From Myxacorys almedinensis A (GTDB lineage: Bacteria; Cyanobacteriota; Cyanobacteriia; Leptolyngbyales; Leptolyngbyaceae): a stretch of 64,000 nucleotides of DNA. The DNA lies in assembly GCF_010091945.1 (NCBI RefSeq), contig NZ_WVIE01000008.1, positions 124,001 to 188,000 on the forward strand, given 5' to 3'. This document shows positions 1-64,000 of this stretch, one piece after another; positions within the stretch are counted from its first letter, which is position 1, and each line of letters starts with the position of its first letter. The notes under the pieces were generated by a model. That model ran no database searches. It was not told where the DNA came from and was given only the letters and a program-made list of their open reading frames with translations. The position numbers were made by a program, and so were the translations under genes.

Positions 1-51
1 ATTCCCTTGTACCCTGTACGTTAGCGCCTTTCACCTCTCTATCGTGCTGCC

Positions 52-588
52 ATGCCTCTCGAACACATTGAAATCTTATCGAGCGAAGAAGTCCGCCGTA
101 CTGTCAATCGCTTAGCCTCACAAATTGTCGAGCGCTCAGGCGATTTGTCTAAACTGGTGCTATTGGGAATCTATACGCGGGGTGTTCCCCTAGCAAACGT
201 GCTTGCCGACCAGATCGACTTGCTAGAAAACGTGAGCGTTCCCCTCGGTGCGATCGATATCACCTTCTACCGAGACGATTTAGATACTATTGGAGTGCGA
301 ACGCCTGAAAAAACAAACATTCCGTTTGATCTCACCGGCAAAACTGTCGTACTCGTAGACGATGTAATTTATAAAGGGCGAACCATTCGCGCCGCATTAG
401 ATGCAGTAAACGACTATGGCAGACCAGAAGTGATTCGTTTAGCTGTACTGGTCGATCGCGGGCATCGAGAACTACCCATTCATGCAGACTTTATCGGCAA
501 ACAACTCCCTACCGCCAAAGAAGAAATGATTAAAGTGTATCTACAGGCTACAGACGGACGCGACGGTGTTGAACTTGTCAAAGGATAG
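52..588 (+). CDS. pyrR: PyrR: pyrimidine operon regulator / uracil phosphoribosyltransferase
   Basis: Belongs to the PyrR family, which makes UMP from uracil and PRPP and in many bacteria also controls pyrimidine gene expression by binding RNA. The 178-residue length is normal. The PRPP-binding loop [13 protein letters not shown] lies at about residues 99-111, and the N-terminal [17 protein letters not shown] is typical of PyrR rather than Upp. It lies 15 bp upstream of fni on the same strand, so the two may be co-transcribed. The promoter lies at or beyond the window edge. RNA-binding regulation is not demonstrated in cyanobacteria here; the enzyme role is the safer call. Confidence 0.93.
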
Positions 589-603
589 AACCTCCAGAAT
601 CTT

Positions 604-1677
604 ATGCTGAATCCATCCATGGGCAGAACAGATGCAACTCAGAGTAGCGCAAACGAAACCCAATCTCGCAAAGCCGATCATTTGAGAGTTTGTCTCGAAG
701 ATGACGTTGAATTTAGAGAAACAACGAGTGGATTAGAGGCATACCACTTTACCCACACCTGTCTACCCGACCTCAATCGAGACGAGATTGATATCAGCAC
801 CACGTTCTTGAACAAAGCCTTAGCGGCTCCGATTCTAATTTCCTCAATGACGGGGGGAACAGACCTGGCAAAGAGGATTAACTGTCGATTAGCCGCGATC
901 GCACAGCAGTATCACCTAGCCATGGGAGTTGGCTCTCAGCGCGTGGCAATCGAGAATCCTGCGGTTGCCGATACGTTTGCCATCCGCGCGATCGCACCCG
1001 ATGCATTATTGTTCGCCAATCTTGGAGCCGTGCAACTCAATTATCGGTATGGCATAGACGAATGCATCAAAGCGGTTGAAATCCTAGAAGCCGATGCGCT
1101 GATTTTGCATCTCAATCCGTTGCAAGAAGCGGTGCAAGCAAAGGGCGATACAAACTTCCGAGGATTGCTCGATAAAATTGCGATCGTGTGTGATACCTTA
1201 CCCGTGCCTGTGATCGCCAAAGAAGTGGGCAACGGCATTTCGGCAGTCATGGCAGACAAACTCATCGCCGCCGGAGTTGCCGCGATCGATGTAGCAGGAG
1301 CAGGCGGCACATCGTGGGCAAAAGTGGAAGGCAGACGAGCACAAGACCCAAAACAGCGACGATTAGGCGCAACGTTTGCCGATTGGGGCATTCCGACAGC
1401 AGACTGCATTACTGGGCTGCGGCACATCGCGCCCTTTACGCCCCTCATCGCATCGGGAGGACTGCGAAACGGCTTAGATATCGCCAAAGCGATCGCCCTT
1501 GGAGCCGATCTGGCAGGGTTAGCCCTTCCTTTCTTGCAAGCCGCTAACGAATCAGAAACCGCCCTGCATACCCTGGTTGATATTCTTAAAGCAGAGATTA
1601 CAACGGCTCTTTTTTGTACCGGAACCGCCACGCTTGCCCAACTCAAACGATCCGATGCGTTGGCTAAAAGAACGTGA
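604..1677 (+). CDS. fni: Type 2 isopentenyl-diphosphate delta-isomerase (FMN-dependent)
   Basis: Interconverts IPP and DMAPP for isoprenoid, carotenoid and phytol-chain synthesis using FMN and NADPH. Visible type 2 signatures are RKADHLRVC near the N-terminus, SSMTGGT around residue 80, the GVGSQR stretch and a glycine-rich phosphate-binding [11 protein letters not shown]. At 357 residues it has family length. The first 20 or so residues are low-complexity, so the true start could be the second methionine. It follows pyrR by 15 bp and is convergent with surE. Confidence 0.93.
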
Positions 1678-1767
1678 GTTCGATGCATTGATTGGGCAGA
1701 GTGCGGGGAGCGATCGTCAGCGATCAAACAAATGCCAGCAACCAGATACGATGCGATCGCCAGCATC

Positions 1768-2571
1768 CTACCAAACCTTGGTCAGGCTCAATGTCCACTC
1801 TTGCGCCATCTTCATTCCCGAAGGGGATGTGAGATTATAGTGCAACGGCGTAATCGTGATGTAATTCTCGCGAATCGCTTCTACATCGGTAGGCGCATCG
1901 GCTGCCACATCTGGATCGTCAACATCTTCGAGCAATTCGCCTGCCAACCAGTAGTAGGTTTTCCCCCTCGGATCAACGCGCTTTTCAAACACATCAATAT
2001 ATCGGCGCACTCCCTGACGAGTGACGATCGCCCCCCGAATCTGATCTCGCGCCACCGATGGCACATTCACACTCAGCAACGTCAGTTCTGGCAAAGGATG
2101 TTTAGCAAGCTGCTCTACCAGCGCGCACGCAAAATCGGCAGCGGGCTGAAAGTTTTGAGATGAAAAGCTTGTCAGACTCAACGCCACGCTAGGAATGCCT
2201 TCAATCATGCCTTCCATCGCCGCAGACACGGTGCCAGAATACAGCACATCCGTTCCTAAATTCGCCCCATGATTGATCCCAGACAGCACAAGCTCGGGCG
2301 GCTCATCTAGCAGCGCCCAAATTGCTAATTTCACACAATCCGAAGGCGTCCCCGAACACGCCCAAACCTGGACAGCAGGATGAAACAGCGACTCGATTTT
2401 CTCGGCGCGAATCGGTTGATGCAACGTTAACCCATGACCTGTTGCAGACCGTTCTCGATCGGGACACACGACACTTACCTGATGCCCTGCCTCTGCCAAT
2501 GTATTGGCTAGAGTTTGAATCCCCCGTGCATAAACACCATCATCATTGCTGATCAGAAGTCTCATTGCCAT
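1768..2571 (-). CDS. surE: 5'-nucleotidase SurE
   Basis: Metal-dependent nucleoside monophosphate phosphatase linked to stationary-phase survival. The N-terminus [15 protein letters not shown] carries the paired metal-binding aspartates, and [18 protein letters not shown] supplies the conserved Asn and phosphate loop. Its 267 residues match the family. There are two nearby in-frame ATGs (M1 and M3); M3 fits SurE better. It is divergent from pheS with only 32 bp between starts, so the promoters must be compact or overlapping. Confidence 0.95.
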
Positions 2572-2603
2572 TACACTGATATAGACAAACGCACTTTCTT
2601 AGT

Positions 2604-3605
2604 ATGACTGCTCAGACGATCGAACTCGAAGCGCAATTAGATGCAATCCGGCAAGCGGCTCAAACCGCGATCGCAGATGCCACTTCCCTTGACCAACTCG
2701 AACACCTGCGTGTGAAGTATCTGGGCAAAAAAGGGCCAATTCCGCAGGTGCTCGGCGGTATGGGGAAACTTGATCCGGCGGAACGTCCCCGCATTGGGGC
2801 GCACGCCAACGAGGTGAAAGAAGCGATTCAACAAGACCTCGATCGCAAAAAAACCGAGCTTCAGACCGCCGCTATCCAAGCGCAGCTTGAGACAGAAACC
2901 CTCGATGTGACCATGCCAGGAGTCTATCGATCGCAAGGCAAAATTCACCCGCTCAACAGCACGATTGATCAGGTTCTCGATATCTTCGTGGGCTTGGGCT
3001 ACACCGTAGCAGAAGGACCAGAAATGGAAACCGACTACTACAATTTTGAGGCGCTAAACTTCTTGCCCGATCACCCCGCCCGGGATATGCAAGACACCCT
3101 CTATCTGCCCGATGGCAATCTGCTCAGAACCCACACCTCAACCGTGCAGATTCGCTATATGGAAGCCAACGATCCGCCGATTCGAGTGGCGGTTCCAGGT
3201 CGGGTCTATCGTCGGGACACTGTAGATGCCACACACTCGGCAGTCTTTAACCAAGTTGAAATTCTAGCGATCGACGAGGGCATCACCTTTACCGATTTAA
3301 AGGGCACGATCAAAGTGTTCTTGCAAGAACTGTTTGGCGATGTTGAAATTCGCTTCCGTCCTAGTTTCTTCCCGTTTACCGAACCCTCCGCCGAAGTGGA
3401 TGTGCAGTGGAAAGGGCGCTGGTTAGAGATTCTTGGCTGCGGCATGGTTGATCCCAACGTGCTAAAAGCAGTCGGCTATGATCCCGAAATCTACACTGGG
3501 TTTGCTGCCGGGTTTGGGGTAGAGCGCTTGGCGATGGTATTGCATCAGATCGACGATATCCGCCGACTTTATAGCAGCGATTTGAGATTTTTGAAGCAAT
3601 TCTAA
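2604..3605 (+). CDS. pheS: Phenylalanyl-tRNA synthetase alpha subunit
   Basis: Catalytic class II subunit that charges tRNA-Phe together with PheT. The N-terminal coiled-coil (residues 1-90), the HPLN segment, the [15 protein letters not shown] block, [11 protein letters not shown] and the C-terminal [10 protein letters not shown] (motif 3) are all present in order. The length of 333 residues is typical. pheT is not adjacent, which is common in cyanobacteria. Divergent from surE. Confidence 0.97.
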
Positions 3606-3731
3606 ACGGTGTAGCCTGCTCTAAATCATGCATCCTGACCAGCTTAGGCTAAAAGTCTTACGCCAAAAATCGTGTGATGCCGAAATCCGTTGCCACTCTA
3701 CTTTTGCAAGACGTTTATTCTAGTCCTGCGC

Positions 3732-4625
3732 TTATCCCCAAGCCGGACTCCGCAAAAAGGCTAATAGCTCTCGATTGACGGTTTCGGGCGCTTCTTGCTG
3801 AATCCAGTGCCCACAGTGGGGGATCAGGGTCACCTGAAACGGAGCGGCAATCAGTTGATCCAAGCCTTCTGCAAGTTTGTGGCTGAGTAAGGTGTCTTCG
3901 GCTCCCCATAGCACCAGAGTAGGAACCGCGATCGGCTCAGGAGCGCGCCACAGGTCGCGAACCCAGTGAAACGGAAAAAATAGCTGGCGGTAATGGTTGA
4001 GGGCTGATGCGATCGCACCGGGCTTTCGTAGGGCTGCCTGATAAATCTGAGCACTCTCTTCGGTAAATGCGCCTTTGCGAACAGCTTGCTCTTGAAACAT
4101 ATTGCGAATAAATGCTCGTAAGTTAAGCTGAATCAACCATTCGGGCACTCCCGGCACTTGAAACGCCAGGACATACCAACTCCGGCGCAGTTGGTCTAAA
4201 TTGCTCAACATTTCTTGGGCAAACCGTTGTGGATGAGGAGCGCTTAGCAGTGCCAACCGATCGAGGGATTGAGGAAACTTTTGAGCAAGATTCCATGCGA
4301 TCGCGCCGCCCCAATCGTGCCCCACAACATGGGCGCGGCTGTAGCCCAAGTTTTCAATCAAGCTCTGCACATCGGTGGTTAGGGTGTCGAGGTCATAACC
4401 GCTAGCTGGTTTTTCAGAGTCGTTGTAACCCCGCAGATCGGGAACCACGACTTTATAGTAGCGAGCTAAGGCTGGAATCTGAAAACGCCAGGAATACCAA
4501 AACTCAGGAAACCCATGCAGCAAAATCACCAGATCACCGTCGCCCTGGGTGACATAGTGTAAGCGGATGTGATTTGCTTCGATGAAATGATGCTGCCACT
4601 GAGATTCAGAAACGGTCATAGCCAA
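3732..4625 (-). CDS. Alpha/beta hydrolase, epoxide-hydrolase-like
   Basis: Soluble alpha/beta-hydrolase of the epoxide hydrolase / haloalkane dehalogenase branch. HGFPEFWYSWR at residues 37-47 forms the oxyanion hole and lid entry. The nucleophile elbow is GHDWGG with Asp104 rather than Ser, which argues for epoxide or C-halogen hydrolysis over esterase activity. A later LWGAEDTLLS (acid) and a His in the C-terminal HCGHWIQQEAPE complete the triad. At 297 residues it is intact. The substrate cannot be told from sequence. Confidence 0.85.
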   Translation of the reverse strand: MAMTVSESQWQHHFIEANHIRLHYVTQGDGDLVILLHGFPEFWYSWRFQIPALARYYKVVVPDLRGYNDSEKPASGYDLDTLTTDVQSLIENLGYSRAHVVGHDWGGAIAWNLAQKFPQSLDRLALLSAPHPQRFAQEMLSNLDQLRRSWYVLAFQVPGVPEWLIQLNLRAFIRNMFQEQAVRKGAFTEESAQIYQAALRKPGAIASALNHYRQLFFPFHWVRDLWRAPEPIAVPTLVLWGAEDTLLSHKLAEGLDQLIAAPFQVTLIPHCGHWIQQEAPETVNRELLAFLRSPAWG

Positions 4626-4640
4626 AAGGTACAGCCTGTC

Positions 4641-4662
4641 GTGTACTTACGTATTCGTACAC
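4641..4662. promoter_or_regulatory. GTGTAC-N10-GTACAC inverted repeat upstream of the hydrolase
   Basis: A perfect 6-bp inverted repeat, GTGTAC at 4641-4646 and GTACAC at 4657-4662, starts 16 bp upstream of the minus-strand hydrolase start codon. A further GTACA lies at 4629-4633. The spacing does not fit the NtcA consensus GTA-N8-TAC. It could be an operator for another dimeric regulator or chance. Confidence 0.3.
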
Positions 4663-4832
4663 CCTTGAAGAGGGTTGGCTGCTGCTGCAAAACTTCGCTT
4701 CTCAGCTTATCACCGAAGCAGAGATTCTGGGATCGCTGGTTAAAATATCAGCCGCGAGGGGTGCTGTTCAGTTGGCTTAGCCGTCTGAAGCCTCGTAGAA
4801 GAAGCGATGACCCTCTAAGCGCGATCGCTACC

Positions 4833-5192
4833 CTAGCGTATGCTCCCCGCCGGGGCGGTCGGCTGATATTCCGAAGGCTTGATTTGGAATTTAATCAAAT
4901 TAGCAAGTTCTTGAAGTTGGCTAATTGCTTCTGCGCCTTCTAGCTTCATCAATTCACGATCGTCGCGCATCTCCGTCCAGGTGATGCCATAGTCAGACAC
5001 CAAAAATCGGATGAGATGGTTGTTGTCTAGGCTTACCATAAAAGAGGCGCTATTCATCTGACCACCGCAGGTGTAGCACGATGCGAGATAGCCTCGATTT
5101 TCTAGCACAGTCGCCAAGGCTTGGAGATTCATTACCAAGTCTTGGACAAATTGTCGATGTTGTTCAGCCAGTCTTAGAAACACGGGGATCAT
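4833..5192 (-). CDS. DUF1815 family protein
   Basis: Small (119-residue) soluble protein of the cyanobacterial DUF1815 family; function unknown. Hallmarks are FLRLAEQHRQFVQDLVMNL at the N-terminus, a CYTCGG segment with two close cysteines, and FLVSDYGITWTEMRDD in the middle. No signal peptide or membrane segment. The 207 bp beyond its stop, towards the hydrolase, hold only an 8-bp distant inverted pair ATCAGCCG/CGGCTGAT, with no recognisable gene. Confidence 0.85.
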   Translation of the reverse strand: MIPVFLRLAEQHRQFVQDLVMNLQALATVLENRGYLASCYTCGGQMNSASFMVSLDNNHLIRFLVSDYGITWTEMRDDRELMKLEGAEAISQLQELANLIKFQIKPSEYQPTAPAGSIR

Positions 5193-5558
5193 CCTCCAAT
5201 CACCACAACCAATTCTAAACCTTCTCTTAAGATTTCAACGGCGAATTTTCTGATATAGAGAAACGCACCCGTGATGAAGAGAAATCTACAGAAGTTGTTA
5301 AAAAAGACACTTAGATTTCCTTGCCATGCTAACGAAATAGAGAGGGAATCAAAGTAGCGATCGCAACAAGTCAAAAAAACCTTTTGAATCTTGATGGTTC
5401 TTACAGCTTCGTAATATATTGACTTAAAAAGAAAAAAGCCAGAAGCCACTGAAACCGAGCACAGCCTGTCTAACCTTACATTCAGCAGCGTAACGCTTAA
5501 TTCGGGAAAAAGCCCTTGAACAATAGATAGATTTAACAGGATAAATGGAGAAATGAAC
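5193..5558. other. AT-rich stretch without a recognisable gene
   Basis: Between the DUF1815 start and the candidate 6S RNA terminator. Open frames here have no recognisable family and atypical composition, and they run through the RNA terminator, so I do not call a gene. It should contain the DUF1815 promoter. Confidence 0.5.
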
Positions 5559-5582
5559 AAAAAAAGCGCTCTGATAAGCGCT
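5559..5582 (-). terminator. Rho-independent terminator of the candidate 6S RNA
   Basis: Minus strand: AGCGCT, six-base loop, AGCGCT, then an uninterrupted run of Ts. It ends the candidate RNA, and no gene on this strand reads into it other than DUF2839. Confidence 0.75.
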
Positions 5583-5760
5583 CCTGATTAGGGCAATTAG
5601 TGAATCGAGTTGATTCAGACGTAGGCAGAACTCGCGCAGGGCATTACACCTCCTCGAATACTTTTGCCCCCAGTCCGTGCTTGCCAGAGAGGAACACAAG
5701 AGTCCGATCTTCCTGCTTGTGGGGACGAGAGGCGGGGAAGCGCGGTCTTTTTGCCTAAGT
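5559..5760 (-). ncRNA. ssaA: Candidate 6S RNA (ssaA-like) with its own terminator
   Basis: Read on the minus strand, this segment of roughly 170-200 nt has complementary ends. CTTAGGCAA (5751-5759) pairs with TTGCCCTAA (5588-5596) with one bulge. Inside are CGCGC/GCGCG, CCTCTCG/CGAGGAGG, CCCCA/TGGGG and a CACAAG/CTTGTG apical hairpin, plus a small CGAGTT/AACTCG hairpin on the 3' side of a large internal loop. A rho-independent terminator follows at once. A long irregular hairpin with an open central bubble and about 185 nt is the 6S pattern, an RNA that mimics a promoter and binds RNA polymerase. The family call is inferred from architecture only. It lies about 10 bp after the DUF2839 stop, so it could alternatively be a processed 3' UTR. 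Confidence 0.5.
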
Positions 5761-5768
5761 GTCTTTGC

Positions 5769-5981
5769 CTAATTGACCGTCCACCAGCCTACGGTCGGGC
5801 CAATAAACCGAATCGTCAACCACGCGGCAACCAGCAGGATGATTCCAGTCCAAGCACCAGTGATTGTAAGCTTTGTAAATCGATCAGCCTGAGTTTTGGT
5901 AAACGGCAGCCAAGGCGCAATATTTGGCTCTTTTCCGTACTGTTCACCAAGGGCTTCTTTACGACGTTTTGATTCTCCCAC
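5769..5981 (-). CDS. DUF2839 small membrane protein
   Basis: 70 residues, cyanobacterial DUF2839 family, function unknown. The N-terminus MGESKRRKEALGEQYG is the family signature, followed by PFTKTQADRFTKLT and one transmembrane helix (ITGAWTGIILLVAAWLTIRFIG, split here as about residues 39-60). The topology suggests a cytoplasmic basic N-terminus and a single anchor. The candidate 6S RNA begins about 10 bp past its stop. Confidence 0.85.
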   Translation of the reverse strand: MGESKRRKEALGEQYGKEPNIAPWLPFTKTQADRFTKLTITGAWTGIILLVAAWLTIRFIGPTVGWWTVN

Positions 5982-6051
5982 GTTTTAATTCTCCCACTAT
6001 CCTGTCAGGGTAAGGTTTCCTCAGATCATAGCGTCTTGAGCAAAAGGACTG

Positions 6052-7641
6052 TTAATTTTCCCACGGATTGCTGGCGGCATGGCTAAAAAGGCTGGAATCT
6101 AAATAGCTGGTGCGCGCCAGGGGGCTAAGGGCTGCCAACACTTGAGCGCCATAGGTACGGTGAATGACGCGAGAATCTAGCAATGCTACCACGCCCTGCC
6201 AGTCGCGCACTGGGGCAACGGCGCGTTGCAGTTCGCTGAGGGCTTCGGGCAGCAGATAGAGCCGAAACCAGTCTTGGCGCAGTTGTTTGTAGTAGGCGAC
6301 CCGTCCGGCGACTAGGGGATGCTCTAGGGACGGAATAGGGAGGGTAGCGATCGCGAGTACGCGCGGGGCAGGCAGCACACTCTGATGCTGTCGCCAAAAT
6401 TCCCAGCCTGCGATCAAAATGCCGTTGTCGTCTAAACATGTGCGCTCAACCTGGACTCTAGAGCCAAATTCTGCCGCCAAGGTCGAACCGACCTGAGCCT
6501 TAAGCGGCGTATCGCCAATCAAAATCACCGATAGCCCTTGCACTGAGGTACTTGCCGTGAGCAGCGATCGCAGTTCCCCTAGCATAGCTGCCTGAAATTG
6601 CGGAGTGTTGGGCATCGGAATGCCTTCGGGCTGATAAAGCTGAATCACATCCTCCTGGCGATCGAGGGCAAATTTGAGGCACGTCAAATCGTCTTGCAAG
6701 CCGATGCGATCGCGGTAGATCGTTGCCTCTGGCTCTAAATCTAAAGCTCCGCCAATCAACACGGTTGGCTGCTGTGCCCAAATCGGATGTAGCGCCGACG
6801 CAATTTCTACCGGGGCACAGTGCAGCGAGAACTGCCCCGACTGCCGCTCGATCGTCGTCCACACTAATTCGTCTTTGAGGGGTAGACGCTCAAAAAACAG
6901 TTTCCAGGGCTGAGGCAGAGGGGAGGGCGTTCGGGGAATCGGGTGGAGGGTGCGCTGGAGGGCATAAAGCAGATCTCGCTCTTCCTGCTCAATTAAGTAG
7001 CATTCGTAGGGATTGGCAGGATGTTGAAAGAGCGATCGCGTCAGTTGAATTCTCACGTCTCGGATCGCCTCTTGATGGCTAGGACACGCTAGCATCAGCG
7101 CCTCCCAATCGGGGGTGTGAAGATGTGTGGTGAGATGGTCGCGAGTCCAGGTTTCGAGATCGTCAACGCCATCAATAATGGTAGGAATGCCCGCCGGAAA
7201 CCGACCTTCACCTCTAAGGCGATCGCTCAGCCATGCCTCTGGAGTCGTCAGCACAATACCCTGATAATCACAACCAATCCAGCGATCGCTAGTTTGAATG
7301 GGCTTTGGGTGGCTAATCCACTGGCGCAACCGTGGGATTTCTACCCGCAAAATGCGCTGCTGCACAGAGTCGGTCGCCACCAAAATCACCGGCTCTTGCC
7401 ACATCAAAATCGGCACCAGGTAGCTCAGCCGATAGCGCCCATGATAGCCCGACGGCGCTCCCGTCTGAATCAATGCACTACGACCCAACCGCAGCGCACG
7501 CGCCACCAATCGAGCCATCGTTAAATGGTGTGCCCAATAGGGTTCACCTTGCTCCCTCAAGAAAGCGCGGAGTTGCTGATGGACTTCTACCTCAATCACA
7601 GGGCTGCACTCACTGCGTACTAGAGAACCATTCTGACACAC
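6052..7641 (-). CDS. DinG/XPD-like helicase homologue with degenerate ATPase motifs
   Basis: 529 residues. The overall layout resembles cyanobacterial DinG-type superfamily 2 helicases: an N-terminal nucleotide-binding fold, a long insertion and a C-terminal HELICc2-like region ending in LLPEALSELQRAVAPVRDW and VVALLDSRV. The catalytic motifs are eroded. The expected GxGKT loop reads GAPSGYHGRYR (about residue 61), the DEAH box reads IDGVDDL, and the QxxGRxxR arginine-finger motif reads QRAVAPVR. I infer a protein that may bind nucleic acid but probably does not hydrolyse ATP. It has no stop or frameshift, so it looks retained under selection. Confidence 0.6.
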   Translation of the reverse strand: MCQNGSLVRSECSPVIEVEVHQQLRAFLREQGEPYWAHHLTMARLVARALRLGRSALIQTGAPSGYHGRYRLSYLVPILMWQEPVILVATDSVQQRILRVEIPRLRQWISHPKPIQTSDRWIGCDYQGIVLTTPEAWLSDRLRGEGRFPAGIPTIIDGVDDLETWTRDHLTTHLHTPDWEALMLACPSHQEAIRDVRIQLTRSLFQHPANPYECYLIEQEERDLLYALQRTLHPIPRTPSPLPQPWKLFFERLPLKDELVWTTIERQSGQFSLHCAPVEIASALHPIWAQQPTVLIGGALDLEPEATIYRDRIGLQDDLTCLKFALDRQEDVIQLYQPEGIPMPNTPQFQAAMLGELRSLLTASTSVQGLSVILIGDTPLKAQVGSTLAAEFGSRVQVERTCLDDNGILIAGWEFWRQHQSVLPAPRVLAIATLPIPSLEHPLVAGRVAYYKQLRQDWFRLYLLPEALSELQRAVAPVRDWQGVVALLDSRVIHRTYGAQVLAALSPLARTSYLDSSLFSHAASNPWEN

Positions 7642-7761
7642 CTAAAAAAAGGAAAACGGTAAAAGCGAACCAGAAAACTCAGGCGGGTCTGCCCGTTTGC
7701 TGGGGTCGTTTACCGTTAGCTCTCGTCAAATTTTCTCGTCAAACTATAGGGTTACCATTAA

Positions 7762-8646
7762 CTAGCGTCTTCTACCGCCTGCCCGCGAACCGCCCACGCG
7801 CGATCGCCCACTGCCAAACGAGCTAGGGCGATTGACTCTCGACGGGGTAGAACGGTTGGAACGGCGCAGCGTATTCGTGCCAAACCCCGAACCAGAGGGA
7901 CGACCGTTTGTAACCGAGGGGCGGCTCACCCGTGGGTTGCGAGAACTTGGAGCGTTGATGCGACCGGTTGAGCGAAACACTTGGCGATTGCGTTCGACTA
8001 CAGGCGGAGCATTGTAGCGCTGCTGATAGCGATTTACAGCTTGACCGTAGGTTGTGCCATAGCCACCAAACCCACTGAGCGGCACCCCAGGCTGGTACAC
8101 AGGCGGTACATAATATTGGGGACGGAAGAGCAAACTGCCGATCGCTTGCCCAGCGAGTGCCCCCGCAAACGGAGACCAAAAGCTTGGCTCTCGGCGCACC
8201 ACTACGGTTTCGCTTTGTCCGGTTTGGGGGTTGGTCTGCTGTTCAGTGACGTTGTGAACGTACTCGATTTTGAAGTCTTCAGGAATATGCAGCGACGACT
8301 GCCCATTTTCGACTTTCAAATAGGCTTTTTGTCCTGCTTTCACTTCTTCATCGGTGAGCCGCGCTAGCTGAAGCTTGTCTGTTCTCAGCGTTGAAGGAGT
8401 GCCCGGAGGGGTATTTAGTGCTAAGACTGAGTATTCCCCCGTGCCATCATCGAACGTGGCTTGCTGAACTGGATACTGACCATTGGGCAAGGGCTGTTGG
8501 GCACGACTCGTCGCCGCAGGACGTGCCGCATCAGACGGGCGGGGATCGCCTAGGGAAGGGCTTCCACACCCAACAGCCGTCCAGCAGAGTGCCGCAGACA
8601 TGGATAAGACTAATAGTTTTCGCAACATGGATCGAACGATCTTCAT
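7762..8646 (-). CDS. Putative lipoprotein with Ser/Arg-rich C-terminus
   Basis: 294 residues. It has a basic N-terminus, a hydrophobic segment and a lipobox AVGC with Cys27, so it is predicted to be a secreted lipoprotein. Residues 40-130 form a small folded region (SVLALNTPPGTPSTL, DEEVKAGQKAYLKVENGQ). The middle has GALAGQAIGSLLF, a glycine-rich possible membrane segment. The last 100 residues are Arg/Ser/Gly/Asn-rich and probably disordered and positively charged, perhaps binding peptidoglycan, polysaccharide or nucleic acid. No family recognised. Confidence 0.7.
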   Translation of the reverse strand: MKIVRSMLRKLLVLSMSAALCWTAVGCGSPSLGDPRPSDAARPAATSRAQQPLPNGQYPVQQATFDDGTGEYSVLALNTPPGTPSTLRTDKLQLARLTDEEVKAGQKAYLKVENGQSSLHIPEDFKIEYVHNVTEQQTNPQTGQSETVVVRREPSFWSPFAGALAGQAIGSLLFRPQYYVPPVYQPGVPLSGFGGYGTTYGQAVNRYQQRYNAPPVVERNRQVFRSTGRINAPSSRNPRVSRPSVTNGRPSGSGFGTNTLRRSNRSTPSRVNRPSSFGSGRSRVGGSRAGGRRR

Positions 8647-8742
8647 AAAAAGGGTATGGGCTAAATGCTCGTAGGTACATTCAGTATCCTAACGAGCCTA
8701 ACGAAGGTCTTTCCACTGATCTTCTTGAGGGAAAATTGTGGT

Positions 8743-9345
8743 CTAAAGGGGAATCAATTCTGGAAAGAACTCTAGCAGTTGATCTGAAGTCAGTTCATCA
8801 CCTAAGCGAGAGGGGGAGAAATGCACCTGAATGGCGCGTAAGCGATCGCTGTAGTACAGATTGATGATATCTTTCAATCCCGTTTCTAGCGCTTTGATAT
8901 CTGCCAAATCTGTTTCTAGAGAAGGCACGTCGCCCTCGGCGGCGATCGTCAACATCACGATCACATTTTGGCTGACAGGGAGGGACAAGTCGGCATCATC
9001 AGTGCCGCTATCGTCTAGCTCAACGCCACTCATATAGCGCTGGGCAGAGTCTGTAAATAATTCATTAACATAATCTCCTGCTTCGCCTTCATCCCAAACA
9101 ACATCACCTTCATTGGCTGCCGATTGCCAAAAAGTTTGATACTGCAACAAGCCTTGGCAAATCTCGACTAACCCTTCGCCCAAAACGGTTAGGTCTCCTT
9201 CGGCTGCTACGGCTTGGCTAGCCGCTCTATTGAGAATGCCAAGAAACGGAGCCGCTTCTTTTCCGGCTAGATGAACGAAGACCCGGCAGACAACAAAGCG
9301 AGTTTTGCCACTAAATTGATTGAAGCGATCGCGCAACGAAGCCAT
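8743..9345 (-). CDS. DUF1517-related protein
   Basis: About 200 residues from the preferred start MASLRDRFN; an upstream in-frame ATG at 9402 would add 19 residues that look non-coding. The pattern NVIVMLTIAAEGDVPSLETDLADI, then DIINLYYSDRLRAIQVHFSPS, then DELTSDQLLEFFPEL, resembles the DUF1517 family found in cyanobacteria and plastids. No convincing membrane segment. Function unknown. It neighbours two other minus-strand envelope-type genes but is separated from each by over 90 bp. Confidence 0.65.
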   Translation of the reverse strand: MASLRDRFNQFSGKTRFVVCRVFVHLAGKEAAPFLGILNRAASQAVAAEGDLTVLGEGLVEICQGLLQYQTFWQSAANEGDVVWDEGEAGDYVNELFTDSAQRYMSGVELDDSGTDDADLSLPVSQNVIVMLTIAAEGDVPSLETDLADIKALETGLKDIINLYYSDRLRAIQVHFSPSRLGDELTSDQLLEFFPELIPL

Positions 9346-9501
9346 GAGGTTGAACCTAATGCAGGGTGAACTATCTTTCCTAACTTTAGCGAGGTTGAGC
9401 AAAAATATTTGCGATCACAGGTTCGGATCTCCCTGCCCTAGAGTCTATCCAAAGGCGGAACCAGGGGCACTCACGATTATACTTTTTTTGCGGTTTGTGC
9501 C

Positions 9502-10245
9502 TTACTGCACAGTCGCATCTACTGTAGAAATTGGCACATTCCGAAAAGTGACTGCTTGAGGAAAACCAATATCAATCCGTTCGAGATTTTCTGGGATACG
9601 AAAGGTGAGGGTGCTTTCTATCGATTCGCCGGGGCGCAGCTTAGAGAGCGAGATTGGCTGGTCGCCTGGGGTTTGATAGTCAACGACTGAAAATGATTGG
9701 TTGGTGCGGGTGTTGAGCGCGATCGCAGTGCCCAACGAGAGATTGCCTCCTCCGGCTATAGAAGTCGCTGCTGCCGAAGGGCGCATTGCCCGGTTAACCC
9801 GCACTCGCACGTTCACAAGGTTGGCAGGTACTACATTGGTCACCCGCTCAGCCGCCAAGATCTCAATCTGTCCAGCCTCGCCGTAGACCGGTTGGGCAAA
9901 TTGACCCGGTGCGATCGCTCTAGCTGGAACGGGCGCACCCTGCCTTGGCTCGATCAACGAGTCGCGACCTGGCGCTGAACCCCCTCCTATGCCAAAAAAT
10001 GGAGCGGCATCACTTCTGGGCGACCGAACTGCCTCGTTTTGCCGTTGATAGCGTACCGTTTGAATGACCGCATAGCCACTCAAGAAAAAGGCAAAAACCG
10101 ACAACACCAGGGCTAACCCCGATGCGACATCATTGAGCGCGCTACCCCCAGACGAGCGAAGCGGAGGCGCGACCTGTTTAGCTCGTTGAGCTTGGAGGGG
10201 GTCTGGCTCCTGAGTTGTCGTATGAGTGGGTTGTTCTTCTACCAT
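9502..10245 (-). CDS. Membrane-anchored protein with C-terminal beta-sandwich-like domain
   Basis: 247 residues: a proline-rich cytoplasmic N-terminus (1-35), one transmembrane helix around residues 40-62 (ASGLALVLSVFAFFLSGYAV), a disordered linker, then an extracytoplasmic region of short beta strands from about residue 125 (IEILAAERVTNVVPANLVNV). The last part (GESIESTLTFRIPENLERIDI) is reminiscent of DUF4352/telokin-like folds. Function unknown. Divergent from dacB. Confidence 0.65.
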   Translation of the reverse strand: MVEEQPTHTTTQEPDPLQAQRAKQVAPPLRSSGGSALNDVASGLALVLSVFAFFLSGYAVIQTVRYQRQNEAVRSPRSDAAPFFGIGGGSAPGRDSLIEPRQGAPVPARAIAPGQFAQPVYGEAGQIEILAAERVTNVVPANLVNVRVRVNRAMRPSAAATSIAGGGNLSLGTAIALNTRTNQSFSVVDYQTPGDQPISLSKLRPGESIESTLTFRIPENLERIDIGFPQAVTFRNVPISTVDATVQ

Positions 10246-10443
10246 TGGGATTTACCCGATTGAGACGATATGGCTCGATCGTATTCAATGCGTTCTAGGT
10301 TTTAGTCCTGTCCTGAGAGGGATTTGTAGATTATGATCCCCATGCAGTTAAGTGATTAATCTGAGGCAAATTTTTCGTTTTTCAGTAAGATAAAGCCTCT
10401 GTCGGCTCTTCCTACCTTTGTTCCACCCTGTCTAGGCTCTGTT

Positions 10444-11958
10444 TTGTCTGCTCACCCCTTCAACTACCCTTCCATGACCGTTCACTCCGAGTCTCCTCTT
10501 GATTCTGTTTGGTTTCACGCCACCACTGTGCTCAAAACGTTAGCTGTTGGGAGTTGCCTGCTGGTTTTGTTTCCGACGCGCAGTTTAGCGGCTCCATCGG
10601 CGCTGTGCTCAAATCAGCTTCCTGCTGCGATCGCGGCAATTGTCAATCGTCCAATGTTTGCGCGATCGCGCTTTGGGGTGTTGGTGCAAACCCTCGGCAA
10701 CCAGGAAACGCTCTACGCCCGTGACGCCAATCGATATTTTATTCCGGCGTCTAACGCAAAGCTCTTGACGACCGCCGCCGTGCTGAGCAAATTTGGCTCT
10801 CGCTACCGCATTCGTACGCCAGTCTATGGAGTTCAAGCTTCCTCTGGCTGGCGGATTCGGCTGGTGGGGCAAGGCGATCCCAGTTTCACCGATGCTCAGT
10901 TGATTAGCCTAGCTCAGCAGATGAGCCAAAAAGGAATTAGGCAGATCGCCCGACTGGAAGTTGAAGACCAAGATAGGGAGCCAATTAATGGCAATTGGGC
11001 AGTGGGCGATGTGCGGGAGAGCTATGGCACTCCGGTGAGCCGATTGATTGTCAATCGCAACGTGGTGGCGCTGACGCTGTTCCCCCAAGCCGTGGGGCAA
11101 CCGTTACGCCTCCAATGGAAAGATGCGGCGCAAGCGACTCAGTGGAAAATTGAAAATGCGTCAGTGACGACGCCTGAGCCAGCGCCAGAGTATATTACCG
11201 TAGAGCGCGGGTTAGCCCAGCCAACACTGAAGATTTCCGGACAACTCCGGGTCGGTGCTGCTCCTTATGTAGATGCGATCGCGGTTTTTGATCCCGCCGC
11301 CCATTTCTTGAGCCGCTTTCAGCATGCCTTGTCTCAGGTGGGGATCACCGTCGATCAAGCTCTCGTCAGCCACACCCCCGACCTCATCGGTGCAGAAATA
11401 GCCGCGATCGATTCTCCTACGATCGCAGAGTTGGTGAAATTTACCAATCAAAATAGCGATAACCTTTACGCCGAAGCATTGCTCAAGTTGTTAGGTGCTG
11501 AAAGAGCCTCCCCGCCAGAGAGTTCTGTTTTGGGGAAAGGTCTGTCGGCGCTCACAGAAGTGCTTGCACGCCTGGGCATTGATCAAGAGGGCTTTTCGAT
11601 CGTGGACGGAGCAGGCTTAGCCCGTCAAGATCTGATCACTCCTGCGGCGCTGGTGCAAACGTTGCAAACCATGAGCCAGCATCCTGAAGGCGCGTTCTAT
11701 CGCTCCTCGCTCCCCATTGCCGGTCTGAGTGGATCGCTGCAAAATCGATTGCAAAACACCCCGGCTCAAGGCGTTGTCCAAGCTAAAACAGGAACCCTGA
11801 CTGGCATTAGCGCCCTATCTGGCTATGTCAGCCCCACCCAGCATCCACCGCTTGTGTTTAGCCTCATCTTAAATCAATCGAGAGACTCAGCCCTTGTGCA
11901 GCGAGACGCCTTAGATGAGATTGCCTTACTCCTCGCTCAACTGCGATCGTGTTCCTAG
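10444..11958 (+). CDS. dacB: D-alanyl-D-alanine carboxypeptidase / endopeptidase (PBP4 type)
   Basis: Low-molecular-mass class C penicillin-binding protein acting on peptidoglycan in the periplasm. All three active-site motifs are present: SNAK at 103-106, SDN at 338-340 and KTGT at 448-451. A signal peptide spans about residues 25-50 (LAVGSCLLVLFPTRSLAA). The annotated start is a TTG; an ATG at 10474 gives a shorter and equally good signal peptide. About 500 residues is usual for the family. Confidence 0.9.
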   Translation: MSAHPFNYPSMTVHSESPLDSVWFHATTVLKTLAVGSCLLVLFPTRSLAAPSALCSNQLPAAIAAIVNRPMFARSRFGVLVQTLGNQETLYARDANRYFIPASNAKLLTTAAVLSKFGSRYRIRTPVYGVQASSGWRIRLVGQGDPSFTDAQLISLAQQMSQKGIRQIARLEVEDQDREPINGNWAVGDVRESYGTPVSRLIVNRNVVALTLFPQAVGQPLRLQWKDAAQATQWKIENASVTTPEPAPEYITVERGLAQPTLKISGQLRVGAAPYVDAIAVFDPAAHFLSRFQHALSQVGITVDQALVSHTPDLIGAEIAAIDSPTIAELVKFTNQNSDNLYAEALLKLLGAERASPPESSVLGKGLSALTEVLARLGIDQEGFSIVDGAGLARQDLITPAALVQTLQTMSQHPEGAFYRSSLPIAGLSGSLQNRLQNTPAQGVVQAKTGTLTGISALSGYVSPTQHPPLVFSLILNQSRDSALVQRDALDEIALLLAQLRSCS

Positions 11959-12301
11959 CACCGTACCTACAATTTATTTGGCGATTTATTGGAGGGTTGG
12001 AAATGACCTAGAATTTAAGTTAAGAACTCAACCGAAATTTGCCCCAACTGAGTAGAATGGCGATGTGTAGTCTTGCCGAGTTGTATCGTCCTTCGACTCG
12101 TTGACCACTGCTTTTGCTAACTATTAGTTGTGCTAACTATTAGTTGCAACTGGTTGTCACTCATCCCGCGTCACTCATCATGACGTTGTGCCCGACCATG
12201 ATTTTCGAGCCAGTTAGAGGTTAAGCTCTAGCGATCGCGCCATTTATTTTCTACCCGTGTTCGGGCGATTATTTCCTATCCATCATTATTTACAGGTGCC
12301 T
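11959..12301. other. infC leader region
   Basis: No open frame with a recognisable product. It contains a repeated phrase CTAACTATTAGTTG (at 12118 and 12133) and probably the infC promoter and leader. I see no leader peptide or riboswitch I can name. Confidence 0.4.
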
Positions 12302-12829
12302 GTGAGCGAAAGAAGACCCAATCGAGACATTCCCATCATCAACGATCGCATTCGTTTTCCTAAGTTACGAGTCATCGATGCCGATGGCGCACAGCTAGGA
12401 ATTATGACTACACGGGAAGCGCAACAACTCGCTGACGAAAAATCCCTTGACCTGGTGCTAGTCAGCGATAAAGCTGATCCCCCCGTTTGTAAAATTATTG
12501 ACTACGGAAAGCACAAATTCGAGCAAGAGAAAAAGGCGAAGGAAGCTCGGAAGAAGCAGCACACCGTTGATGTCAAAGAAGTTAAGATGCGCTACAAGAT
12601 TGAAGAACACGACTACAACGTGCGAATTAGTCAGGCAGAACGCTTTATTAAGTCAGGCGACAAAGTGAAAGCCACAATTATGTTCCGTGGGCGAGAAATT
12701 CAGCACAGCGACCTGGCAGAGACGCTACTCAAACGTATGGCTCAAGATCTGCAAGAAATTGCAGAAGTGCAGCAAGCCCCTAAAAAAGAGGGTCGAAATA
12801 TGATGATGCTGCTTGCCCCTAAAAAGTAG
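12302..12829 (+). CDS. infC: Translation initiation factor IF-3
   Basis: Binds the 30S subunit, checks the initiator tRNA and start codon, and blocks premature subunit joining. [39 protein letters not shown] and the C-terminal [18 protein letters not shown] are diagnostic. I place the start at GTG 12302 (VSERRPNRD), giving 175 residues, the family length. An in-frame ATG at 12257 would add 15 residues without similarity. rpmI and rplT do not follow. A strong terminator lies downstream. Confidence 0.95.
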
Positions 12830-12862
12830 ACATTGAGCGATCGCTAAATTCATTTTTCATAC

Positions 12863-12906
12863 ACCAGAGGATTGCCGATTAAAGGGCGATCCTCTGGTTT
12901 GTTTTG
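12863..12906 (+). terminator. Terminator after infC
   Basis: A 10-bp perfect stem, ACCAGAGGAT (12863-12872) with ATCCTCTGGT (12889-12898), is followed by a T-rich tract. It lies 33 bp after the infC stop. The rest of 12907-13158 shows no gene. Confidence 0.85.
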
Positions 12907-13158
12907 GGTCACTTTCCATAGGGCTATAGCCATCCTATTACAACCGTTCTCCCTCTCTCCCCATCCACCCACGACTGTGGTTTATTCATCGTTTTGTCCA
13001 TCGGTAAATTTTCATAAGCAGAGCCTGAGCTTCATCAAAAAAATGTGATCCAAATTGGGAATGCTAGGGTATTCATCCAAACTTAGGCACGCCGATCAGT
13101 ATGCTAGCGGGTCTGCCTACAGCCACTGGACGCATTCAAACTTGGGACACCACGCTTC

Positions 13159-16100
13159 ATGGTACTGACAAACCAATTCTGCAAAAAAGAGGGATTCGGA
13201 GATAAACTCTTACGCTGGATTAACCTCCGTGAAGGGGAGGGCAAACGAACGGCATCAATGTTTGCGTTCTACACCACAACGTCGTGGGGCCTAATTTGGC
13301 TAGAGGCGTGTGCCCTGGATCTGTTTTTGTCTCAATATGGCGCGGGGACGCTGCCCCTGATCTATCTCCTCAGTTCTGGCATTCGGATTGGGCTAGGGCT
13401 GCTCTACTCGTGGATGCAGCGATTTCTCCCTTTGCGCTGGGTGATTATCATCATTGCGATCGTGATTGCCCTACCACTTCCAGCGTTTTGGATTGGGTTA
13501 GGCTACCCCGCCGGGGCAGAGATTGCAGGGTTTCTCGTGCTCAAGTCAACCATTTTGTTGATGCAGCTTTGGCTAGAGGCAAGCCACGCGCTTAATGACC
13601 TCAACGCCTCGATTACCGCAAACCAACTGTTCAACATTCGAGAAGTGAAACGCACCTATCCCATCATCAGTAGCGGCATCTTGGTCGCAGATGTGGTGGG
13701 AGGGTTTTCGCTGCCGTTGTTTCTCGCATTTTTGCCCCACGATCGCGGCTTGCCGACGGTGATCATGGTGTCGTTTGCGATGATGATAGTGGGCGCAGGC
13801 ATTTTGGTTTATCTGAGCCAATCCTACCGGCAATCGTTTCCTGAGGTGCGGCGGCGGCGAGAAGAGGCGGTTGCCGAGACGTCAACCCGTCGATTGCGGG
13901 GAGAAATGCGCCACTATGCGCTGTTGTTGCTGATTTTCTTTGCCTTGTCGCAGGTCTTGATCTTGCTGGTCGAGTTTCAGTTTTTGAGCCACCTTGGAGA
14001 ACAGGCAGGGGCAACCGGAACCGACTTTTTACACGGACAAGTAGCCGGGTTTTTAGGCATTTTTAATGGGGCACTCGGCATTTGTGAATTGGCGATGCAG
14101 TGGCTGTTTGCAAGTCGTCTCATTGACCGGATTGGGGTGTTTGCTGCCGTCATGCTATTGCCGGGGGTAACCATCTTATTGAGCAGTATTTCTATGACGG
14201 GGTTGGTTCCTGTCTTTTTCCTGGTGGTGGTGCTGCGCTTTCTCTACGAACTCCTGCATTACACGATTTTTGCAGGCATTGGCCCGTTCTTGTTTCACGC
14301 CATTCCTGATCAGCAGCGCGATCGCATCCAATCTCGCGTGCGGGGCATTGCAGAACCCGTCTCTACGGCTGTCACCGGTTTGGCACTCCTTGGAATCAGC
14401 AGTCTGAGCTTGCAGCAAGCGGATATCACCGGGCAACGTTTGGTGTTTGGCATGATGGTATTGCTGGCGGCGGGGTGGCTGCTGGCGATCGCGCTGCTCC
14501 GCTCAAAATATGTGGGGTTACTCGTTCTCAGTGCTGGGCGGGGGCAGTTAAGCGCTTCTGAGGTGGATCTACGGGCATTCAAGCAAGCGGTGATTGGCAC
14601 GTTGGAAAAACCGGGCGCAGAAGCCGACAAGCGATCGTGCATCGAGTTGCTCTATCAAATTGATCCTAAAACCATTGGAGAGGTGCTTGCCCCGCTTTTG
14701 AGTAAACTTGCTCCTGCTTTGCAGCACAAAAGTTTAGAGGTGATGCTGAACTACCCAAACCCCGTTCACCTGCCCACCGTTCGGCATCTATTGGCACAGA
14801 AACCGGCTCCCGAAGTGACTGCGATCGCACTGCGTTACCTGATGCTGACCGAAGCATCACCCAACCTCAAACAGCTTGAGCCGTCGTTGCATCTAAGCGT
14901 TCATCCCATGGTGCGGGGAACGGCGGCATCTTTGATCTTGCGTCACGGCGACCCGATGCAGAAAGCGATCGCAACCAAGACGCTGCGGCTGATGCTGACG
15001 AGCCAAAACCGGCAAGAGCGGGTGATGGGCTGCCGCGCTTTAGGAGATGCGGTCTATCTACAAGCGTTGCGGCTGTATGTTCCGGAGTTGTTGAAAGATC
15101 GATCGGTTCAGGTGCGGCGGGCCGTTCTCGAAGCGATCGGGGCAACGCGCTCGGAAGAGTATTATCCCTATTTGCTGCGAGGCATCCATCTCAAATCCAC
15201 TCGGGAAGCCGCAATCAAAGCGCTGGTAAAACTAGAAAATGACGCCTTGCCAATGCTTGTAAAGCTGGTAGAAAATATCCATCAATCTGATCTGGTGCGA
15301 TGCGAGGCATGGGGCGCAATCGGTGAAATCGGCACGACAGAAGCCATTGAAATTCTCATCGCCCATCTCACGACCTCGTGGGGAAATAGCCGCCGGAATT
15401 TACTCAAAGTCTTGCTCAAAATTCCTCAAGAGCGCGGCATTGAGATGGTGTTGGATAAACTAGGGCGGCGCGGGATCGAAGCGCTGATCGATCAAGAAAT
15501 GATGTTTATCGGACAAGTGTATGGCGCGTTGGCTGATCTGATTCCAGAACGGTTGCGTGCTCAAGAAGCCGATATGTTGCGAAATGCGCTCCAAGATTCA
15601 CCAACCGATGGGATTGAGCGGCTGTTTTTGCTGATGAAGTTTCTCTACCCGATCAGTGCTATTCAAGTTGCGTCGTTTAACTTGCAGTCTGAGTCGCGGG
15701 TGAACGTGGCACAAGGGTTAGAAATTTTGGATAACACGTTAGATATCGTCAACAAACCTGCATTTTTGGGGCTACTCGATCGCACGTTGCTGATTGACAA
15801 GTTGCAAATCCTGTCACAGTTGGTTATGTATGTGCCGATGCGCCCCCACGATCGCGTTAAACATTTGTTGGATCTGCGCCACTTTATTTCTGATTGGACG
15901 TTAACCTGTTGTTTTCACCTCGCGCGGCGGGAACGTTGGACGTTAACCAGTGATCAAATTTTGTCGAGTTTGAGGCATCCCACCGGATATGTGCGGGAAG
16001 CCGTGCTGAGCTATTTGCGGCTGGCATCTCCTCAAGCCCTGGCTCGACTTTTGCCTGATTTACAGCACGATCGAAATCCCATTGTGGTCAGTGAAGTGAA

Positions 16101-16200
16101 GCGGCTGATGAATGAATTGGGCAGCGCCAGGCAAGATTTGATCCCCTACCCCGATGCTCATAAAACCGCCTCTAGCCATGAGGGGTCTCAGTCTCTGTGA
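13159..16200 (+). CDS. NTT/MFS-like membrane protein with long HEAT-repeat C-terminus
   Basis: 1013 residues. Residues 1-450 contain about 11-12 hydrophobic helices and resemble the ATP/ADP-translocase (NTT/TLC) and MFS folds, with LREGEGKRTASMFAFYTTT at the start and an arginine-rich loop near residue 230. Residues 475-980 are alpha-helical repeats of HEAT type (for example RSVQVRRAVLEAIG and LVRCEAWGAIGEIGTTEAIEIL). In other bacteria I know this architecture often continues into a cyclic-nucleotide-binding domain; here that domain is the next gene, 54 bp away. The transported substrate is unknown. The scaffold may couple transport to a signal. Confidence 0.75.
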   Translation: MVLTNQFCKKEGFGDKLLRWINLREGEGKRTASMFAFYTTTSWGLIWLEACALDLFLSQYGAGTLPLIYLLSSGIRIGLGLLYSWMQRFLPLRWVIIIIAIVIALPLPAFWIGLGYPAGAEIAGFLVLKSTILLMQLWLEASHALNDLNASITANQLFNIREVKRTYPIISSGILVADVVGGFSLPLFLAFLPHDRGLPTVIMVSFAMMIVGAGILVYLSQSYRQSFPEVRRRREEAVAETSTRRLRGEMRHYALLLLIFFALSQVLILLVEFQFLSHLGEQAGATGTDFLHGQVAGFLGIFNGALGICELAMQWLFASRLIDRIGVFAAVMLLPGVTILLSSISMTGLVPVFFLVVVLRFLYELLHYTIFAGIGPFLFHAIPDQQRDRIQSRVRGIAEPVSTAVTGLALLGISSLSLQQADITGQRLVFGMMVLLAAGWLLAIALLRSKYVGLLVLSAGRGQLSASEVDLRAFKQAVIGTLEKPGAEADKRSCIELLYQIDPKTIGEVLAPLLSKLAPALQHKSLEVMLNYPNPVHLPTVRHLLAQKPAPEVTAIALRYLMLTEASPNLKQLEPSLHLSVHPMVRGTAASLILRHGDPMQKAIATKTLRLMLTSQNRQERVMGCRALGDAVYLQALRLYVPELLKDRSVQVRRAVLEAIGATRSEEYYPYLLRGIHLKSTREAAIKALVKLENDALPMLVKLVENIHQSDLVRCEAWGAIGEIGTTEAIEILIAHLTTSWGNSRRNLLKVLLKIPQERGIEMVLDKLGRRGIEALIDQEMMFIGQVYGALADLIPERLRAQEADMLRNALQDSPTDGIERLFLLMKFLYPISAIQVASFNLQSESRVNVAQGLEILDNTLDIVNKPAFLGLLDRTLLIDKLQILSQLVMYVPMRPHDRVKHLLDLRHFISDWTLTCCFHLARRERWTLTSDQILSSLRHPTGYVREAVLSYLRLASPQALARLLPDLQHDRNPIVVSEVKRLMNELGSARQDLIPYPDAHKTASSHEGSQSL

Positions 16201-16254
16201 TATTTATCACGCCACTTCTTAGAATTTGGATCACGATGCCACCCTCACCCGACC

Positions 16255-16782
16255 ATGCTGAACAGTTTTGATCGCCTTCTACTCGTCCGTCAAGTCCCCA
16301 TCTTTCAAGAGCTTCGGGATGATTTCCTAGTTCGCTTAGCCTCGATCATGGAAGAACAGTCGTTTGGGGCACGGAAAACAATTTTTACTCAGGGTGACGA
16401 GGGGCGATCGCTCTATGTAGTGGTGTCGGGTCGAGTCCGAGTTCACATTGACAAACAAGAACTCGCCCAAATGGATAAAGGCGGATTTTTTGGTGAAATG
16501 TCGTTGTTTGATGCTGAACGGAGATCGGCGTCGGTGACAACCCTCTCGGTGTGTGACTGTTTGGTTTTAACGCAGCAGCAACTTTACGAAGCGATCGACG
16601 AAACGCCGGGAATTGCGCTCAACATTATTCGGATTCTCTCGCGTCGCATTCGAGAACTGAATGTGAGGATCAAAGACCAAGACGCTGAACTGATGTCACT
16701 CAAAGGGCAGCCAGAGGTGGAAGTAGAACCAATTTCACGTCCTCTTCGCGTTGTGCCCAATGTTGGACATATTAAACAGTAG
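16255..16782 (+). CDS. Cyclic-nucleotide-binding domain protein
   Basis: 175 residues, a CRP-type cNMP-binding domain without a DNA-binding helix-turn-helix. The phosphate-binding cassette reads GGFFGEMSLFDAERRSASV (residues 77-95), preceded by IFTQGDEGRSLYVVVSGRV. The Glu and Arg of the canonical cassette are kept, so cAMP or cGMP binding is plausible. A short helical tail (RILSRRIRELNVRIKDQDAEL) could dimerise. It follows the HEAT/NTT gene by 54 bp and probably acts with it. Confidence 0.85.
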   Translation: MLNSFDRLLLVRQVPIFQELRDDFLVRLASIMEEQSFGARKTIFTQGDEGRSLYVVVSGRVRVHIDKQELAQMDKGGFFGEMSLFDAERRSASVTTLSVCDCLVLTQQQLYEAIDETPGIALNIIRILSRRIRELNVRIKDQDAELMSLKGQPEVEVEPISRPLRVVPNVGHIKQ

Positions 16783-16851
16783 TTTGACTGCCAACCTTCA
16801 GTGAGAGAGCAGTTGAGAGCATAGCTGTACTGATTTTAATTCTGCTTCACC

Positions 16852-17387
16852 ATGGACGATGAGAAGTTGATCGCTTATTTAGAAATTTGGATGTTAAGCT
16901 TGGTGACTCGCTTGACGAAGTTAAAAGGGCTTACAAGGAATTGGTGCAGGTTTGGCATCCTGATCGTTTTAGAAACAACCCAAAACTTGAAATGAGAGCG
17001 AATCAGAAATTAAAAGAAATTAACGCAGCTTACGACTACGTTTGTGAGCATTATGATCCAGCAAAGACAAATGTAAATTAAAAGCCTTTTAAGCAGAAAA
17101 ATAATACAAGATATAGCAGTAATAAAGACTATCAGGATATTATTCAGCTTTTAAGGAGCATTCCTGGCATGACAAGTGCCGATCCAAAAGATCTTCAATA
17201 TTTCTAGACTTTTACTATCTGTAAGAGTGGACTCACCATCCGTATTTGGAAGAACTTTTTTGGAGTTAACCATGCATTTGTTGTTGATAATCGCGACGCT
17301 CTAATTTTTAGTGGATTTGTTAGATGGATACACTCTGATGGACTCTTTGACTGCTTAAATCAAATTCAGCAATACTATGGGCAGTAA
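16852..17387 (+). pseudogene. Decayed J-domain protein gene
   Basis: The first 13 codons (MDDEKLIAYLEIW) and the J-domain DVKLGDSLDEVKRAYKELV with WHPDRF are in different frames. A single missing T at about 16886 (YLEI then LDVK) would join them. After NVN-stop at 17081 the coding trace resumes in another frame (KDYQDIIQLLRSIPG), then again as LTIRIWKNFFGVNHAFVVD and ends QIQQYYGQ-stop at 17387. At least three lesions are needed, so this is a pseudogene of a DnaJ-like co-chaperone, not one sequencing error. The HPD tripeptide survives. Confidence 0.7.
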
Positions 17388-17503
17388 ATACATGCATATA
17401 AACGAGCATATATTAGGAAGCATTATTCATTAGGATGAGTTAAAGCATGAAACTCAATGGTTGTACTCTGAAGCTGTGTTGGTTTAGAAAAATGACGATC
17501 GAC

Positions 17504-17692
17504 TCAAACGATACATTTATCGCGATCGCGCGATCGCTCTGCTAACGCTTGGACAAACGCCTGATGCTCTGAAGAAGCCAGCCCAGCTTGTAGCCCATTC
17601 AACACCTCAATCATGCTGCCATTTAGCAGCGCAGACACGACTAACCATAATCCTGGAAAGGCACTGCTTCGGATAATGCCATCGCCATCCAA
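17504..17692 (-). pseudogene. C-terminal remnant of a Uma2-type nuclease gene
   Basis: The translated segment DGDGIIRSSAFPGLWL, then LLNGSMIEVLNGLQAGLASS, matches the tail I know from Uma2 (DUF820) proteins, where IRSxVFPGLWL and LQxGLASxEH are common. The N-terminal nuclease part is missing, and neighbouring pieces are in another frame. It abuts the mscS 3' end. Confidence 0.5.
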
Positions 17693-17747
17693 TCAGTTCG
17701 GCTTTGAAGTTTTCTGGATTGATTCGCGTAATTGATGAATAAGACCG

Positions 17748-18554
17748 TCAAACAGAAACTTGGCTTTCGGCTTTCAGTGCCTCTTGAACAATCTGCAAAA
17801 CTTCTGATTTCACTTGCTCGTAGTGACTCGCCGCGCACCACGGACGCAGGTAAAGCATCGTTGCCGTTGCCGAAATCGCTTCGACATGACAGGTTGGTTT
17901 TGGCTCATCTAAAATCAGGGGATGGTCTTGCAGCAACGACAACAATTGAGTAATGGTCGGCTCGATGGCGCGATCGCTAATATCAATTGTCAGATCCACC
18001 CGGCGGATGCCCATCACCGTATTATTTTTGAGCGTGCCACTAAAAAGATTGCCGTTGGGAACCGTAATCCGCACATAGTCAGACGTAAGAATCGTGGTTG
18101 AAAACAAGCCAATGTTATCAACCTTGCCCGCCACACCCGCTCCTTCGATCGCGTCTCCCACCTCAAACGGGCGAAAACTCACCAGCAAGACCCCTGCCGC
18201 AAAGTGAGACAGACTATTTTGCAACGCCAAACCAATCGCTAACCCGGCAGCACCCACCACTGCAACCACGGTCGTTGTTTGAATTCCCATCGCATTGAGG
18301 GCTGCCACTGCACCCACCATCCACACCAAAATTGCGGAAATTTGCACCAAAAATTTTTGTAAGGTGGGTTCTGCGTATTTGAGCAGCCGCAACGAAAGAT
18401 GTCTCGCGATCGTAGCGCCCCATCGGCTTAAAAGCAAAATTGCGATCGCCTTGACCATCTGAAACGCCAAATTTGCCAAGTGATTTTCAAACATGGGATG
18501 AGTCACGTTTAGCGGAAAGGGGGTTGAGATGGCTTGAGCTACAAACATGGGCAC
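17748..18554 (-). CDS. Small-conductance mechanosensitive channel, MscS family
   Basis: 268 residues. It has two to three N-terminal membrane helices, then the pore helix ATTVVAVVGAAGLAIGLALQ (written here from T92) rich in Gly/Ala, NSLSHFAAGVLL, and the beta-domain signature FEVGDAI and VPNGNLFSGTLKN. Opens under membrane tension to release osmolytes. The length is close to E. coli MscS (286). It probably lacks the last beta-barrel strand, as the tail is short. Confidence 0.9.
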   Translation of the reverse strand: MPMFVAQAISTPFPLNVTHPMFENHLANLAFQMVKAIAILLLSRWGATIARHLSLRLLKYAEPTLQKFLVQISAILVWMVGAVAALNAMGIQTTTVVAVVGAAGLAIGLALQNSLSHFAAGVLLVSFRPFEVGDAIEGAGVAGKVDNIGLFSTTILTSDYVRITVPNGNLFSGTLKNNTVMGIRRVDLTIDISDRAIEPTITQLLSLLQDHPLILDEPKPTCHVEAISATATMLYLRPWCAASHYEQVKSEVLQIVQEALKAESQVSV

Positions 18555-18626
18555 AGACCTCCTTAAAGCGGCTCAGTGGGGTTCGACGGGGATCAACCCC
18601 TTGTCAGGAGGATTAGTTTAAACTGT

Positions 18627-19847
18627 TTAGGCATCAGAGGGACGGGAGATGCCAGAAATCGGCGGTGGAATAGGACGAACGTTGCCCACCGCAACCCTGG
18701 GCAGACGGTGCTTGAAACTGCACAGAATTTCCCAAGAAATAGTGCCGAGCAGCCCTGCCCAGTCATCTGCTGAGATCTGTTGATTGCCCTCGTGTCCGAG
18801 CAAGGTCACCACGTCGCCTTCTTGCACCGCCGGAATTTGGCTTACATCTAGCATGAGTTGATCCATCGTGATCGCGCCGATTTGCGGCACTCGTTGCCCA
18901 TGAACTAGCGCCGTCATTTTATTAGAAAGATTGCGGGGAATGCCATCGGCGTATCCAATGCCGATCACTGCCAAATGAGTCTTGCGATCGCAAATAAATT
19001 TGTACCCGTAGCTCACTCCCGTTCCCGGTCGCAGCATTTTCACCTGTGTCACTCGCGCTTTGACTTGCAGCACAGGTTTGAGATTGACTCGATCTTTCAG
19101 GTGGTCTGCTGGGTAAAGTCCGTAAAGAATCAATCCGGTTCTGACCAAATCATAGTGGAGGCTAGAGTCAACCAAGGTTGCCGCCGAGTTTGCCAGGTGA
19201 AAGCGAGGCGAGGTGGGGGTGGGGGCGTGGGGGTCAAACCCACAGGCGCAGAGTGCCGCTTCGTAGCGCTGTTGCTGCTGACGAAGCACAGTTGGATCAA
19301 GATCATCGGCAGTGGCAAGGTGAGAATAGATGCTAGCGATCGCTAAATTGGGCAATCGCTGCACCAACTGCACAAACTCAACCGCCTCCTGCCAAGCCGT
19401 TCCCAAGCGAGACATGCCCGTATCCAATTTGATATGAACAGGCAAAGACGCTCGATGATCCACCGCTTCTGAATACACAAGGGCTTGTTTTGGAGTGCAA
19501 AGCGTCGGTTGAAGTTGCCAATGCGCGATCGCTCGAATTTGCTCTGCCGTATGGGTTGCTCCTAATACCAAAATTGGCGCGGCGATGCCTGCCTCTCGTA
19601 GCTCAATACCTTCCGGAATCGTAGCAACCCCCAGCCAGGTTGCACCGGCTTGCAGTGCCGTTTGGGAAACGGTCACGGCTCCATGTCCATAGGCGTCTGC
19701 TTTTACGACTGCCATTAGCTCTGTTCGCGGCGACAATAGGCTGAGAATCTGCTGCACATTGTCTGATAGAGCCGCCAAATCGATTTCTACCCATGCCCGC
19801 TCTCGCTGCATCAGAGCCACACTGGGACTTTGTTCCCAACTCAACAT
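18627..19847 (-). CDS. alr: Alanine racemase
   Basis: PLP enzyme making D-alanine for peptidoglycan. The PLP lysine lies in AVVKADAYGHGA, 49 residues from the chosen start MLSWEQSPS. The catalytic tyrosine region appears as RPGTGVSYGYKF and the C-terminal domain carries IGAITMDQLMLDVS. An upstream ATG at 19880 would add 11 residues. About 406 residues is slightly long because of the N-terminal extension. Three direct repeats lie upstream. Confidence 0.93.
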   Translation of the reverse strand: MLSWEQSPSVALMQRERAWVEIDLAALSDNVQQILSLLSPRTELMAVVKADAYGHGAVTVSQTALQAGATWLGVATIPEGIELREAGIAAPILVLGATHTAEQIRAIAHWQLQPTLCTPKQALVYSEAVDHRASLPVHIKLDTGMSRLGTAWQEAVEFVQLVQRLPNLAIASIYSHLATADDLDPTVLRQQQQRYEAALCACGFDPHAPTPTSPRFHLANSAATLVDSSLHYDLVRTGLILYGLYPADHLKDRVNLKPVLQVKARVTQVKMLRPGTGVSYGYKFICDRKTHLAVIGIGYADGIPRNLSNKMTALVHGQRVPQIGAITMDQLMLDVSQIPAVQEGDVVTLLGHEGNQQISADDWAGLLGTISWEILCSFKHRLPRVAVGNVRPIPPPISGISRPSDA

Positions 19848-19945
19848 CAACCTCACTCCTGTCTGACACCAATTCACCATACGGTAGCAAACGTCTGGTC
19901 TCCTCTTGCAGTGGAAAAGGGCTAAGGTGAGGGTAAATTGAGCAA

Positions 19946-19987
19946 TTTTTACCCAACAATTTTTTACCCAATATTGTTTTTACCCAA
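19946..19987. repeat. Three direct repeats TTTTTACCCAA upstream of alr
   Basis: The phrase TTTTTACCCAA occurs at 19946-19956, 19961-19971 and 19977-19987, with the last two followed by TATTG. The array lies about 100 bp upstream of the alr start and might be a regulator-binding array or simple slippage. Confidence 0.6.
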
Positions 19988-20124
19988 TATTGGGAAACAT
20001 GCATCCCCTCTAGTTGCCCAACCCGAACCTATTTTCTCAGCGCTCTTATCTAGCTTCAGTCTTGCGTTTTAAGGAATGTGTTAGCATCAGGACTAGTTAG
20101 ATCGTCTTAAATAAAATTCCTGGA

Positions 20125-20631
20125 ATGGGCAAGGTTCTGGTGCTTAATGCTTCTTTTGAACCGCTCAACATCACAAGCTGGCGACGAGCCGTGGTGTTGC
20201 TAATCAAAGGAAAAGCAGAGCAAGTCGAACATAACGGTAAGTACATTTATTCGGGCTTTCCCCTGCCAACGGTGATTCGGCTGCGCCACTACGTTCGTGT
20301 GCCTTACAAAGAAATTTCCCTAACGCGCAAAAACATTCTGCATCGAGATCAGCAGACGTGTCAATACTGTAGCTACAGAGGCGAAGATTTGACGCTTGAC
20401 CATGTGATTCCGCGATCGCGAGGGGGCGAAGATTCTTGGGAAAACATGGTGACAGCTTGCGTTCGGTGCAATGTCAAAAAAGGCAGCCGTACCCCAAAAG
20501 AAGCCAATATGCCCTTGCTAACAACGCCCCACCGCCCCCACAGTAGCCTCTATTTCGAGGTTACAAAACACGTCAAAAACGGCGTTAACCAGGAGTGGCG
20601 CAAGTATGTGATTGGTGATTTGAGTAGTTGA
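20125..20631 (+). CDS. HNH endonuclease family protein
   Basis: 168 residues. A zinc site, C79-x2-C82 and C112-x2-C115, brackets the HNH core with LDHVIPRSRGG (Asp92-His93) and Asn107. The N-terminal VLVLNASFEPLNITSWRRAV is shared by the widespread stand-alone cyanobacterial HNH proteins. No methylase or restriction partner lies nearby, so this is probably a housekeeping or repair nuclease. Confidence 0.88.
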   Translation: MGKVLVLNASFEPLNITSWRRAVVLLIKGKAEQVEHNGKYIYSGFPLPTVIRLRHYVRVPYKEISLTRKNILHRDQQTCQYCSYRGEDLTLDHVIPRSRGGEDSWENMVTACVRCNVKKGSRTPKEANMPLLTTPHRPHSSLYFEVTKHVKNGVNQEWRKYVIGDLSS

Positions 20632-20639
20632 GCGACACG

Positions 20640-20792
20640 TTGACCTGAGGGGCTAGGAGGGCATGGGGGGCTAGGAGGGCATGGGGGTGAGTCAATGGGT
20701 AGATGGGCAGGGAAGGAATCTAGTCTATCGGCTCATGCACCCATCGACTCCTTCACTCAAGGTTAACAATCTATCAAGGTTAACAATCTATT
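20640..20792. repeat. Degenerate copy of the CTAGTRG miniature element
   Basis: A G-rich half with two copies of GGGGCTAGGAGGGCATG, then a C-rich half ending in a doubled AGGTTAACAATCTAT and TAG. The ends resemble those of the better-preserved elements at 22584, 28430 and 30437. The rest of the gap up to about 21124 holds no gene I recognise. Confidence 0.4.
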
Positions 20793-21124
20793 AGCTGCCC
20801 CCAGAGGAGGGGAACAAGAGTTCTAGCTGCCCATTCATAAAAGTATGAGCAGGGGTTCGAGGTGCTTCGTGAGGAAGACTGTTTTCGTAAATGGCATAGG
20901 TTTCAAGTTTGTTTTCTCTCCGCCTCAAGGCGTAAAGCTGCTGTGAAGCTGCCTTTTTTTGAGCTTTTTTGCGAAGATCAAGAAGTACTAACTAAAGCAA
21001 GGTTTTTAGATGTCACCAAAACTTGCAGAAATGCCGCTAATAGGGTATTGCCTTGGCTGTTTTTTCTGTGCCACTCTGTATGCAATCTGATTCAAGTCCT
21101 TCATTTTATGGTTTAGCGATTCCA

Positions 21125-22372
21125 ATGGAACCAGAACTTATGACGACTGGTTCAAACTCCAGATCCACCGACTATGCGCCCTCCGAGGCTATGGCTAAGC
21201 CATCTAACGGCTTTGGCTACGAGCAACGAGGACGGTTTCCTTACGATGCGGTGCGATCGCCAGAGCAAGAACAAAAAGTCGAAGCGCTTCGGAAATCCCT
21301 AGAAAAGCATCAGGGCGATCGACAACTCGTTATTTTACAGGATTTTCCTGACCCAGATGCGCTGTCTTCGGCTTGGGCATATAAGCTGATCGCCCAAAAA
21401 TATGAGGTTAACTGCGATATTGTTTATGCAGGCACCCTCAGCCATCAAGAAAATATTGCGCTGGTGAAATTGACCGGCATCCCCCTTCAGCGTTGGACAC
21501 CGACGATCGCAAAAACTAAAGATCTGTCTCACTACAAAGGCTGCGTTTTTATCGACAATCAGGGAACAACTAGCCAGCTTTTCTCCGTCGTTCAACAGGC
21601 AAACCTACCGATTACGGTTATTATCGACCACCACAGTATGCAGGACGACCTGAACGCTGAATTTGTCGATATTCGGACGAACACCCGTGCTACAGCCACT
21701 ATTTTGACTCAGTATTTGCAAGCCGGAATGCTGAGGTTTGATAGCAGCAGCAGTGAACATGTCAAGTGTGCAACGGCGCTGATGCACGGGCTGCGATCGG
21801 ATACCAATCGGCTCATGCAAGCTCAAGAAGAAGACTTTCTTGCTGCTGCCTACCTCAGCCGTTTTTATGATGGGCAGTTGCTCAACACGGTGCTGCAATC
21901 GTCTCGCTCTCGGCAGGTGATGGACGTGATTGAGCGATCGCTAAAAAATCGCATTGTGCAGAACAACTTCTCGATCGCAGGCGTTGGCTATTTGCGCTAT
22001 GACGACCGAGACGCGATCCCGCAAGCAGCAGATTTCCTAGTTACAGAAGACAACGTACACACGGCGGTTGTGTATGGCATTGTGCACGATGACGATGATG
22101 AATTAGAACTGGTTGTGGGGTCGTTGCGAACTAATAAAATTACGCTTGATCCCGACGAGTTTATCAAAGAGGCGTTTGGGCAGGATGCTCAAGGGCGCTT
22201 CTTTGGGGGTGGGCGATCGCAGGCAGGCGGCTTTGAAATTCCGATGGGGTTTCTTTCTGGTTTTGCAGAAAGTGGTGAGTACGCCAAGATGAAGTGGTCT
22301 GTGTTTGATACTCAGATCAAGCAAAAGTTGCTGCGATTGGTGAACCCAGAGCAAAACTATCCTCAGGAATAG
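21125..22372 (+). CDS. DHH-family phosphoesterase (NrnA/RecJ-like)
   Basis: About 415 residues from the ATG at 21125 (MEPELMTTGS); an in-frame start at 21053 would add 24 residues with no obvious function. It has the first metal motif FPDPDALSSAWAYK, the DHH motif VIIDHHSMQDD, and a DHHA1-type end with GGGRSQAGGFEIPMGFLSG. These proteins degrade nanoRNA or cyclic dinucleotide products, or dephosphorylate pAp; which of these is open. The first 50 residues look disordered. Confidence 0.85.
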   Translation: MEPELMTTGSNSRSTDYAPSEAMAKPSNGFGYEQRGRFPYDAVRSPEQEQKVEALRKSLEKHQGDRQLVILQDFPDPDALSSAWAYKLIAQKYEVNCDIVYAGTLSHQENIALVKLTGIPLQRWTPTIAKTKDLSHYKGCVFIDNQGTTSQLFSVVQQANLPITVIIDHHSMQDDLNAEFVDIRTNTRATATILTQYLQAGMLRFDSSSSEHVKCATALMHGLRSDTNRLMQAQEEDFLAAAYLSRFYDGQLLNTVLQSSRSRQVMDVIERSLKNRIVQNNFSIAGVGYLRYDDRDAIPQAADFLVTEDNVHTAVVYGIVHDDDDELELVVGSLRTNKITLDPDEFIKEAFGQDAQGRFFGGGRSQAGGFEIPMGFLSGFAESGEYAKMKWSVFDTQIKQKLLRLVNPEQNYPQE

Positions 22373-22583
22373 CGCGATCGCTGGTCATGGCAGCGGGGCA
22401 ATGTCTTACCTCACTGCCTTCTCGTCAACCGGCAGGGCAGGTATTGGCGGCAAACCCGACCCTGCCCACTCGCACACAATTTCATCTATCCAACCGCAGA
22501 TTTTGCAACGGCGTACCCAAACCAAACGTCACATTCATTCCAGCGCAGAGAGCGATTGCAATTAGCAACATAGGCGCTATAGT

Positions 22584-22690
22584 CTAGTGGTCTGTCAAGA
22601 TCGAAATGGGGGACTAGGAGGAGAGGGGGAGTCTAGTAATCGGAACCATCCACCCATTCACCCATCCACTCAACGTTGACAATCTACTAG
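22584..22690. repeat. Miniature inverted-repeat element, copy A
   Basis: 107 bp. Outer ends are CTAGTGGTCTGTCAA on the left and the complement of CTAGTAGATTGTCAA on the right, an imperfect terminal inverted repeat. The interior is G-rich on one side and C-rich on the other. Copy B (28430) is nearly its reverse complement. It lies between the DHH gene and sixA and codes for nothing. Confidence 0.75.
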
Positions 22691-22718
22691 GGCAATCCTG
22701 TCATCTTGCTTTCTCATC

Positions 22719-23222
22719 ATGGATCTCTATTTCATCCGCCACGGCTTAGCTGGTCAACACGGCGATTATGCCAATGATAGGGAGCGTCCCCTCACCGACG
22801 AAGGCAAGCGCAAGACTCGCCAGGTGGCACAGCAGTTGCATGGGTTGGGGTTGAGGTTTGACCTGATTTTGACAAGCCCTTTGGCACGCGCCAAGCAAAC
22901 GGCTGAGATTCTTCGGGCTGAAGGATTGGGCAAGCAGCTAGAGGAAGCAGAGTATTTGGCTCCGGGAGGCGATCTCCAGCCGTGGCTAAACTGGCTAGGA
23001 ACCTGGAGATCGCCGGATAAAGTTTTAGCATTGGTGGGGCATGAGCCGGATCTCAGCACTTGGGCAGAACTGCTGGTATGGGGCAATGCTCACGGTAACT
23101 TGGTGCTTAAAAAAGCCGGTGCGATCGCAGTGACTATTCCAGATTCGGGCAGCCCGATCGCCACAAGTCGGCTTTTCTGGCTCACATCGCCTCGGTTCCT
23201 GCTGGGTCACGAGAAAAAATAG
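22719..23222 (+). CDS. sixA: Phosphohistidine phosphatase SixA
   Basis: 167 residues, histidine phosphatase superfamily. The catalytic RHG is at residues 7-9 (MDLYFIRHG), with NDRERPLTDEGKRKT and the second-half histidine in VGHEPDLS. SixA removes phosphate from histidine in phosphorelay or PTS-type proteins; the partner here is unknown. It lies directly downstream of miniature element copy A. Confidence 0.92.
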   Translation: MDLYFIRHGLAGQHGDYANDRERPLTDEGKRKTRQVAQQLHGLGLRFDLILTSPLARAKQTAEILRAEGLGKQLEEAEYLAPGGDLQPWLNWLGTWRSPDKVLALVGHEPDLSTWAELLVWGNAHGNLVLKKAGAIAVTIPDSGSPIATSRLFWLTSPRFLLGHEKK

Positions 23223-23387
23223 AAGCTGAACCGTAGGGGGTAATTAGGGGCGCTAAGTTGTGGATTTTGGTTCTTTTACTACATCAAAACGCTAGATTTT
23301 TTAATTTTGGTTCCCCCACTCATCGGCTTGATCTGTTGAACTAGCCTAGGTAACCAGGATATTCTGTAAAGACGTGCTCTCGACGAT

Positions 23388-23415
23388 AGTGTGATGGTTG
23401 CAGTGTGATGGTTGC
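23388..23415 (+). repeat. 14-bp perfect tandem duplication at the MarR start
   Basis: AGTGTGATGGTTGC occurs twice back to back (23388-23401 and 23402-23415). The second copy holds the start codons of the MarR gene; the first holds an out-of-frame ATG. Confidence 0.85.
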
Positions 23416-24343
23416 CTCTCAGACCGAACTTCAGATTTCCAACGATACGCTTCGCGTGCTTGCTCCCCATGGCATTGGCTACCGGCTCAAGTTGCTCTCT
23501 CAACTGTCAGGGCGGAAGTTTCAAGAACTGCTTGACCCGTTTGGGCTGACGCCGTTTCACTGGGTGGTCTTGTGCTGCTTGTGGCAGGAAGATGGGCTGG
23601 CAACGTCGAGCATTGGGGAGAAACTGCAACAGGTGGGTGGCACCTTGACCGGTGTGCTCGACCGCATGGCAGAGCGCGATCTCATTCGCCGAGAGCGGGA
23701 TGCTCACGACCGACGAATTTGGCGAATTTGGCTCACAGATGCCGGACGGCGGCTAGAAACTGTCTTGCCTCCTTTGGCGATAGACATTCGAGAGAGGGCG
23801 CTACAAAACCTTTCTCGTGATGAGCGAGAACAGTTGTCTGACATCATCGATCGGATCATCGCAAATCTGCAAGTCAATCCTTCTGATCCCTGCACCACAT
23901 CTTCGCCGCTAGGCTGGCAGGCAACTCTGGCACCCTACACGCTAGGCTATCGGATCAAACTGCTGACTCAGTTAGGAATGCGGAAGTTTCAAGAACTGCT
24001 TGACCCGTTTGGGCTGACGCCGTTTCACTGGGTGGTTTTGTGCTGCTTGTGGCAGGAAGATGGGCTGGCAACGTCGAGCATTGGGGAGAAACTGCAACAG
24101 GTGGGTGGCACCTTGACCGGTGTGCTCGACCGCATGGCAGAGCGCGATCTCATTCGCCGAGAGCGGGATGCTCACGACCGACGAATTTGGCGAATTTGGC
24201 TCACAGATTCGGGCAGAACCTTGATTGATGTGTTGCCACCGATCGCCCTCAGCATCCAAAAATGCATGATTCGGGGTATTTCAGCAGAAGAGCAAGCGAA
24301 ACTATCGGGCTGGGTGAATCAAACCATCGCAAATTTAAGCTGA
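23405..24343 (+). CDS. Two-domain (single-chain) MarR-family regulator
   Basis: 312 residues with two complete MarR winged-helix domains in one chain, about residues 20-155 and 175-312. Each contains the same 76-residue block beginning RKFQELLDPFGLTPFHW and including the recognition region TLTGVLDRMAERDLIRRERD. MarR proteins normally work as homodimers, so this one may be a covalent pseudo-dimer. The blocks are almost identical in DNA (see repeat), while the flanking N-terminal helices and C-terminal dimer helices have diverged. Starts GTG (23405) or ATG (23408) both fit. Its 3' end overlaps eda by 9 bp, convergent. Target genes unknown. Confidence 0.88.
   Translation: MMVASQTELQISNDTLRVLAPHGIGYRLKLLSQLSGRKFQELLDPFGLTPFHWVVLCCLWQEDGLATSSIGEKLQQVGGTLTGVLDRMAERDLIRRERDAHDRRIWRIWLTDAGRRLETVLPPLAIDIRERALQNLSRDEREQLSDIIDRIIANLQVNPSDPCTTSSPLGWQATLAPYTLGYRIKLLTQLGMRKFQELLDPFGLTPFHWVVLCCLWQEDGLATSSIGEKLQQVGGTLTGVLDRMAERDLIRRERDAHDRRIWRIWLTDSGRTLIDVLPPIALSIQKCMIRGISAEEQAKLSGWVNQTIANLS
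23513..24208 (+). repeat. Internal direct repeat in the MarR gene (two 228-bp copies)
   Basis: Copies at 23513-23740 and 23981-24208 (offset 468 bp) differ at one base (ggtcttg versus ggttttg, synonymous). The sequence on either side is clearly diverged. Confidence 0.95.
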
Positions 24344-25060
24344 GTCTACGTCAATTTTTTCTACATCCGGGAAAATCGCCATCGAGGGCAGTCGAAGACG
24401 TTCGACCAAGGTTTGGGCTTGGTGGTGAATGTGTGACCAATCGTGAGCCGTGATGTCTTGAGAGTTGCCCAATGCAGTGTTCCCACGGTTTGAAAACAAG
24501 CTTGAAAAGAGGCTGCCGGAGAGACCCACCGCGATCGCACCTGCTTCAATTAATCGTTTGGCGTTGTCGGGTGTAACTCCTCCCGTTGGAATCAGGGGAA
24601 TATGTCTGAGGGGCTGATGAAGCGCCCGAATGTATTCTGCGCCGCCCACCGCTTGCACTGGAAACACTTTGACGCTGCTTGCCCCCGCGTGCCATGCGGT
24701 CACAATTTCGGTGGGGGTCAGCGCACCGGGAATGATCGGGATTTCGTGCGCCACAGCAAAGGCAATCAGGTCAAGATTGGTGTGCGGAGAAAACGCAAAT
24801 TCTGCCCCTGCCGCGATCGCATCTTTTAACTGGTCGGTCGTGACGATGGTGCCCGTCCCAATGGTGCAGCCAGGTAGCTCAACGCGCAGTTGGCTAATCA
24901 GATCCGCCGCGCGATCGCTATCCCACGTAATCTCAATTAACTTCATACCCCCAGCGGCAACGGCAGTCGCCATTTGCTGCCCCCAAAGAAATTGCGGAGC
25001 GCGAATCACTGCGATCGCTTGATGTTGCTCAGCTAATTTCAACCAGGTTCGAGAATTCAT
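24335..25060 (-). CDS. eda: KDPG/KHG aldolase (Entner-Doudoroff)
   Basis: Splits 2-keto-3-deoxy-6-phosphogluconate into pyruvate and glyceraldehyde 3-phosphate, or 4-hydroxy-2-oxoglutarate. Key residues are visible: Glu43 in LIEITWDS, GTGTIV at 68-73, and Schiff-base Lys131 in SSVKVFP. The phosphate loop is PTGGVT. The 241 residues include a tail of about 25 beyond the usual end. No edd gene is nearby. Confidence 0.9.
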   Translation of the reverse strand: MNSRTWLKLAEQHQAIAVIRAPQFLWGQQMATAVAAGGMKLIEITWDSDRAADLISQLRVELPGCTIGTGTIVTTDQLKDAIAAGAEFAFSPHTNLDLIAFAVAHEIPIIPGALTPTEIVTAWHAGASSVKVFPVQAVGGAEYIRALHQPLRHIPLIPTGGVTPDNAKRLIEAGAIAVGLSGSLFSSLFSNRGNTALGNSQDITAHDWSHIHHQAQTLVERLRLPSMAIFPDVEKIDVDSA

Positions 25061-25171
25061 TACATCAGAAAATTTAGTTAAAAGATTAAGGTAAGTCTAA
25101 TTTTTCGTTAATTAAAAATAGCAACTATTGATTTGAAAAATAATAAAACGAGATTCATTCAGAAGGGGTAG

Positions 25172-25205
25172 AAAAAGCTTAGTCGTTGGAAGGAGGAAGC
25201 TTTTT
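25172..25205. promoter_or_regulatory. 9-bp perfect hairpin in the leader of the first DUF2382 gene
   Basis: AAAAAGCTT (25172-25180) pairs with AAGCTTTTT (25197-25205) around a 16-base loop that contains AGGAGG. On the plus strand it ends in a short T run, like a terminator or attenuator, about 50 bp upstream of the DUF2382 start. Confidence 0.4.
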
Positions 25206-25254
25206 AGCTAATTTTATAGGATTGGCATGTTCGTTGAATTAAGGATATCTAAAC

Positions 25255-26193
25255 ATGGCTTTACACAAAATCAAAGACTTTGACCCCGACTACCGCCAGC
25301 ATTTTGATGGGGATGATGTTAAAGACCTCGACCTCTACTCTGGTGATGAAAAAATTGGTTCTGTTAATGATGTTTTAGTTGATGAAAACGGTCAATTTCG
25401 CTATTTAATTATCAACACTGGTGCATGGATTTTTGGTAAGAAAGTAATGCTGCCTGTCGGGCGGGCAAGAATTGATTATAACGCTCGTCGGGTTTATGCA
25501 GAAGGTCTAACCAAACAGCAAGTCGAAGATTTGCCTGAGTTTAGCGAAGATATGCAGGTAGACTACGACCATGAAGAGCGGGTTCGCAGCGTATACCGCT
25601 CTCCGGGTGCGGCAGGAACCATGACAGGTTACGGCGAAGCTCCCTTAGAGTCTTCTGCTGCTCTTAATTCTCCAGTGCCCGTTGAAGGAAGTGGCTATAC
25701 AGGTTCCCCCGTTGCAGGTGGAGCCGCCGCTTACGATCGCAGCAGCTACCGCTACGAAGAGCACGACCCAGACCTGTTTAACCTAGATCGCCACGACGAT
25801 CGCGTCCGGTTGTATCAAGAGCGCTTGATCGGCAGCAAGACTCGCCGCAAATCGGGTGAAGTTGCAGTTGGCAAGCACGTTGAAACCGAGACTGCCCGTG
25901 TTGACGTCCCTGTTGAGAAAGAGCGGGTTGTGATTGAGCGCACCAGCCCAACTGATGCCACGGCTGTCACTCCGGGTGAAGCTACCTTCCAAGAGGGCGA
26001 GGTTGCCCGCATGGAAGTTTACGAAGAAACGCCTGATGTCCGCAAGGAAGCTTACGTTCGGGAAGAAGTGCGGGTGAAGAAGGTTGTTGATCAAGAGACG
26101 GTAACGGCTGAAGAGAAAGTCCGGCGTGAGGAGTTGGATATCGATACTCAAGGTCGCCCTGTGATTGATAACGATCGCAACAAGCGCAAATAA
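25255..26193 (+). CDS. PRC-barrel plus DUF2382 stress-type protein
   Basis: 312 residues. Residues 15-95 are a PRC-barrel (KDLDLYSGDEKIGSVNDVLV, TGAWIFGKKVMLPVGRARI). Residues 180-300 are a DUF2382 domain with the pattern LYQERLIGSKTRRKSGEVAV and VPVEKERVVIERTSP. The protein is strongly charged and rich in Glu, Arg and Val repeats (VREEVRVKKVVDQETVTAE). Families of this kind are linked to desiccation and general stress in Deinococcus and cyanobacteria; the activity is unknown. A hairpin lies in its leader. Confidence 0.85.
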   Translation: MALHKIKDFDPDYRQHFDGDDVKDLDLYSGDEKIGSVNDVLVDENGQFRYLIINTGAWIFGKKVMLPVGRARIDYNARRVYAEGLTKQQVEDLPEFSEDMQVDYDHEERVRSVYRSPGAAGTMTGYGEAPLESSAALNSPVPVEGSGYTGSPVAGGAAAYDRSSYRYEEHDPDLFNLDRHDDRVRLYQERLIGSKTRRKSGEVAVGKHVETETARVDVPVEKERVVIERTSPTDATAVTPGEATFQEGEVARMEVYEETPDVRKEAYVREEVRVKKVVDQETVTAEEKVRREELDIDTQGRPVIDNDRNKRK

Positions 26194-26381
26194 TTGCTCA
26201 TAAGCCATCAATTGAGCAAAGGTGTATTGAACTACCCTTACTCTAGCTCTCTTCCTAAGGAGAGGAAACGAGAATTTTCTTCTTCCTGAGAAAGGATCAG
26301 GGTAGCCAAAATCTCAAGGGTTACTGAGATGATAGAGAGATCGGCAGAGTTGTTTTCAAATAGCTCTGCCTGCTCTCAAAG

Positions 26382-27317
26382 ATGGCGATTTACTACAGAG
26401 AAATGGTTGGTAAAATGTATACCAAATCACCCCGATATTCCAATGAGAATAGTCAGCTTGAATATCGATTAGAAAACCTCAGAAAGAGGCTGATTGGGTT
26501 TGAAGTTCTTAATCAGCAAAACGAGTTTATTGGTGCTGTTGAAAATCTTATTGTTGATGAAGCAGAACATCTAAATTTTGTTGTAACCCGTTCTCTTAGT
26601 GATCCCTTACAAAAAAGCTTTTTGTTAAAGAGTACATTGGTTGACCGGCTAGACCCAAAATCTCGCATCTTGTCTGTCAACTTAGCTCCTTTTGATCTTG
26701 CAAACTTGCCCGTATATCCTACTATGCAATCTGACGCATCAACGTTCGATTCTTTAGAGCCAGAAACCTATCGTAGCTCTCGTCACTCAGTTGCAGATCC
26801 GCAGACGATCGAGTCTACTAATAGTGAGCGATCGCTGCTCCCTGATGCGATCGTACAAAACGACGCGATCGCCGATACTGTTGTGCAAGAACAAGCGATT
26901 CGTCTGCTAGAAGAACGCCTTTCTGTTAGCTACCAAAAACAGAAGGTTGGCGAGGTGGTGATTCGGAAGGAAATCGAGACCCAGATGATTCAGGTGCCGG
27001 TGCGGCGGGAGAAGTTGATTGTTGAGCAAGTTGGGTCTTCTCCTCGAAGATTGGCAGAGATTGACCTATCGCAGGGCGAAATCGAGGGTCTGGAATTTGT
27101 CGATGCTGAGGTGATTTCCTCGGACGGCGATCGCAGATCTACTGTGCAAGGCACCCTGTCTTCTCCTCGTACTGCCGCTTGGTTGCTCGATGCGATCGCG
27201 CATCAGTCTAACCATGGTTGCGGTCAAATTCACATCAAGATTGAGCTAAAGGATGCGACTCACAGGGAAACTTACCAAAACTGGTTCGATCGCTGCCGTG
27301 ATAACCCAGATCGATAG
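26382..27317 (+). CDS. Second PRC-barrel-like plus DUF2382 protein
   Basis: 311 residues, a diverged paralogue of the preceding gene. Residues 30-110 are a weak PRC-barrel (LIGFEVLNQQNEFIGAVENL). Residues 170-240 are DUF2382 (LLEERLSVSYQKQKVGEVVI, VPVRREKLIVEQVG). The end adds IHIKIELKDATHRETYQNW, absent in the first. Its upstream 188 bp contain no gene. Start MAIYYREM is chosen; MYTKSPRYS 11 codons later is possible. Confidence 0.75.
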   Translation: MAIYYREMVGKMYTKSPRYSNENSQLEYRLENLRKRLIGFEVLNQQNEFIGAVENLIVDEAEHLNFVVTRSLSDPLQKSFLLKSTLVDRLDPKSRILSVNLAPFDLANLPVYPTMQSDASTFDSLEPETYRSSRHSVADPQTIESTNSERSLLPDAIVQNDAIADTVVQEQAIRLLEERLSVSYQKQKVGEVVIRKEIETQMIQVPVRREKLIVEQVGSSPRRLAEIDLSQGEIEGLEFVDAEVISSDGDRRSTVQGTLSSPRTAAWLLDAIAHQSNHGCGQIHIKIELKDATHRETYQNWFDRCRDNPDR

Positions 27318-27515
27318 CAGTCTCACCGCTGTTCTCACTGAAGCCACACCCCCACCCATCCACTCATCTACCTATCCAGCGCTAACTGTATAGGGGCACG
27401 CTGTCGGCGCATTTACTGATTGCGATCGCGACAGTCATGTATCTTTAATGTTGCATCTCATTTCTTTCCGTAGATTTCTGGATTTTCCCGAACGAAGTGT
27501 GTCAAAATGTGAAGC

Positions 27516-28433
27516 GTGTGGATAACTTCTTCTCCCTCTACCGCTTTGACACCAACCGCCGTTGCCCTGGGAAACTTTGACGGCATCCACTTGGGGCATC
27601 GCCAGGTTGTTTTGCCTGTCCTCGATACTCAAACAAGCAATCGTGCGACCGTCGTTACGTTTTCACCCCACCCAAAAGAATTTTTCACCGGGCAGCCGCG
27701 ATCGCTGCTGACACCGCTTGATGAAAAAGCTGCTCACCTGGAATCTATAGGTATAGCGCAGCTTGTGATGTTGCCGTTTACTCAAGCACTAGCCGCCTTG
27801 AGTCCGCAGCAGTTTGTTGAAGAAGTTTTAGTGCGGCATATGCAAGCGCAGCAAGTCAGCATCGGCGCAGATTTTCGGTTTGGGTGCAAGCGGGCAGGAA
27901 CCGCAGAAGATCTTAGTGCGATCGCGGCAAGCTATGGCATCAGCACTACTATCGTTCCCTTGCTTACGTTTCAGGGCAAGCGCATCAGTAGCTCATCGGT
28001 GCGGGATGCCTTGCTACAAGGAGACTTGGCAACCGCAAATCGGATGTTGGGGCGCTCCTATCGCTTGAGCGGTCAAGTGGTGAAAGGGCAGCAGCTAGGG
28101 CACACCATTGGCTTTCCCACCGCCAACTTACAGCCACCTGCTAACAAGCTGATTCCCCGGCAGGGCGTTTATGGTGTGCGCGTGTCTGGGGAAGAGGCAG
28201 ATTCGGTTCTCGGTGTCATGAATATCGGCAATCGCCCTACTGTAAATGGCTTGACACAAACAATCGAAGTTCATTTGCTTGATTGGGCAGGCGACTTATA
28301 TGGACAGACCCTCACCGTCGAACTGGAGGAGTTTATCCGTCCTGAACAAAAATTTGCTTCTTTAGAAGAATTGCAGACCCAAATTAACCTAGATTGTGAA
28401 ACGGCTCGTACCATGTTGGCTGCGATCTCCTAG
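27516..28433 (+). CDS. ribF: Bifunctional riboflavin kinase / FAD synthetase
   Basis: 305 residues. The N-terminal FAD-synthetase half has VALGNFDGIHLGHRQVV and the nucleotide motif GKRISSSSVRDALLQG. The C-terminal riboflavin kinase half has GHTIGFPTANLQPP and the NIGNRPTV loop. Starts with GTG at 27516. Its TAG stop codon (28431-28433) lies inside the end of a miniature inverted-repeat element, so the insertion has set or trimmed the C-terminus. Confidence 0.94.
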   Translation: MWITSSPSTALTPTAVALGNFDGIHLGHRQVVLPVLDTQTSNRATVVTFSPHPKEFFTGQPRSLLTPLDEKAAHLESIGIAQLVMLPFTQALAALSPQQFVEEVLVRHMQAQQVSIGADFRFGCKRAGTAEDLSAIAASYGISTTIVPLLTFQGKRISSSSVRDALLQGDLATANRMLGRSYRLSGQVVKGQQLGHTIGFPTANLQPPANKLIPRQGVYGVRVSGEEADSVLGVMNIGNRPTVNGLTQTIEVHLLDWAGDLYGQTLTVELEEFIRPEQKFASLEELQTQINLDCETARTMLAAIS

Positions 28434-28534
28434 TAGATTGTCAACGTTGAGCGGAGGGGTGGATGGTTCCGATTACTTTACTAGACTCCCCCTCTCCTCC
28501 TAGTCCCCCATTTCAATTTTTGACAGACCACTAG
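28430..28534. repeat. Miniature inverted-repeat element, copy B
   Basis: 105 bp. Left end CTAGTAGATTGTCAA, right end the complement of CTAGTGGTCTGTCAA. Nearly the reverse complement of copy A over its full length, including TCTAGTAATCGGAACCATCC. It overlaps the ribF stop. Confidence 0.8.
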
Positions 28535-28613
28535 ATTCCTTCCCGACCCATCCACCCCTCCACTCTCCACCATCCACTCCTAGTCCCTCAGTTCCACCTT
28601 GATAGACCACTAG
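28535..28613. repeat. Partial second element copy adjoining copy B
   Basis: Only the C-rich half and right end (CCTTGATAGACCACTAG) are present, suggesting tandem insertion and partial loss. Confidence 0.6.
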
Positions 28614-28647
28614 AGCGGTTCGCGCAAAGAAGCGGTTCGCGCAAAGA
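28614..28647 (+). repeat. Perfect 17-bp tandem duplication
   Basis: AGCGGTTCGCGCAAAGA repeated twice without a gap, directly after the miniature elements and 53 bp upstream of the moxR start. Confidence 0.85.
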
Positions 28648-28700
28648 TCATCTCCAAAAGCACCGTTGCCAGCCTGACTTCCAAGAGCTTACCATCGTCC

Positions 28701-29666
28701 ATGATTGGGAACCCTGAGTATGATGAACAGGATTCTTCAACCGATAGGACTGCCGCCATGAGAGACCGCATTGAGCTACTCGTTCAGAACTTAAACCGAG
28801 CGATCGTAGGCAAACAGGAAGCGATCCGGCTTGTTCTGGTTGCCCTGCTCTCCGGGGGGCATGTCTTGCTCGAAGACGTTCCGGGGGTAGGCAAAACCTT
28901 GCTGGCAAAATCGTTAGCCAAGTCGATCGATGGCAAATTTCAGCGGTTGCAGTGTACGCCCGATCTGCTTCCGAGTGATGTCACCGGAACCAATATTTGG
29001 AACCCCAGCAGTGGAACCTTTGAATTTTTGGCAGGTCCGATCTTTGCAAATATTTTGCTCACTGACGAGATTAACCGTGCGACTCCCCGAACTCAGTCGG
29101 CATTGCTTGAGGTCATGGAAGAACATCAAGTCACGACCGATGGGCATTCTCGCCTCGTGCCCGAACCGTTTTTTGTGATCGCCACACAAAACCCTGTGGA
29201 ATATCAAGGAACCTTTCCCTTGCCCGAAGCTCAAATGGATCGCTTTGCCCTGTCGTTGTCATTGGGCTACCCGTCCGAGGCTGAAGAATTGCAAATGTTA
29301 CAGCGACTTCAGGCAACTGCTGCGATCGCACCCCTCCAAGCCTGCATTAGCTTAGACGAAATCCGCCAGCTTCAAGGGCTGTGCACTCAAGTTACCATCG
29401 AGCTTTCGTTGCAGCACTACATTCTCAACCTGGTTCGAGCCACCCGGCAAGACGAAGAAATTACCTTGGGCGCGAGTCCCCGTGGGTCAGTGGCACTTCA
29501 AAAAGCGGTTCAAGCCTTAGCCTTTTTAGAAGGAAGAGAGTACGCCCTTCCCGACGATGTAAAATACCTTGCGCCCCACGTTCTAGCACATCGGATTATT
29601 CCAGCCGGAGGGCGGCGATCGGGTGCGATCGTGGATCGGCTCTTGCGATCGATCCCAATTCCGTAA
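28701..29666 (+). CDS. MoxR-family AAA+ ATPase
   Basis: 321 residues. Walker A PGVGKT at 61-66, Walker B LLTDEIN, sensor 1 ATQNPVEYQGTFPLPEAQ and the lid domain GASPRGSVALQKA are present. MoxR proteins act as chaperones for assembling metalloenzymes or complexes, usually next to DUF58 and VWA-domain genes; neither is visible here. MRDRIELL at 28758 is an alternative start. Confidence 0.92.
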   Translation: MIGNPEYDEQDSSTDRTAAMRDRIELLVQNLNRAIVGKQEAIRLVLVALLSGGHVLLEDVPGVGKTLLAKSLAKSIDGKFQRLQCTPDLLPSDVTGTNIWNPSSGTFEFLAGPIFANILLTDEINRATPRTQSALLEVMEEHQVTTDGHSRLVPEPFFVIATQNPVEYQGTFPLPEAQMDRFALSLSLGYPSEAEELQMLQRLQATAAIAPLQACISLDEIRQLQGLCTQVTIELSLQHYILNLVRATRQDEEITLGASPRGSVALQKAVQALAFLEGREYALPDDVKYLAPHVLAHRIIPAGGRRSGAIVDRLLRSIPIP

Positions 29667-29768
29667 GATAGAGCCATAAGATAGAGAATGAGGGCTTAGA
29701 CATCTACGCGATTGGCTCTGCTAAGCTTCAAAGAATCGCATCCTCGCTTTCATCGGAGGGAAATCACT

Positions 29769-30356
29769 ATGTTTTCGTCCTCATTAGTTGTGCGAATTCC
29801 ACCGTCAGTTATCTCTATGACCGACGATCAGTTTTTTGAGTTCTGTCAATTCAATCGGGATTTGCGGATTGAGCGCGATCGTGATGGAGAGATTTCAATT
29901 ATGCCCCCAGCAGGTTCAGAAACCGGAAATCGAGAAGCCAGAATCATTCACCAACTCGTGAACTGGTCAGATCAAGATGGTTCTGGGCTGGCGTTTAGTT
30001 CTAGCGCGGGCTTCAAGCTTTCTACAGGCGCAGAGCGTTCTCCTGATGCGTCTTGGCTTACGACAGAACGCTGGAACAGGCTCACGCCAGAGCAACAGCA
30101 GAAATTTGCCCCCATTTGTCCTGATTTTGTGGTTGAGTTGCGATCGCCCTCGGACAATCTAAAACCGCTGCAAGCAAAAATGGAAGAATACTCGCAAGAA
30201 CCGGGGTTTCGGTTGGGACTGCTGATCGATCGATCGCATCGTAGCGTCTACGTCTACCGACCCGGACAAACCGTGACATGGTTAGAAAATCCTGAAACAG
30301 TGAATGCTGACCCAGTGTTACCAGGATTTACTCTAAAGCTGAGTAAGGTCTGGTAA
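29769..30356 (+). CDS. Uma2 family (DUF820) endonuclease-like protein
   Basis: About 195 residues from the ATG at 29769, which is preceded by GGAGGG at a good distance. PD-(D/E)XK fold: the conserved Asp is in SPDASWLTTERW, with the catalytic core CPDFVVELRSPSD, then KMEEYSQEPGFRLGLLID and the C-terminal LPGFTLKLSKVW. Uma2 genes are abundant in cyanobacteria and of unclear role. Three decayed relatives lie in this window. Confidence 0.9.
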   Translation: MFSSSLVVRIPPSVISMTDDQFFEFCQFNRDLRIERDRDGEISIMPPAGSETGNREARIIHQLVNWSDQDGSGLAFSSSAGFKLSTGAERSPDASWLTTERWNRLTPEQQQKFAPICPDFVVELRSPSDNLKPLQAKMEEYSQEPGFRLGLLIDRSHRSVYVYRPGQTVTWLENPETVNADPVLPGFTLKLSKVW

Positions 30357-30436
30357 ACCACCCCTCGTTTCCCAAAAGATTTGCGTATTCCAGGTAGATT
30401 TTGCCCAACGATCGCCCGTGATACGCCAGAATTTAA

Positions 30437-30591
30437 CTAGTAGATGGTCAATGTTAAGCCGATGGGTCAATGAGTGGAGGGGTCGATGAGTGCAGGAGTC
30501 GATGGGCTGGATTATTGAACGACCCATTCACCCATCGACTCTCTAACCCATCCATTCCTAGTCCCTCATTTCAACTTTGACAGACTACTAG
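30437..30591. repeat. Miniature inverted-repeat element, copy C
   Basis: 155 bp, longer interior with repeated GTCGATGGG/CCCATCGAC phrases. Ends are CTAGTAGATGGTCAA and the complement of CTAGTAGTCTGTCAA. It ends 6 bp before the first possible cysK start codon. Confidence 0.75.
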
Positions 30592-30615
30592 GGAACCATG
30601 CAGGAAACGAGCAGA

Positions 30616-31590
30616 ATGGATATCAAACGTGGATTTGCAAATGCGGTCGGCAACACTCCGCTGATCCGGCTCAACAGCTTTAGCGATGAGACCGGGTGCG
30701 AGATTTTGGGCAAAGCAGAATTTCTCAACCCAGGCGGATCGGTAAAAGACCGGGCAGCACTCTACATTGTTGAAGATGCCGAAGAAAAAGGCTTACTCAA
30801 ACCGGGGGGAACCGTGGTCGAAGGAACCGCAGGCAACACCGGAATTGGACTTGCTCATATTTGTAACGCGAAAGGCTACAAATGTCTGATTATCATTCCT
30901 GAAACCCAATCTCAAGAAAAAATTGAGATGCTGCGAACCTTGGGGGCTGAAGTTCGCACGGTTCCGGCAGTGCCCTACAAAGATCCAAATAACTACGTCA
31001 AACTATCAGGCAGAATCGCCGCCGAAATGGAGAACGCGATTTGGGCAAATCAGTTTGAGAATCTTGCCAATCGGCAGGCTCATTACGAAACGACCGCCGC
31101 CGAAATCTGGTCGCAAACAGATGGCGCGATCGATGGCTGGGTTGCGGCAACCGGAACAGGTGGAACCTATGCTGGCGTTTCGATGTTTCTCAAAGCAAAA
31201 AATCCGACGATTCGATGTGTGGTTGCCGATCCGATGGGGAGCGGACTGTATAGCTATGTAAAGACAGGGGACATCAAAATTGAGGGCAGTTCAATTACAG
31301 AAGGCATTGGCAACAGCCGGATTACGGGCAACATGGAAGGTGCGCCGATCGATGATGCCATTCAGATCGACGATCGAGAAGCAGTGCGGGTGATTTATCA
31401 ACTCATGGAAAAAGACGGCTTATTTATGGGCGGTTCGGTGGGCATCAACGTGGGGGCAGCCGTTGCCCTCGCCAAGCAAATGGGGGCAGGGCATACGATC
31501 GTGACGGTTCTCTGCGATGGGGGCGGGCGCTACCAGTCCAAGCTATTTAACCGAGATTGGTTAGCATCGAAGGGATTGTCACCCGATTAA
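30616..31590 (+). CDS. cysK: Cysteine synthase A
   Basis: PLP enzyme combining O-acetylserine and sulfide into cysteine. PLP Lys lies in NPGGSVKDRAA (Lys44 from this start), phosphate loop GTAGNTGIGLA, active-site TGTGGTYAG, and C-terminal GGSVGINVGAAVALAK. I choose MDIKRGFANAVGNTPLIRL as the start because it matches the usual N-terminus; ATG 30598 would add six residues and sits 6 bp after miniature element C. Confidence 0.93.
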   Translation: MDIKRGFANAVGNTPLIRLNSFSDETGCEILGKAEFLNPGGSVKDRAALYIVEDAEEKGLLKPGGTVVEGTAGNTGIGLAHICNAKGYKCLIIIPETQSQEKIEMLRTLGAEVRTVPAVPYKDPNNYVKLSGRIAAEMENAIWANQFENLANRQAHYETTAAEIWSQTDGAIDGWVAATGTGGTYAGVSMFLKAKNPTIRCVVADPMGSGLYSYVKTGDIKIEGSSITEGIGNSRITGNMEGAPIDDAIQIDDREAVRVIYQLMEKDGLFMGGSVGINVGAAVALAKQMGAGHTIVTVLCDGGGRYQSKLFNRDWLASKGLSPD

Positions 31591-31646
31591 ACGGGCTGCC
31601 CGACGAGCCTAATTACCTAACCGAAACTGAGCCATAAGGACGATCC

Positions 31647-31952
31647 ATGAGCAGCAAATCTGAGTCCTCTCAGTGCGTTCGTGTTTGCCAAAATACATCG
31701 TGTCGTAAACTGGGGGCTAAAAAAGTGCTCGCGGCGTTTCAAACCCTTCCTATCGCGGGAGTAGACGTGGAGGAAAGTCGTTGTTTGGGGCAATGCGGGA
31801 ACGGACCAATGGTGCTGGTGTTGCCAGAGCAGATTTGGTATTGTCGGGTGTTGCCTGAAGAGGTAGACGCGATCGCAACTCGTCATCTCCTGGGTGGGCA
31901 GCCGATCTCCTCTATGCTGTACCGCAAATTTCATCCTGAGATCAGCAGTTAG
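31647..31952 (+). CDS. Thioredoxin-like [2Fe-2S] ferredoxin
   Basis: 101 residues. The cysteines C10, C14, C19 and C46-x3-C50 (RCLGQCGNGPMV) match the thioredoxin-like [2Fe-2S] ferredoxin pattern. Likely a soluble electron carrier. It lies 56 bp after cysK. Partner unknown. The arrangement recalls the cysteine spacing of the DUF1636 proteins further on. Confidence 0.8.
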   Translation: MSSKSESSQCVRVCQNTSCRKLGAKKVLAAFQTLPIAGVDVEESRCLGQCGNGPMVLVLPEQIWYCRVLPEEVDAIATRHLLGGQPISSMLYRKFHPEISS

Positions 31953-31991
31953 GGTGCCCGGCTGCCCTAGACCCCCAATCAATGGGGCGCG

Positions 31992-33014
31992 CTAACCTTG
32001 CCGGGGCTTTGAAGAGGCACGGTGGGCAACTCGGGTGAGATAGGGCAAATCAACCACCTCACCTACACTATCGCTAATCTGAACCGTTAACCCTGCGCCG
32101 CCTGCCTTGGTGCGAATATAAGCAAGCGCGATCGCGCCTTTCCCTGGCTCAGGCAGTTCCCCGCCTTCTGATGGGGCAACACTGGTCACCGTTCCCACCT
32201 TCTCCTCACCAATTTTTACACTGTCGCCCACGGTGACGGGTTTATCTAACCGCACACCCCAAAGCTGTTGCTTTACCCCGTTGTAGGCGTCGAGCCGAGC
32301 GATCGTTTCTTGCCCAATGTAGCAGCCTTTATCAAACGAAATCGTGTGCCACAATCCCGCTTCTAAGGGATTATAAGTATCGGTGAGTTCGTGTCTGGGC
32401 ATGGGGCGACCTTGCCGGATGCGGAGCGTATTCCAAGTGGCATCGTCGATCGCGGTTGCGCCCGCCTCTACCAAAGCCGATTGCAGAGGGGTCGGCGCAA
32501 GCAGGGTATAGCCTTCTGTCACCAAGCCGCTTCCGATCGCAACTCTCACCGCTTGCCCAGCAATGGTAAAGACCCGATGGGTTCCGTAGGGCTGCCCGAT
32601 CATCTCTGCCGCGCCTAGTTGAGCAAGCAGGGTGTGACTTTTTGCGCCAAACACGCTGAAGGCATAGGTTTGATCGGTGATGTCTGTCAGCTTTACTTTA
32701 TCTGCAAAGAAAATATAGCGATCGAGAAACGACAGAATTTTCTCGGTCATGCCCGGAGACACCATCAGTAAAACGGATTCATCTAAAACGTAAGCTGTGG
32801 CAAGGTCGATGGTGCGTGCCGTAGAGGTCAGAAATACGGTGTCGCAGCCTTCCCCCGGTTTACGGTGTTTGAGGTCGTTAGTGCTTTGGTTGTGGAGAAA
32901 GCTGAGCCGATCTGCGTCGGATACTTCAATGCGTCCCCAAGCACTGCGATCGTAGACAGCAACACCAGAGGTTGCCGCTGCAAGTTCTGCCTTAAGGGTT
33001 TGATCTTGGGTCAT
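31992..33014 (-). CDS. ygfZ: YgfZ/GcvT-like folate-binding protein
   Basis: 340 residues. The YgfZ signature KGCYIGQETIARL is present around residue 230, and the N-terminal DRLSFLHNQSTNDL fits the GcvT fold. YgfZ/IBA57 proteins use folate and help maturation or repair of certain Fe-S enzymes. The neighbouring [2Fe-2S] protein is convergent, which fits but does not prove a link. Confidence 0.88.
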   Translation of the reverse strand: MTQDQTLKAELAAATSGVAVYDRSAWGRIEVSDADRLSFLHNQSTNDLKHRKPGEGCDTVFLTSTARTIDLATAYVLDESVLLMVSPGMTEKILSFLDRYIFFADKVKLTDITDQTYAFSVFGAKSHTLLAQLGAAEMIGQPYGTHRVFTIAGQAVRVAIGSGLVTEGYTLLAPTPLQSALVEAGATAIDDATWNTLRIRQGRPMPRHELTDTYNPLEAGLWHTISFDKGCYIGQETIARLDAYNGVKQQLWGVRLDKPVTVGDSVKIGEEKVGTVTSVAPSEGGELPEPGKGAIALAYIRTKAGGAGLTVQISDSVGEVVDLPYLTRVAHRASSKPRQG

Positions 33015-33132
33015 GGCTGTGAGTTTAGCGTTGTATCGATTATCCTATATGTCCTCAGCATAACCAGGCGAATGCCCTTGTAGTGCGACGCCGTGAGCAT
33101 CAGTAAACTAATAGAGAGGCTATGGAGGCTGT

Positions 33133-33282
33133 ATGCTTTTAACCCCTAAAGACTTAGAGATGGTGCAGGCGCAATACCCCGACTATCGGTTGGAGTTGGT
33201 GAACGGAGAAATCGTGATTATGTCTGCGGAGTTTGGTAAAGCAAATCGCATCCTTAAATGTGTAAATGAAATAAATGTGTAA
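33133..33282 (+). pseudogene. Truncated Uma2 gene (N-terminal 49 codons)
   Basis: MLLTPKDLEMVQAQYPDYRL, then ELVNGEIVIMS, is a typical Uma2 start, but it stops after 49 codons at a tail NEINV. The catalytic core is absent. Confidence 0.65.
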
Positions 33283-33330
33283 CTGTGTTTCTGAGCCGCG
33301 ATTCTTTGAAGCTTGGCAGAGCCAATCGCG

Positions 33331-33442
33331 GGATCAATGTCACTGATTCGCGGGAATACGCTATTGGCTTGACGAGTTCAGAGGTTTCTAAAAGGGACAA
33401 GGATCAATGTCACTGATTCGCGGGAATACGCTATTGGCTTGA
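33331..33442. repeat. Two 42-bp direct repeats, 70-bp period
   Basis: Identical copies at 33331-33372 and 33401-33442, beginning GGATCAATGTCACTGATTCG, separated by 28 bp of unrelated sequence. The second copy supplies the last codons and stop of the minus-strand gene at 33431. Only two copies, so not a CRISPR. Confidence 0.85.
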
Positions 33443-33937
33443 TTGGGTTGGTAAATTCTCAAAAATCTCTGCCACCAGCCGCTTTGTTTTATCATCGAGT
33501 TGATTCCAATCCACCTCGCCGGTTTCATCGATCAAACTCGTATCGACCTCCACTGGGCGATCGTCGGTTAACGCCACGTTATCAGTTTGAAAACAGATTT
33601 TGTAGCATAGTTTCCACAGGTCAATCGTCACCTGCTGATCGGCTTGTTCTAACCGCAACTCGTAACCCGGATAAGGCTTTGGCAAATGGCATAGGGTTTG
33701 CTCGATATCGGAGGTTTGCTCAGGAGTGGCGCTCTTAAGTTGCTCTTGAAGGCGAGCCACCGTCGCCTTTACATCCTCAGGAATTCCATCTGCCCATACC
33801 AAAACATCGTGATAGCTGCCCTTCCAGGTAGTTTCGTCTAGCTGCTTGCGAAGATTATCAATCAGACGAATAAACGCAGGCTGCATCAGCACTTCAGCCT
33901 GTTGCCACGTTTTAATATCTGCAAATCTAGGCTTCAT
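33431..33937 (-). CDS. Hypothetical protein
   Basis: 168 residues, soluble, acidic, family not recognised. Visible features: KPRFADIKTWQQAEVLMQPA at the start, a helical region with RLQEQLKSATPEQTSDIEQT, then YPGYELRLEQADQQVTIDLW and a C-terminal DWNQLDDKTKRLVAEIFENL. Codon use and length look genuine. The last two codons and stop lie in a 42-bp repeat, so the natural C-terminus may have been altered. Confidence 0.7.
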   Translation of the reverse strand: MKPRFADIKTWQQAEVLMQPAFIRLIDNLRKQLDETTWKGSYHDVLVWADGIPEDVKATVARLQEQLKSATPEQTSDIEQTLCHLPKPYPGYELRLEQADQQVTIDLWKLCYKICFQTDNVALTDDRPVEVDTSLIDETGEVDWNQLDDKTKRLVAEIFENLPTQSSQ

Positions 33938-34097
33938 CTTAAAAAGGTCAGAAGGTAATGGGACGCCGGTTTGACAGAGCCAACGCTCTTCTAGCGGGAA
34001 GAATGAAGGCTGCCGAATTTACTTTTCCCAGTATTGGCTTCATCTTAATACTGGCTTCATACTTAAAGAGTAACGCCTTACGCCCCAGCCTGATTGC

Positions 34098-35117
34098 ATG
34101 AAAATTGTTTTCTTTGGAACGCCTCAATTTGCAGTTCCCACCCTCGAAGCTTTGGTGTCTGATTCTAGATTTGAGGTCGTTGCGGTGGTGACTCAGCCCG
34201 ACAAGCGCCGGGGACGGGGAGGCGATCTGTCTCCATCTCCGGTCAAAGCGATCGCGCTTGCCCATTGCATCCCGGTGTGGCAACCTAAAAACGTCAAAAA
34301 AGACGAGGAAACCTTAGAAAAGCTGAGGGCAACGGAGGCAGATGGGTTTGTCGTGGTTGCCTACGGGCAAATCTTGTCTCCAGTGCTGCTGGATATGCCG
34401 CGCTGGGGCTGTGTGAATGTGCACGGCTCGCTCTTGCCGAAATATCGAGGAGCCGCGCCGATTCAGTGGTGTCTTTACCATGGGGAGTCTGAGACGGGGA
34501 TCACCACGATGATGATGGATGCAGGCATGGATACAGGCGCAATGCTGTTGAAATCGACCGTGGCGATCGCGCCCCTCGACACTGCCCCCGACGTTGCCGC
34601 CAAACTCGCTCTGATCGGAGCCGATCTCTTAATTGAAACGCTCCTAAAGCTGGCAAATCAAGCAATTCAGCCAATTCCCCAAAACGCCGCTGAGGCAACC
34701 TACGCTCCTCTGATCAAGAAAACCGACTATGAATTGGACTGGTCAAAAAGTGCGATCGCGCTGCACAACCAAATTCGGGGATTTTTTCCGAACTGCACAA
34801 CCCCCTTTCGCGGCAGCGCGCTGAAAATTCTCAGAACGATTCCCCTCGACGCAACACTATTGGCTCAGCTTCCGCCAGAATTTGCAGCACTCCAGCAAGC
34901 GGCGGCTAGTCTAAAAACTGCGATCGCAGCACCCGGAACGGTCGCGGCGATTCTGAAAAATCAGGGAGCCGTGATCGAAACAGGGTGCGGATACTTGCTG
35001 TTAAAAGAAGTCCAGCAGGCAGGCAAACGCGCTCAATCGGGTTGGGACTTTGCCAACGGCGTCCGCTTAGAGGTGGGGGAAACCATGCAGGCGCGATCGC
35101 CTCATCGCCTCTCATAA
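34098..35117 (+). CDS. fmt: Methionyl-tRNA formyltransferase
   Basis: Formylates Met-tRNA for initiation. [19 protein letters not shown], the catalytic N107/H109 in [17 protein letters not shown], and the Asp in [11 protein letters not shown] are present, followed by the C-terminal tRNA-binding OB domain ([20 protein letters not shown]). 339 residues, intact. The 3' end overlaps the convergent DUF6464 gene by 16 bp. Confidence 0.95.
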
Positions 35118-35455
35118 TAGCGACACCCCTCACACGCCCCTTCCGGGTTCACCGCACACCTGACAATCTCTGATCGGGCATTGTAGGCGCAGGTCGCATC
35201 GCCCATCACCCATCGCCCATCCACCAAACTCCGCTCTGCCGGATGCTGCATTTTCTGAACGTAAATTGCGATCTTGTGTAGCCGATAGCGCCCCGACTTC
35301 AACTGATAGCGATGCCGACGTTCTAAAACAGTGTACGTCTGACCCTCCAAATCAAAATAGCTACCTGGCTGAGGAGACCAATCAAGCTGCACATTGCCAA
35401 GCGACTGCTTCGGATAGGTCAAAATCACCTCTGTTGGCAGAGTCTCTTGCTCCAT
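35102..35455 (-). CDS. DUF6464 family protein
   Basis: 117 residues, a cyanobacterial family of unknown function. [20 protein letters not shown] and the terminal CAYN...[16 protein letters not shown] with four cysteines (possible metal site) are characteristic. No membrane segment. It overlaps the end of fmt on the opposite strand by 16 bp. Confidence 0.8.
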
Positions 35456-35654
35456 GAGAAATAGGGTTAAGAAATTGTGTTGTGGACAACTTAGATCTTC
35501 TCGATAGTAGCGCGATTACTTCACAAACCAGAATCGATAACGGCTAAATGTAAGCGTAGGATGAGGGCAAATCCAAGAATTTAGACATCGATTCTCGTTC
35601 GTTTTAATTTAAGACATTTTTAGGCTCATTTAAGAGGAATGTTTTAATCTGCTC

Positions 35655-36040
35655 GGTGCAAACTGGATGCCGATGGCAGCCGAGAGCGTAAATCTTGGAT
35701 CTTATGGGAAGAAGATGGACGATATCCAGATGTGATCGTCTTGACCTCAATTCCCTGCAAGGCTGGCGGCTCCAAATCGGTCAAGGCTATCAACCGCTCT
35801 AGCCCATCGAGTTGAGGTAATGCCCAGGGATGGCTTTGGTGCGAGATGGTGCAAGTTGTGGTCGGGGACTTGGGAAGGAGCGATCGTTAGCTTTGCTCCA
35901 CGTAGTGTTCGAGAACCTGCCATCAGAACTTGTCCCTGGATACGATTTTATGACGCTGATAGGCATTTAGTCTTATTACCGGAAGAAGCGGAACGAGCCA
36001 AAGCAGAAATCGCTAAAGTTTTCCTCAATCTTCATCAAGC
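35655..36040 (+). pseudogene. Decayed Uma2 gene, C-terminal pieces
   Basis: DADGSRERKSWILWEEDGRY with PDVIV (from 35666) and WIRFYDADRHLVLLPEEAER with AKAEIAK (about 35935-36010) are both recognisable Uma2 C-terminal segments in different frames. The N-terminal domain is missing. The last bases overlap the ferredoxin gene on the other strand. Confidence 0.65.
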
Positions 36041-36393
36041 GGCAGCCCCCGCTTTACTTTTCCTTTGCCAAAAAATCGACCAAACTGAAGCTCGTACACT
36101 TCATCTTCGTCTTGGGTTTCTACCTCCAGGTCAGAGCGGGCATAGCTGACGCACAAGAGCGCATAGCCTTGACGCTGCAAGTCGGGAGATAACCCCACGG
36201 CTTCGGGCTGGTAGATTTCTCCAGATAAAACTTTGACCGCACAAGTGGTGCAGGCCCCGTTGCGGCAGGAAAATGGTAGCTCGACGCCTTGATGTTCACC
36301 CGAGTGCAAAATGTAGCGATCGCTAGGTACCCGAAAAGTGAAGTCCATTCCCTTTTGGCGATGATACACATGGACAGTATAAAATTCAGTCAT
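36025..36393 (-). CDS. Plant-type [2Fe-2S] ferredoxin with C-terminal extension
   Basis: 122 residues. Cluster ligands C43, C48, C51 (CRNGACTTC) and C81 (ALLCVSYA) fit the plant-type fold. It is longer than photosynthetic PetF (about 97) because of a tail after EDEVYELQFGRFFG and an N-terminal TEFYTVHVYHRQKGM, so it is probably one of the specialised low-abundance ferredoxins rather than the main photosynthetic one. Electron partner unknown. Confidence 0.88.
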   Translation of the reverse strand: MTEFYTVHVYHRQKGMDFTFRVPSDRYILHSGEHQGVELPFSCRNGACTTCAVKVLSGEIYQPEAVGLSPDLQRQGYALLCVSYARSDLEVETQDEDEVYELQFGRFFGKGKVKRGLPLDED

Positions 36394-36503
36394 AAAAATG
36401 GATTTGCACGTTCTCTATTCAGTATGAGGCAACTTCTGCTAGTATTGATACTCAACGGTTGTGTTTATAGCTATCAGCTACTAGCTATATGTGCAGTCTA
36501 CCT

Positions 36504-36590
36504 GGAGAGATGGCCGAGTGGTTGAAGGCGCAGCACTGGAAATGCTGTGATGGGGTAACTTATCCGAGGGTTCGAATCCCTCTCTCTCCG
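36504..36590 (+). tRNA. tRNA-Ser (anticodon GGA)
   Basis: Full cloverleaf of 87 nt: acceptor stem GGAGAGA/TCTCTCC, anticodon loop CTGGAAA in stem CAGCA/TGCTG giving anticodon GGA, a long class II variable arm, and T-arm GAGGGTTCGAATCCCTC. Decodes TCC/TCT. CCA is not encoded. Confidence 0.95.
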
Positions 36591-36628
36591 TTCTAAAATC
36601 TAGCTACAGCCAGGCTTACAAGAAGCTT

Positions 36629-36859
36629 TTGCAAATTTCGAGAGTTTTTTTGATCGGTCTGTTAATCGCGCTGGAACGATTTGATTACACCCTTGAGCAA
36701 TATGGCAAGCCCAAAGCGTTGACTCTGGCTATCGTGGAAGCCGGGAAGCCAAAGCTGAAAGCAGAACTCGACCTCGCTCAATTGTGGAAACGCTACAAGG
36801 AGGTGCGAACAGTTTCGCTGAGCCGAAGGCACCGAAGACAGTCAGCGAGACGACGCTGA
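36629..36859 (+). pseudogene. Possible tyrosine-integrase N-terminal remnant beside tRNA-Ser
   Basis: 76 codons. The stretch ALERFDYTLEQYGKPKALTL followed by LDLAQLWKRYKEVR resembles the core-binding N-terminus of cyanobacterial tyrosine recombinases, where DxTLxxY and LDLxxLWxxYxxxK recur. The catalytic domain is absent. Location 39 bp after a tRNA gene fits a former integration site. The identification is tentative. The rest of 36591-37061 holds nothing else I recognise. Confidence 0.4.
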
Positions 36860-37061
36860 GGCTGAATTAGGTGAGAGTTCCATTTGAGCCGTTGTACTGA
36901 AAAAACAACAAAAGCTTGAGCACTAAGAACAAACCTTAGTCCATCAATAACATCTGAACAAAGGACTAACTTTCGCCATCCATCCCGCTAGGCTTCCCCC
37001 TTGGGATTACTCTCCTAAATTTTCTACACTAGAGACGCAAGCCCTTTAGTGACACAGCGTC

Positions 37062-37559
37062 ATGTTTCGACCAAAACCTATTGCTCCGGAATCAGGTCAA
37101 GAATCGGTTTGGGATTACCCCCGTCCGCCTCGGTTGGAAGCGACGGATAAGCGGATTGAGATTGTGTTTAATGGGGTTACGATCGCAGATACCCAAAACG
37201 CCTTCCGCGTGCTAGAAACCAGCCATCCGCCGACCTACTACCTGCCGCTTGAGGATATTCGACAGGAATACTTGATCCCATCTTCTCGTCAAACCTTCTG
37301 TGAATGGAAGGGAAAAGGCAGTTATTACACTGTCAAGGTTGGGGACAAAGAGGCGAGCGATGTAGCTTGGTATTACTCAACCCCAACACTAGATTTTGCT
37401 GCGATCGAAAACTACGTTGCGTTCTACGCGGCGGCGATGGATGACTGCTATGTTAACGCTGAGAAAGTCACGCCGCAACCGGGAAACTTTTACGGTGGCT
37501 GGGTCACGAGTGACGTGGTTGGTCCATTCAAAGGTGAATCGGGGTCTTGGGGCTGGTAG
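37062..37559 (+). CDS. DUF427 family protein
   Basis: 165 residues. DUF427 signature: HPPTYYLPLEDIRQEYL, FCEWKGKGSYYTV and AWYYSTPTLDF, ending CYVNAEKVTPQPGNFYGGWV. Small soluble beta-rich protein conserved widely; function unknown. Possibly linked to nucleotide or cofactor metabolism by fold, not shown here. Confidence 0.88.
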   Translation: MFRPKPIAPESGQESVWDYPRPPRLEATDKRIEIVFNGVTIADTQNAFRVLETSHPPTYYLPLEDIRQEYLIPSSRQTFCEWKGKGSYYTVKVGDKEASDVAWYYSTPTLDFAAIENYVAFYAAAMDDCYVNAEKVTPQPGNFYGGWVTSDVVGPFKGESGSWGW

Positions 37560-37564
37560 TTGCT

Positions 37565-38881
37565 TTACGCACTAGGCAAACGGCTCTTGAGCACTGCTCT
37601 CTGAATCACAATCAGCAACAACCCGATCGCCACAAATACGGCTGCCAAAGCGTAACTGGCTTGAGACGCAAACGCGATCAAAATTACATTGCACAGTAGC
37701 GCGATCGCAGGCACCACTATAGGAACCTGAAATCCGATGTTTCTGGGTTCTCGCCGTTTTAGAATCAACAGTGAAAGATTGACCAAACAAAACATCAGCA
37801 AAATCAGCGTGGCAGTGGTTCCGGCTAAAAATTGCAGCGTTCCAGATAGTGCCAGAACAATCACGATCGGCAGAATCACCAGCAGTGTCCGGTAAGGGGT
37901 GGCTCGACGCGGATGCAATTTGCCCAGCCACGCTGGAATTAACCCCTCGCGTGACATACCAAACAGCAATCGCGATGCAGTAACAAAATTCAGCAATGCC
38001 GTATTCATCACGGCAAACAAAGCAATCAACGTAAAAATAACCTGAGGAAAATTGGGCTGCGATCGCCGCACAACATCCAGCAACGGAGCGCTTGAAGCTC
38101 CCAATTCTGCCGGGGTAAGCACCTGAGTTGCCAGCCAAGAAACCAGGATATACATGACCCCCGCAACCCCTAACGAAATCACGATCGCTCTTGGAACATT
38201 GCGTTCGGGGTTTTTCACTTCTTCGGCAACATTGACAATATCCTCAAACCCAATAAAGGCATAAAAGGCAAGCGCCGCCCCTTGAGCCACCGATGTCCAC
38301 CCTACGGCTGGAGACGTTGCCACATTAGCTACTGAAGCCGTCCCACCGCCGCTGCTTAAGAACAAAGTCGAGACCAAAATCACAACAATCAACCCCGAAA
38401 CCTCAATCGTTGTGCAGACAATATTTAGCGCTGAAGACTCCTCCATTCCTCTAAAGTTGACAAACGCCAGGGCCGCAAACAGCGTCATCACAATCAACCA
38501 AACTGGAAGCACCGGAATAAACGCATTCAAGTAGCCTGCAAACGCCCTAGAAAGCGTCGCCATCGACACGAGACAGGTGCAAAACATCAGCCAACCAACC
38601 AGGAGCGACAGCCAATCGGTGCGAAAGGCTTGATGCACAAACGTGGCAACTCCTCCACTTTGCGGAAAGCGGCTGCCAAGCTCGGCATAGCTCAACGCTG
38701 TGAATGCGGCGACGACCATTGCCACCGAAAACGAAGCCCAAACCAAAGTCCCGGAAAGCCCCGCAATTTTTCCAATCACGGCATAAATGCCAGCCCCCAG
38801 AATATCGCCCACTCCGTAAATCACCAGCGTTCGCAATCCAAAGACACGTTTGAGTGAGTCTGCCTCTGCATTCGTTTCCAT
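37565..38881 (-). CDS. APC-family amino acid permease
   Basis: 438 residues, about 12 transmembrane helices. GVGDILGAGIYAVIG is the first-helix substrate loop of APC transporters, and FIGFEDIVNVAEEVKNPERN is the conserved cytoplasmic motif after helix 6. An amino acid or polyamine is the likely substrate; which one is not visible. Convergent with DUF427 (5 bp gap), divergent from queD. Confidence 0.88.
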   Translation of the reverse strand: METNAEADSLKRVFGLRTLVIYGVGDILGAGIYAVIGKIAGLSGTLVWASFSVAMVVAAFTALSYAELGSRFPQSGGVATFVHQAFRTDWLSLLVGWLMFCTCLVSMATLSRAFAGYLNAFIPVLPVWLIVMTLFAALAFVNFRGMEESSALNIVCTTIEVSGLIVVILVSTLFLSSGGGTASVANVATSPAVGWTSVAQGAALAFYAFIGFEDIVNVAEEVKNPERNVPRAIVISLGVAGVMYILVSWLATQVLTPAELGASSAPLLDVVRRSQPNFPQVIFTLIALFAVMNTALLNFVTASRLLFGMSREGLIPAWLGKLHPRRATPYRTLLVILPIVIVLALSGTLQFLAGTTATLILLMFCLVNLSLLILKRREPRNIGFQVPIVVPAIALLCNVILIAFASQASYALAAVFVAIGLLLIVIQRAVLKSRLPSA

Positions 38882-38986
38882 ATCTTTGCTTTTTACCTTT
38901 TAGAATAGAACTCCGCATCCTGAGATAATTGGCATCCAACATAGCACGCGCATTGAACTCACCCTCTACCGCCCGCAACAACACTT

Positions 38987-39376
38987 ATGCCAACTTGGAA
39001 ACTTAGCACCGAATTTACCTTCAACGCGGCTCATCAGATTCGCGACTACAACGGTCCGTGCGGACGGATGCATGGTCATACCTACACAGTGAAGCTAGAA
39101 GCAACCTCTCATCAGCTTCACGCCTCTGAATTTTGCCCCCATCCCGTTATGGTGGCAGATTTTAGAACATTGAAATGGGCGAAAAAAGATGTCTTCAAAG
39201 GCGGACTCGATCACTGCATCTTGAATGAAGTGTTGCCGGAAGGATATGAAACGACCGCAGAAATGATCGCCAAGTACATTTATGACAAGACGAAGAAGAG
39301 CTTGCCGGATGGAGTGAAGTTGAAGGTGGCTGTGTCAGAAAATCCTAATTCTTGGGCGGAGTATGAAGATGATTAA
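38987..39376 (+). CDS. queD: 6-carboxytetrahydropterin synthase QueD
   Basis: First committed step from dihydroneopterin triphosphate to queuosine/7-deazaguanine. Zinc ligands His16, His29 and His31 (AAH...RMHGHTY) and catalytic Cys25 are present. 129 residues, normal. The end overlaps the possible long start of queE by 14 bp, indicating an operon. Confidence 0.9.
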   Translation: MPTWKLSTEFTFNAAHQIRDYNGPCGRMHGHTYTVKLEATSHQLHASEFCPHPVMVADFRTLKWAKKDVFKGGLDHCILNEVLPEGYETTAEMIAKYIYDKTKKSLPDGVKLKVAVSENPNSWAEYEDD

Positions 39377-40004
39377 CCCATGTCTGATGCAAGATTTGCC
39401 TGCCCTCACCCCGTTAGATCTGCCCATCGTCGAGACCTTTCACTCGGTTCAAGGAGAAGGCGCTTGGACGGGCACCAATGCCTTTTTCATTCGCTTAGGT
39501 GGCTGTGATGTGGGTTGCTGGTTTTGTGATACTAAACACTCTTGGAACCCAAAACGGCACCCAATGCGTGCGATCGCATCTCTCGCCACCACCGCCAAAG
39601 CTGCCAATCCTGCGATCGTAGTGATTACCGGGGGCGAACCGTTGATGCATGATCTTGCTCCGCTTACCGACGCCCTTCACGCCGCAGGACTGCGCGTTCA
39701 TTTAGAAACATCGGGGGCGCATCCCTTTAGCGGCATGTTTGACTGGGTGACGCTTTCGCCCAAGCCCTTTAAACCGCCCCACAACAGCGTTTATGCCCAC
39801 GTCAACGAACTTAAGGTGGTAATTGCCATAGCAGACGATTTTGCCTGGGCAGAGCAGCAGTCACAGCAGGTGTCTCTTTCTGCCCTGCGCTACCTTCAAG
39901 CAGAATGGGAAAGCCAGAGTATTCCCCAAATTTTTGAGTATGTGTTGCAGCATCCCCAATGGCGGATCAGCCTGCAAACCCATAAACTGTTGAACGTGCG
40001 GTAA
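39363..40004 (+). CDS. queE: 7-carboxy-7-deazaguanine synthase QueE
   Basis: Radical-SAM enzyme converting the QueD product to CDG. The cluster motif C48-x3-C52-x2-C55 (GCDVGCWFCDT) is typical, with FHSVQGEGAWTGTNAFFIR upstream. 213 residues, or about 205 if it starts at ATG 39387 (MQDLPAL), which removes the overlap with queD. queC and queF are not in the window. Confidence 0.9.
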   Translation: MKMINPCLMQDLPALTPLDLPIVETFHSVQGEGAWTGTNAFFIRLGGCDVGCWFCDTKHSWNPKRHPMRAIASLATTAKAANPAIVVITGGEPLMHDLAPLTDALHAAGLRVHLETSGAHPFSGMFDWVTLSPKPFKPPHNSVYAHVNELKVVIAIADDFAWAEQQSQQVSLSALRYLQAEWESQSIPQIFEYVLQHPQWRISLQTHKLLNVR

Positions 40005-40043
40005 AGTATCCCCAACGCCAGGACTACTTTGTTAGATCTAATT

Positions 40044-40198
40044 CTCAGACCCAATTGATTTTTCTACTGCGACAGATCCTCGCCCCCCTGCCTACGGCAT
40101 CCCCTCTTGGTCAAGAGGGACTTTCCGGCTCCCCTCCTGACCAAGGGGTTGGGGGAGGTCACACGTCTGTAGCATTTACAGATTAATTTGGTATCAGA
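40044..40198. repeat. Miniature element with imperfect terminal inverted repeats
   Basis: Left end TCTCAGACCCAATTGAT and right end ATTAATTTGGTATCAGA are imperfectly inverted, continuing inward through GACAGAT/GTCTGT. The interior has CCCTCTTGGTCAAGAGGG hairpins. 155 bp, non-coding, between queE and mnmG. A pyrimidine tract (CCTCCCCCTCCCCCTCCC, about 40270-40295) follows before mnmG. Confidence 0.5.
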
Positions 40199-40398
40199 CC
40201 CAACTCTCAGACCTATTAGAATAAAGGTCAGGACTGACGCCATATTTTTGGAACCCCTCATTCTTGAAACCCCTCACCCCTCCCCCTCCCCCTCCCTTCA
40301 GCGCTCTTGCCCCTGCGGAAGACGGAATGGAAAATGGGGTCTTGACTCGCTCCGTTTGGGGAGCATTGTTCAGATAGCGTGTGCCCGATAGCCCTGAT

Positions 40399-42318
40399 AT
40401 GCCTGTTGCTATGAATCCGTCTGTAGATTTTCTGGATGCTTTTGATGTTGTCGTAGTCGGAGCCGGACATGCTGGCTGTGAAGCCGCGTTAGCCACTGCC
40501 CGTTTGGGTTGCCGCACGCTTTTGCTAACGCTCAACCTCGATAAAATCGCATGGCAGCCGTGCAATCCGGCGGTCGGAGGTCCGGCAAAATCGCAGCTTG
40601 TGCATGAAACCGATGCGATCGGAGGCGAAATCGGCAAGGTCGCCGACCAGACGTATTTGCAGAAACGGGTACTCAATGCGTCACGAGGTCCCGCAGTGTG
40701 GGCATTACGAGCGCAAACCGATAAGCGTGAATATGCCACCTTGATGAAAACAATCGTTGAAAATCAGGAGCATCTCACCATCCGCGAAGGCATGGCGACA
40801 GATTTGATCTTGGGCGCAAACGACGAGGTGATCGGGGTGCAAACTTATTTCGGCGTTGCGTTCCAGTGCAACGCTGTGGTGCTGACCACCGGAACTTTTC
40901 TCGGCGGCAAAATCTGGGTTGGCAACACCTCAATGGCAGCAGGGCGCGCCGGAGAATTTGCCGCCGTGGGCTTGACTGAAACGCTAAATCGGCTCGGCTT
41001 TGAAACCGGACGCCTGAAAACCGGAACGCCCGCCCGCGTCGATCGCCGATCGGTTGATTTCAATAGACTCGAACCTCAACCGGGAGACCCCGACCTGCGC
41101 TGGTTTAGCTTTGACCCGGAGGCATGGGTCGAACGGGAGCAACTGCCCTGCCACCTCACCCGAACCACCGCCCAAACCCACCAAATTATTCGAGACCATC
41201 TTCACCTGTCTCCTGTCTATGGTGGATGGGTCGATGCCAAAGGCCCGCGCTACTGCCCCAGCATCGAAGATAAAATTGTGCGTTTTGCCGACAAAGAAAG
41301 CCATCAGATTTTCATTGAGCCAGAAGGACGAACCACTCCAGAGCTATACATTCAGGGCTTCTCAACCGGATTGCCCGAATCGATCCAGCTACAAATGCTG
41401 CGATCGCTCCCAGGTCTCGAACACTGTACGATGCTGCGTCCTGCCTATGCAGTAGAGTACGACTACCTACCCGCGACGCAGTGTTATCCCACGCTGATGA
41501 CCAAAAAAATCGAAGGTTTGTTTTGCGCGGGGCAAATCAACGGCACCACAGGGTATGAAGAAGCTGCCGCTCAGGGGCTGGTTGCCGGAATCAACGCGGC
41601 GCGATTCTGTCGTCACCAAGAACCGATTGTGTTTCCCCGTGAACACAGCTACATCGGCACGCTGATTGACGATCTCTGCACCAAAGATCTACGCGAACCG
41701 TACCGCGTCCTTACGTCCCGATCAGAGTATCGCCTGATTTTGCGCTCCGATAATGCTGATCAGCGTCTTACCCCCTTGGGGCGCGAAATTGGCTTGATTG
41801 ATGATCGGCGCTGGCAATGGTTTTCTCACAAACAGGAAGCGATTGCCGCCGAAAAAGAGCGATTGCACGAGACCCGCGTGAAAGAACACGACGATAGCGG
41901 AAAAGCGATCGCAGCAGATACAAACCAAGCGATCAAAGGCTCCATCACCTTAGCCGAACTTTTGCGTCGCCCCGGATTTCATTATGTTGATTTGGAGCGC
42001 TATGGCTTAGGAAACGGGACGTGCGATCGCGCTGAAAAAGAAGGCGCAGAAATTGATATCAAATATGCTGGTTATATTCAACGGCAACAGCATCAGATCG
42101 AATTGGTCAGCCGTCAAGCCCACCGTAAGCTCTCAGAAGATTTAGACTACGCTGCGATCGAGACGCTCTCAAAAGAAGCGAGAGAGAAACTGTCGATCGT
42201 AAGACCGCTAACGATCGGTCAAGCAACCCGCATCGGCGGTGTCAATCCTGCGGATATCAATGCTCTGCTGATCTATCTTGAAATTAAGGCGCGCAAGGGC
42301 GTAGAGGTGCTGAGTTAA
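40399..42318 (+). CDS. mnmG: tRNA uridine-5-carboxymethylaminomethyl modification enzyme MnmG
   Basis: FAD protein that with MnmE modifies wobble U34 of tRNAs. FAD-binding [47 protein letters not shown] and the late [21 protein letters not shown] are diagnostic, with the MnmE-interacting C-terminus [17 protein letters not shown]. About 639 residues. GTG 40381 would add six. Confidence 0.95.
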
Positions 42319-42427
42319 ACAACCCCACGGAGCGATCGCGCACACTCAGGACGCTATGAAGCCGTCTGCTTCGCCAAGGAGGGTATGCCTTATTGATAAT
42401 GACTTTTAATAGCTTGCCACGATCGCG

Positions 42428-44218
42428 CTAGAGAATTCCCGACTGTACCCGCCAGAGTTTGGCATAAGTCCCATTCTTAACCAGCAATTGCTCATGAGTT
42501 CCTGACTCGACAAATTGCTCATGTTCCATCACATAGATACAATCGGCATGGCGGATTGTTGAGAGCCGATGGGCGATCGCAATAGTCGTCCGATTTTGCG
42601 TAATCTTAACCAGGGATCTTTGAATTGCTGCTTCGGTTTCATTGTCTACGGCTGAAGTGGCTTCATCGAGAATCAGAATGGGCGGGTCTTTGAGGATGGC
42701 ACGAGCGATCGCTAACCGCTGCCGTTGTCCACCCGAAAGTTTTTGTCCGCGCTCTCCCACAATGGTGTCATAGCCCTGTGGTAACTGCTCGATAAACTCA
42801 TGGGCTTCGGCTAATTTTGCCGCCTGAATGATCTGGTCACGGGTAGCATCAAAACTGCCGTAGCGAATATTTTCAGCCACCGTACCGTGAAACAGAAATA
42901 CATCCTGACTCACCCAGCCGATGTACTGTCGCAAGTCGGATAAGTGAAGCTCTCGGATATTAATGCCGTCAATTAAAATGCACCCATTTTGCACGTCATA
43001 AAAGCGCAGTAAAAGCTTAATGAGCGTACTCTTGCCTGAACCTGTTGCACCCACAATGCCGATCGTGCTTCCAGCAGGAACATGAAGAGAGAGATGGTTG
43101 AGAATATTATTACGACCATTGTAGGCAAACGTGATGTCGTTAAATTGCACTTCACCACGTACCATTCCGAGCGGTAGCGATTGACCACCATGAGGAACAG
43201 CGATCGGAGTATCCAGTAATCCCATGACACGACGAACAGAAGCCATCGCTCGCTGATACTCATCCATGATTTCGCTCAGTTCGGTGAAGGGCCACAGCAA
43301 ATTTTGCACAATGAACACCATAAAACCGTAAATGCCGACGCTAAGCTGACCCTGAAGAACTTCTCGCCCGCCGAAATACAGGGTTATCACGAATCCCGAT
43401 AGGATAAAGACCCGCAGCAAGGGCTGAAAGGCAACGCTGATCGCGATCGCCTGTCCATTGCTGCGGCGATAGGCTTCACTTTCGGCGTAGACGCGATCGC
43501 TTTCGTAAGCTTCAGCCGTAAAACTCTTGATCGTGGCAATACCAGAGAGGTTGTTGGCGAGGCGATCGCTAATCAGCCCTGCTTGATCGCGCACCGCATC
43601 GTAGCGAGGAGCTAAGCGAGACTGAAAGGCAAAGGTGCCCCACAAAATGAAGGGAATGGGCACCATTGCTAACCAGGCAACGCCAGGAGCTAGCAGCATA
43701 AAGGTGATACCAATAGCAGATACTCGTGTAAAAAAGTCGATCAAAAACTTGGCACCAAAGTTGAGGAAGCGCTCAAGCTGGTTAATGTCGTCATTGAGAA
43801 TCGACAACAACGTTCCTGTACTGTGGTCTTCAAAGTAAGCCAGGTCGAGTTCTTGCAGATGGTTGTAGGTATCGACGCGCAGTTCGTGCTGCAAGGTCTG
43901 TGCCAGATTTTGCCACAGCTTGTCGGCTGTGAACTGACTGAGGGATTCTAAACCCCAGACGGTGATGGTCAAAATGGACAGCACGAGCAACTGGGTCAGC
44001 GGATCTTGAATGCCCAATCGAGCGAGCAATGAGGCTTCTCGCTCAACCACAACATCGATGGCAACGCCGATGAGATAGGGGGGTGCGAGGTCAAGCAGGG
44101 TGCGAAGGATAGAGCAGACGACTGCCGCCCAGACTTGTACCCGATAGGGTTTGGCATAGCGGAGTAGTCGCCAGAGGGGTGGATAGGTGCGAGCAGAGTT
44201 TTGTTTCATAGTTCTCAA
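42428..44218 (-). CDS. ABC exporter (fused permease and ATPase), cassette 1
   Basis: 596 residues. Six transmembrane helices in residues 20-320 (ABC type I exporter fold) and an ATPase with Walker A GATGSGKS, signature LSGGQRQ, Walker [11 protein letters not shown] and a His switch in [22 protein letters not shown] at 44209 is the likelier start. It lies next to siderophore uptake genes, so siderophore export or periplasmic trafficking is inferred. A paralogue with the same neighbours lies at 63153, and a fragment of a third at 51148. Confidence 0.88.
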   Translation of the reverse strand: MRTMKQNSARTYPPLWRLLRYAKPYRVQVWAAVVCSILRTLLDLAPPYLIGVAIDVVVEREASLLARLGIQDPLTQLLVLSILTITVWGLESLSQFTADKLWQNLAQTLQHELRVDTYNHLQELDLAYFEDHSTGTLLSILNDDINQLERFLNFGAKFLIDFFTRVSAIGITFMLLAPGVAWLAMVPIPFILWGTFAFQSRLAPRYDAVRDQAGLISDRLANNLSGIATIKSFTAEAYESDRVYAESEAYRRSNGQAIAISVAFQPLLRVFILSGFVITLYFGGREVLQGQLSVGIYGFMVFIVQNLLWPFTELSEIMDEYQRAMASVRRVMGLLDTPIAVPHGGQSLPLGMVRGEVQFNDITFAYNGRNNILNHLSLHVPAGSTIGIVGATGSGKSTLIKLLLRFYDVQNGCILIDGINIRELHLSDLRQYIGWVSQDVFLFHGTVAENIRYGSFDATRDQIIQAAKLAEAHEFIEQLPQGYDTIVGERGQKLSGGQRQRLAIARAILKDPPILILDEATSAVDNETEAAIQRSLVKITQNRTTIAIAHRLSTIRHADCIYVMEHEQFVESGTHEQLLVKNGTYAKLWRVQSGIL

Positions 44219-44247
44219 GTGGTGTGTTCTCTCTGAGCTTGATAGCG

Positions 44248-44347
44248 GCGATCGCTGAGCGAGAAATGCGATCGCTTCCCTGGTTCTAAACCGCGATCGC
44301 CCGCTATTGTTGAAGCTCGATCGCTGCTGTGATTAGAGCGATCGCGG
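44248..44347. repeat. Cluster of four HIP1 octamers upstream of the cassette 1 exporter
   Basis: Four GCGATCGC palindromes lie within 100 bp of non-coding DNA between divergent genes, denser than elsewhere in the window. Confidence 0.75.
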
Positions 44348-44388
44348 GTTTGAAGTACACTTGAACGTGTTGCTTTTCGCTGCAAACA

Positions 44389-45267
44389 ATGCGCCGTGAT
44401 CCACTCTTTTACAAATTGTTTCAACAGTCTCCTGAACTCTTGTTTGACTTGATTGAGACTAAACCGGATAACGCATCTGACTATCGCTTTGACTCAGTTG
44501 CAGTGAAAGAACCAAAATTTGAAATTGATGGAGTGTTCCTACCACCAGAAAATCAGATTGGCGCAGTCTACTTTTGCGAAATTCAAATGCAGAAGGATGA
44601 ACGGCTTTATGAACGACTGCTAGCTGAATCGACATTGTATTTCTACCGCAATCGAGACCGTTTTAATGACTGGCAAGCGGTGATTATTTATCCATCACGG
44701 GGTCTGGAACAAAGCGACCTGTATCCCCATCGCACCTTTCTCGATGGGGAGCAAGTGCATCGGGTGTATTTGGATGAGTTGGGAGAGGTGAGAGACTTGC
44801 CCGTGACGGTTGGTGCGATGGTATTGACAATCGTGAATGAAGCGGAAGCCCCGGAAGCTGCGAGAGATTTGATCGCACGAACTGAGCAAGCGGCGTTAAC
44901 ACCCGAAGAGAAACGCGACATAATAGACATTGTGACCTCGATTCTGGTTTATAAGCTGAAGAACTTAAGTCGATTGGAGATTAGAAGAATGCTGGGATTA
45001 GATTTGACGCAAGAACCACGAGCCATTCGGGAAGCCAAGGAAGAGGGCAGAGAAGAGGTACGCGGACAAGAAGCGATCGCGCTCATTACCCGACAGCTAA
45101 CCCGCCGACTGGGGCAAGAATTATCTGAAGAGATGAAATTGCGCCTCTCTGTTTTACCCTTACCCCTGTTAGAAGATCTCAGCGAAGCTTTACTGGACTT
45201 TACAAGTTTGGTTGATTTGGAAGCTTGGCTAGAGGTACACCCGATGACTGAAAACGATCGTTCATAG
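44389..45267 (+). CDS. Rpn-type PD-(D/E)XK nuclease (DUF2887 plus DUF4351-like tail)
   Basis: 292 residues. The N-terminal domain MRRDPLFYKLFQQSPELLFD with DSVAVKEPKFEIDGVF and VYFCEIQMQKDERLYERL matches DUF2887 of the Rpn recombination-promoting nuclease group; Asp, Glu and Gln-x-Gln of the core are visible. A charged hinge (REAKEEGREEVRGQE) leads to a DUF4351-like end (TRQLTRRLGQELSEEM and LSEALLDFTSLVDLEAWL). Convergent with DUF1636 (17 bp gap). Its closest relative here is at 54494. Confidence 0.85.
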   Translation: MRRDPLFYKLFQQSPELLFDLIETKPDNASDYRFDSVAVKEPKFEIDGVFLPPENQIGAVYFCEIQMQKDERLYERLLAESTLYFYRNRDRFNDWQAVIIYPSRGLEQSDLYPHRTFLDGEQVHRVYLDELGEVRDLPVTVGAMVLTIVNEAEAPEAARDLIARTEQAALTPEEKRDIIDIVTSILVYKLKNLSRLEIRRMLGLDLTQEPRAIREAKEEGREEVRGQEAIALITRQLTRRLGQELSEEMKLRLSVLPLPLLEDLSEALLDFTSLVDLEAWLEVHPMTENDRS

Positions 45268-45284
45268 ACACGACGCTCCTCCTC

Positions 45285-45656
45285 TCATCCACCCACTGTC
45301 GGAATCTTGGCAATGCTGGCGGATTGCAATACTTCAGGAAACTGCTTCCACGGAATGTCGCCTGTAGTGCGATCGAGGTAGAGTTTGCCAAATTGAAGGA
45401 GAGCAGCGGCAGGTTCATCGGTTGGCAAGTTGGTGAATAGATAAGTCGGTTTGTGAGGGGCAGAAAAAGCAACGGCACAGGGTTTGTCGCAAGTCCATAA
45501 ACAACCAACAGGCTGAATTTCAAACTTGTTAGGTTGTTCTGTAGTTAGCGTGTTGAGTTGTTTGAGTAGGCGATCGCCATCGGTGGGTTGATCTTTGGGG
45601 CGATCTTCGGAGGAATGGTGGCAGGATTTGCAAACAAAGAGAGTGGGGTTTGGCAT
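45285..45656 (-). CDS. DUF1636 cysteine-rich protein, cassette 1
   Basis: 123 residues, small soluble protein. C9-x2-C12 (FVCKSCHHSS) and C52-x3-C56-x3-C60 (GCLWTCDKPC) suggest a bound metal or [2Fe-2S] cluster in a thioredoxin-like fold. The DUF1636 family is described as metal-binding. It starts 4 bp after the fecB stop, so it is almost certainly translated with it. A role in handling or reducing imported iron is inferred. Nearly identical copies or remnants lie at 51770, 53155, 54061 and 56420. Confidence 0.85.
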   Translation of the reverse strand: MPNPTLFVCKSCHHSSEDRPKDQPTDGDRLLKQLNTLTTEQPNKFEIQPVGCLWTCDKPCAVAFSAPHKPTYLFTNLPTDEPAAALLQFGKLYLDRTTGDIPWKQFPEVLQSASIAKIPTVGG

Positions 45657-45660
45657 GGGA

Positions 45661-46728
45661 TTAGGGTGTGTTGACGAGGTATTTTTCCAGGTCATCCAAA
45701 ACAGCATCCGCAGCCAGCAAATTCCCCCCAACCCATGTGAAGCCATCAACAAAATAAACCTGTCTTTGTTGAGCAAGTTTGAGCTTTTTCCAAAGAGGTT
45801 TCTGTTGCAGCTTTTCAAAGGCTTCCTTATCTCCATTAGAAAACCCCAAAAAGAAGAAAACATCGCCATCGACCTCTTCTAATTTTTCCTCAGAAATATT
45901 GTAAATTCCACCATTGCGTGTAATCACATTCTGTGGGTTGGGGCGTTGTAGCCCAATGTCATCAAGAATGGTACCAATGAATGAGTTCTTTGCATAGGTA
46001 AACATAAGGTTGGAGCCACCACCAACAGAAATAGTTTTACCTTTGTAGCGATCGCCCAAAGCTATCTTCAGTTTTTCGATCCGTTGGTAATAATGATTCA
46101 AAGCTTGTTGCGCTGCTGCTTCTTTCTTTAATACTTTAGCAATGAAGTTAAAATTTTCTTTCCAATTTGGCGTAATGTAGCTCGATGACACCACTACTGT
46201 AGGACTGATTTGAGAAAGCAAGGGATAAATTGTGCTGGCTTGATCCCACGCTAAGATTAAATCGGGCTTGAGTTGTAATAGTTTTTCTAGGTTAGGTGAT
46301 CGAGTTCTACCTATATGTTCTATTCCTACTGTTTTATTACCTAAAAAAGTCTTGTTACTTAAATATTTTGCTGTCAATTCTTCCTGTTCTACTCCTAGTT
46401 GAGACGTGCTACCAATTGGCTTAATATCTAGGGCAAACAAATGACCTAGAAAAGGACTCTGAACTGTAACAATTCTTTTGGGATTATTGGAGATGCAGCT
46501 TTTTCCCATTGCATGTTCCACTATTTGGCAATCGACTTGAGATGTTTTGGGTGTGAAAGTTTTATGAATGGTCATACTATGACATCCTAAGATCGTCGTA
46601 GTTATAAGTAGTGATAGCAAGAGCAGCTTTACCTTCCTCAATCTACCCTTGCTAAAGACAAGAACTGGAGAAGCTTCAGAATTTTCTTCTTGCTCAGGAA
46701 ATGGTTGAAATGGGTTCAGAATTGCCAT
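45661..46728 (-). CDS. Iron-siderophore ABC transporter binding protein (FecB type), cassette 1
   Basis: 355 residues. A lipobox LGC with Cys49 follows a hydrophobic helix, so it is a lipoprotein facing the periplasm. The class III binding-protein fold is seen in KRIVTVQSPFLGHLFALDI and LLQLKPDLILAWDQ. It would take ferric siderophore from the receptor to an inner-membrane permease, which is not in this window. The N-terminus before the helix is long (30 residues), so a GTG start near residue 22 is possible. Overlaps the TonB receptor gene by 13 bp. Confidence 0.88.
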   Translation of the reverse strand: MAILNPFQPFPEQEENSEASPVLVFSKGRLRKVKLLLLSLLITTTILGCHSMTIHKTFTPKTSQVDCQIVEHAMGKSCISNNPKRIVTVQSPFLGHLFALDIKPIGSTSQLGVEQEELTAKYLSNKTFLGNKTVGIEHIGRTRSPNLEKLLQLKPDLILAWDQASTIYPLLSQISPTVVVSSSYITPNWKENFNFIAKVLKKEAAAQQALNHYYQRIEKLKIALGDRYKGKTISVGGGSNLMFTYAKNSFIGTILDDIGLQRPNPQNVITRNGGIYNISEEKLEEVDGDVFFFLGFSNGDKEAFEKLQQKPLWKKLKLAQQRQVYFVDGFTWVGGNLLAADAVLDDLEKYLVNTP

Positions 46729-49379
46729 GAAATGGTGCCTTGCACTGTGAAGGGTTCTCCAGGGAAAACGCGCAACCGACTGAAGGAAGTTTCAAAGTAA
46801 TCTATATTAAACAGATTTCTGAAATTGAGTCCGACGCGAAACCGATTGCGGTTGTAGAAAATGGCGGCATCCGTTCGCAGATAGCTGGGAAGTTGAAAGC
46901 TATTAATCAAATCACCCTGGCGCTCTCCCACAAAAAATAAGCCTGCGCCAACGCCAAAGCCTTGCCAGGGACCCTGCTGAATTTCATAGCTTGTCCACAG
47001 GTTAAAGGAATTTTCAGGAACGTTGTTCAATAGATTGCCTACGGTCAGCGTGTTGTCTCTGGTGATTTCAGCATTGGTGTAGGCATAGCCTGCAATAATG
47101 TTCCATCCGGGTAGGATCTCACCTTGAACGCTAAGTTCAACACCGCGACTGCGCTGCTCTCCCGTCTGAATTGAAAAACCAGGGGGTACGCCGGGTCGAT
47201 TGTCCGCCGTCAACACATTGGAGCGGGTTAAATCATACAAAGCAAGAGTCGCTGAAAGCCGATCATTCAAATCAGCTTTCACTCCCACTTCGTACTGAGT
47301 ACCGCGCTCTGGTTGAAAAACGCTACCATCAAAGGCGGTGCCAGTAGCCGGAGTAAATGAGCCACTGTAGCTGGCATAGAAGGAAATAGGTTCAATAGGC
47401 TGATAGACAATGCCGACACGCGGACTGAAGGCATCTCCTGATTGACTAGTTCTGGTATCTGTTACAAAACTTCGACTAGTTTGCTCAAATAGATCAAACC
47501 GTCCACCCAGTAATAACTTCAGATTCTCTGCCAGCGTCACCTGATTTTGAACATAAATCCCCAGCGTGTCTATTAAATTATTTTGAACAAAACTGGGAGT
47601 AAGGGATCCAGCAGGTCTCCCATACACAGGGCTGAACAGATCTAGAGGTGCAGCAGATCCACTCAAAACATTGAACCTGGCATCTAATCTACCCAGATCA
47701 ACTCCAAAGACCAACTGATGGTCAATTGAACCCGTTGAAAATCTGCCAGTCAAATTGATGTTTAGGTCATAGACATCTGTATTATTATCACTAGTGAAAT
47801 TATTACGATTCAAGGTTCGATTATCAGAAGCAAGACTAGCGCCAAGATAAAATCTGTCTGTAGTTGCAATACTTAAGGTTCTCCACTGAAATGCATTTTG
47901 TAACGACCAGTTGTCGCTGAACTGATGCTCCAGCCGATAGCCCACTCTCCCAAGCGTGCTATTGACAGCACTATCAGGCTCTGAAGTCAGACGGTTACGA
48001 GGTATGCGACCATTAGGATTAGGTAACACCGTACCGACCGCTGGTAGACCAAAGTCTAAGATATTACTTCTGTCTGTATACTCACCTTCCACAGTCAAGC
48101 GGGTTTGCTCCCCAATTGCCAAACTCACGACAGGTGCAATAGAGAATTGACGACTTTCAAAAAAATCGATGAAACTCCTTCTATCCCGGTAGTCTGCATT
48201 CAATCGATACAAAACTGTTCTAGAGTCGTTTAAAGGTCCAGATAGATCAATAGCCCCCCGATAGAAGTCGTAGTTGCCAATGGTGGCATCAAGAGCATAG
48301 AAGGGATCGCGCAGCGGTTGCTTTGTCACCAAGTTGATGGTTCCACCTGGATTAGCTCTACCGTAAAGAACGGAAGCCGGACCTAAGAGAACTTCGATTC
48401 TCTCGATGTCAGGAGCGATCTCTGTAAACACATCTCCAGTCTCTCTAATCCCATTCCTGAGAAAATTATTGCCCTGGCGAGCATTGGTAACAAAACCTCG
48501 AATAATAAAATCGTTAGCATTAATTCTTGAAGGACCCCCTGGAGCTACCCCACTTACGTTTCTGAGGGCTTCATTCAGGTTGGTGACGTTTTGATCCCGT
48601 AATACCTCCTGGGGGATGACCTGAATTGACTGGGGAATGTCGCGTAGGGGGGTGTCGGTGCGGGTTCCTACACTGGTGTTCGGGACACGGTAGCCATCCC
48701 GTTCCCCCGTCACCACAATTTCCTCATCCGGTTCATCGGCTTCCGGGTTAAGGCTGTATGCCAGTCCTCCAGCCTTCAGCGTCACCTCCGTCTGCGGCAG
48801 CGCATTATTTCCCGCCACACTGACGCGAATATTGCCCGCCTGCTGCTCCACCCGCACATTCGCCACATCTGCCGTCGGGTTATCCGTCACAAACGGTTGT
48901 CCCTGGGGCAACGCCAGCACCGCATTGGGAATCTCCGCAATCAGGCTATTTCCTTCCGTGCGAAACTTCGTAGCATCAATCGTCAGCGGTTTGCCCTCCG
49001 CCGTCTCCAGCACGATATCGAGTCCGGTTTCGGTGCGATCGAGTTTCACCCCTGTCACCTGCACCTGTGCCGCTTCCATCTGGGCAACCCAGTCTTTGAC
49101 GGTCGTGGCAGGACGATGTTGTTGTTTGAGGTCACGAACGCGAGAGATAGTTGGCTGTGCCCTAGACGTTGATCCCCCTAAATCCCCCTTCAAAAGGGGG
49201 ACTTTGAGCGCGGGTTCGGTTCCCCCTTTTTCTCTAGCGTCAGCGGCGCGTAGCGCGGGGGCTAGGGGGGATCTCCGTGAAGCTAGGGGCGATCGCTCCT
49301 CTGCCCCTGACGGCAACGCCAACCCCACGATCGCCGATACACTCAACAGCAACGCCACCGAATAAGAATTCCGCTTCAT
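46716..49379 (-). CDS. AMIN-domain TonB-dependent siderophore receptor, cassette 1
   Basis: About 887 residues from ATG 49379. Signal peptide (6-30), then a 35-residue insert encoded by a repeat, an AMIN domain at about 112-205 (VQVTGVKLDRTETGLDIVLE), linker EPDEEIVVTGER, plug from 245 (RDIPQSIQVIPQEVLRDQNV) and a 22-strand-type barrel ending in ISWQF with terminal Phe. Outer-membrane ferric-siderophore receptor. Start is the second ATG, which gives a proper signal peptide. Followed by fecB with overlap, so operonic. Confidence 0.92.
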   Translation of the reverse strand: MKRNSYSVALLLSVSAIVGLALPSGAEERSPLASRRSPLAPALRAADAREKGGTEPALKVPLLKGDLGGSTSRAQPTISRVRDLKQQHRPATTVKDWVAQMEAAQVQVTGVKLDRTETGLDIVLETAEGKPLTIDATKFRTEGNSLIAEIPNAVLALPQGQPFVTDNPTADVANVRVEQQAGNIRVSVAGNNALPQTEVTLKAGGLAYSLNPEADEPDEEIVVTGERDGYRVPNTSVGTRTDTPLRDIPQSIQVIPQEVLRDQNVTNLNEALRNVSGVAPGGPSRINANDFIIRGFVTNARQGNNFLRNGIRETGDVFTEIAPDIERIEVLLGPASVLYGRANPGGTINLVTKQPLRDPFYALDATIGNYDFYRGAIDLSGPLNDSRTVLYRLNADYRDRRSFIDFFESRQFSIAPVVSLAIGEQTRLTVEGEYTDRSNILDFGLPAVGTVLPNPNGRIPRNRLTSEPDSAVNSTLGRVGYRLEHQFSDNWSLQNAFQWRTLSIATTDRFYLGASLASDNRTLNRNNFTSDNNTDVYDLNINLTGRFSTGSIDHQLVFGVDLGRLDARFNVLSGSAAPLDLFSPVYGRPAGSLTPSFVQNNLIDTLGIYVQNQVTLAENLKLLLGGRFDLFEQTSRSFVTDTRTSQSGDAFSPRVGIVYQPIEPISFYASYSGSFTPATGTAFDGSVFQPERGTQYEVGVKADLNDRLSATLALYDLTRSNVLTADNRPGVPPGFSIQTGEQRSRGVELSVQGEILPGWNIIAGYAYTNAEITRDNTLTVGNLLNNVPENSFNLWTSYEIQQGPWQGFGVGAGLFFVGERQGDLINSFQLPSYLRTDAAIFYNRNRFRVGLNFRNLFNIDYFETSFSRLRVFPGEPFTVQGTISWQF
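49171..49274 (-). repeat. Palindromic C/G-run repeat inserted in frame in the TonB receptor
   Basis: 104 bp from GATCCCCCTAAATCCCC to GGCTAGGGGGGATCT, the same family as the copies at 57855 and 58345. It is translated as residues 41-75, containing LKVPLLKGDLGGS. The paralogous receptor at 58436 lacks it. Confidence 0.85.
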
Positions 49380-49484
49380 TCGTCTCACATCCAATCTAGA
49401 AAAACTCGCAATAGGAGGACTATAGCGAAGGAGTAGCGATTGGCATAGAGGGGATGGTGGGTGAGCGGGAACTAGTTTGGTGGG

Positions 49485-50471
49485 TCAACAGGAACGATAT
49501 TGCATCAGATACTCGCGGGGCGAGAAACCAAACTTTTTGCGAAACGAGGCAGCAAAATACTGGCGATCGCTCAAGCCCACTGCCGTCATCACCTCTGATA
49601 CAGATAGGTGTCCCTGTTCCAGCAGATGTCGCGCTTGCTCCAGACGATACTGGTGCAGATACACAAAAACCGGGGTGCCAAATACCTGCTTAAACCCACG
49701 CTTGAGCGTATATTCATTCAATTTCGCCTGTCGTGCCAGTTCGGGCAGCGATGGAGGTGCCTGCACATCCAGCAGCAGCAACGTTTTGGCGTAGTGAATC
49801 CGCTCCAGCGTCCCTGCATTGAGAGATTTAACGGCTCGTTGTCCCGTTTGAATTTCGCTTTCCTGCTCCAGCACCAAACTCATCAACTCCAGCGCCTTCC
49901 CCTCCAAATACAACCGCTTCAATACGCCCTGATGCCCACAGCGCACAATCTGCCACAAAATGCTTTCCATGCCTGGAGTCAGCTTCGCCACACGAGTATA
50001 AATCTCCTGAGACACGGGACGAATTAAATGCTGCAAGGATGAGGGAAGTTGCCCGGACCTATTACTCACAAAGCCCTGCAAAGCTTCCGGTTGTAGATAT
50101 ATTTGAACTTCCAGTGCCTGCTGTTCGGGAGCATCACGAATTTCTCGCGGCGCTGACCCACTGCCGTAGAGGGCATATTCTTTATCCCCTACCATCGTGT
50201 GTGTGTCGATGTGTTGTCCCAGCAGATGGAAGTGATACTCCAGCCAGCCAGGATCTTCAGAATACTGCACTCGATGGTGCTGATAGATGCGTCCCTGAAA
50301 GATTTCAATTCCCAATCCCGATCGCAGTTGAATCACGCGAGTCACTCCCTGCCCCAAGGTGGCAGGATACGCATAGGTCACATCCAGCGGATCGTTGGGG
50401 TCTGCCTGAGCAGTGGCTTCCACCTCCTGGCAGAGATCATTGAATGCTTGCTCCGAAATCGTCATGGTCAT
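49485..50471 (-). CDS. AraC-family regulator, cassette 1
   Basis: 328 residues. C-terminal double helix-turn-helix: LPELARQAKLNEYTLKRGFK and LSVSEVMTAVGLSDRQYFAA followed by FRKKFGFSPREYL. The N-terminal 200 residues are the ligand domain shared with cyanobacterial and PchR-type siderophore-responsive regulators. Divides the receptor from the degraded region, 105 bp upstream of the receptor start. Probably senses siderophore and activates the receptor operon. Confidence 0.88.
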   Translation of the reverse strand: MTMTISEQAFNDLCQEVEATAQADPNDPLDVTYAYPATLGQGVTRVIQLRSGLGIEIFQGRIYQHHRVQYSEDPGWLEYHFHLLGQHIDTHTMVGDKEYALYGSGSAPREIRDAPEQQALEVQIYLQPEALQGFVSNRSGQLPSSLQHLIRPVSQEIYTRVAKLTPGMESILWQIVRCGHQGVLKRLYLEGKALELMSLVLEQESEIQTGQRAVKSLNAGTLERIHYAKTLLLLDVQAPPSLPELARQAKLNEYTLKRGFKQVFGTPVFVYLHQYRLEQARHLLEQGHLSVSEVMTAVGLSDRQYFAASFRKKFGFSPREYLMQYRSC

Positions 50472-50499
50472 AACGCTAATGTCCAGAGGAATAGATTAC

Positions 50500-50514
50500 T
50501 GCGAATAATTGCAT
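50500..50514. promoter_or_regulatory. Candidate operator TGCGAATAATTGCAT upstream of AraC 1
   Basis: A near-palindrome, TGC-N-AAT-A-ATT-GCA, 29 bp upstream of the AraC start. A related TGCTGATTATTGCAA lies 9 bp upstream of AraC 2. It could be a Fur-like or AraC-type site. Confidence 0.35.
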
Positions 50515-50569
50515 TAACAAGCTAATAAGTTAATATCACTTCGCGCAGGGCAATCTCTCGGCTATACCC

Positions 50570-50695
50570 TTACGCCAGCCAAGTCGGTTGAGGCATCCGC
50601 ACATTGTCTGGATCATCCGGATTAGGATATTCAATCAAGTGCGATCGTTCTTCCTTCCACTCTGCCCAATCCCGCTCAGATACCGAAATGGTCAT
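50570..50695 (-). pseudogene. N-terminal remnant of a third AraC regulator
   Basis: 41 codons starting MTISVSERDWAEWKEERSHL, then IEYPNPDDPDNVRM, ending WLA-stop. The start and context parallel the other two AraC genes (MTISE, MISISE; DPxD spacing). Nothing of the DNA-binding domain remains. Upstream at 50714-50728 is TGAGAATAGTTCTTA, an inverted Fur-box-like sequence. Confidence 0.5.
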
Positions 50696-50874
50696 AATGC
50701 TCTGAATTTTTACTGAGAATAGTTCTTATTAAAACTTCCCAAAGCATACCATAAGTCTCGGTTTTGCAAATGGCTTAAGGATTCGCGATCGCCGCTGCTG
50801 AGGGAGTGCGATCGTGATTTCGCGATCGGCATAGTGTAGAGCGGTCGCTACTCAGTTTTTGGTTAAACAAATCG

Positions 50875-51108
50875 TTGAATGGTTTCGGTAGGTCATTCAA
50901 AGTGCAGCAGTTTTTATCTCAAATTACGGTGATTGGCATTGATGAAACTGTAAAAAATTATACGATCGCGCTGCGTAAGAAGTATCGATTAAAGTTACCT
51001 GATGCAATGGTTTGTGCCTCAGCTTTGTCAACAAATTCGGTGCTGTTGAGTAATGATACACAGTTGAGTAGAGTGACTGAAATTACTGTTGATACGGTTC
51101 AGATATAG
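50875..51108 (+). pseudogene. PIN-domain toxin, C-terminal fragment
   Basis: About 70 codons with LPDAMVCASALSTNSVLLSN, then DTQLSRV, the C-terminal half of a VapC-type PIN domain with its later acidic residues. The N-terminal catalytic Asp segment is missing, and no antitoxin is visible upstream. Confidence 0.65.
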
Positions 51109-51147
51109 TCTGCAACTTACTTCGCGATCGCGCTTACAATTTGCACT

Positions 51148-51266
51148 CGATAGGGTTTGCCATAGCGCAGTAGCCGCCAGAGGGGTGGATAGGTGCGAGC
51201 AGAGTTTTGTTTCATAGTTCTCAAGTGGTGTGTTCTCTCTGAGCTTGATAGCGGCGATCGCTGAGC
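51148..51266 (-). pseudogene. 5' fragment of a third ABC exporter with its leader
   Basis: 119 bp matching 44142-44260 with three mismatches, all in the first 30 bp; the remaining 89 bp, covering the first codons (MKQNSARTYPP), the start and the upstream region, are identical. It breaks off about 22 codons in. This is direct evidence of a lost exporter copy and a recent duplication or recombination. Confidence 0.85.
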
Positions 51267-51337
51267 ATCGATTTGCAGAGCTATACAATAGTAAGAATCA
51301 CCCAGTTTGATAGTGTCAATGTTGGAGGGGCAGACCG

Positions 51338-51538
51338 ATGAAAACTAATATTGAAATTGATCCGACGTTGATCCAAGAAGCGTTGACTTTGGGCGAACAT
51401 CAAACAGAGAAGATAGTTATTGAAGCAGCTTTGCAGGAGTATATTCAGCGGCGTAAACAATTGAAAGTTTTGGAACTTTTTGGCACGATCGACTACGATC
51501 CAGACCATGACTATAAGCAACAACGGCGGCAAGCATGA
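51338..51538 (+). CDS. VapB-type antitoxin
   Basis: 66 residues: MKTNIEIDPTLIQEALTLGE, then EKIVIEAALQEYIQRRKQLK and a C-terminal tail LFGTIDYDPDHDYKQQRR, as in VapB (DUF2191-type) ribbon-helix-helix antitoxins. Its stop overlaps the start of a broken vapC (ATGA). Now probably an orphan antitoxin. Confidence 0.8.
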   Translation: MKTNIEIDPTLIQEALTLGEHQTEKIVIEAALQEYIQRRKQLKVLELFGTIDYDPDHDYKQQRRQA

Positions 51539-51703
51539 AGGTTGTTGTTGATACTTCTGTCTGGTCGTTAGCTCTGCGACGAAATCGAATCCTGGAGGAG
51601 TCACCCCAAATTCTGAGATCACCGTCGTGGTTACGGCATTTTGACGACAGATGGTGACTTTGTGCTGTTTGGTGAACATCTTCCAATTACTTTGTGGCAA
51701 TAA
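51535..51703 (+). pseudogene. VapC toxin with internal deletion
   Basis: The start MKVVVDTSVWSLALRRNR carries the first catalytic Asp, but after about 25 codons the reading frame jumps to the C-terminal ILTTDGDFVLFGEHLPITLW-stop in another frame. The middle two thirds are deleted, so the toxin is inactive. Confidence 0.75.
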
Positions 51704-51769
51704 TCTTTGCATCATTTGCATAGCCCGATCGCCCATATCGTCTGCTTTGCTATAGCAACGGCACAGGGT

Positions 51770-51942
51770 TTGTCGCAGGTCCACAGGCAACCGACGGGCT
51801 GAGTTTCAAATTTGTTAGGTTGCTCTGTAGTTAGAGTGTTGAGATGTTCGAGTAGGCGGGTGCTATTAGTGGGTTGTTCTTTGGGGCGATCTTCGGAGGA
51901 ATGGTGGCAGGATTGGCAGACGAAAAGAATATGGCTCGGCAT
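51770..51942 (-). pseudogene. Truncated DUF1636 copy (N-terminal half)
   Basis: Begins MPSHILFVCQSCHHSSEDRP and keeps CLWTCDKPCAVA, then diverges after about 61 codons. Both cysteine clusters survive, but the C-terminal half (about 60 residues) is gone, and the downstream side joins the vapC remnant. Confidence 0.75.
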
Positions 51943-52082
51943 GAGTTCAGCATTTTAACGCTAATAATGGGTGTGTTTTAGAGAATCTGGACGATCGCCG
52001 TGACCTCTAGACGGACTTTTTCGAGCGATCGACGGACGTTCTTTACTGCCTTCCTCCTCTCCAGCCTTGCGGGGTCAGATAA

Positions 52083-52193
52083 AATAAGAAAGTATTCGTT
52101 GCTAAAGGTTTGATTACCCTATCTGATGACTTTGACGAGCCGTTGGAAGATTTTAAGGAACCACATGGAATGAGGCAGTTTTTGGGTACTTAG
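52083..52193 (+). pseudogene. Antitoxin C-terminal remnant (DUF2281-like)
   Basis: Codons reading KKVFVAKGLITLSDDFDEPL then EDFKE, typical of the LPDDFDEPLEDF tail of DUF2281-type antitoxins. No start; stops at 52193. Confidence 0.5.
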
Positions 52194-52204
52194 TAGGAGA
52201 GATT

Positions 52205-52456
52205 ATGATAGTCACGATCGATATTCCAGATAGGATTGCTCAGTCTGCTGAGTTGACTCAGGCTGAGTTACTGCGTGAGATCGCGGTTTTGTTATTTCAA
52301 CAAGAACGGATAACGTTGGGCAAAGCGGCACAAATTGCCAAAATGCACCCGTTTGAGTTGCAAAAATTGTTGGCGAGTCGAAAAATCCCGATTCATTACG
52401 GGTTAGAGGAGTATGAGGCAGATGTTGCAAGTTTGCGTCAGCATGGTTGGCGATGA
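52205..52456 (+). CDS. UPF0175 antitoxin
   Basis: 83 residues. LTQAELLREIAVLLFQQERI with LGKAAQIAKMHPFELQKLL and the terminal IPIHYGLEEYEADVASLRQ are the UPF0175 signature. Overlaps the next gene by the ATGA arrangement, as paired antitoxin-toxin genes do. Confidence 0.85.
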   Translation: MIVTIDIPDRIAQSAELTQAELLREIAVLLFQQERITLGKAAQIAKMHPFELQKLLASRKIPIHYGLEEYEADVASLRQHGWR

Positions 52457-52938
52457 TCATTGTCAGCAATACTTCTCCAATTAGTAATTTGTTGATTGTG
52501 GGACAGTTAGAACTGCTTCAGCACATTTATCAGCAAGTAGTGATTCCACCGACGGTCGATCAGGAAGTTCGTGCCCTGCAAACCTTTGGCATTGATCTGA
52601 CCATTTACATATCGGCAACCTGGATATCTGTGCAAATACCAACCGATGTTTTGTTGATTGATACTCTGAAAAATGAGCTAGATGATGGTGAAGCAGAAGC
52701 GATCGCGCTGGCGCTGCAACTGAAAGCGGATCGGTTGTTGATTGATGAGCGGTTAGGGCGTTTAGTTGCTACGCAACATGGGTTAAACATTACAGGCATT
52801 TTAGGGATCTTAAGAACGGCTAAGGTGCTGGGGCTAATCTCAAGGGTGAAGCCAATTTTGGATGATTTAGTGCAGCAAGCTGGATTTTGGGTTGATCAAG
52901 CTTTGTATGAGCAAATGTTAAAAGATGTTGGTGAATAA
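52453..52938 (+). CDS. DUF3368 PIN-like toxin
   Basis: 161 residues from ATG 52453. PIN-fold DUF3368: SNTSPISNLLIVGQLELLQ, the acidic LDDGEAEAIALALQLKADRL and LLIDERLGR and a C-terminal GLISRVKPILDDLV. UPF0175-DUF3368 is a known type II pair in cyanobacteria. Both genes look intact, so this is the best candidate for a live toxin-antitoxin unit here. Confidence 0.85.
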   Translation: MIIVSNTSPISNLLIVGQLELLQHIYQQVVIPPTVDQEVRALQTFGIDLTIYISATWISVQIPTDVLLIDTLKNELDDGEAEAIALALQLKADRLLIDERLGRLVATQHGLNITGILGILRTAKVLGLISRVKPILDDLVQQAGFWVDQALYEQMLKDVGE

Positions 52939-53154
52939 CCGCGATCGCTAACCTCTCGCCTTCTCCCCCATCCCCTAAGAGAAGGCTTTTCGATCGACAT
53001 CATCAGCCGTGCAACGAAGCTTTCTGTTCAGGCAGTGCAGCAACTTCAGCAACAGATCGATCGCCCAAACTAAGTTAACCGAAGGGTTTTGCTGGGAGAG
53101 AACAATCAGTTGGATGGGGCGCTTCTGCAATGCAGAAGCTTCGTCAACGGGCTT

Positions 53155-53252
53155 GGAGTGGCAGGATTGGCAGATGAAGAGGGTGGGTTTAGGCATGAGT
53201 TTAAGGTGTGTTGACGAGGTATTTTTCGAGGTCATCAAAGACGGCATTCATT
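53155..53252 (-). pseudogene. Junction remnant: fecB 3' end plus DUF1636 5' end
   Basis: Codons for DDLEKYLVNTP-stop (53201 to about 53252), the C-terminus shared by both fecB genes, followed after 4 bp by MPKPTLFICQSCH (start 53196), the DUF1636 N-terminus. Beyond about codon 13 similarity ends. The 4-bp spacing of the intact cassettes is preserved. Confidence 0.7.
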
Positions 53253-53347
53253 ATTCTGGAAATAAAGTGGCAACAGATACCTGAAGCTGGTGGCGATCGC
53301 ACTCAGACCTTAGAAACCTGGTTTAGCGCGTTAGAATAGAATTTCTT

Positions 53348-53596
53348 TTGGTCATGAGTATGTTAGAAGTTAGCGTTGATGAACTAGCTGTTAACCTACT
53401 AACCCTTCTGGAGCAGGTTGCCAAAGGGGAAGAAATTATTATTGTTCAGCAAAATCAAGCGATTGCTCGTTTAGTGCCTGCCCAAACTCGTAGTCACTGG
53501 TTAGCTCGAAATCGAAAACTCCGAAACTCATTGCAGGTAAAGGGTGAACCTTTAAGTACAACCATTATTACAGCACGCCAAGGAGAACGAGATTGA
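53348..53596 (+). CDS. Phd/YefM-type antitoxin
   Basis: About 80 residues: MLEVSVDELAVNLLTLLEQV, then GEEIIIVQQNQAIARLVPA, the Phd fold. It starts at one of three close ATGs (53348 region, 53354, 53360). Overlaps the PIN gene by 4 bp. Confidence 0.82.
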   Translation: MVMSMLEVSVDELAVNLLTLLEQVAKGEEIIIVQQNQAIARLVPAQTRSHWLARNRKLRNSLQVKGEPLSTTIITARQGERD

Positions 53597-54033
53597 TCTA
53601 CCTGGATACCAGTGTGCTGGCTCCGTTGTATTGGGCGGAAACGTTAAGTGATGCTGTTGAGGAATTACTAAGCAGTAAAGATGCGGAGCTAGCTATCAGT
53701 CAATTGGTTGAGGTGGAGTTTGTTTCAGCCTTATCCCGTCGAGTGAGAATGGGAGAAGTGGCTCAAGGAGAAGCAAGGGTAATCGTGCAACAGTTCCAGG
53801 CTGATCTGGAAGCTGGATTCTACACTCAGCTTGCTTTGGAGCCGATTCACTACACAATGGCACGAGATTGGATTCATCAATTCAATACTCCTTTGAGGAC
53901 GTTAGACGGACTGCATTTAGCGATCGCGGTGGCTCACAATATTCCATTGGTGACAGCCGATGAGGGTTTGGTTGAGAGTGCTGAGGCGGTGGGGGCTGAG
54001 GTGCAGATTTTGAGACCATTGGAAGAAGCTTAA
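53593..54033 (+). CDS. VapC-type PIN toxin
   Basis: 146 residues. Catalytic acidic residues: LDTSVLAPLY (Asp5), VEVEFVSALSRR, TLDGLHLAIAVAH, LVTADEGLVESAE. Starts with TTG at 53593, overlapping the antitoxin stop. RNA-cleaving toxin predicted; appears intact. Confidence 0.85.
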   Translation: MIYLDTSVLAPLYWAETLSDAVEELLSSKDAELAISQLVEVEFVSALSRRVRMGEVAQGEARVIVQQFQADLEAGFYTQLALEPIHYTMARDWIHQFNTPLRTLDGLHLAIAVAHNIPLVTADEGLVESAEAVGAEVQILRPLEEA

Positions 54034-54060
54034 ATCCCTAACCTTCACCCCCTCACCCCT

Positions 54061-54446
54061 CTACTCCCCACTCTCCACTCCCCCTACTGCCGGAATCTTG
54101 GCAATACTCACTGACTGCAATACTTCAGGAAATTGTTTCCATGGAATGTCGCCTGTAGTGCGATCGAGGTAGAGTTTGCCAAATTGAAGGAGAGCAGCGG
54201 CAGGTTCATCGGTTGGCAAATTGGTGAGTAGATAAGTTGGTTTGTGAGGGGCAGAAAAAGCAACGGCGCAGGATTTGTCGCATGTCCACAGGCAGCCGAC
54301 GGGTTGAATTTCAAACTTGTTAGGTTGTTCTGTAGTTAGTGTATTGAGATGTTCGAGTAGGCGGGTGCCATCGGCAGATTGTTCTTTGGGGCGATCGTCG
54401 GAGGAATGGTGGCAGGATTGGCAGAGGTCGAGGTGGGCTTGGACAT
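54061..54446 (-). pseudogene. DUF1636 copy with a frameshift in codon 5
   Basis: From codon 6 on it reads a complete DUF1636 sequence (LCQSCHHSSDDRPKEQSADG, CLWTCDKSCAVAF, IPWKQFPEVLQSVSIAK) and stops at 54061, but the ATG at 54446 (MSKPT) is one base out of frame. A single indel, so recent or a sequencing error. One family cysteine pair is kept. Confidence 0.8.
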
Positions 54447-54493
54447 GGGGTTAGGGAATAATAGAGGTTGGTCAACGATGCATCAGGGACTCT

Positions 54494-55342
54494 ATGCGAC
54501 GGGATTCGATTTTCTACAAATTGTTTGCACAATCGCCCCTGCTGTTGTTTGAATTGCTGCCTGATCCACCTGCGAATGCTACGGCTTATCGCTTTGATTC
54601 GGTTGCCGTCAAAGAGCCAAGGTTTGAAATTGATGGCGTGTTTGTGCCACCGGAAGATGAGGTTGGTGTGGTTTATTTTTGTGAAGTGCAGTTTCAAAAA
54701 GATCAGCAGCTTTATGAACGGGTCGTGGCAGAGTCGTTGTTGTATTTTTATCGCAATCGTGTCCGCTTCCATGATTGGCAAGTGGTGATCATTTATCCCT
54801 CGCGTCGTGTCGAGCAGAGTCAATCGCATCCTTATCGAGAGTTGTTGGAGAGTCATCGAATTTATCGAGTGTATTTGGATGAGTTGGGTGAGATTCGTGC
54901 GGTGCCAGTGTGGGTGGCGGTGATGCGGTTGACGATGGTGCCAGAAGACCAAGTGGTGGAGGAAGCCCGGTATTTGTTGAGCCGTAGTCGGAGTGAGGAC
55001 ACGCCAGCGGGTAGGGGTGCAATAATGGAGATGATTACGACGATCGTGGCGTATCGGTTTGAGCAGCTAAGTCGAGTTGAGGTGGAGGCAATGTTGGATA
55101 TCACACTGAAGGAAACGCGGCTATATCGCGATATTAAGGAGGAAGGACGAGAGGAGGGACGAGAAGAGGGACAACGATCGCTGATCTTACGCCTCTTAAC
55201 GCGACGAGTGGGAGAATTGTCTCAGGAGGTGCGATCGCAGGTCGAGGCTTTGTCTTTGGAACAGTTAGAAGATTTAGGTGAAGCATTGCTGGATTTCACG
55301 AGTTTGGACGATTTGCAGGCTTGGTTAGCCAATCAGGAGTAG
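54494..55342 (+). CDS. Rpn-type PD-(D/E)XK nuclease (DUF2887-like)
   Basis: 282 residues, close paralogue of the gene at 44389: MRRDSIFYKLFAQSPLLLFE, VAVKEPRFEIDGVFVPPED, VYFCEVQFQKDQQLYERV. It has a Glu/Gly/Arg-rich hinge (EEGREEGREEGQ) and the LGEALLDFTSLDDLQAWL tail. Intact, and stands between the frameshifted DUF1636 and remnants of toxin and fecB genes. Confidence 0.85.
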   Translation: MRRDSIFYKLFAQSPLLLFELLPDPPANATAYRFDSVAVKEPRFEIDGVFVPPEDEVGVVYFCEVQFQKDQQLYERVVAESLLYFYRNRVRFHDWQVVIIYPSRRVEQSQSHPYRELLESHRIYRVYLDELGEIRAVPVWVAVMRLTMVPEDQVVEEARYLLSRSRSEDTPAGRGAIMEMITTIVAYRFEQLSRVEVEAMLDITLKETRLYRDIKEEGREEGREEGQRSLILRLLTRRVGELSQEVRSQVEALSLEQLEDLGEALLDFTSLDDLQAWLANQE

Positions 55343-55369
55343 CGATCGCCCCATCCATCCCATCGCGCA

Positions 55370-55485
55370 GCCTGCACATTGCTCAACGCAGAATGTATGG
55401 AGTTGTTCGAGTAATGGTTTTGACTCGAAATTTGTCAGATTTTGATCAGATTAGTGAATTACAGGCTGAAGATTGGTCGAAATGA
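55370..55485 (+). pseudogene. PIN-toxin C-terminal remnant
   Basis: Reads VMVLTRNLSDFDQISELQ then AEDW, the standard C-terminal TRNxxDFxxI...EDW of VapC/FitB toxins. No N-terminal part. Confidence 0.55.
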
Positions 55486-55542
55486 TTTAAGAATTTACCA
55501 CGCCATCACCCCATCACCCATCCACTCCTCTACTCCCCCTTC

Positions 55543-55582
55543 CCCTCAACCAGGTATTTTTCCAGGTCATCCAAACAGCATC
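55543..55582 (-). pseudogene. fecB 3'-end remnant
   Basis: Minus strand DNA resembling codons for DDLEKYLV of the fecB C-terminus, with one base missing before it. About 40 bp long, preceded on the plus side by a C-rich tract. Confidence 0.5.
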
Positions 55583-55635
55583 AGGAATTGGGAAGTAACA
55601 GAATTGTTGAATAGGAATTTTTTAATTTGACAACT

Positions 55636-56025
55636 TCAGCTAACTGTCGGCAGCCAAGTAGCCGCTACGAGGCGTGCATCAACTGTAGCTAATTGGAGTT
55701 GATAGTGAATTGCGGTAGCAGCAATAAAGCGATCGGCTGGATCTTGATGCGGAAGCTTGATTTGACGACTTAGAATTGCAATTTGATGATTCAAAGGCGC
55801 TTCACGAATTGCTAATGATTTTAGAGATTGGTTAATCCAATTGGTGGGATCAACTTGCAGAGAAATACGTCTTTTCTCTACTAGCAGCAAGACTTCCCAG
55901 ATACTAATTGGACTGAGCCAAAGTTCTGTAGTGTTAGAGGCGATAGCAGCTTGCAGGTTTTCTGAAAGTTGGGAATCGCCGAGGGCGTACCAAAGCCAGA
56001 TATGCGTATCAAGGAGGAGTTTCAC
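55636..56025 (-). CDS. VapC-type PIN toxin
   Basis: 129 residues. MKLLLDTHIWLWYALGDSQL is the type II toxin start with Asp6, followed by ISIWEVLLLVEKRRI and HQDPADRFIAATAIHYQLQL with the later acidic residue. 4-bp overlap with its antitoxin. Intact. Confidence 0.88.
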   Translation of the reverse strand: MKLLLDTHIWLWYALGDSQLSENLQAAIASNTTELWLSPISIWEVLLLVEKRRISLQVDPTNWINQSLKSLAIREAPLNHQIAILSRQIKLPHQDPADRFIAATAIHYQLQLATVDARLVAATWLPTVS

Positions 56026-56255
56026 TGAAGTGCTTCCCAGGTATTTTCAGGCAGAGCGGGTGTAATGACATCGCCTAGAATTTCACCTGTGTCTTTCATA
56101 AATCCAAACGTAGGGCGTGGAGCGTGAGATCCAGATTGAGGAGCAGCATTGGGTTGTATATCTTGCTTTAGCGATCGCAAAATCGTTTCAATTAAGTTAA
56201 TTCGCTCCTCAATCGATGCCGTTTGTAGTTTTTCGAGAATTTCTGCGTCGATCAT
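56022..56255 (-). CDS. Antitoxin partner of the VapC at 55636
   Basis: 77 residues: IDAEILEKLQTASIEERINL, ETILRSLKQDI at the N-terminus, and a C-terminal FGFMKDTGEILGDVITPALP that would wrap the toxin. Family is common in cyanobacteria with this PIN subtype. Translationally coupled by ATGA overlap. Confidence 0.75.
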   Translation of the reverse strand: MIDAEILEKLQTASIEERINLIETILRSLKQDIQPNAAPQSGSHAPRPTFGFMKDTGEILGDVITPALPENTWEALQ

Positions 56256-56419
56256 TGCTTCCCGCTCGGTTACTCAGCAACCTTTTTTTCGATTTTAACG
56301 CGATGAGAACCTGGAGTCGCTATCCAGCAAACATCCTTCATGATTGACAATGGTGTTTAGCTACCACAGATCGCCCTCCTCCACCTGTCACAATCTTCGA
56401 TCGCTCTTCTCTCATCCAC

Positions 56420-56791
56420 TCATTCACCTACTGCCGGAATTTTAGCAATGCTGGCAGATTGCAATACTTCAGGAAACTGCTTCCACGGAATGTCGCCTGT
56501 AGTGCGATCGCGGTAGAGTTTACCAAATTGAAGGAGAGCAGCGGCAGGTTCATCGGTTGGCAAATTGGTGAATAGATAAGTCGGTTTGTGAGGTGCAGAG
56601 AAGGCAACGGCACAGGGTTTGTCGCATGTCCATAAACAACCAACAGGCTGAATTTCAAACTTGTTAGGTTGTTCTGTAGTTAGCGTATTGAGATGTTCGA
56701 GCAGGCAGGTGCCATGGGTGGGTTGTTCTTTGGGGCGATCTTTGGAGGAGTGATGGCAGGATTGGCAAACAAATAGTTTATGTTTGGACAT
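56420..56791 (-). CDS. DUF1636 cysteine-rich protein, cassette 2
   Basis: 123 residues, very close to the cassette 1 copy, with CQSCHHSS and CLWTCDKPC intact; it starts MSKHKLFVC. It follows fecB2 after 4 bp. The same reasoning on iron handling applies; the identical spacing in both cassettes supports a functional pair. Confidence 0.85.
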   Translation of the reverse strand: MSKHKLFVCQSCHHSSKDRPKEQPTHGTCLLEHLNTLTTEQPNKFEIQPVGCLWTCDKPCAVAFSAPHKPTYLFTNLPTDEPAAALLQFGKLYRDRTTGDIPWKQFPEVLQSASIAKIPAVGE

Positions 56792-56795
56792 AAGT

Positions 56796-57788
56796 TTAGG
56801 GAGTGTTGACTAAGTACTTCTCGATTTCATCTAGCACTGCATGAGCTGCAAGAATGTTGTATCCATGCCAGAGGTTGAGATTTACCAGATACACTTGGTT
56901 TTGCTGTACTGCCTTGACTTGAGACCATAGGGGTCTCTGTTGAAGTTGCTCTAGAAGAGAGCGGTCATTCTCAGTGTATGTAGCAATAAAAAGAATATCG
57001 CCATCAATTTCTGGCAAAGTTTCTTCAGAAAGAATGCCAGATGTTACAGATCTCGGTGCTAATAACCCTAGCTCGTCCAAAATTCGATCGGCAAAATCTT
57101 TGCCGTCGTAGTAGAGTTGACCCCTCATAACACTGGCAAATGATATCTGAATAGGTTGTTGGCGATTCTCCTTTGAAGAAGCTGCGCCTTTTTGATCTGC
57201 CGCAGATTTTATGCTCAATGCTTGCTTTAAGTGTTGAATCCGACGGTCATAGTCGTCTAGCAGTTGAGTGGCTAATTTTGTTTTTTCAAGCACCCCTGCA
57301 ACATCTTGAAGGTGCTGTTTCCAATCACCTATGGTTTCCATCCAAGGCAGAACGACTGTAGGAGCGATTTGTGACAACTGGTTATAGATTCCTTGAAATG
57401 CTCCATCAGAAACAACAATAATTAGGTCAGGCTTGAGTAATACAATTCGTTCCAAATTGGGCTGTGAGCCGTACATCATCTCAACCCCATCTGTTTTGTC
57501 TGCAAGGTAGTCAAATGCTTCATAGCCTCCATCTATGAACGCCGCGACAGGTTTGCTATTCAAGGCAAGTATATCAGCAAGGCTATTGTAAGACATAGCG
57601 ACAATTCGTTGTGGATGCAGAGGGATGCAAGTTTCTCCCCTAACGTGCTGTACGACTCGGCAGGGAGTTGGCATTTTGCTACGCTCGACAACAGTGCTAC
57701 TACAGGCTGAGACCATAATGGTAGCCAGAACCAATAATGAAAACCATTGCCACAAACCCCGCCATAGTGGGCATACTTTCCTGAGCAA
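56796..57788 (-). CDS. Iron-siderophore ABC transporter binding protein (FecB type), cassette 2
   Basis: 330 residues. Lipobox SAC with Cys29, so a lipoprotein. RIVAMSYNSLADILALNSKP and LLKPDLIIVVSDGAFQG show the class III fold. More diverged from the cassette 1 protein than the DUF1636 copies are from each other, which suggests different siderophores with conversion at the 3' end. Separated from its receptor by the DUF559 element rather than overlapping it. Confidence 0.88.
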   Translation of the reverse strand: MLRKVCPLWRGLWQWFSLLVLATIMVSACSSTVVERSKMPTPCRVVQHVRGETCIPLHPQRIVAMSYNSLADILALNSKPVAAFIDGGYEAFDYLADKTDGVEMMYGSQPNLERIVLLKPDLIIVVSDGAFQGIYNQLSQIAPTVVLPWMETIGDWKQHLQDVAGVLEKTKLATQLLDDYDRRIQHLKQALSIKSAADQKGAASSKENRQQPIQISFASVMRGQLYYDGKDFADRILDELGLLAPRSVTSGILSEETLPEIDGDILFIATYTENDRSLLEQLQQRPLWSQVKAVQQNQVYLVNLNLWHGYNILAAHAVLDEIEKYLVNTP

Positions 57789-57854
57789 TGCTTTAATCCC
57801 CCCTTTTTAAGCTACCGTGTATACACATCTCAGTTCCTTGCACAAAACCCTGAA

Positions 57855-57954
57855 AGATCCCCCTAAATCCCCGCGCTATCGCGCCGCTTCGCTAGAAAAA
57901 AGGGGGACTTTGAGTCCGGTTCCCCCCTTTCTCAAGGGGGGCTAGGGGGGATCT
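57855..57954 (+). repeat. Palindromic repeat, left copy beside DUF559
   Basis: 100 bp, AGATCCCCCTAAATCCCC to GGGGCTAGGGGGGATCT, with AAAGGGGGACTTTGAGTCCGG inside, able to fold into long hairpins. Ends 1 bp before the DUF559 start codon. Inverted relative to the copy at 58345. Confidence 0.9.
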
Positions 57955-57955
57955 C

Positions 57956-58369
57956 ATGCCTGACCACAACAGTTTTATCAACACAAACTTTCACCTACCC
58001 TACAATTCAAAACTGGTTTCTAGAGCAAAAGAACTCCGGCAAAACCCAACGCCTGCTGAACAGAAACTATGGCGAGACTATCTCAGAACATTTCCTTTTC
58101 GAGTCTTGCGGCAAAGACCGATCGCTCATTTTATTGTGGATTTTTACTGTGCTGCATTGAAATTGGTAATTGAGGTGGATGGAGACAGTCATTTTACTGA
58201 AGATGGAAAACAATACGATTGGGAACGAACACAAGTTTTGACAGGATATGGATTAACGGTGATTCGGTTTACGAATGAGGAAGTGATGACGCAGTTTGAG
58301 GGTGTGTGTGGGAGTCTGGAGGGGTTGATCCCCCCTAACCCCCTTGAGATCCCCCCTAGCCCCCCTTGA
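57956..58369 (+). CDS. DUF559 (Vsr-like) nuclease-family protein
   Basis: 137 residues. NPTPAEQKLWRDYLRTFPFR, VLRQRPIAHFIVDFYCAALK with LVIEVDGDSHF, and the final YGLTVIRFTNEEVMTQFEGV are the DUF559 core; Asp in VDFYC and Glu/Asp in EVDGD resemble Vsr/PD-(D/E)XK ligands. The last residues (IPPNPLEIPPSPP) are translated from the right-hand repeat. Placed between fecB2 and TonB2 on the opposite strand, it looks inserted. The ATG is 1 bp from the left repeat. Confidence 0.9.
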   Translation: MPDHNSFINTNFHLPYNSKLVSRAKELRQNPTPAEQKLWRDYLRTFPFRVLRQRPIAHFIVDFYCAALKLVIEVDGDSHFTEDGKQYDWERTQVLTGYGLTVIRFTNEEVMTQFEGVCGSLEGLIPPNPLEIPPSPP

Positions 58370-58428
58370 AAAGGGGGGGACTGGAGCGGCTTCAAAGTCC
58401 CCCTTTTTAAGGGGGATTTAGGGGGATC
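58345..58428 (-). repeat. Palindromic repeat, right copy beside DUF559
   Basis: About 84 bp from GAGATCCCCCCTAGCCCC to TTTAGGGGGATC. Its reverse complement aligns with the left copy from end to end. The preceding GATCCCCCCTAACCCCC (58327) is a partial extra unit. It contains the last eight codons and stop of DUF559. Confidence 0.88.
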
Positions 58429-58435
58429 GAGGGGA

Positions 58436-61024
58436 TCAAAACTGCCACGAAATCGTGCCCTGCACCGCAAAAGGTTCACCGTAAAAAATACTCCCCCTAC
58501 CATAGGAACTTTCAAAATAGGTGATATTGAACAGATTTCTGAAATTGACGGCGGCGCGGAACCGATCGCGCTGGTAATAAAGCGCGGCATCCGTCCGCAG
58601 GTAGCTGGGTAGCTCGTAGCTGGTGTCGAAAAAGCCCGGTCGCTCTCCCACATAGAACAAGCCCACGCCCACACCAAACCCTTGCAGAACACCGCTCTGA
58701 AACTCATACTTCGTCCACAGGTTGAAGGAATTTTGAGGTACATTGCCCAAGCCACTACCCACAGGAATTGAGTTGTCATTGGTGGCGGTGACTTCAGCAT
58801 CGATGTAGGCATAGCCCACAATGATGCTCCATCCCGGCAAGATTTCGCCTCCAAGGGTCAGGTCGAACCCCCGACTGCGTTGCTCACCCACTTGAATCGA
58901 AAAACGATCAGGGGGAACACCGGGTCTGGTGTCAGGCGTCAAAACATTGGAGCGGGTGAGGTTGTAAAAAGCCAGCGTTGCCGATAGTTGGTCGTTCAAA
59001 TCTGCCTTGACTCCCACTTCATACTGGGTGCCGCGCTCTGGTTGGAATTGGTTCCCCTCAAAATCGGTGCCACCGTTTGGGAGGAAGGAGCGAGCGTAGC
59101 TGGCATAAAGCGAAATGGGTGGAATGGGTTGATAGACGATACCAACACGCGGGGAAAAGGCATTGCTTGACTCGGTTGATTCTGTATCGGCGAGATTATC
59201 TTTGGTTGTTTGCCTGAAGAGATCAAACTGCCCGCCCAGGAGCAGCTTGAGATTGGGAGCCAGCGTCACCAGGTCTTGAACATACACTCCTAATGAGTCT
59301 GTTAAAAGGTCAACATCAAAATCGAGGGTAAGAGGTCCGGTTGGCTGCCCATACACGGGGTTGAACACGTCAATGGGGGAGGCAGTTCCTATGAAACCTC
59401 TCCCTGCAGTGGCAGTGTAACCACCACCGTCGAGTCGATTCAGATCGACTCCAAAGAGGAGCTGATGGTCAATTGAACCGGTTGAAAATTCGCCAGTCAG
59501 GTAGGTTTGTAGCCCATAGGATTGCCTGTCTTCACTGCCGTCAAACCGTGTCCGATTAATGGTTCGCTGATCTGGATTCAGTCCAATACCCAAATTTTGG
59601 ACTACCAATGAACTTTCAGTTTCAAAGAACGATGCCCGAAAGACATTTTGGATCGACCAGTTGTCGCTGAACTGATGCTCTAACCGATAGCCAACTCTGC
59701 TCAGGGTGCTATTTACATAACTTTCTGCCGTATTCCGATTGCGCGGGATGCGACCATTGGGGTTGGGTAGCACTGTGCCTTCGATCGGCAGACCAAAGAA
59801 AAATGAATCGGCTGTGTCTATGTATTCGCCTTCCAAGGTTAAGCGGGTGTGATCGCCCAGCGCCAAACTGATGACCGGTGAAATAAAGAACTGACTCTCG
59901 TCAAACCGATCAACAAAAGCATTTCTGTCCTGATAGGCAACATTGAGACGATACAACACCGTCCTTGAGTCGTTCAACGGTCCAGACAAATCGATCGCGC
60001 CTCGATAGAAGTCAAAGCTGCCAATCGTGGCATTAACCGCATAAAAGGGATCGCGCAGGGGCTGTTTGGTCACGACGTTAACAGCGCCACCGGGAGAGTT
60101 GCGACCGAAGAGCACGGAAGCTGGACCACTGAGCACCTCGACTCGCTCGATGTTGGCGAAATCAACACCGGTGTCAGGTCGATCCTGATCTCTTACCCCA
60201 TTCCTGAGAACCCGGCTCTCAAAGCCCCGCAAAGTAACTTGTTGATCCCTATCTGTGATGGAAGAGCCTCCTTGACTCGCCCCAGCGACATTGCGAGTGG
60301 CATCTTGTAAGCGGGTGACGTTTTGATCGCGCAGTACCTCCTGTGGTACGACCTGAATCGTTTGGGGAATGTCGCGCAAAGGTGTGTCGGTGCGGGTGCC
60401 CACGCTGGTATTCGGGACGCGGTAGCCACCACGTTCTCCCGTCACCACAATTTCCTCATCCGGCTCATCGGCTTCTGGGTTAAGGCTGTATGCCAGTCCT
60501 CCAGCCTTCAGTGTCACCTCCGTCTGCGGCAGCGCATTATTTCCCGCCACACTGACGCGAATATTTCCCGCCTGCTGCTCCACCCGCACATTCGCCACAT
60601 CTGCCGTCGGGTTCTCCGCTACAAACGGCTGTCCTTGGGGTAACGCCAGCGTCGCATTGGGAATCTCGGCAATCAGGCTATTCCCTTCGGTGCGAAACTT
60701 GGTGGCATCAATGGTGAGCGGCTTCCCCTCCGCCGTTTCCAGCACAATATCGAGTCCCGCTTCGGTGCGTTCCAGTTTCACTCCCGTCACTTGCACCTGT
60801 GCCGCTTCCACCTGCGCCATCCACTCTTTCACCGTCGTTGCAGGTCGATTGCTCCGCAAGCTTCCAGAGGAATCGCGCTCTTGCGATCGAGATACCTGTG
60901 GGGTAACTTCTGCCGCGATCGCTCCAGTTGCTGCGATTAGCGCAAAGCGCAACTCCGTAGGAACCAACATTCCCACCAGCGAAACCGTCACCGCCAATCC
61001 GCCCACTTGCCAAAGTTTCATCAT
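58436..61024 (-). CDS. AMIN-domain TonB-dependent siderophore receptor, cassette 2
   Basis: About 862 residues from MKLWQVGG; an upstream ATG at 61045 adds seven. Signal peptide (about 5-45), AMIN domain (VQVTGVKLERTEAGLDIVLE), EEIVVTGERGGYRVPNTSVG, plug (RDIPQTIQVVPQEVLRDQNV) and barrel ending ISWQF. Nearly identical to cassette 1 across AMIN and early plug, then divergent in the ligand-facing plug and loops, as expected for receptors with different ligands. Lacks the repeat insert of the other receptor. Confidence 0.92.
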   Translation of the reverse strand: MMKLWQVGGLAVTVSLVGMLVPTELRFALIAATGAIAAEVTPQVSRSQERDSSGSLRSNRPATTVKEWMAQVEAAQVQVTGVKLERTEAGLDIVLETAEGKPLTIDATKFRTEGNSLIAEIPNATLALPQGQPFVAENPTADVANVRVEQQAGNIRVSVAGNNALPQTEVTLKAGGLAYSLNPEADEPDEEIVVTGERGGYRVPNTSVGTRTDTPLRDIPQTIQVVPQEVLRDQNVTRLQDATRNVAGASQGGSSITDRDQQVTLRGFESRVLRNGVRDQDRPDTGVDFANIERVEVLSGPASVLFGRNSPGGAVNVVTKQPLRDPFYAVNATIGSFDFYRGAIDLSGPLNDSRTVLYRLNVAYQDRNAFVDRFDESQFFISPVISLALGDHTRLTLEGEYIDTADSFFFGLPIEGTVLPNPNGRIPRNRNTAESYVNSTLSRVGYRLEHQFSDNWSIQNVFRASFFETESSLVVQNLGIGLNPDQRTINRTRFDGSEDRQSYGLQTYLTGEFSTGSIDHQLLFGVDLNRLDGGGYTATAGRGFIGTASPIDVFNPVYGQPTGPLTLDFDVDLLTDSLGVYVQDLVTLAPNLKLLLGGQFDLFRQTTKDNLADTESTESSNAFSPRVGIVYQPIPPISLYASYARSFLPNGGTDFEGNQFQPERGTQYEVGVKADLNDQLSATLAFYNLTRSNVLTPDTRPGVPPDRFSIQVGEQRSRGFDLTLGGEILPGWSIIVGYAYIDAEVTATNDNSIPVGSGLGNVPQNSFNLWTKYEFQSGVLQGFGVGVGLFYVGERPGFFDTSYELPSYLRTDAALYYQRDRFRAAVNFRNLFNITYFESSYGRGSIFYGEPFAVQGTISWQF

Positions 61025-61047
61025 CGTCCTCACACCGTTGCACACAC

Positions 61048-61064
61048 TTGAGAATTAATATCAA
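61048..61064. promoter_or_regulatory. Possible Fur-type site upstream of TonB receptor 2
   Basis: TTGAGAATTAATATCAA, TTGA-N9-TCAA with an AT-rich core, about 24 bp upstream of the receptor start. Consistent with iron control but short of a firm consensus. Confidence 0.35.
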
Positions 61065-61218
61065 GACATATACCAACTTTACTGAGGTCAAGAAAAGCAA
61101 AAATAACGCGAGACGGAATTATTTTTGAACGCTAGACGGTATTTCTGCGTCCAAAATGCTGACTCATTGGAGTAAAAAAGCGATTAAACTGAACATTCTC
61201 TGATGCACCGTAAATTTG

Positions 61219-62094
61219 ATGAGTTTTGATACTACTTGTCGGCGGCTGACTGAAATCTTTCCCGAAGACTTTGCAAGCTGGCTGCTCGGCTATCGCGTTC
61301 CGCTCACCGAACTGAGTCCGACTGAATTGTCGATCGAGCCAATCAGAGCCGATCGTGTCATTCTGCTGCAAGGGCAAAACGAAATTGTTCATATCGAGTT
61401 CCAAACCGATCCGAAAGATGATGTACCAATGCGATTGGCAGATTATCGCCTGCGTCTGCATCGTAGATTCCCAAACAAGACGATTCACCAGGTCGTGATC
61501 TATCTACGAGAAACCAACTCAGAGCGCGTGTATCAGAACTATTTCGAGATTGCGGGGATGTATGCGGAATTCAACGTGATTCGGATTTGGGAAGTGCCTG
61601 CTGAGGAGTTAATGACGTTTCCGGGCTTGTTGCCGTTCGTGGGACTCAGCCGCAGCAACAATCCCATTCAAACCTTACGCCGAGCCGTGCGAGAAATTCA
61701 GCGCATCGAAGATGAGTCCCAACAGCATGAAGCAATGGCAGCGACTTATGTGTTGTCTGGGCTAAAATTTGAAGCAGCAGTCCTTTCACAAGTGATTAGG
61801 AGAGATATCATGCGCGAGTCTGTCACGTACCAATTGATTTTAGAAGAAGGACGCGAAGAGGGACGGGAACAAGGGCTTGAGCAAGGATTGGAACAAGGGC
61901 AGAGATTGGAAGCGATCGCCCTCACCACTCGCCAATTAACCCGCCGACTCCGACAAGAACTTTCTGAAGAGATGCGATCGCGCCTCTCAACTCTTCCGCT
62001 CCCCATTCTCGAAAATCTGAGCGAAGCACTCCTCGATTTCACAGAGCTATCTGACTTAGAAAATTGGTTAGCAGCCCACAACCCAGCACAATGA
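61219..62094 (+). CDS. Rpn-family nuclease with DUF4351-like tail
   Basis: 291 residues from ATG 61219. N-terminal domain LTEIFPEDFASWLLGYRVPL with EIVHIEFQTDPKDDVPMRL (PD-(D/E)XK: Glu in HIEFQTD) and IHQVVIYLRETNSERVY. It differs from the DUF2887 of the other two, but the hinge REEGREQGLEQGLEQG and the end (TRQLTRRLRQELSEEM, LSEALLDFTELSDLENWL) are the same module as at 44389. Convergent with AraC2 (4-bp gap), divergent from TonB2. Confidence 0.85.
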   Translation: MSFDTTCRRLTEIFPEDFASWLLGYRVPLTELSPTELSIEPIRADRVILLQGQNEIVHIEFQTDPKDDVPMRLADYRLRLHRRFPNKTIHQVVIYLRETNSERVYQNYFEIAGMYAEFNVIRIWEVPAEELMTFPGLLPFVGLSRSNNPIQTLRRAVREIQRIEDESQQHEAMAATYVLSGLKFEAAVLSQVIRRDIMRESVTYQLILEEGREEGREQGLEQGLEQGQRLEAIALTTRQLTRRLRQELSEEMRSRLSTLPLPILENLSEALLDFTELSDLENWLAAHNPAQ

Positions 62095-62098
62095 GCAA

Positions 62099-63085
62099 TT
62101 ACAGATCGTCGAATTGCTGCTGATATTGTTTTGGGTTCTGACCAAACTTCTTACGAAATGCCGTTGCAAAGTAACTCCGATTTCGCAACCCCACTGCCAT
62201 CATCGCCTCCGACACCTGCATCGTTCCCCGCTCCAACATTTGCCGCGCCTGCTCTAGTCGGTACTCCAACAGATAATCAAACACCGTCATCCCAAACTCT
62301 TGCTTAAAGCCTTTTTTCAACGTGCTTTCATTCAGTTGAGCTTGTTGGGCTAACTGCTCCAATGTTAGCGGTTGATGCAGGTTTTGCAGCAGTAACTCTC
62401 TGGCGTAATACAGTCGATCGCGCGTTCCTGCCTGCATCCGTTTTGTCACAGGCAAACTTCCATGAATCGCTTGCTCCTGCTCTAGCACTAAACTTACAAA
62501 CTCCAACGCTTTCCCTTCCAGAAACATCCGCTTGTGCCATCCCTGAAACGGACAGCGCAAAATCTCCCACAACACGCGCTCGATCGCTGGATTCAGCTTT
62601 CCCACTCGCGCATAGCTCTGTTGTTCTACCGGACGAATCAAATGCTGAAACATCTCTGGTAATTGTCCAGATTCATCTCGAACAAACGATCGTAGTAGCT
62701 CAGATGACATAAATAGCGTGACTTCCAATGCTCGCTGCTCTGGTGCATCCAAGACATCTTTGAGCCTGAGTCCGCTGCCTCTAATGTTGAACTCGCGATC
62801 TCCCATCATCGTTTGTCCATCTTCATGCTTGCCCCAGAGATGAAAGTGAAACTGCACAAAATCAATTGGCGTTTCGGCTCTGTAGATTAGCAACTGCTTC
62901 TTCAGACGCATATCACAGATTTCGAGCGTCATGCCGTCGCGTAGATCAATCCATCGCAAATAACCTTGGGCGATCGCGCTAGGATAGTGCCACGTCACAT
63001 CCAACGCATCCATCGGATCAAGTTGTACGCTTGCATCAATTTTTTGCTGAAAGTCGTGCAAATCTAACTCAGAAATGGAAATCAT
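62099..63085 (-). CDS. AraC-family regulator, cassette 2
   Basis: 328 residues, same length as the cassette 1 regulator and aligned throughout. Helix-turn-helix LEQLAQQAQLNESTLKKGFK and VSEAMMAVGLRNRSYFATAF with RKKFGQNPKQY. The ligand domain has diverged more (RAETPIDFVQFHFHLWGKHE), fitting a different inducer. Likely activates TonB2 and its operon. Confidence 0.9.
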   Translation of the reverse strand: MISISELDLHDFQQKIDASVQLDPMDALDVTWHYPSAIAQGYLRWIDLRDGMTLEICDMRLKKQLLIYRAETPIDFVQFHFHLWGKHEDGQTMMGDREFNIRGSGLRLKDVLDAPEQRALEVTLFMSSELLRSFVRDESGQLPEMFQHLIRPVEQQSYARVGKLNPAIERVLWEILRCPFQGWHKRMFLEGKALEFVSLVLEQEQAIHGSLPVTKRMQAGTRDRLYYARELLLQNLHQPLTLEQLAQQAQLNESTLKKGFKQEFGMTVFDYLLEYRLEQARQMLERGTMQVSEAMMAVGLRNRSYFATAFRKKFGQNPKQYQQQFDDL

Positions 63086-63093
63086 AACGTTTG

Positions 63094-63108
63094 TGCTGAT
63101 TATTGCAA
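63094..63108. promoter_or_regulatory. Candidate operator TGCTGATTATTGCAA upstream of AraC 2
   Basis: Shares TGC-NN-AT-N-ATTGCA with the site upstream of AraC 1. A TGAGAATTC lies further upstream at about 63125-63133, recalling the TGAGAAT of the AraC remnant. Confidence 0.35.
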
Positions 63109-63152
63109 CACTTTATCATTAAAAGAATTCTCATTTCAAAGTGTAGTTTTTG

Positions 63153-64000
63153 CTACAATACTCCAGCCTGAACGCGCCAAAGATTTGCATAGATACCGTT
63201 TTGGTCTAGTAACTGCTCGTGTGTTCCTGACTCAACAAATTGCCCCTGTTCCATAACATAGATACAATCGACCTGGCGAATCGTGGAAAGCCGATGCGCG
63301 ATCGCAATGGTCGTCCGATTCTGAGTAATCCGGGAGAGCGATCGCTGAATCGCCGCTTCTGTCTCATTGTCAACTGCTGAAGTTGCTTCGTCTAAGATCA
63401 GAATTGGTGGATTTTTGATAATTGCTCTGGCGATCGCAAGTCGCTGTCGTTGACCTCCTGATAGTTTCTGCCCGCGTTCTCCAACAATTGTTTGATATCC
63501 TTCTGGCAAATGTTCAATAAACTTGTGTGCTTCTGCTACTTTTGCAGCCATAATGATGTCTTGCTCAGTTGCGTCAAATGTCCCATAAGCAATATTTTCT
63601 GCAACCGTGCCGTGAAACAAGAACACATCTTGGCTGACTAAGCCTATGGTGCGCCGCAGATCCTGTAAATTTAGGTCGCGGATATCAACATTGTCGATTG
63701 TAATCTTGCCTGAATCGACCTCGTAAAACCGCAGCAATAGCTTAACCAGGGTGCTTTTTCCTGAACCTGTTGCACCCACGATCGCCGTGGTTTTCCCGGC
63801 TGGAATGTGCAGCGATAAATTCGTTAAAACAGGACTACGGCTGGGATAAGCAAAGCTGACATATCCGAAGTTCACCTCACCTCGAACAGTTTCGGTTCCT
63901 TCGGAGTTGCGTTTAGGGCTTAGCGCAATTTTTCCTGACTGGATCTGAATCGGAGTATCTAACAAATCCATAATTCGCTTTGTCGATGCCATTGCGCGTT
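63153..64000 (-). CDS. ABC exporter, cassette 2 (5' end outside the window)
   Basis: The C-terminal 280 or so residues: [20 protein letters not shown] joins the membrane domain to an ATPase with [23 protein letters not shown] and IAIAHRLST. Closely similar to residues 320-596 of the cassette 1 exporter. The frame stays open to the window edge, so it is cut by the window, not truncated in nature. The 67-bp gap to AraC2 contains its terminator-less 3' junction. Confidence 0.9.

Follow-up and report, generated by a model that had tools for sequence, protein, structure and literature searches.

A DUF559 nuclease gene framed by inverted palindromic repeats in a cyanobacterium and the association of DUF559 genes with such repeats across bacteria

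In Myxacorys almedinensis A a short nuclease-like gene lies between a fecB-like gene and a TonB-dependent receptor gene, with a palindromic repeat at either end of it. The question that this locus raises is whether the nuclease and the repeats belong together, or whether the gene merely sits where repeats spread by other means have landed. The locus is part of a 64,000-nucleotide stretch of contig NZ_WVIE01000008.1 (positions 124,001 to 188,000), which is the window referred to below. A sequence-only reading had described inverted copies of a repeat around the gene, the right-hand copy taking in the 3' end of the gene, the whole placed between two minus-strand genes, and a lone copy of the repeat at 49171. 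Each of these points is borne out by the features of the window, which are as follows.

49171–49273, plus strand: solitary complete unit of about 103 bp, without an adjoining DUF559
56796–57788, minus strand: fecB-like periplasmic binding protein gene, the left neighbour
57798–57811, strand not given: half-hairpin fragment CCCCCCTTTTTAAG near the fecB start, followed by a companion GTGTATACAC
57856–57953, plus strand: left palindromic unit, class A, with tag GATCCCCCTAAATCCCC, two hairpins and inverted tag GGGGGGCTAGGGGGGATC
57956–58369, plus strand: DUF559 (PF04480) ORF of 137 aa with a PD-(D/E)XK / EDxHD-type nuclease fold, its stop codon within the right unit
58327–58347, plus strand: truncated third unit end, GATCCCCCCTAACCCCCTTGA, within the 3' end of the ORF
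58348–58428, minus strand: right palindromic unit, in opposite orientation to the left one, ending 7 bp before the stop codon of the TonB gene
58436–61045, minus strand: TonB-dependent receptor gene, the right neighbour

Both window units consist of a GATCCCCCTAAAT end, two hairpins and a GATCCCCCCTAGC end. The inverted arm pairs of the left and right units are 94% identical over 36 nt, 91% over 22 nt and 100% over 17 nt, and the left unit stops 2 bp upstream of the ATG at 57956. Within the window GATCCCCCTAAATCCCC occurs four times at up to three mismatches (0.10 expected) and GATCCCCCCTAGCCCCCCTTG twice exactly (0.00 expected). The single-strand folds of the window units beat those of shuffled sequences (z = -2.0, -3.3 and -2.9). 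In the left unit a second small palindrome (GCGCTATCGCGCCGCTTCGC) takes the place of one hairpin loop, and small palindromes of the TAGCG..GCGC type lie in unit hairpin loops at 57872–57895 and 49230–49262 and at loci L026, L030 and L123, giving repeats nested in repeats. A companion sequence like GTGTACACCGTAGC or GCTACCGTGTATACAC adjoins units in different genomes (window 57811–57826, L013, L032, L123 and the arrays of genome G104, L254).

The ORF is identified as DUF559 by its profile match to PF04480 (E = 8e-28), the domain spanning residues 19–119 of the 137 aa. The Vsr/PD-(D/E)XK-like core ascribed to the protein beforehand was recovered by fold and profile searches, which returned 3hrl (Neisseria NGO0050, itself a DUF559 protein), I-Bth0305I (3r3p), AbaSI and Vsr. 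Among characterised proteins, I-Bth0305I, a homing endonuclease, is the closest relative both in sequence (E = 2e-6) and in fold (TM 0.76 on the target). Invariant residues include E35, D62, E73, D75 and H79 in the numbering of the window protein, and outside its catalytic domain the 137-aa protein carries no extended DNA-binding region. There is no transposase within the cassette; in a profile search its enzyme matched DUF559 only and not the Y1 (HUH) transposase domain PF01797. No Padloc defence model matches the window DUF559.

The 4.96-Mb genome holds a single DUF559 gene. Searched genome-wide at up to two mismatches, the 17-mer unit end occurs as five exact copies and one with a single mismatch, and two of the five exact copies bracket the sole DUF559 gene. 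The cassette is missing from four related TonB–fecB junctions of this genome (window ~46.7 kb, C36, C11 and C84:72k), and the junction on contig C32 holds a deletion relic of one, comprising half a unit and the first ~70 nt of DUF559 (G000:C32:26983-27221, L206). The genome also contains two matches to Y1_Tnp (PF01797), both away from the cassette. A Y1/RAYT enzyme as mobiliser was considered and rejected, the class-A end motif being absent from the fetched flanks of both matches.

The sequence-only reading had proposed comparing DUF559 genes elsewhere with other genes. For this comparison 80 DUF559 loci were picked by protein similarity alone, blind to repeats; they are the best 80 matches to one query family and not a random sample. 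A repeat shared between the 600 bp upstream and the 600 bp downstream was present at 44/76 DUF559 loci and at 7/456 random places on the same contigs. When ORFs of the same contigs served as controls, flank-to-flank repeats were found at 37/69 DUF559 loci as against 10/351 short and 3/250 long ORFs (13/601 in all; Fisher p = 6e-25 against the short ORFs), a strong enrichment beside DUF559. Hairpin density, measured independently of the flank repeats, gives the same picture: hairpins whose 5' arm is made of C-rich pyrimidine sequence number 0.58 per 200 bp in the immediate surroundings of DUF559 and 0.005 at a distance of 2.4–10 kb, a difference of about 100-fold. This excess fades within a few hundred bp of DUF559, and other hairpins vary far less. 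Flank repeats, the hairpin sign or both are present at 66 of the 80 loci, in 17 named phyla. The association of DUF559 with repeats is general across bacteria, extending over at least 17 phyla.

Among cyanobacteria the class-A end is present in 38/59 with DUF559 and in 9/32 without (p = 0.001), a comparison confounded by lineage. Genes other than DUF559 were considered as the bracketed partner and rejected; six stretches with nearby pairs of units held unrelated genes, mostly housekeeping. In the f30 family (L159–L188), whose small genomes (~2 Mb) come from a distantly related branch of the phylum, a single genome can hold as many as seven DUF559 genes, and C-rich hairpins are present in the few flanks viewed.

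Three repeat classes were distinguished in cyanobacteria: one ended by GATCCCCC, one with CCCCTAAATCCCCC and without GATC, and one of the form CCCTCAxCCCC. All 12 genes of the clade that contains the window's DUF559 (support 100/99) have class A repeats. On the DUF559 tree the class labels change 10 times, compared with 22.1 times in shuffles, and none of 200 shuffles was as low; because the labels are regex-based (L008 and L009 are scored A but resemble class C) and neighbours are related, this figure overstates independence. Two genomes, G016 and G032, carry DUF559s from two clades each, every one with its own repeat class, so that the class is not fixed for the genome as a whole. DUF559s of the class B clade (L010, L011 and L041) split a single unit, with one half on either side of the gene. 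Repeat class, then, goes with the clade of the DUF559 gene and not with the genome.

Cassettes also lie in frame within coding genes, and in eight of the nine such hosts checked against Pfam the interrupted gene codes for a restriction-modification or defence methylase, of the MmeI/type IIG, Eco57I-like, DrmMI, type ISP and HsdM kinds. At one of these loci, L014, a 98-bp unit with ends TTGCCCTCA...TGAGGGCAA lies on either side of DUF559. The host flanks of L014 were joined minus the cassette and searched in cyanobacteria. The join is spanned by 17 orthologues (query ~1–227 of 229) and the span equals the query length, i.e. there is no insert. One orthologue (L142, 81% identical) was aligned residue by residue to the joined L014, and the junction was viewed in three more. 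Whole cassettes are present where homologues show no interruption. A comparison of Sinorhizobium plasmids yielded no usable empty site. The two sister DUF559s of G032 have common upstream sequence that starts at the half-unit.

More widely, methyltransferase genes of restriction-modification, BREX and DISARM systems are split by DUF559 cassettes or hold them in frame (L012, L014, L018, L019, L023, L024, L118 and L057), as is also seen on plasmids (L135 and L136), and the cassette positions differ among the host genes. Upstream of the DUF559 at L123 (~2000–2450) there are three tandem ~110-bp copies, each made up of half a unit and the first ~60 nt of DUF559, which suggests repeated copying or slippage at the unit/DUF559 boundary.

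Units are also found away from DUF559. Five genomes contain exact 17-mers (range 9–55) but no intact stand-alone DUF559, namely G080 (55), G242 (25), G063 (15), G131 and G139. In G143, two aligned unit subfamilies occupy a fixed position inside a ~160-bp MITE (loci L237–L265 and L267–L276) whose inverted ends, GAGG(A/T)TGTTTGAAAA, are unrelated to the unit; at one site, five sister species are homologous up to the MITE edge and no further. This MITE was probably moved by an unrelated transposase. G104, on the other hand, has dozens of free 77-bp units in which homology ends exactly at the GATC ends, without MITE ends. This contrast between MITE-borne and free units indicates that the units are modules with more than one travel route. 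A target duplication of at least 3 nt outside GATC was seen in none of 18 units, the terminal GATC itself being indistinguishable from a duplication. G104 additionally has runs of roughly twelve units arrayed in tandem, spaced almost evenly at ~105 bp (G104:C1:451957-453128 and 2125288-2126555). Dispersed C-rich palindromic repeats of this type are widespread, and we know of no enzyme for them.

In E. coli K-12 the DUF559 gene is ycjD, which is separated from fabI by C-rich palindromic repeats and whose product was placed earlier in the PD-(D/E)XK superfamily (PMC1189080). Repeats of the ycjD type occupy a median of 16–17 places per E. coli genome. Among 59 E. coli chromosomes, taken evenly down the ranking, the 37 with ycjD carry repeats at a median of 17 other places and the 22 without it at a median of 5.5; the negative strains probably belong to few lineages, so this difference is suggestive only. 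Two candidate empty sites were rejected. At the ycjD site the fetched ycjD-negative strains hold the efflux operon eefABC (PMC12817139), and at a solo-unit site between ypfG and tkt (L231–L236) a ycjD-type repeat or REP sequences occur as alternative alleles at the same spot, so that the other allele is REP and not an empty site.

The pan-bacterial association, the match between clade and class, the uninterrupted homologous sites and the fold related to Vsr and I-Bth0305I are all evidence for a cognate pair. Also in its favour are the two sister DUF559s of G032, the lineage-confounded counts in E. coli and cyanobacteria, and the need for Caulobacter VsrA in a DNA-damage response (PMC12907096). 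We put at about even chances the proposal that DUF559 and its flanking units form such a pair, a probably selfish, two-part element in which the free-standing nuclease gene is embedded in copies of the repeat that it would recognise. A broader proposal, which we make tentatively and rate somewhat below an even chance, makes DUF559 the dedicated enzyme for mobile, C-rich palindromic repeats that form a pan-bacterial superfamily. Copying of the repeat would then fall to a PD-(D/E)XK nuclease together with host repair, in a second, non-homologous system of the REP/RAYT type that E. coli ycjD represents. In the cognate pair, DUF559 would recognise the unit, either as an extruded hairpin or cruciform or through its C-rich end, and would cut at or beside it; break repair or template switching could then copy the unit or the whole unit–DUF559–unit cassette. 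Host repair has to be invoked because a hydrolytic nuclease cannot join strands. Units without DUF559 would be DUF559-less derivatives or relics. Counting against DUF559 as the mobiliser are the repeat-rich genomes without an intact DUF559, the MITE-borne units of G143 and the lack of a target duplication other than a possible GATC.

The main rival to a cognate pair is a gene that homes into repeats spread by others. Here a homing-type DUF559 would parasitise repeats dispersed by other machinery, and the units would be landing sites and a safe harbour rather than products. Such homing would suit the nearest characterised relative, I-Bth0305I, the assignment of DUF559 to the EDxHD homing family in one paper (PMC9403480), the splitting of one unit into halves by class B DUF559s, the carriage of units by a MITE in G143 and the persistence of units in genomes without an intact DUF559. 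It leaves unexplained, however, the full units on both sides of the gene in the window and at L014, and both the 77-bp units of G104, which end exactly at GATC without MITE ends, and the higher repeat copy number of ycjD-positive E. coli speak against it. We consider it unlikely. A cognate pair and homing into the repeats of others both predict association and class matching, and they differ on whether the abundance of units is tied to the nuclease.

Two further explanations appear weaker. A Vsr-like fold, and the requirement for the Caulobacter DUF559 protein VsrA in the DNA-damage response of cells without ScmA methylation, which ties it to cytosine methylation (PMC12907096), would fit a host genome-maintenance nuclease acting in Vsr-like mismatch or structure-specific repair, with the repeats as regulatory elements or as in-cis targets that keep the gene in place. 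We regard this as improbable, given that DUF559 is patchily distributed between close relatives, that its copies are multiple and decayed, that cassettes lie in frame within restriction-modification genes and that the repeat classes are clade-specific. Least probable of all, and disfavoured, is a passive association, in which tolerant intergenic DNA takes up C-rich palindromic repeats and DUF559 happens to sit there. These genomes do contain many such repeats, and housekeeping genes too can lie between pairs of them, but the strong enrichment reaches no further than a few hundred bp from DUF559, the repeat classes match the clades, and repeats and DUF559 occur jointly inside coding genes.

A link between DUF559 and repeats was not found in the open-access papers on DUF559 that were searched, and the data point to an apparently undescribed nuclease–repeat partnership. 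If the cognate pair is real, it suggests a role for a large family of 'unknown function' that is found in many bacterial phyla, and a partnership of the REP/RAYT type would have arisen more than once, with unrelated chemistry. E. coli K-12 offers in ycjD a single, genetically easy candidate partner that makes the origin of the repeats directly testable.

Compared with known systems, the cassette is closest in arrangement to REP/REPIN–RAYT. In both there are dispersed short palindromic units with conserved end tags and many copies per genome, inverted doublets (REPIN-like) are present, and the units flank one associated nuclease gene, their classes varying along with it. The label of a REP/RAYT-like cassette given to the locus beforehand therefore holds for the layout, with its bracketing repeats and its class that tracks the clade, but not for membership: RAYT is a Y1 HUH transposase, whereas the enzyme here is a PD-(D/E)XK DUF559 nuclease. 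The DUF559 units also lack tags of the GTAG/CGTC type, the cassettes are spread over 17 phyla and they occur in frame within genes as well; E. coli carries both REP and ycjD-type repeats, which alternate at one site. MITEs and IS elements similarly have short inverted ends and many gene-less copies, but the DUF559 cassette has no DDE transposase and its units no clear target duplication. Vsr, Caulobacter VsrA and Neisseria NGO0050 (3hrl) belong to the same family or fold, but in the open-access literature searched no repeat link was found for them. I-Bth0305I (PDB 3r3p) has detectable homology in the catalytic domain and the same fold as the window DUF559, which in contrast consists of the catalytic domain alone, with palindromic repeats around it and no intron or intein seen. 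For the EDxHD homing endonucleases, the half-unit layout of class B is compatible with a gene lying in its own putative cleavage site. By analogy with these systems, the element would be REP/RAYT-like in layout and homing-endonuclease-like in chemistry.
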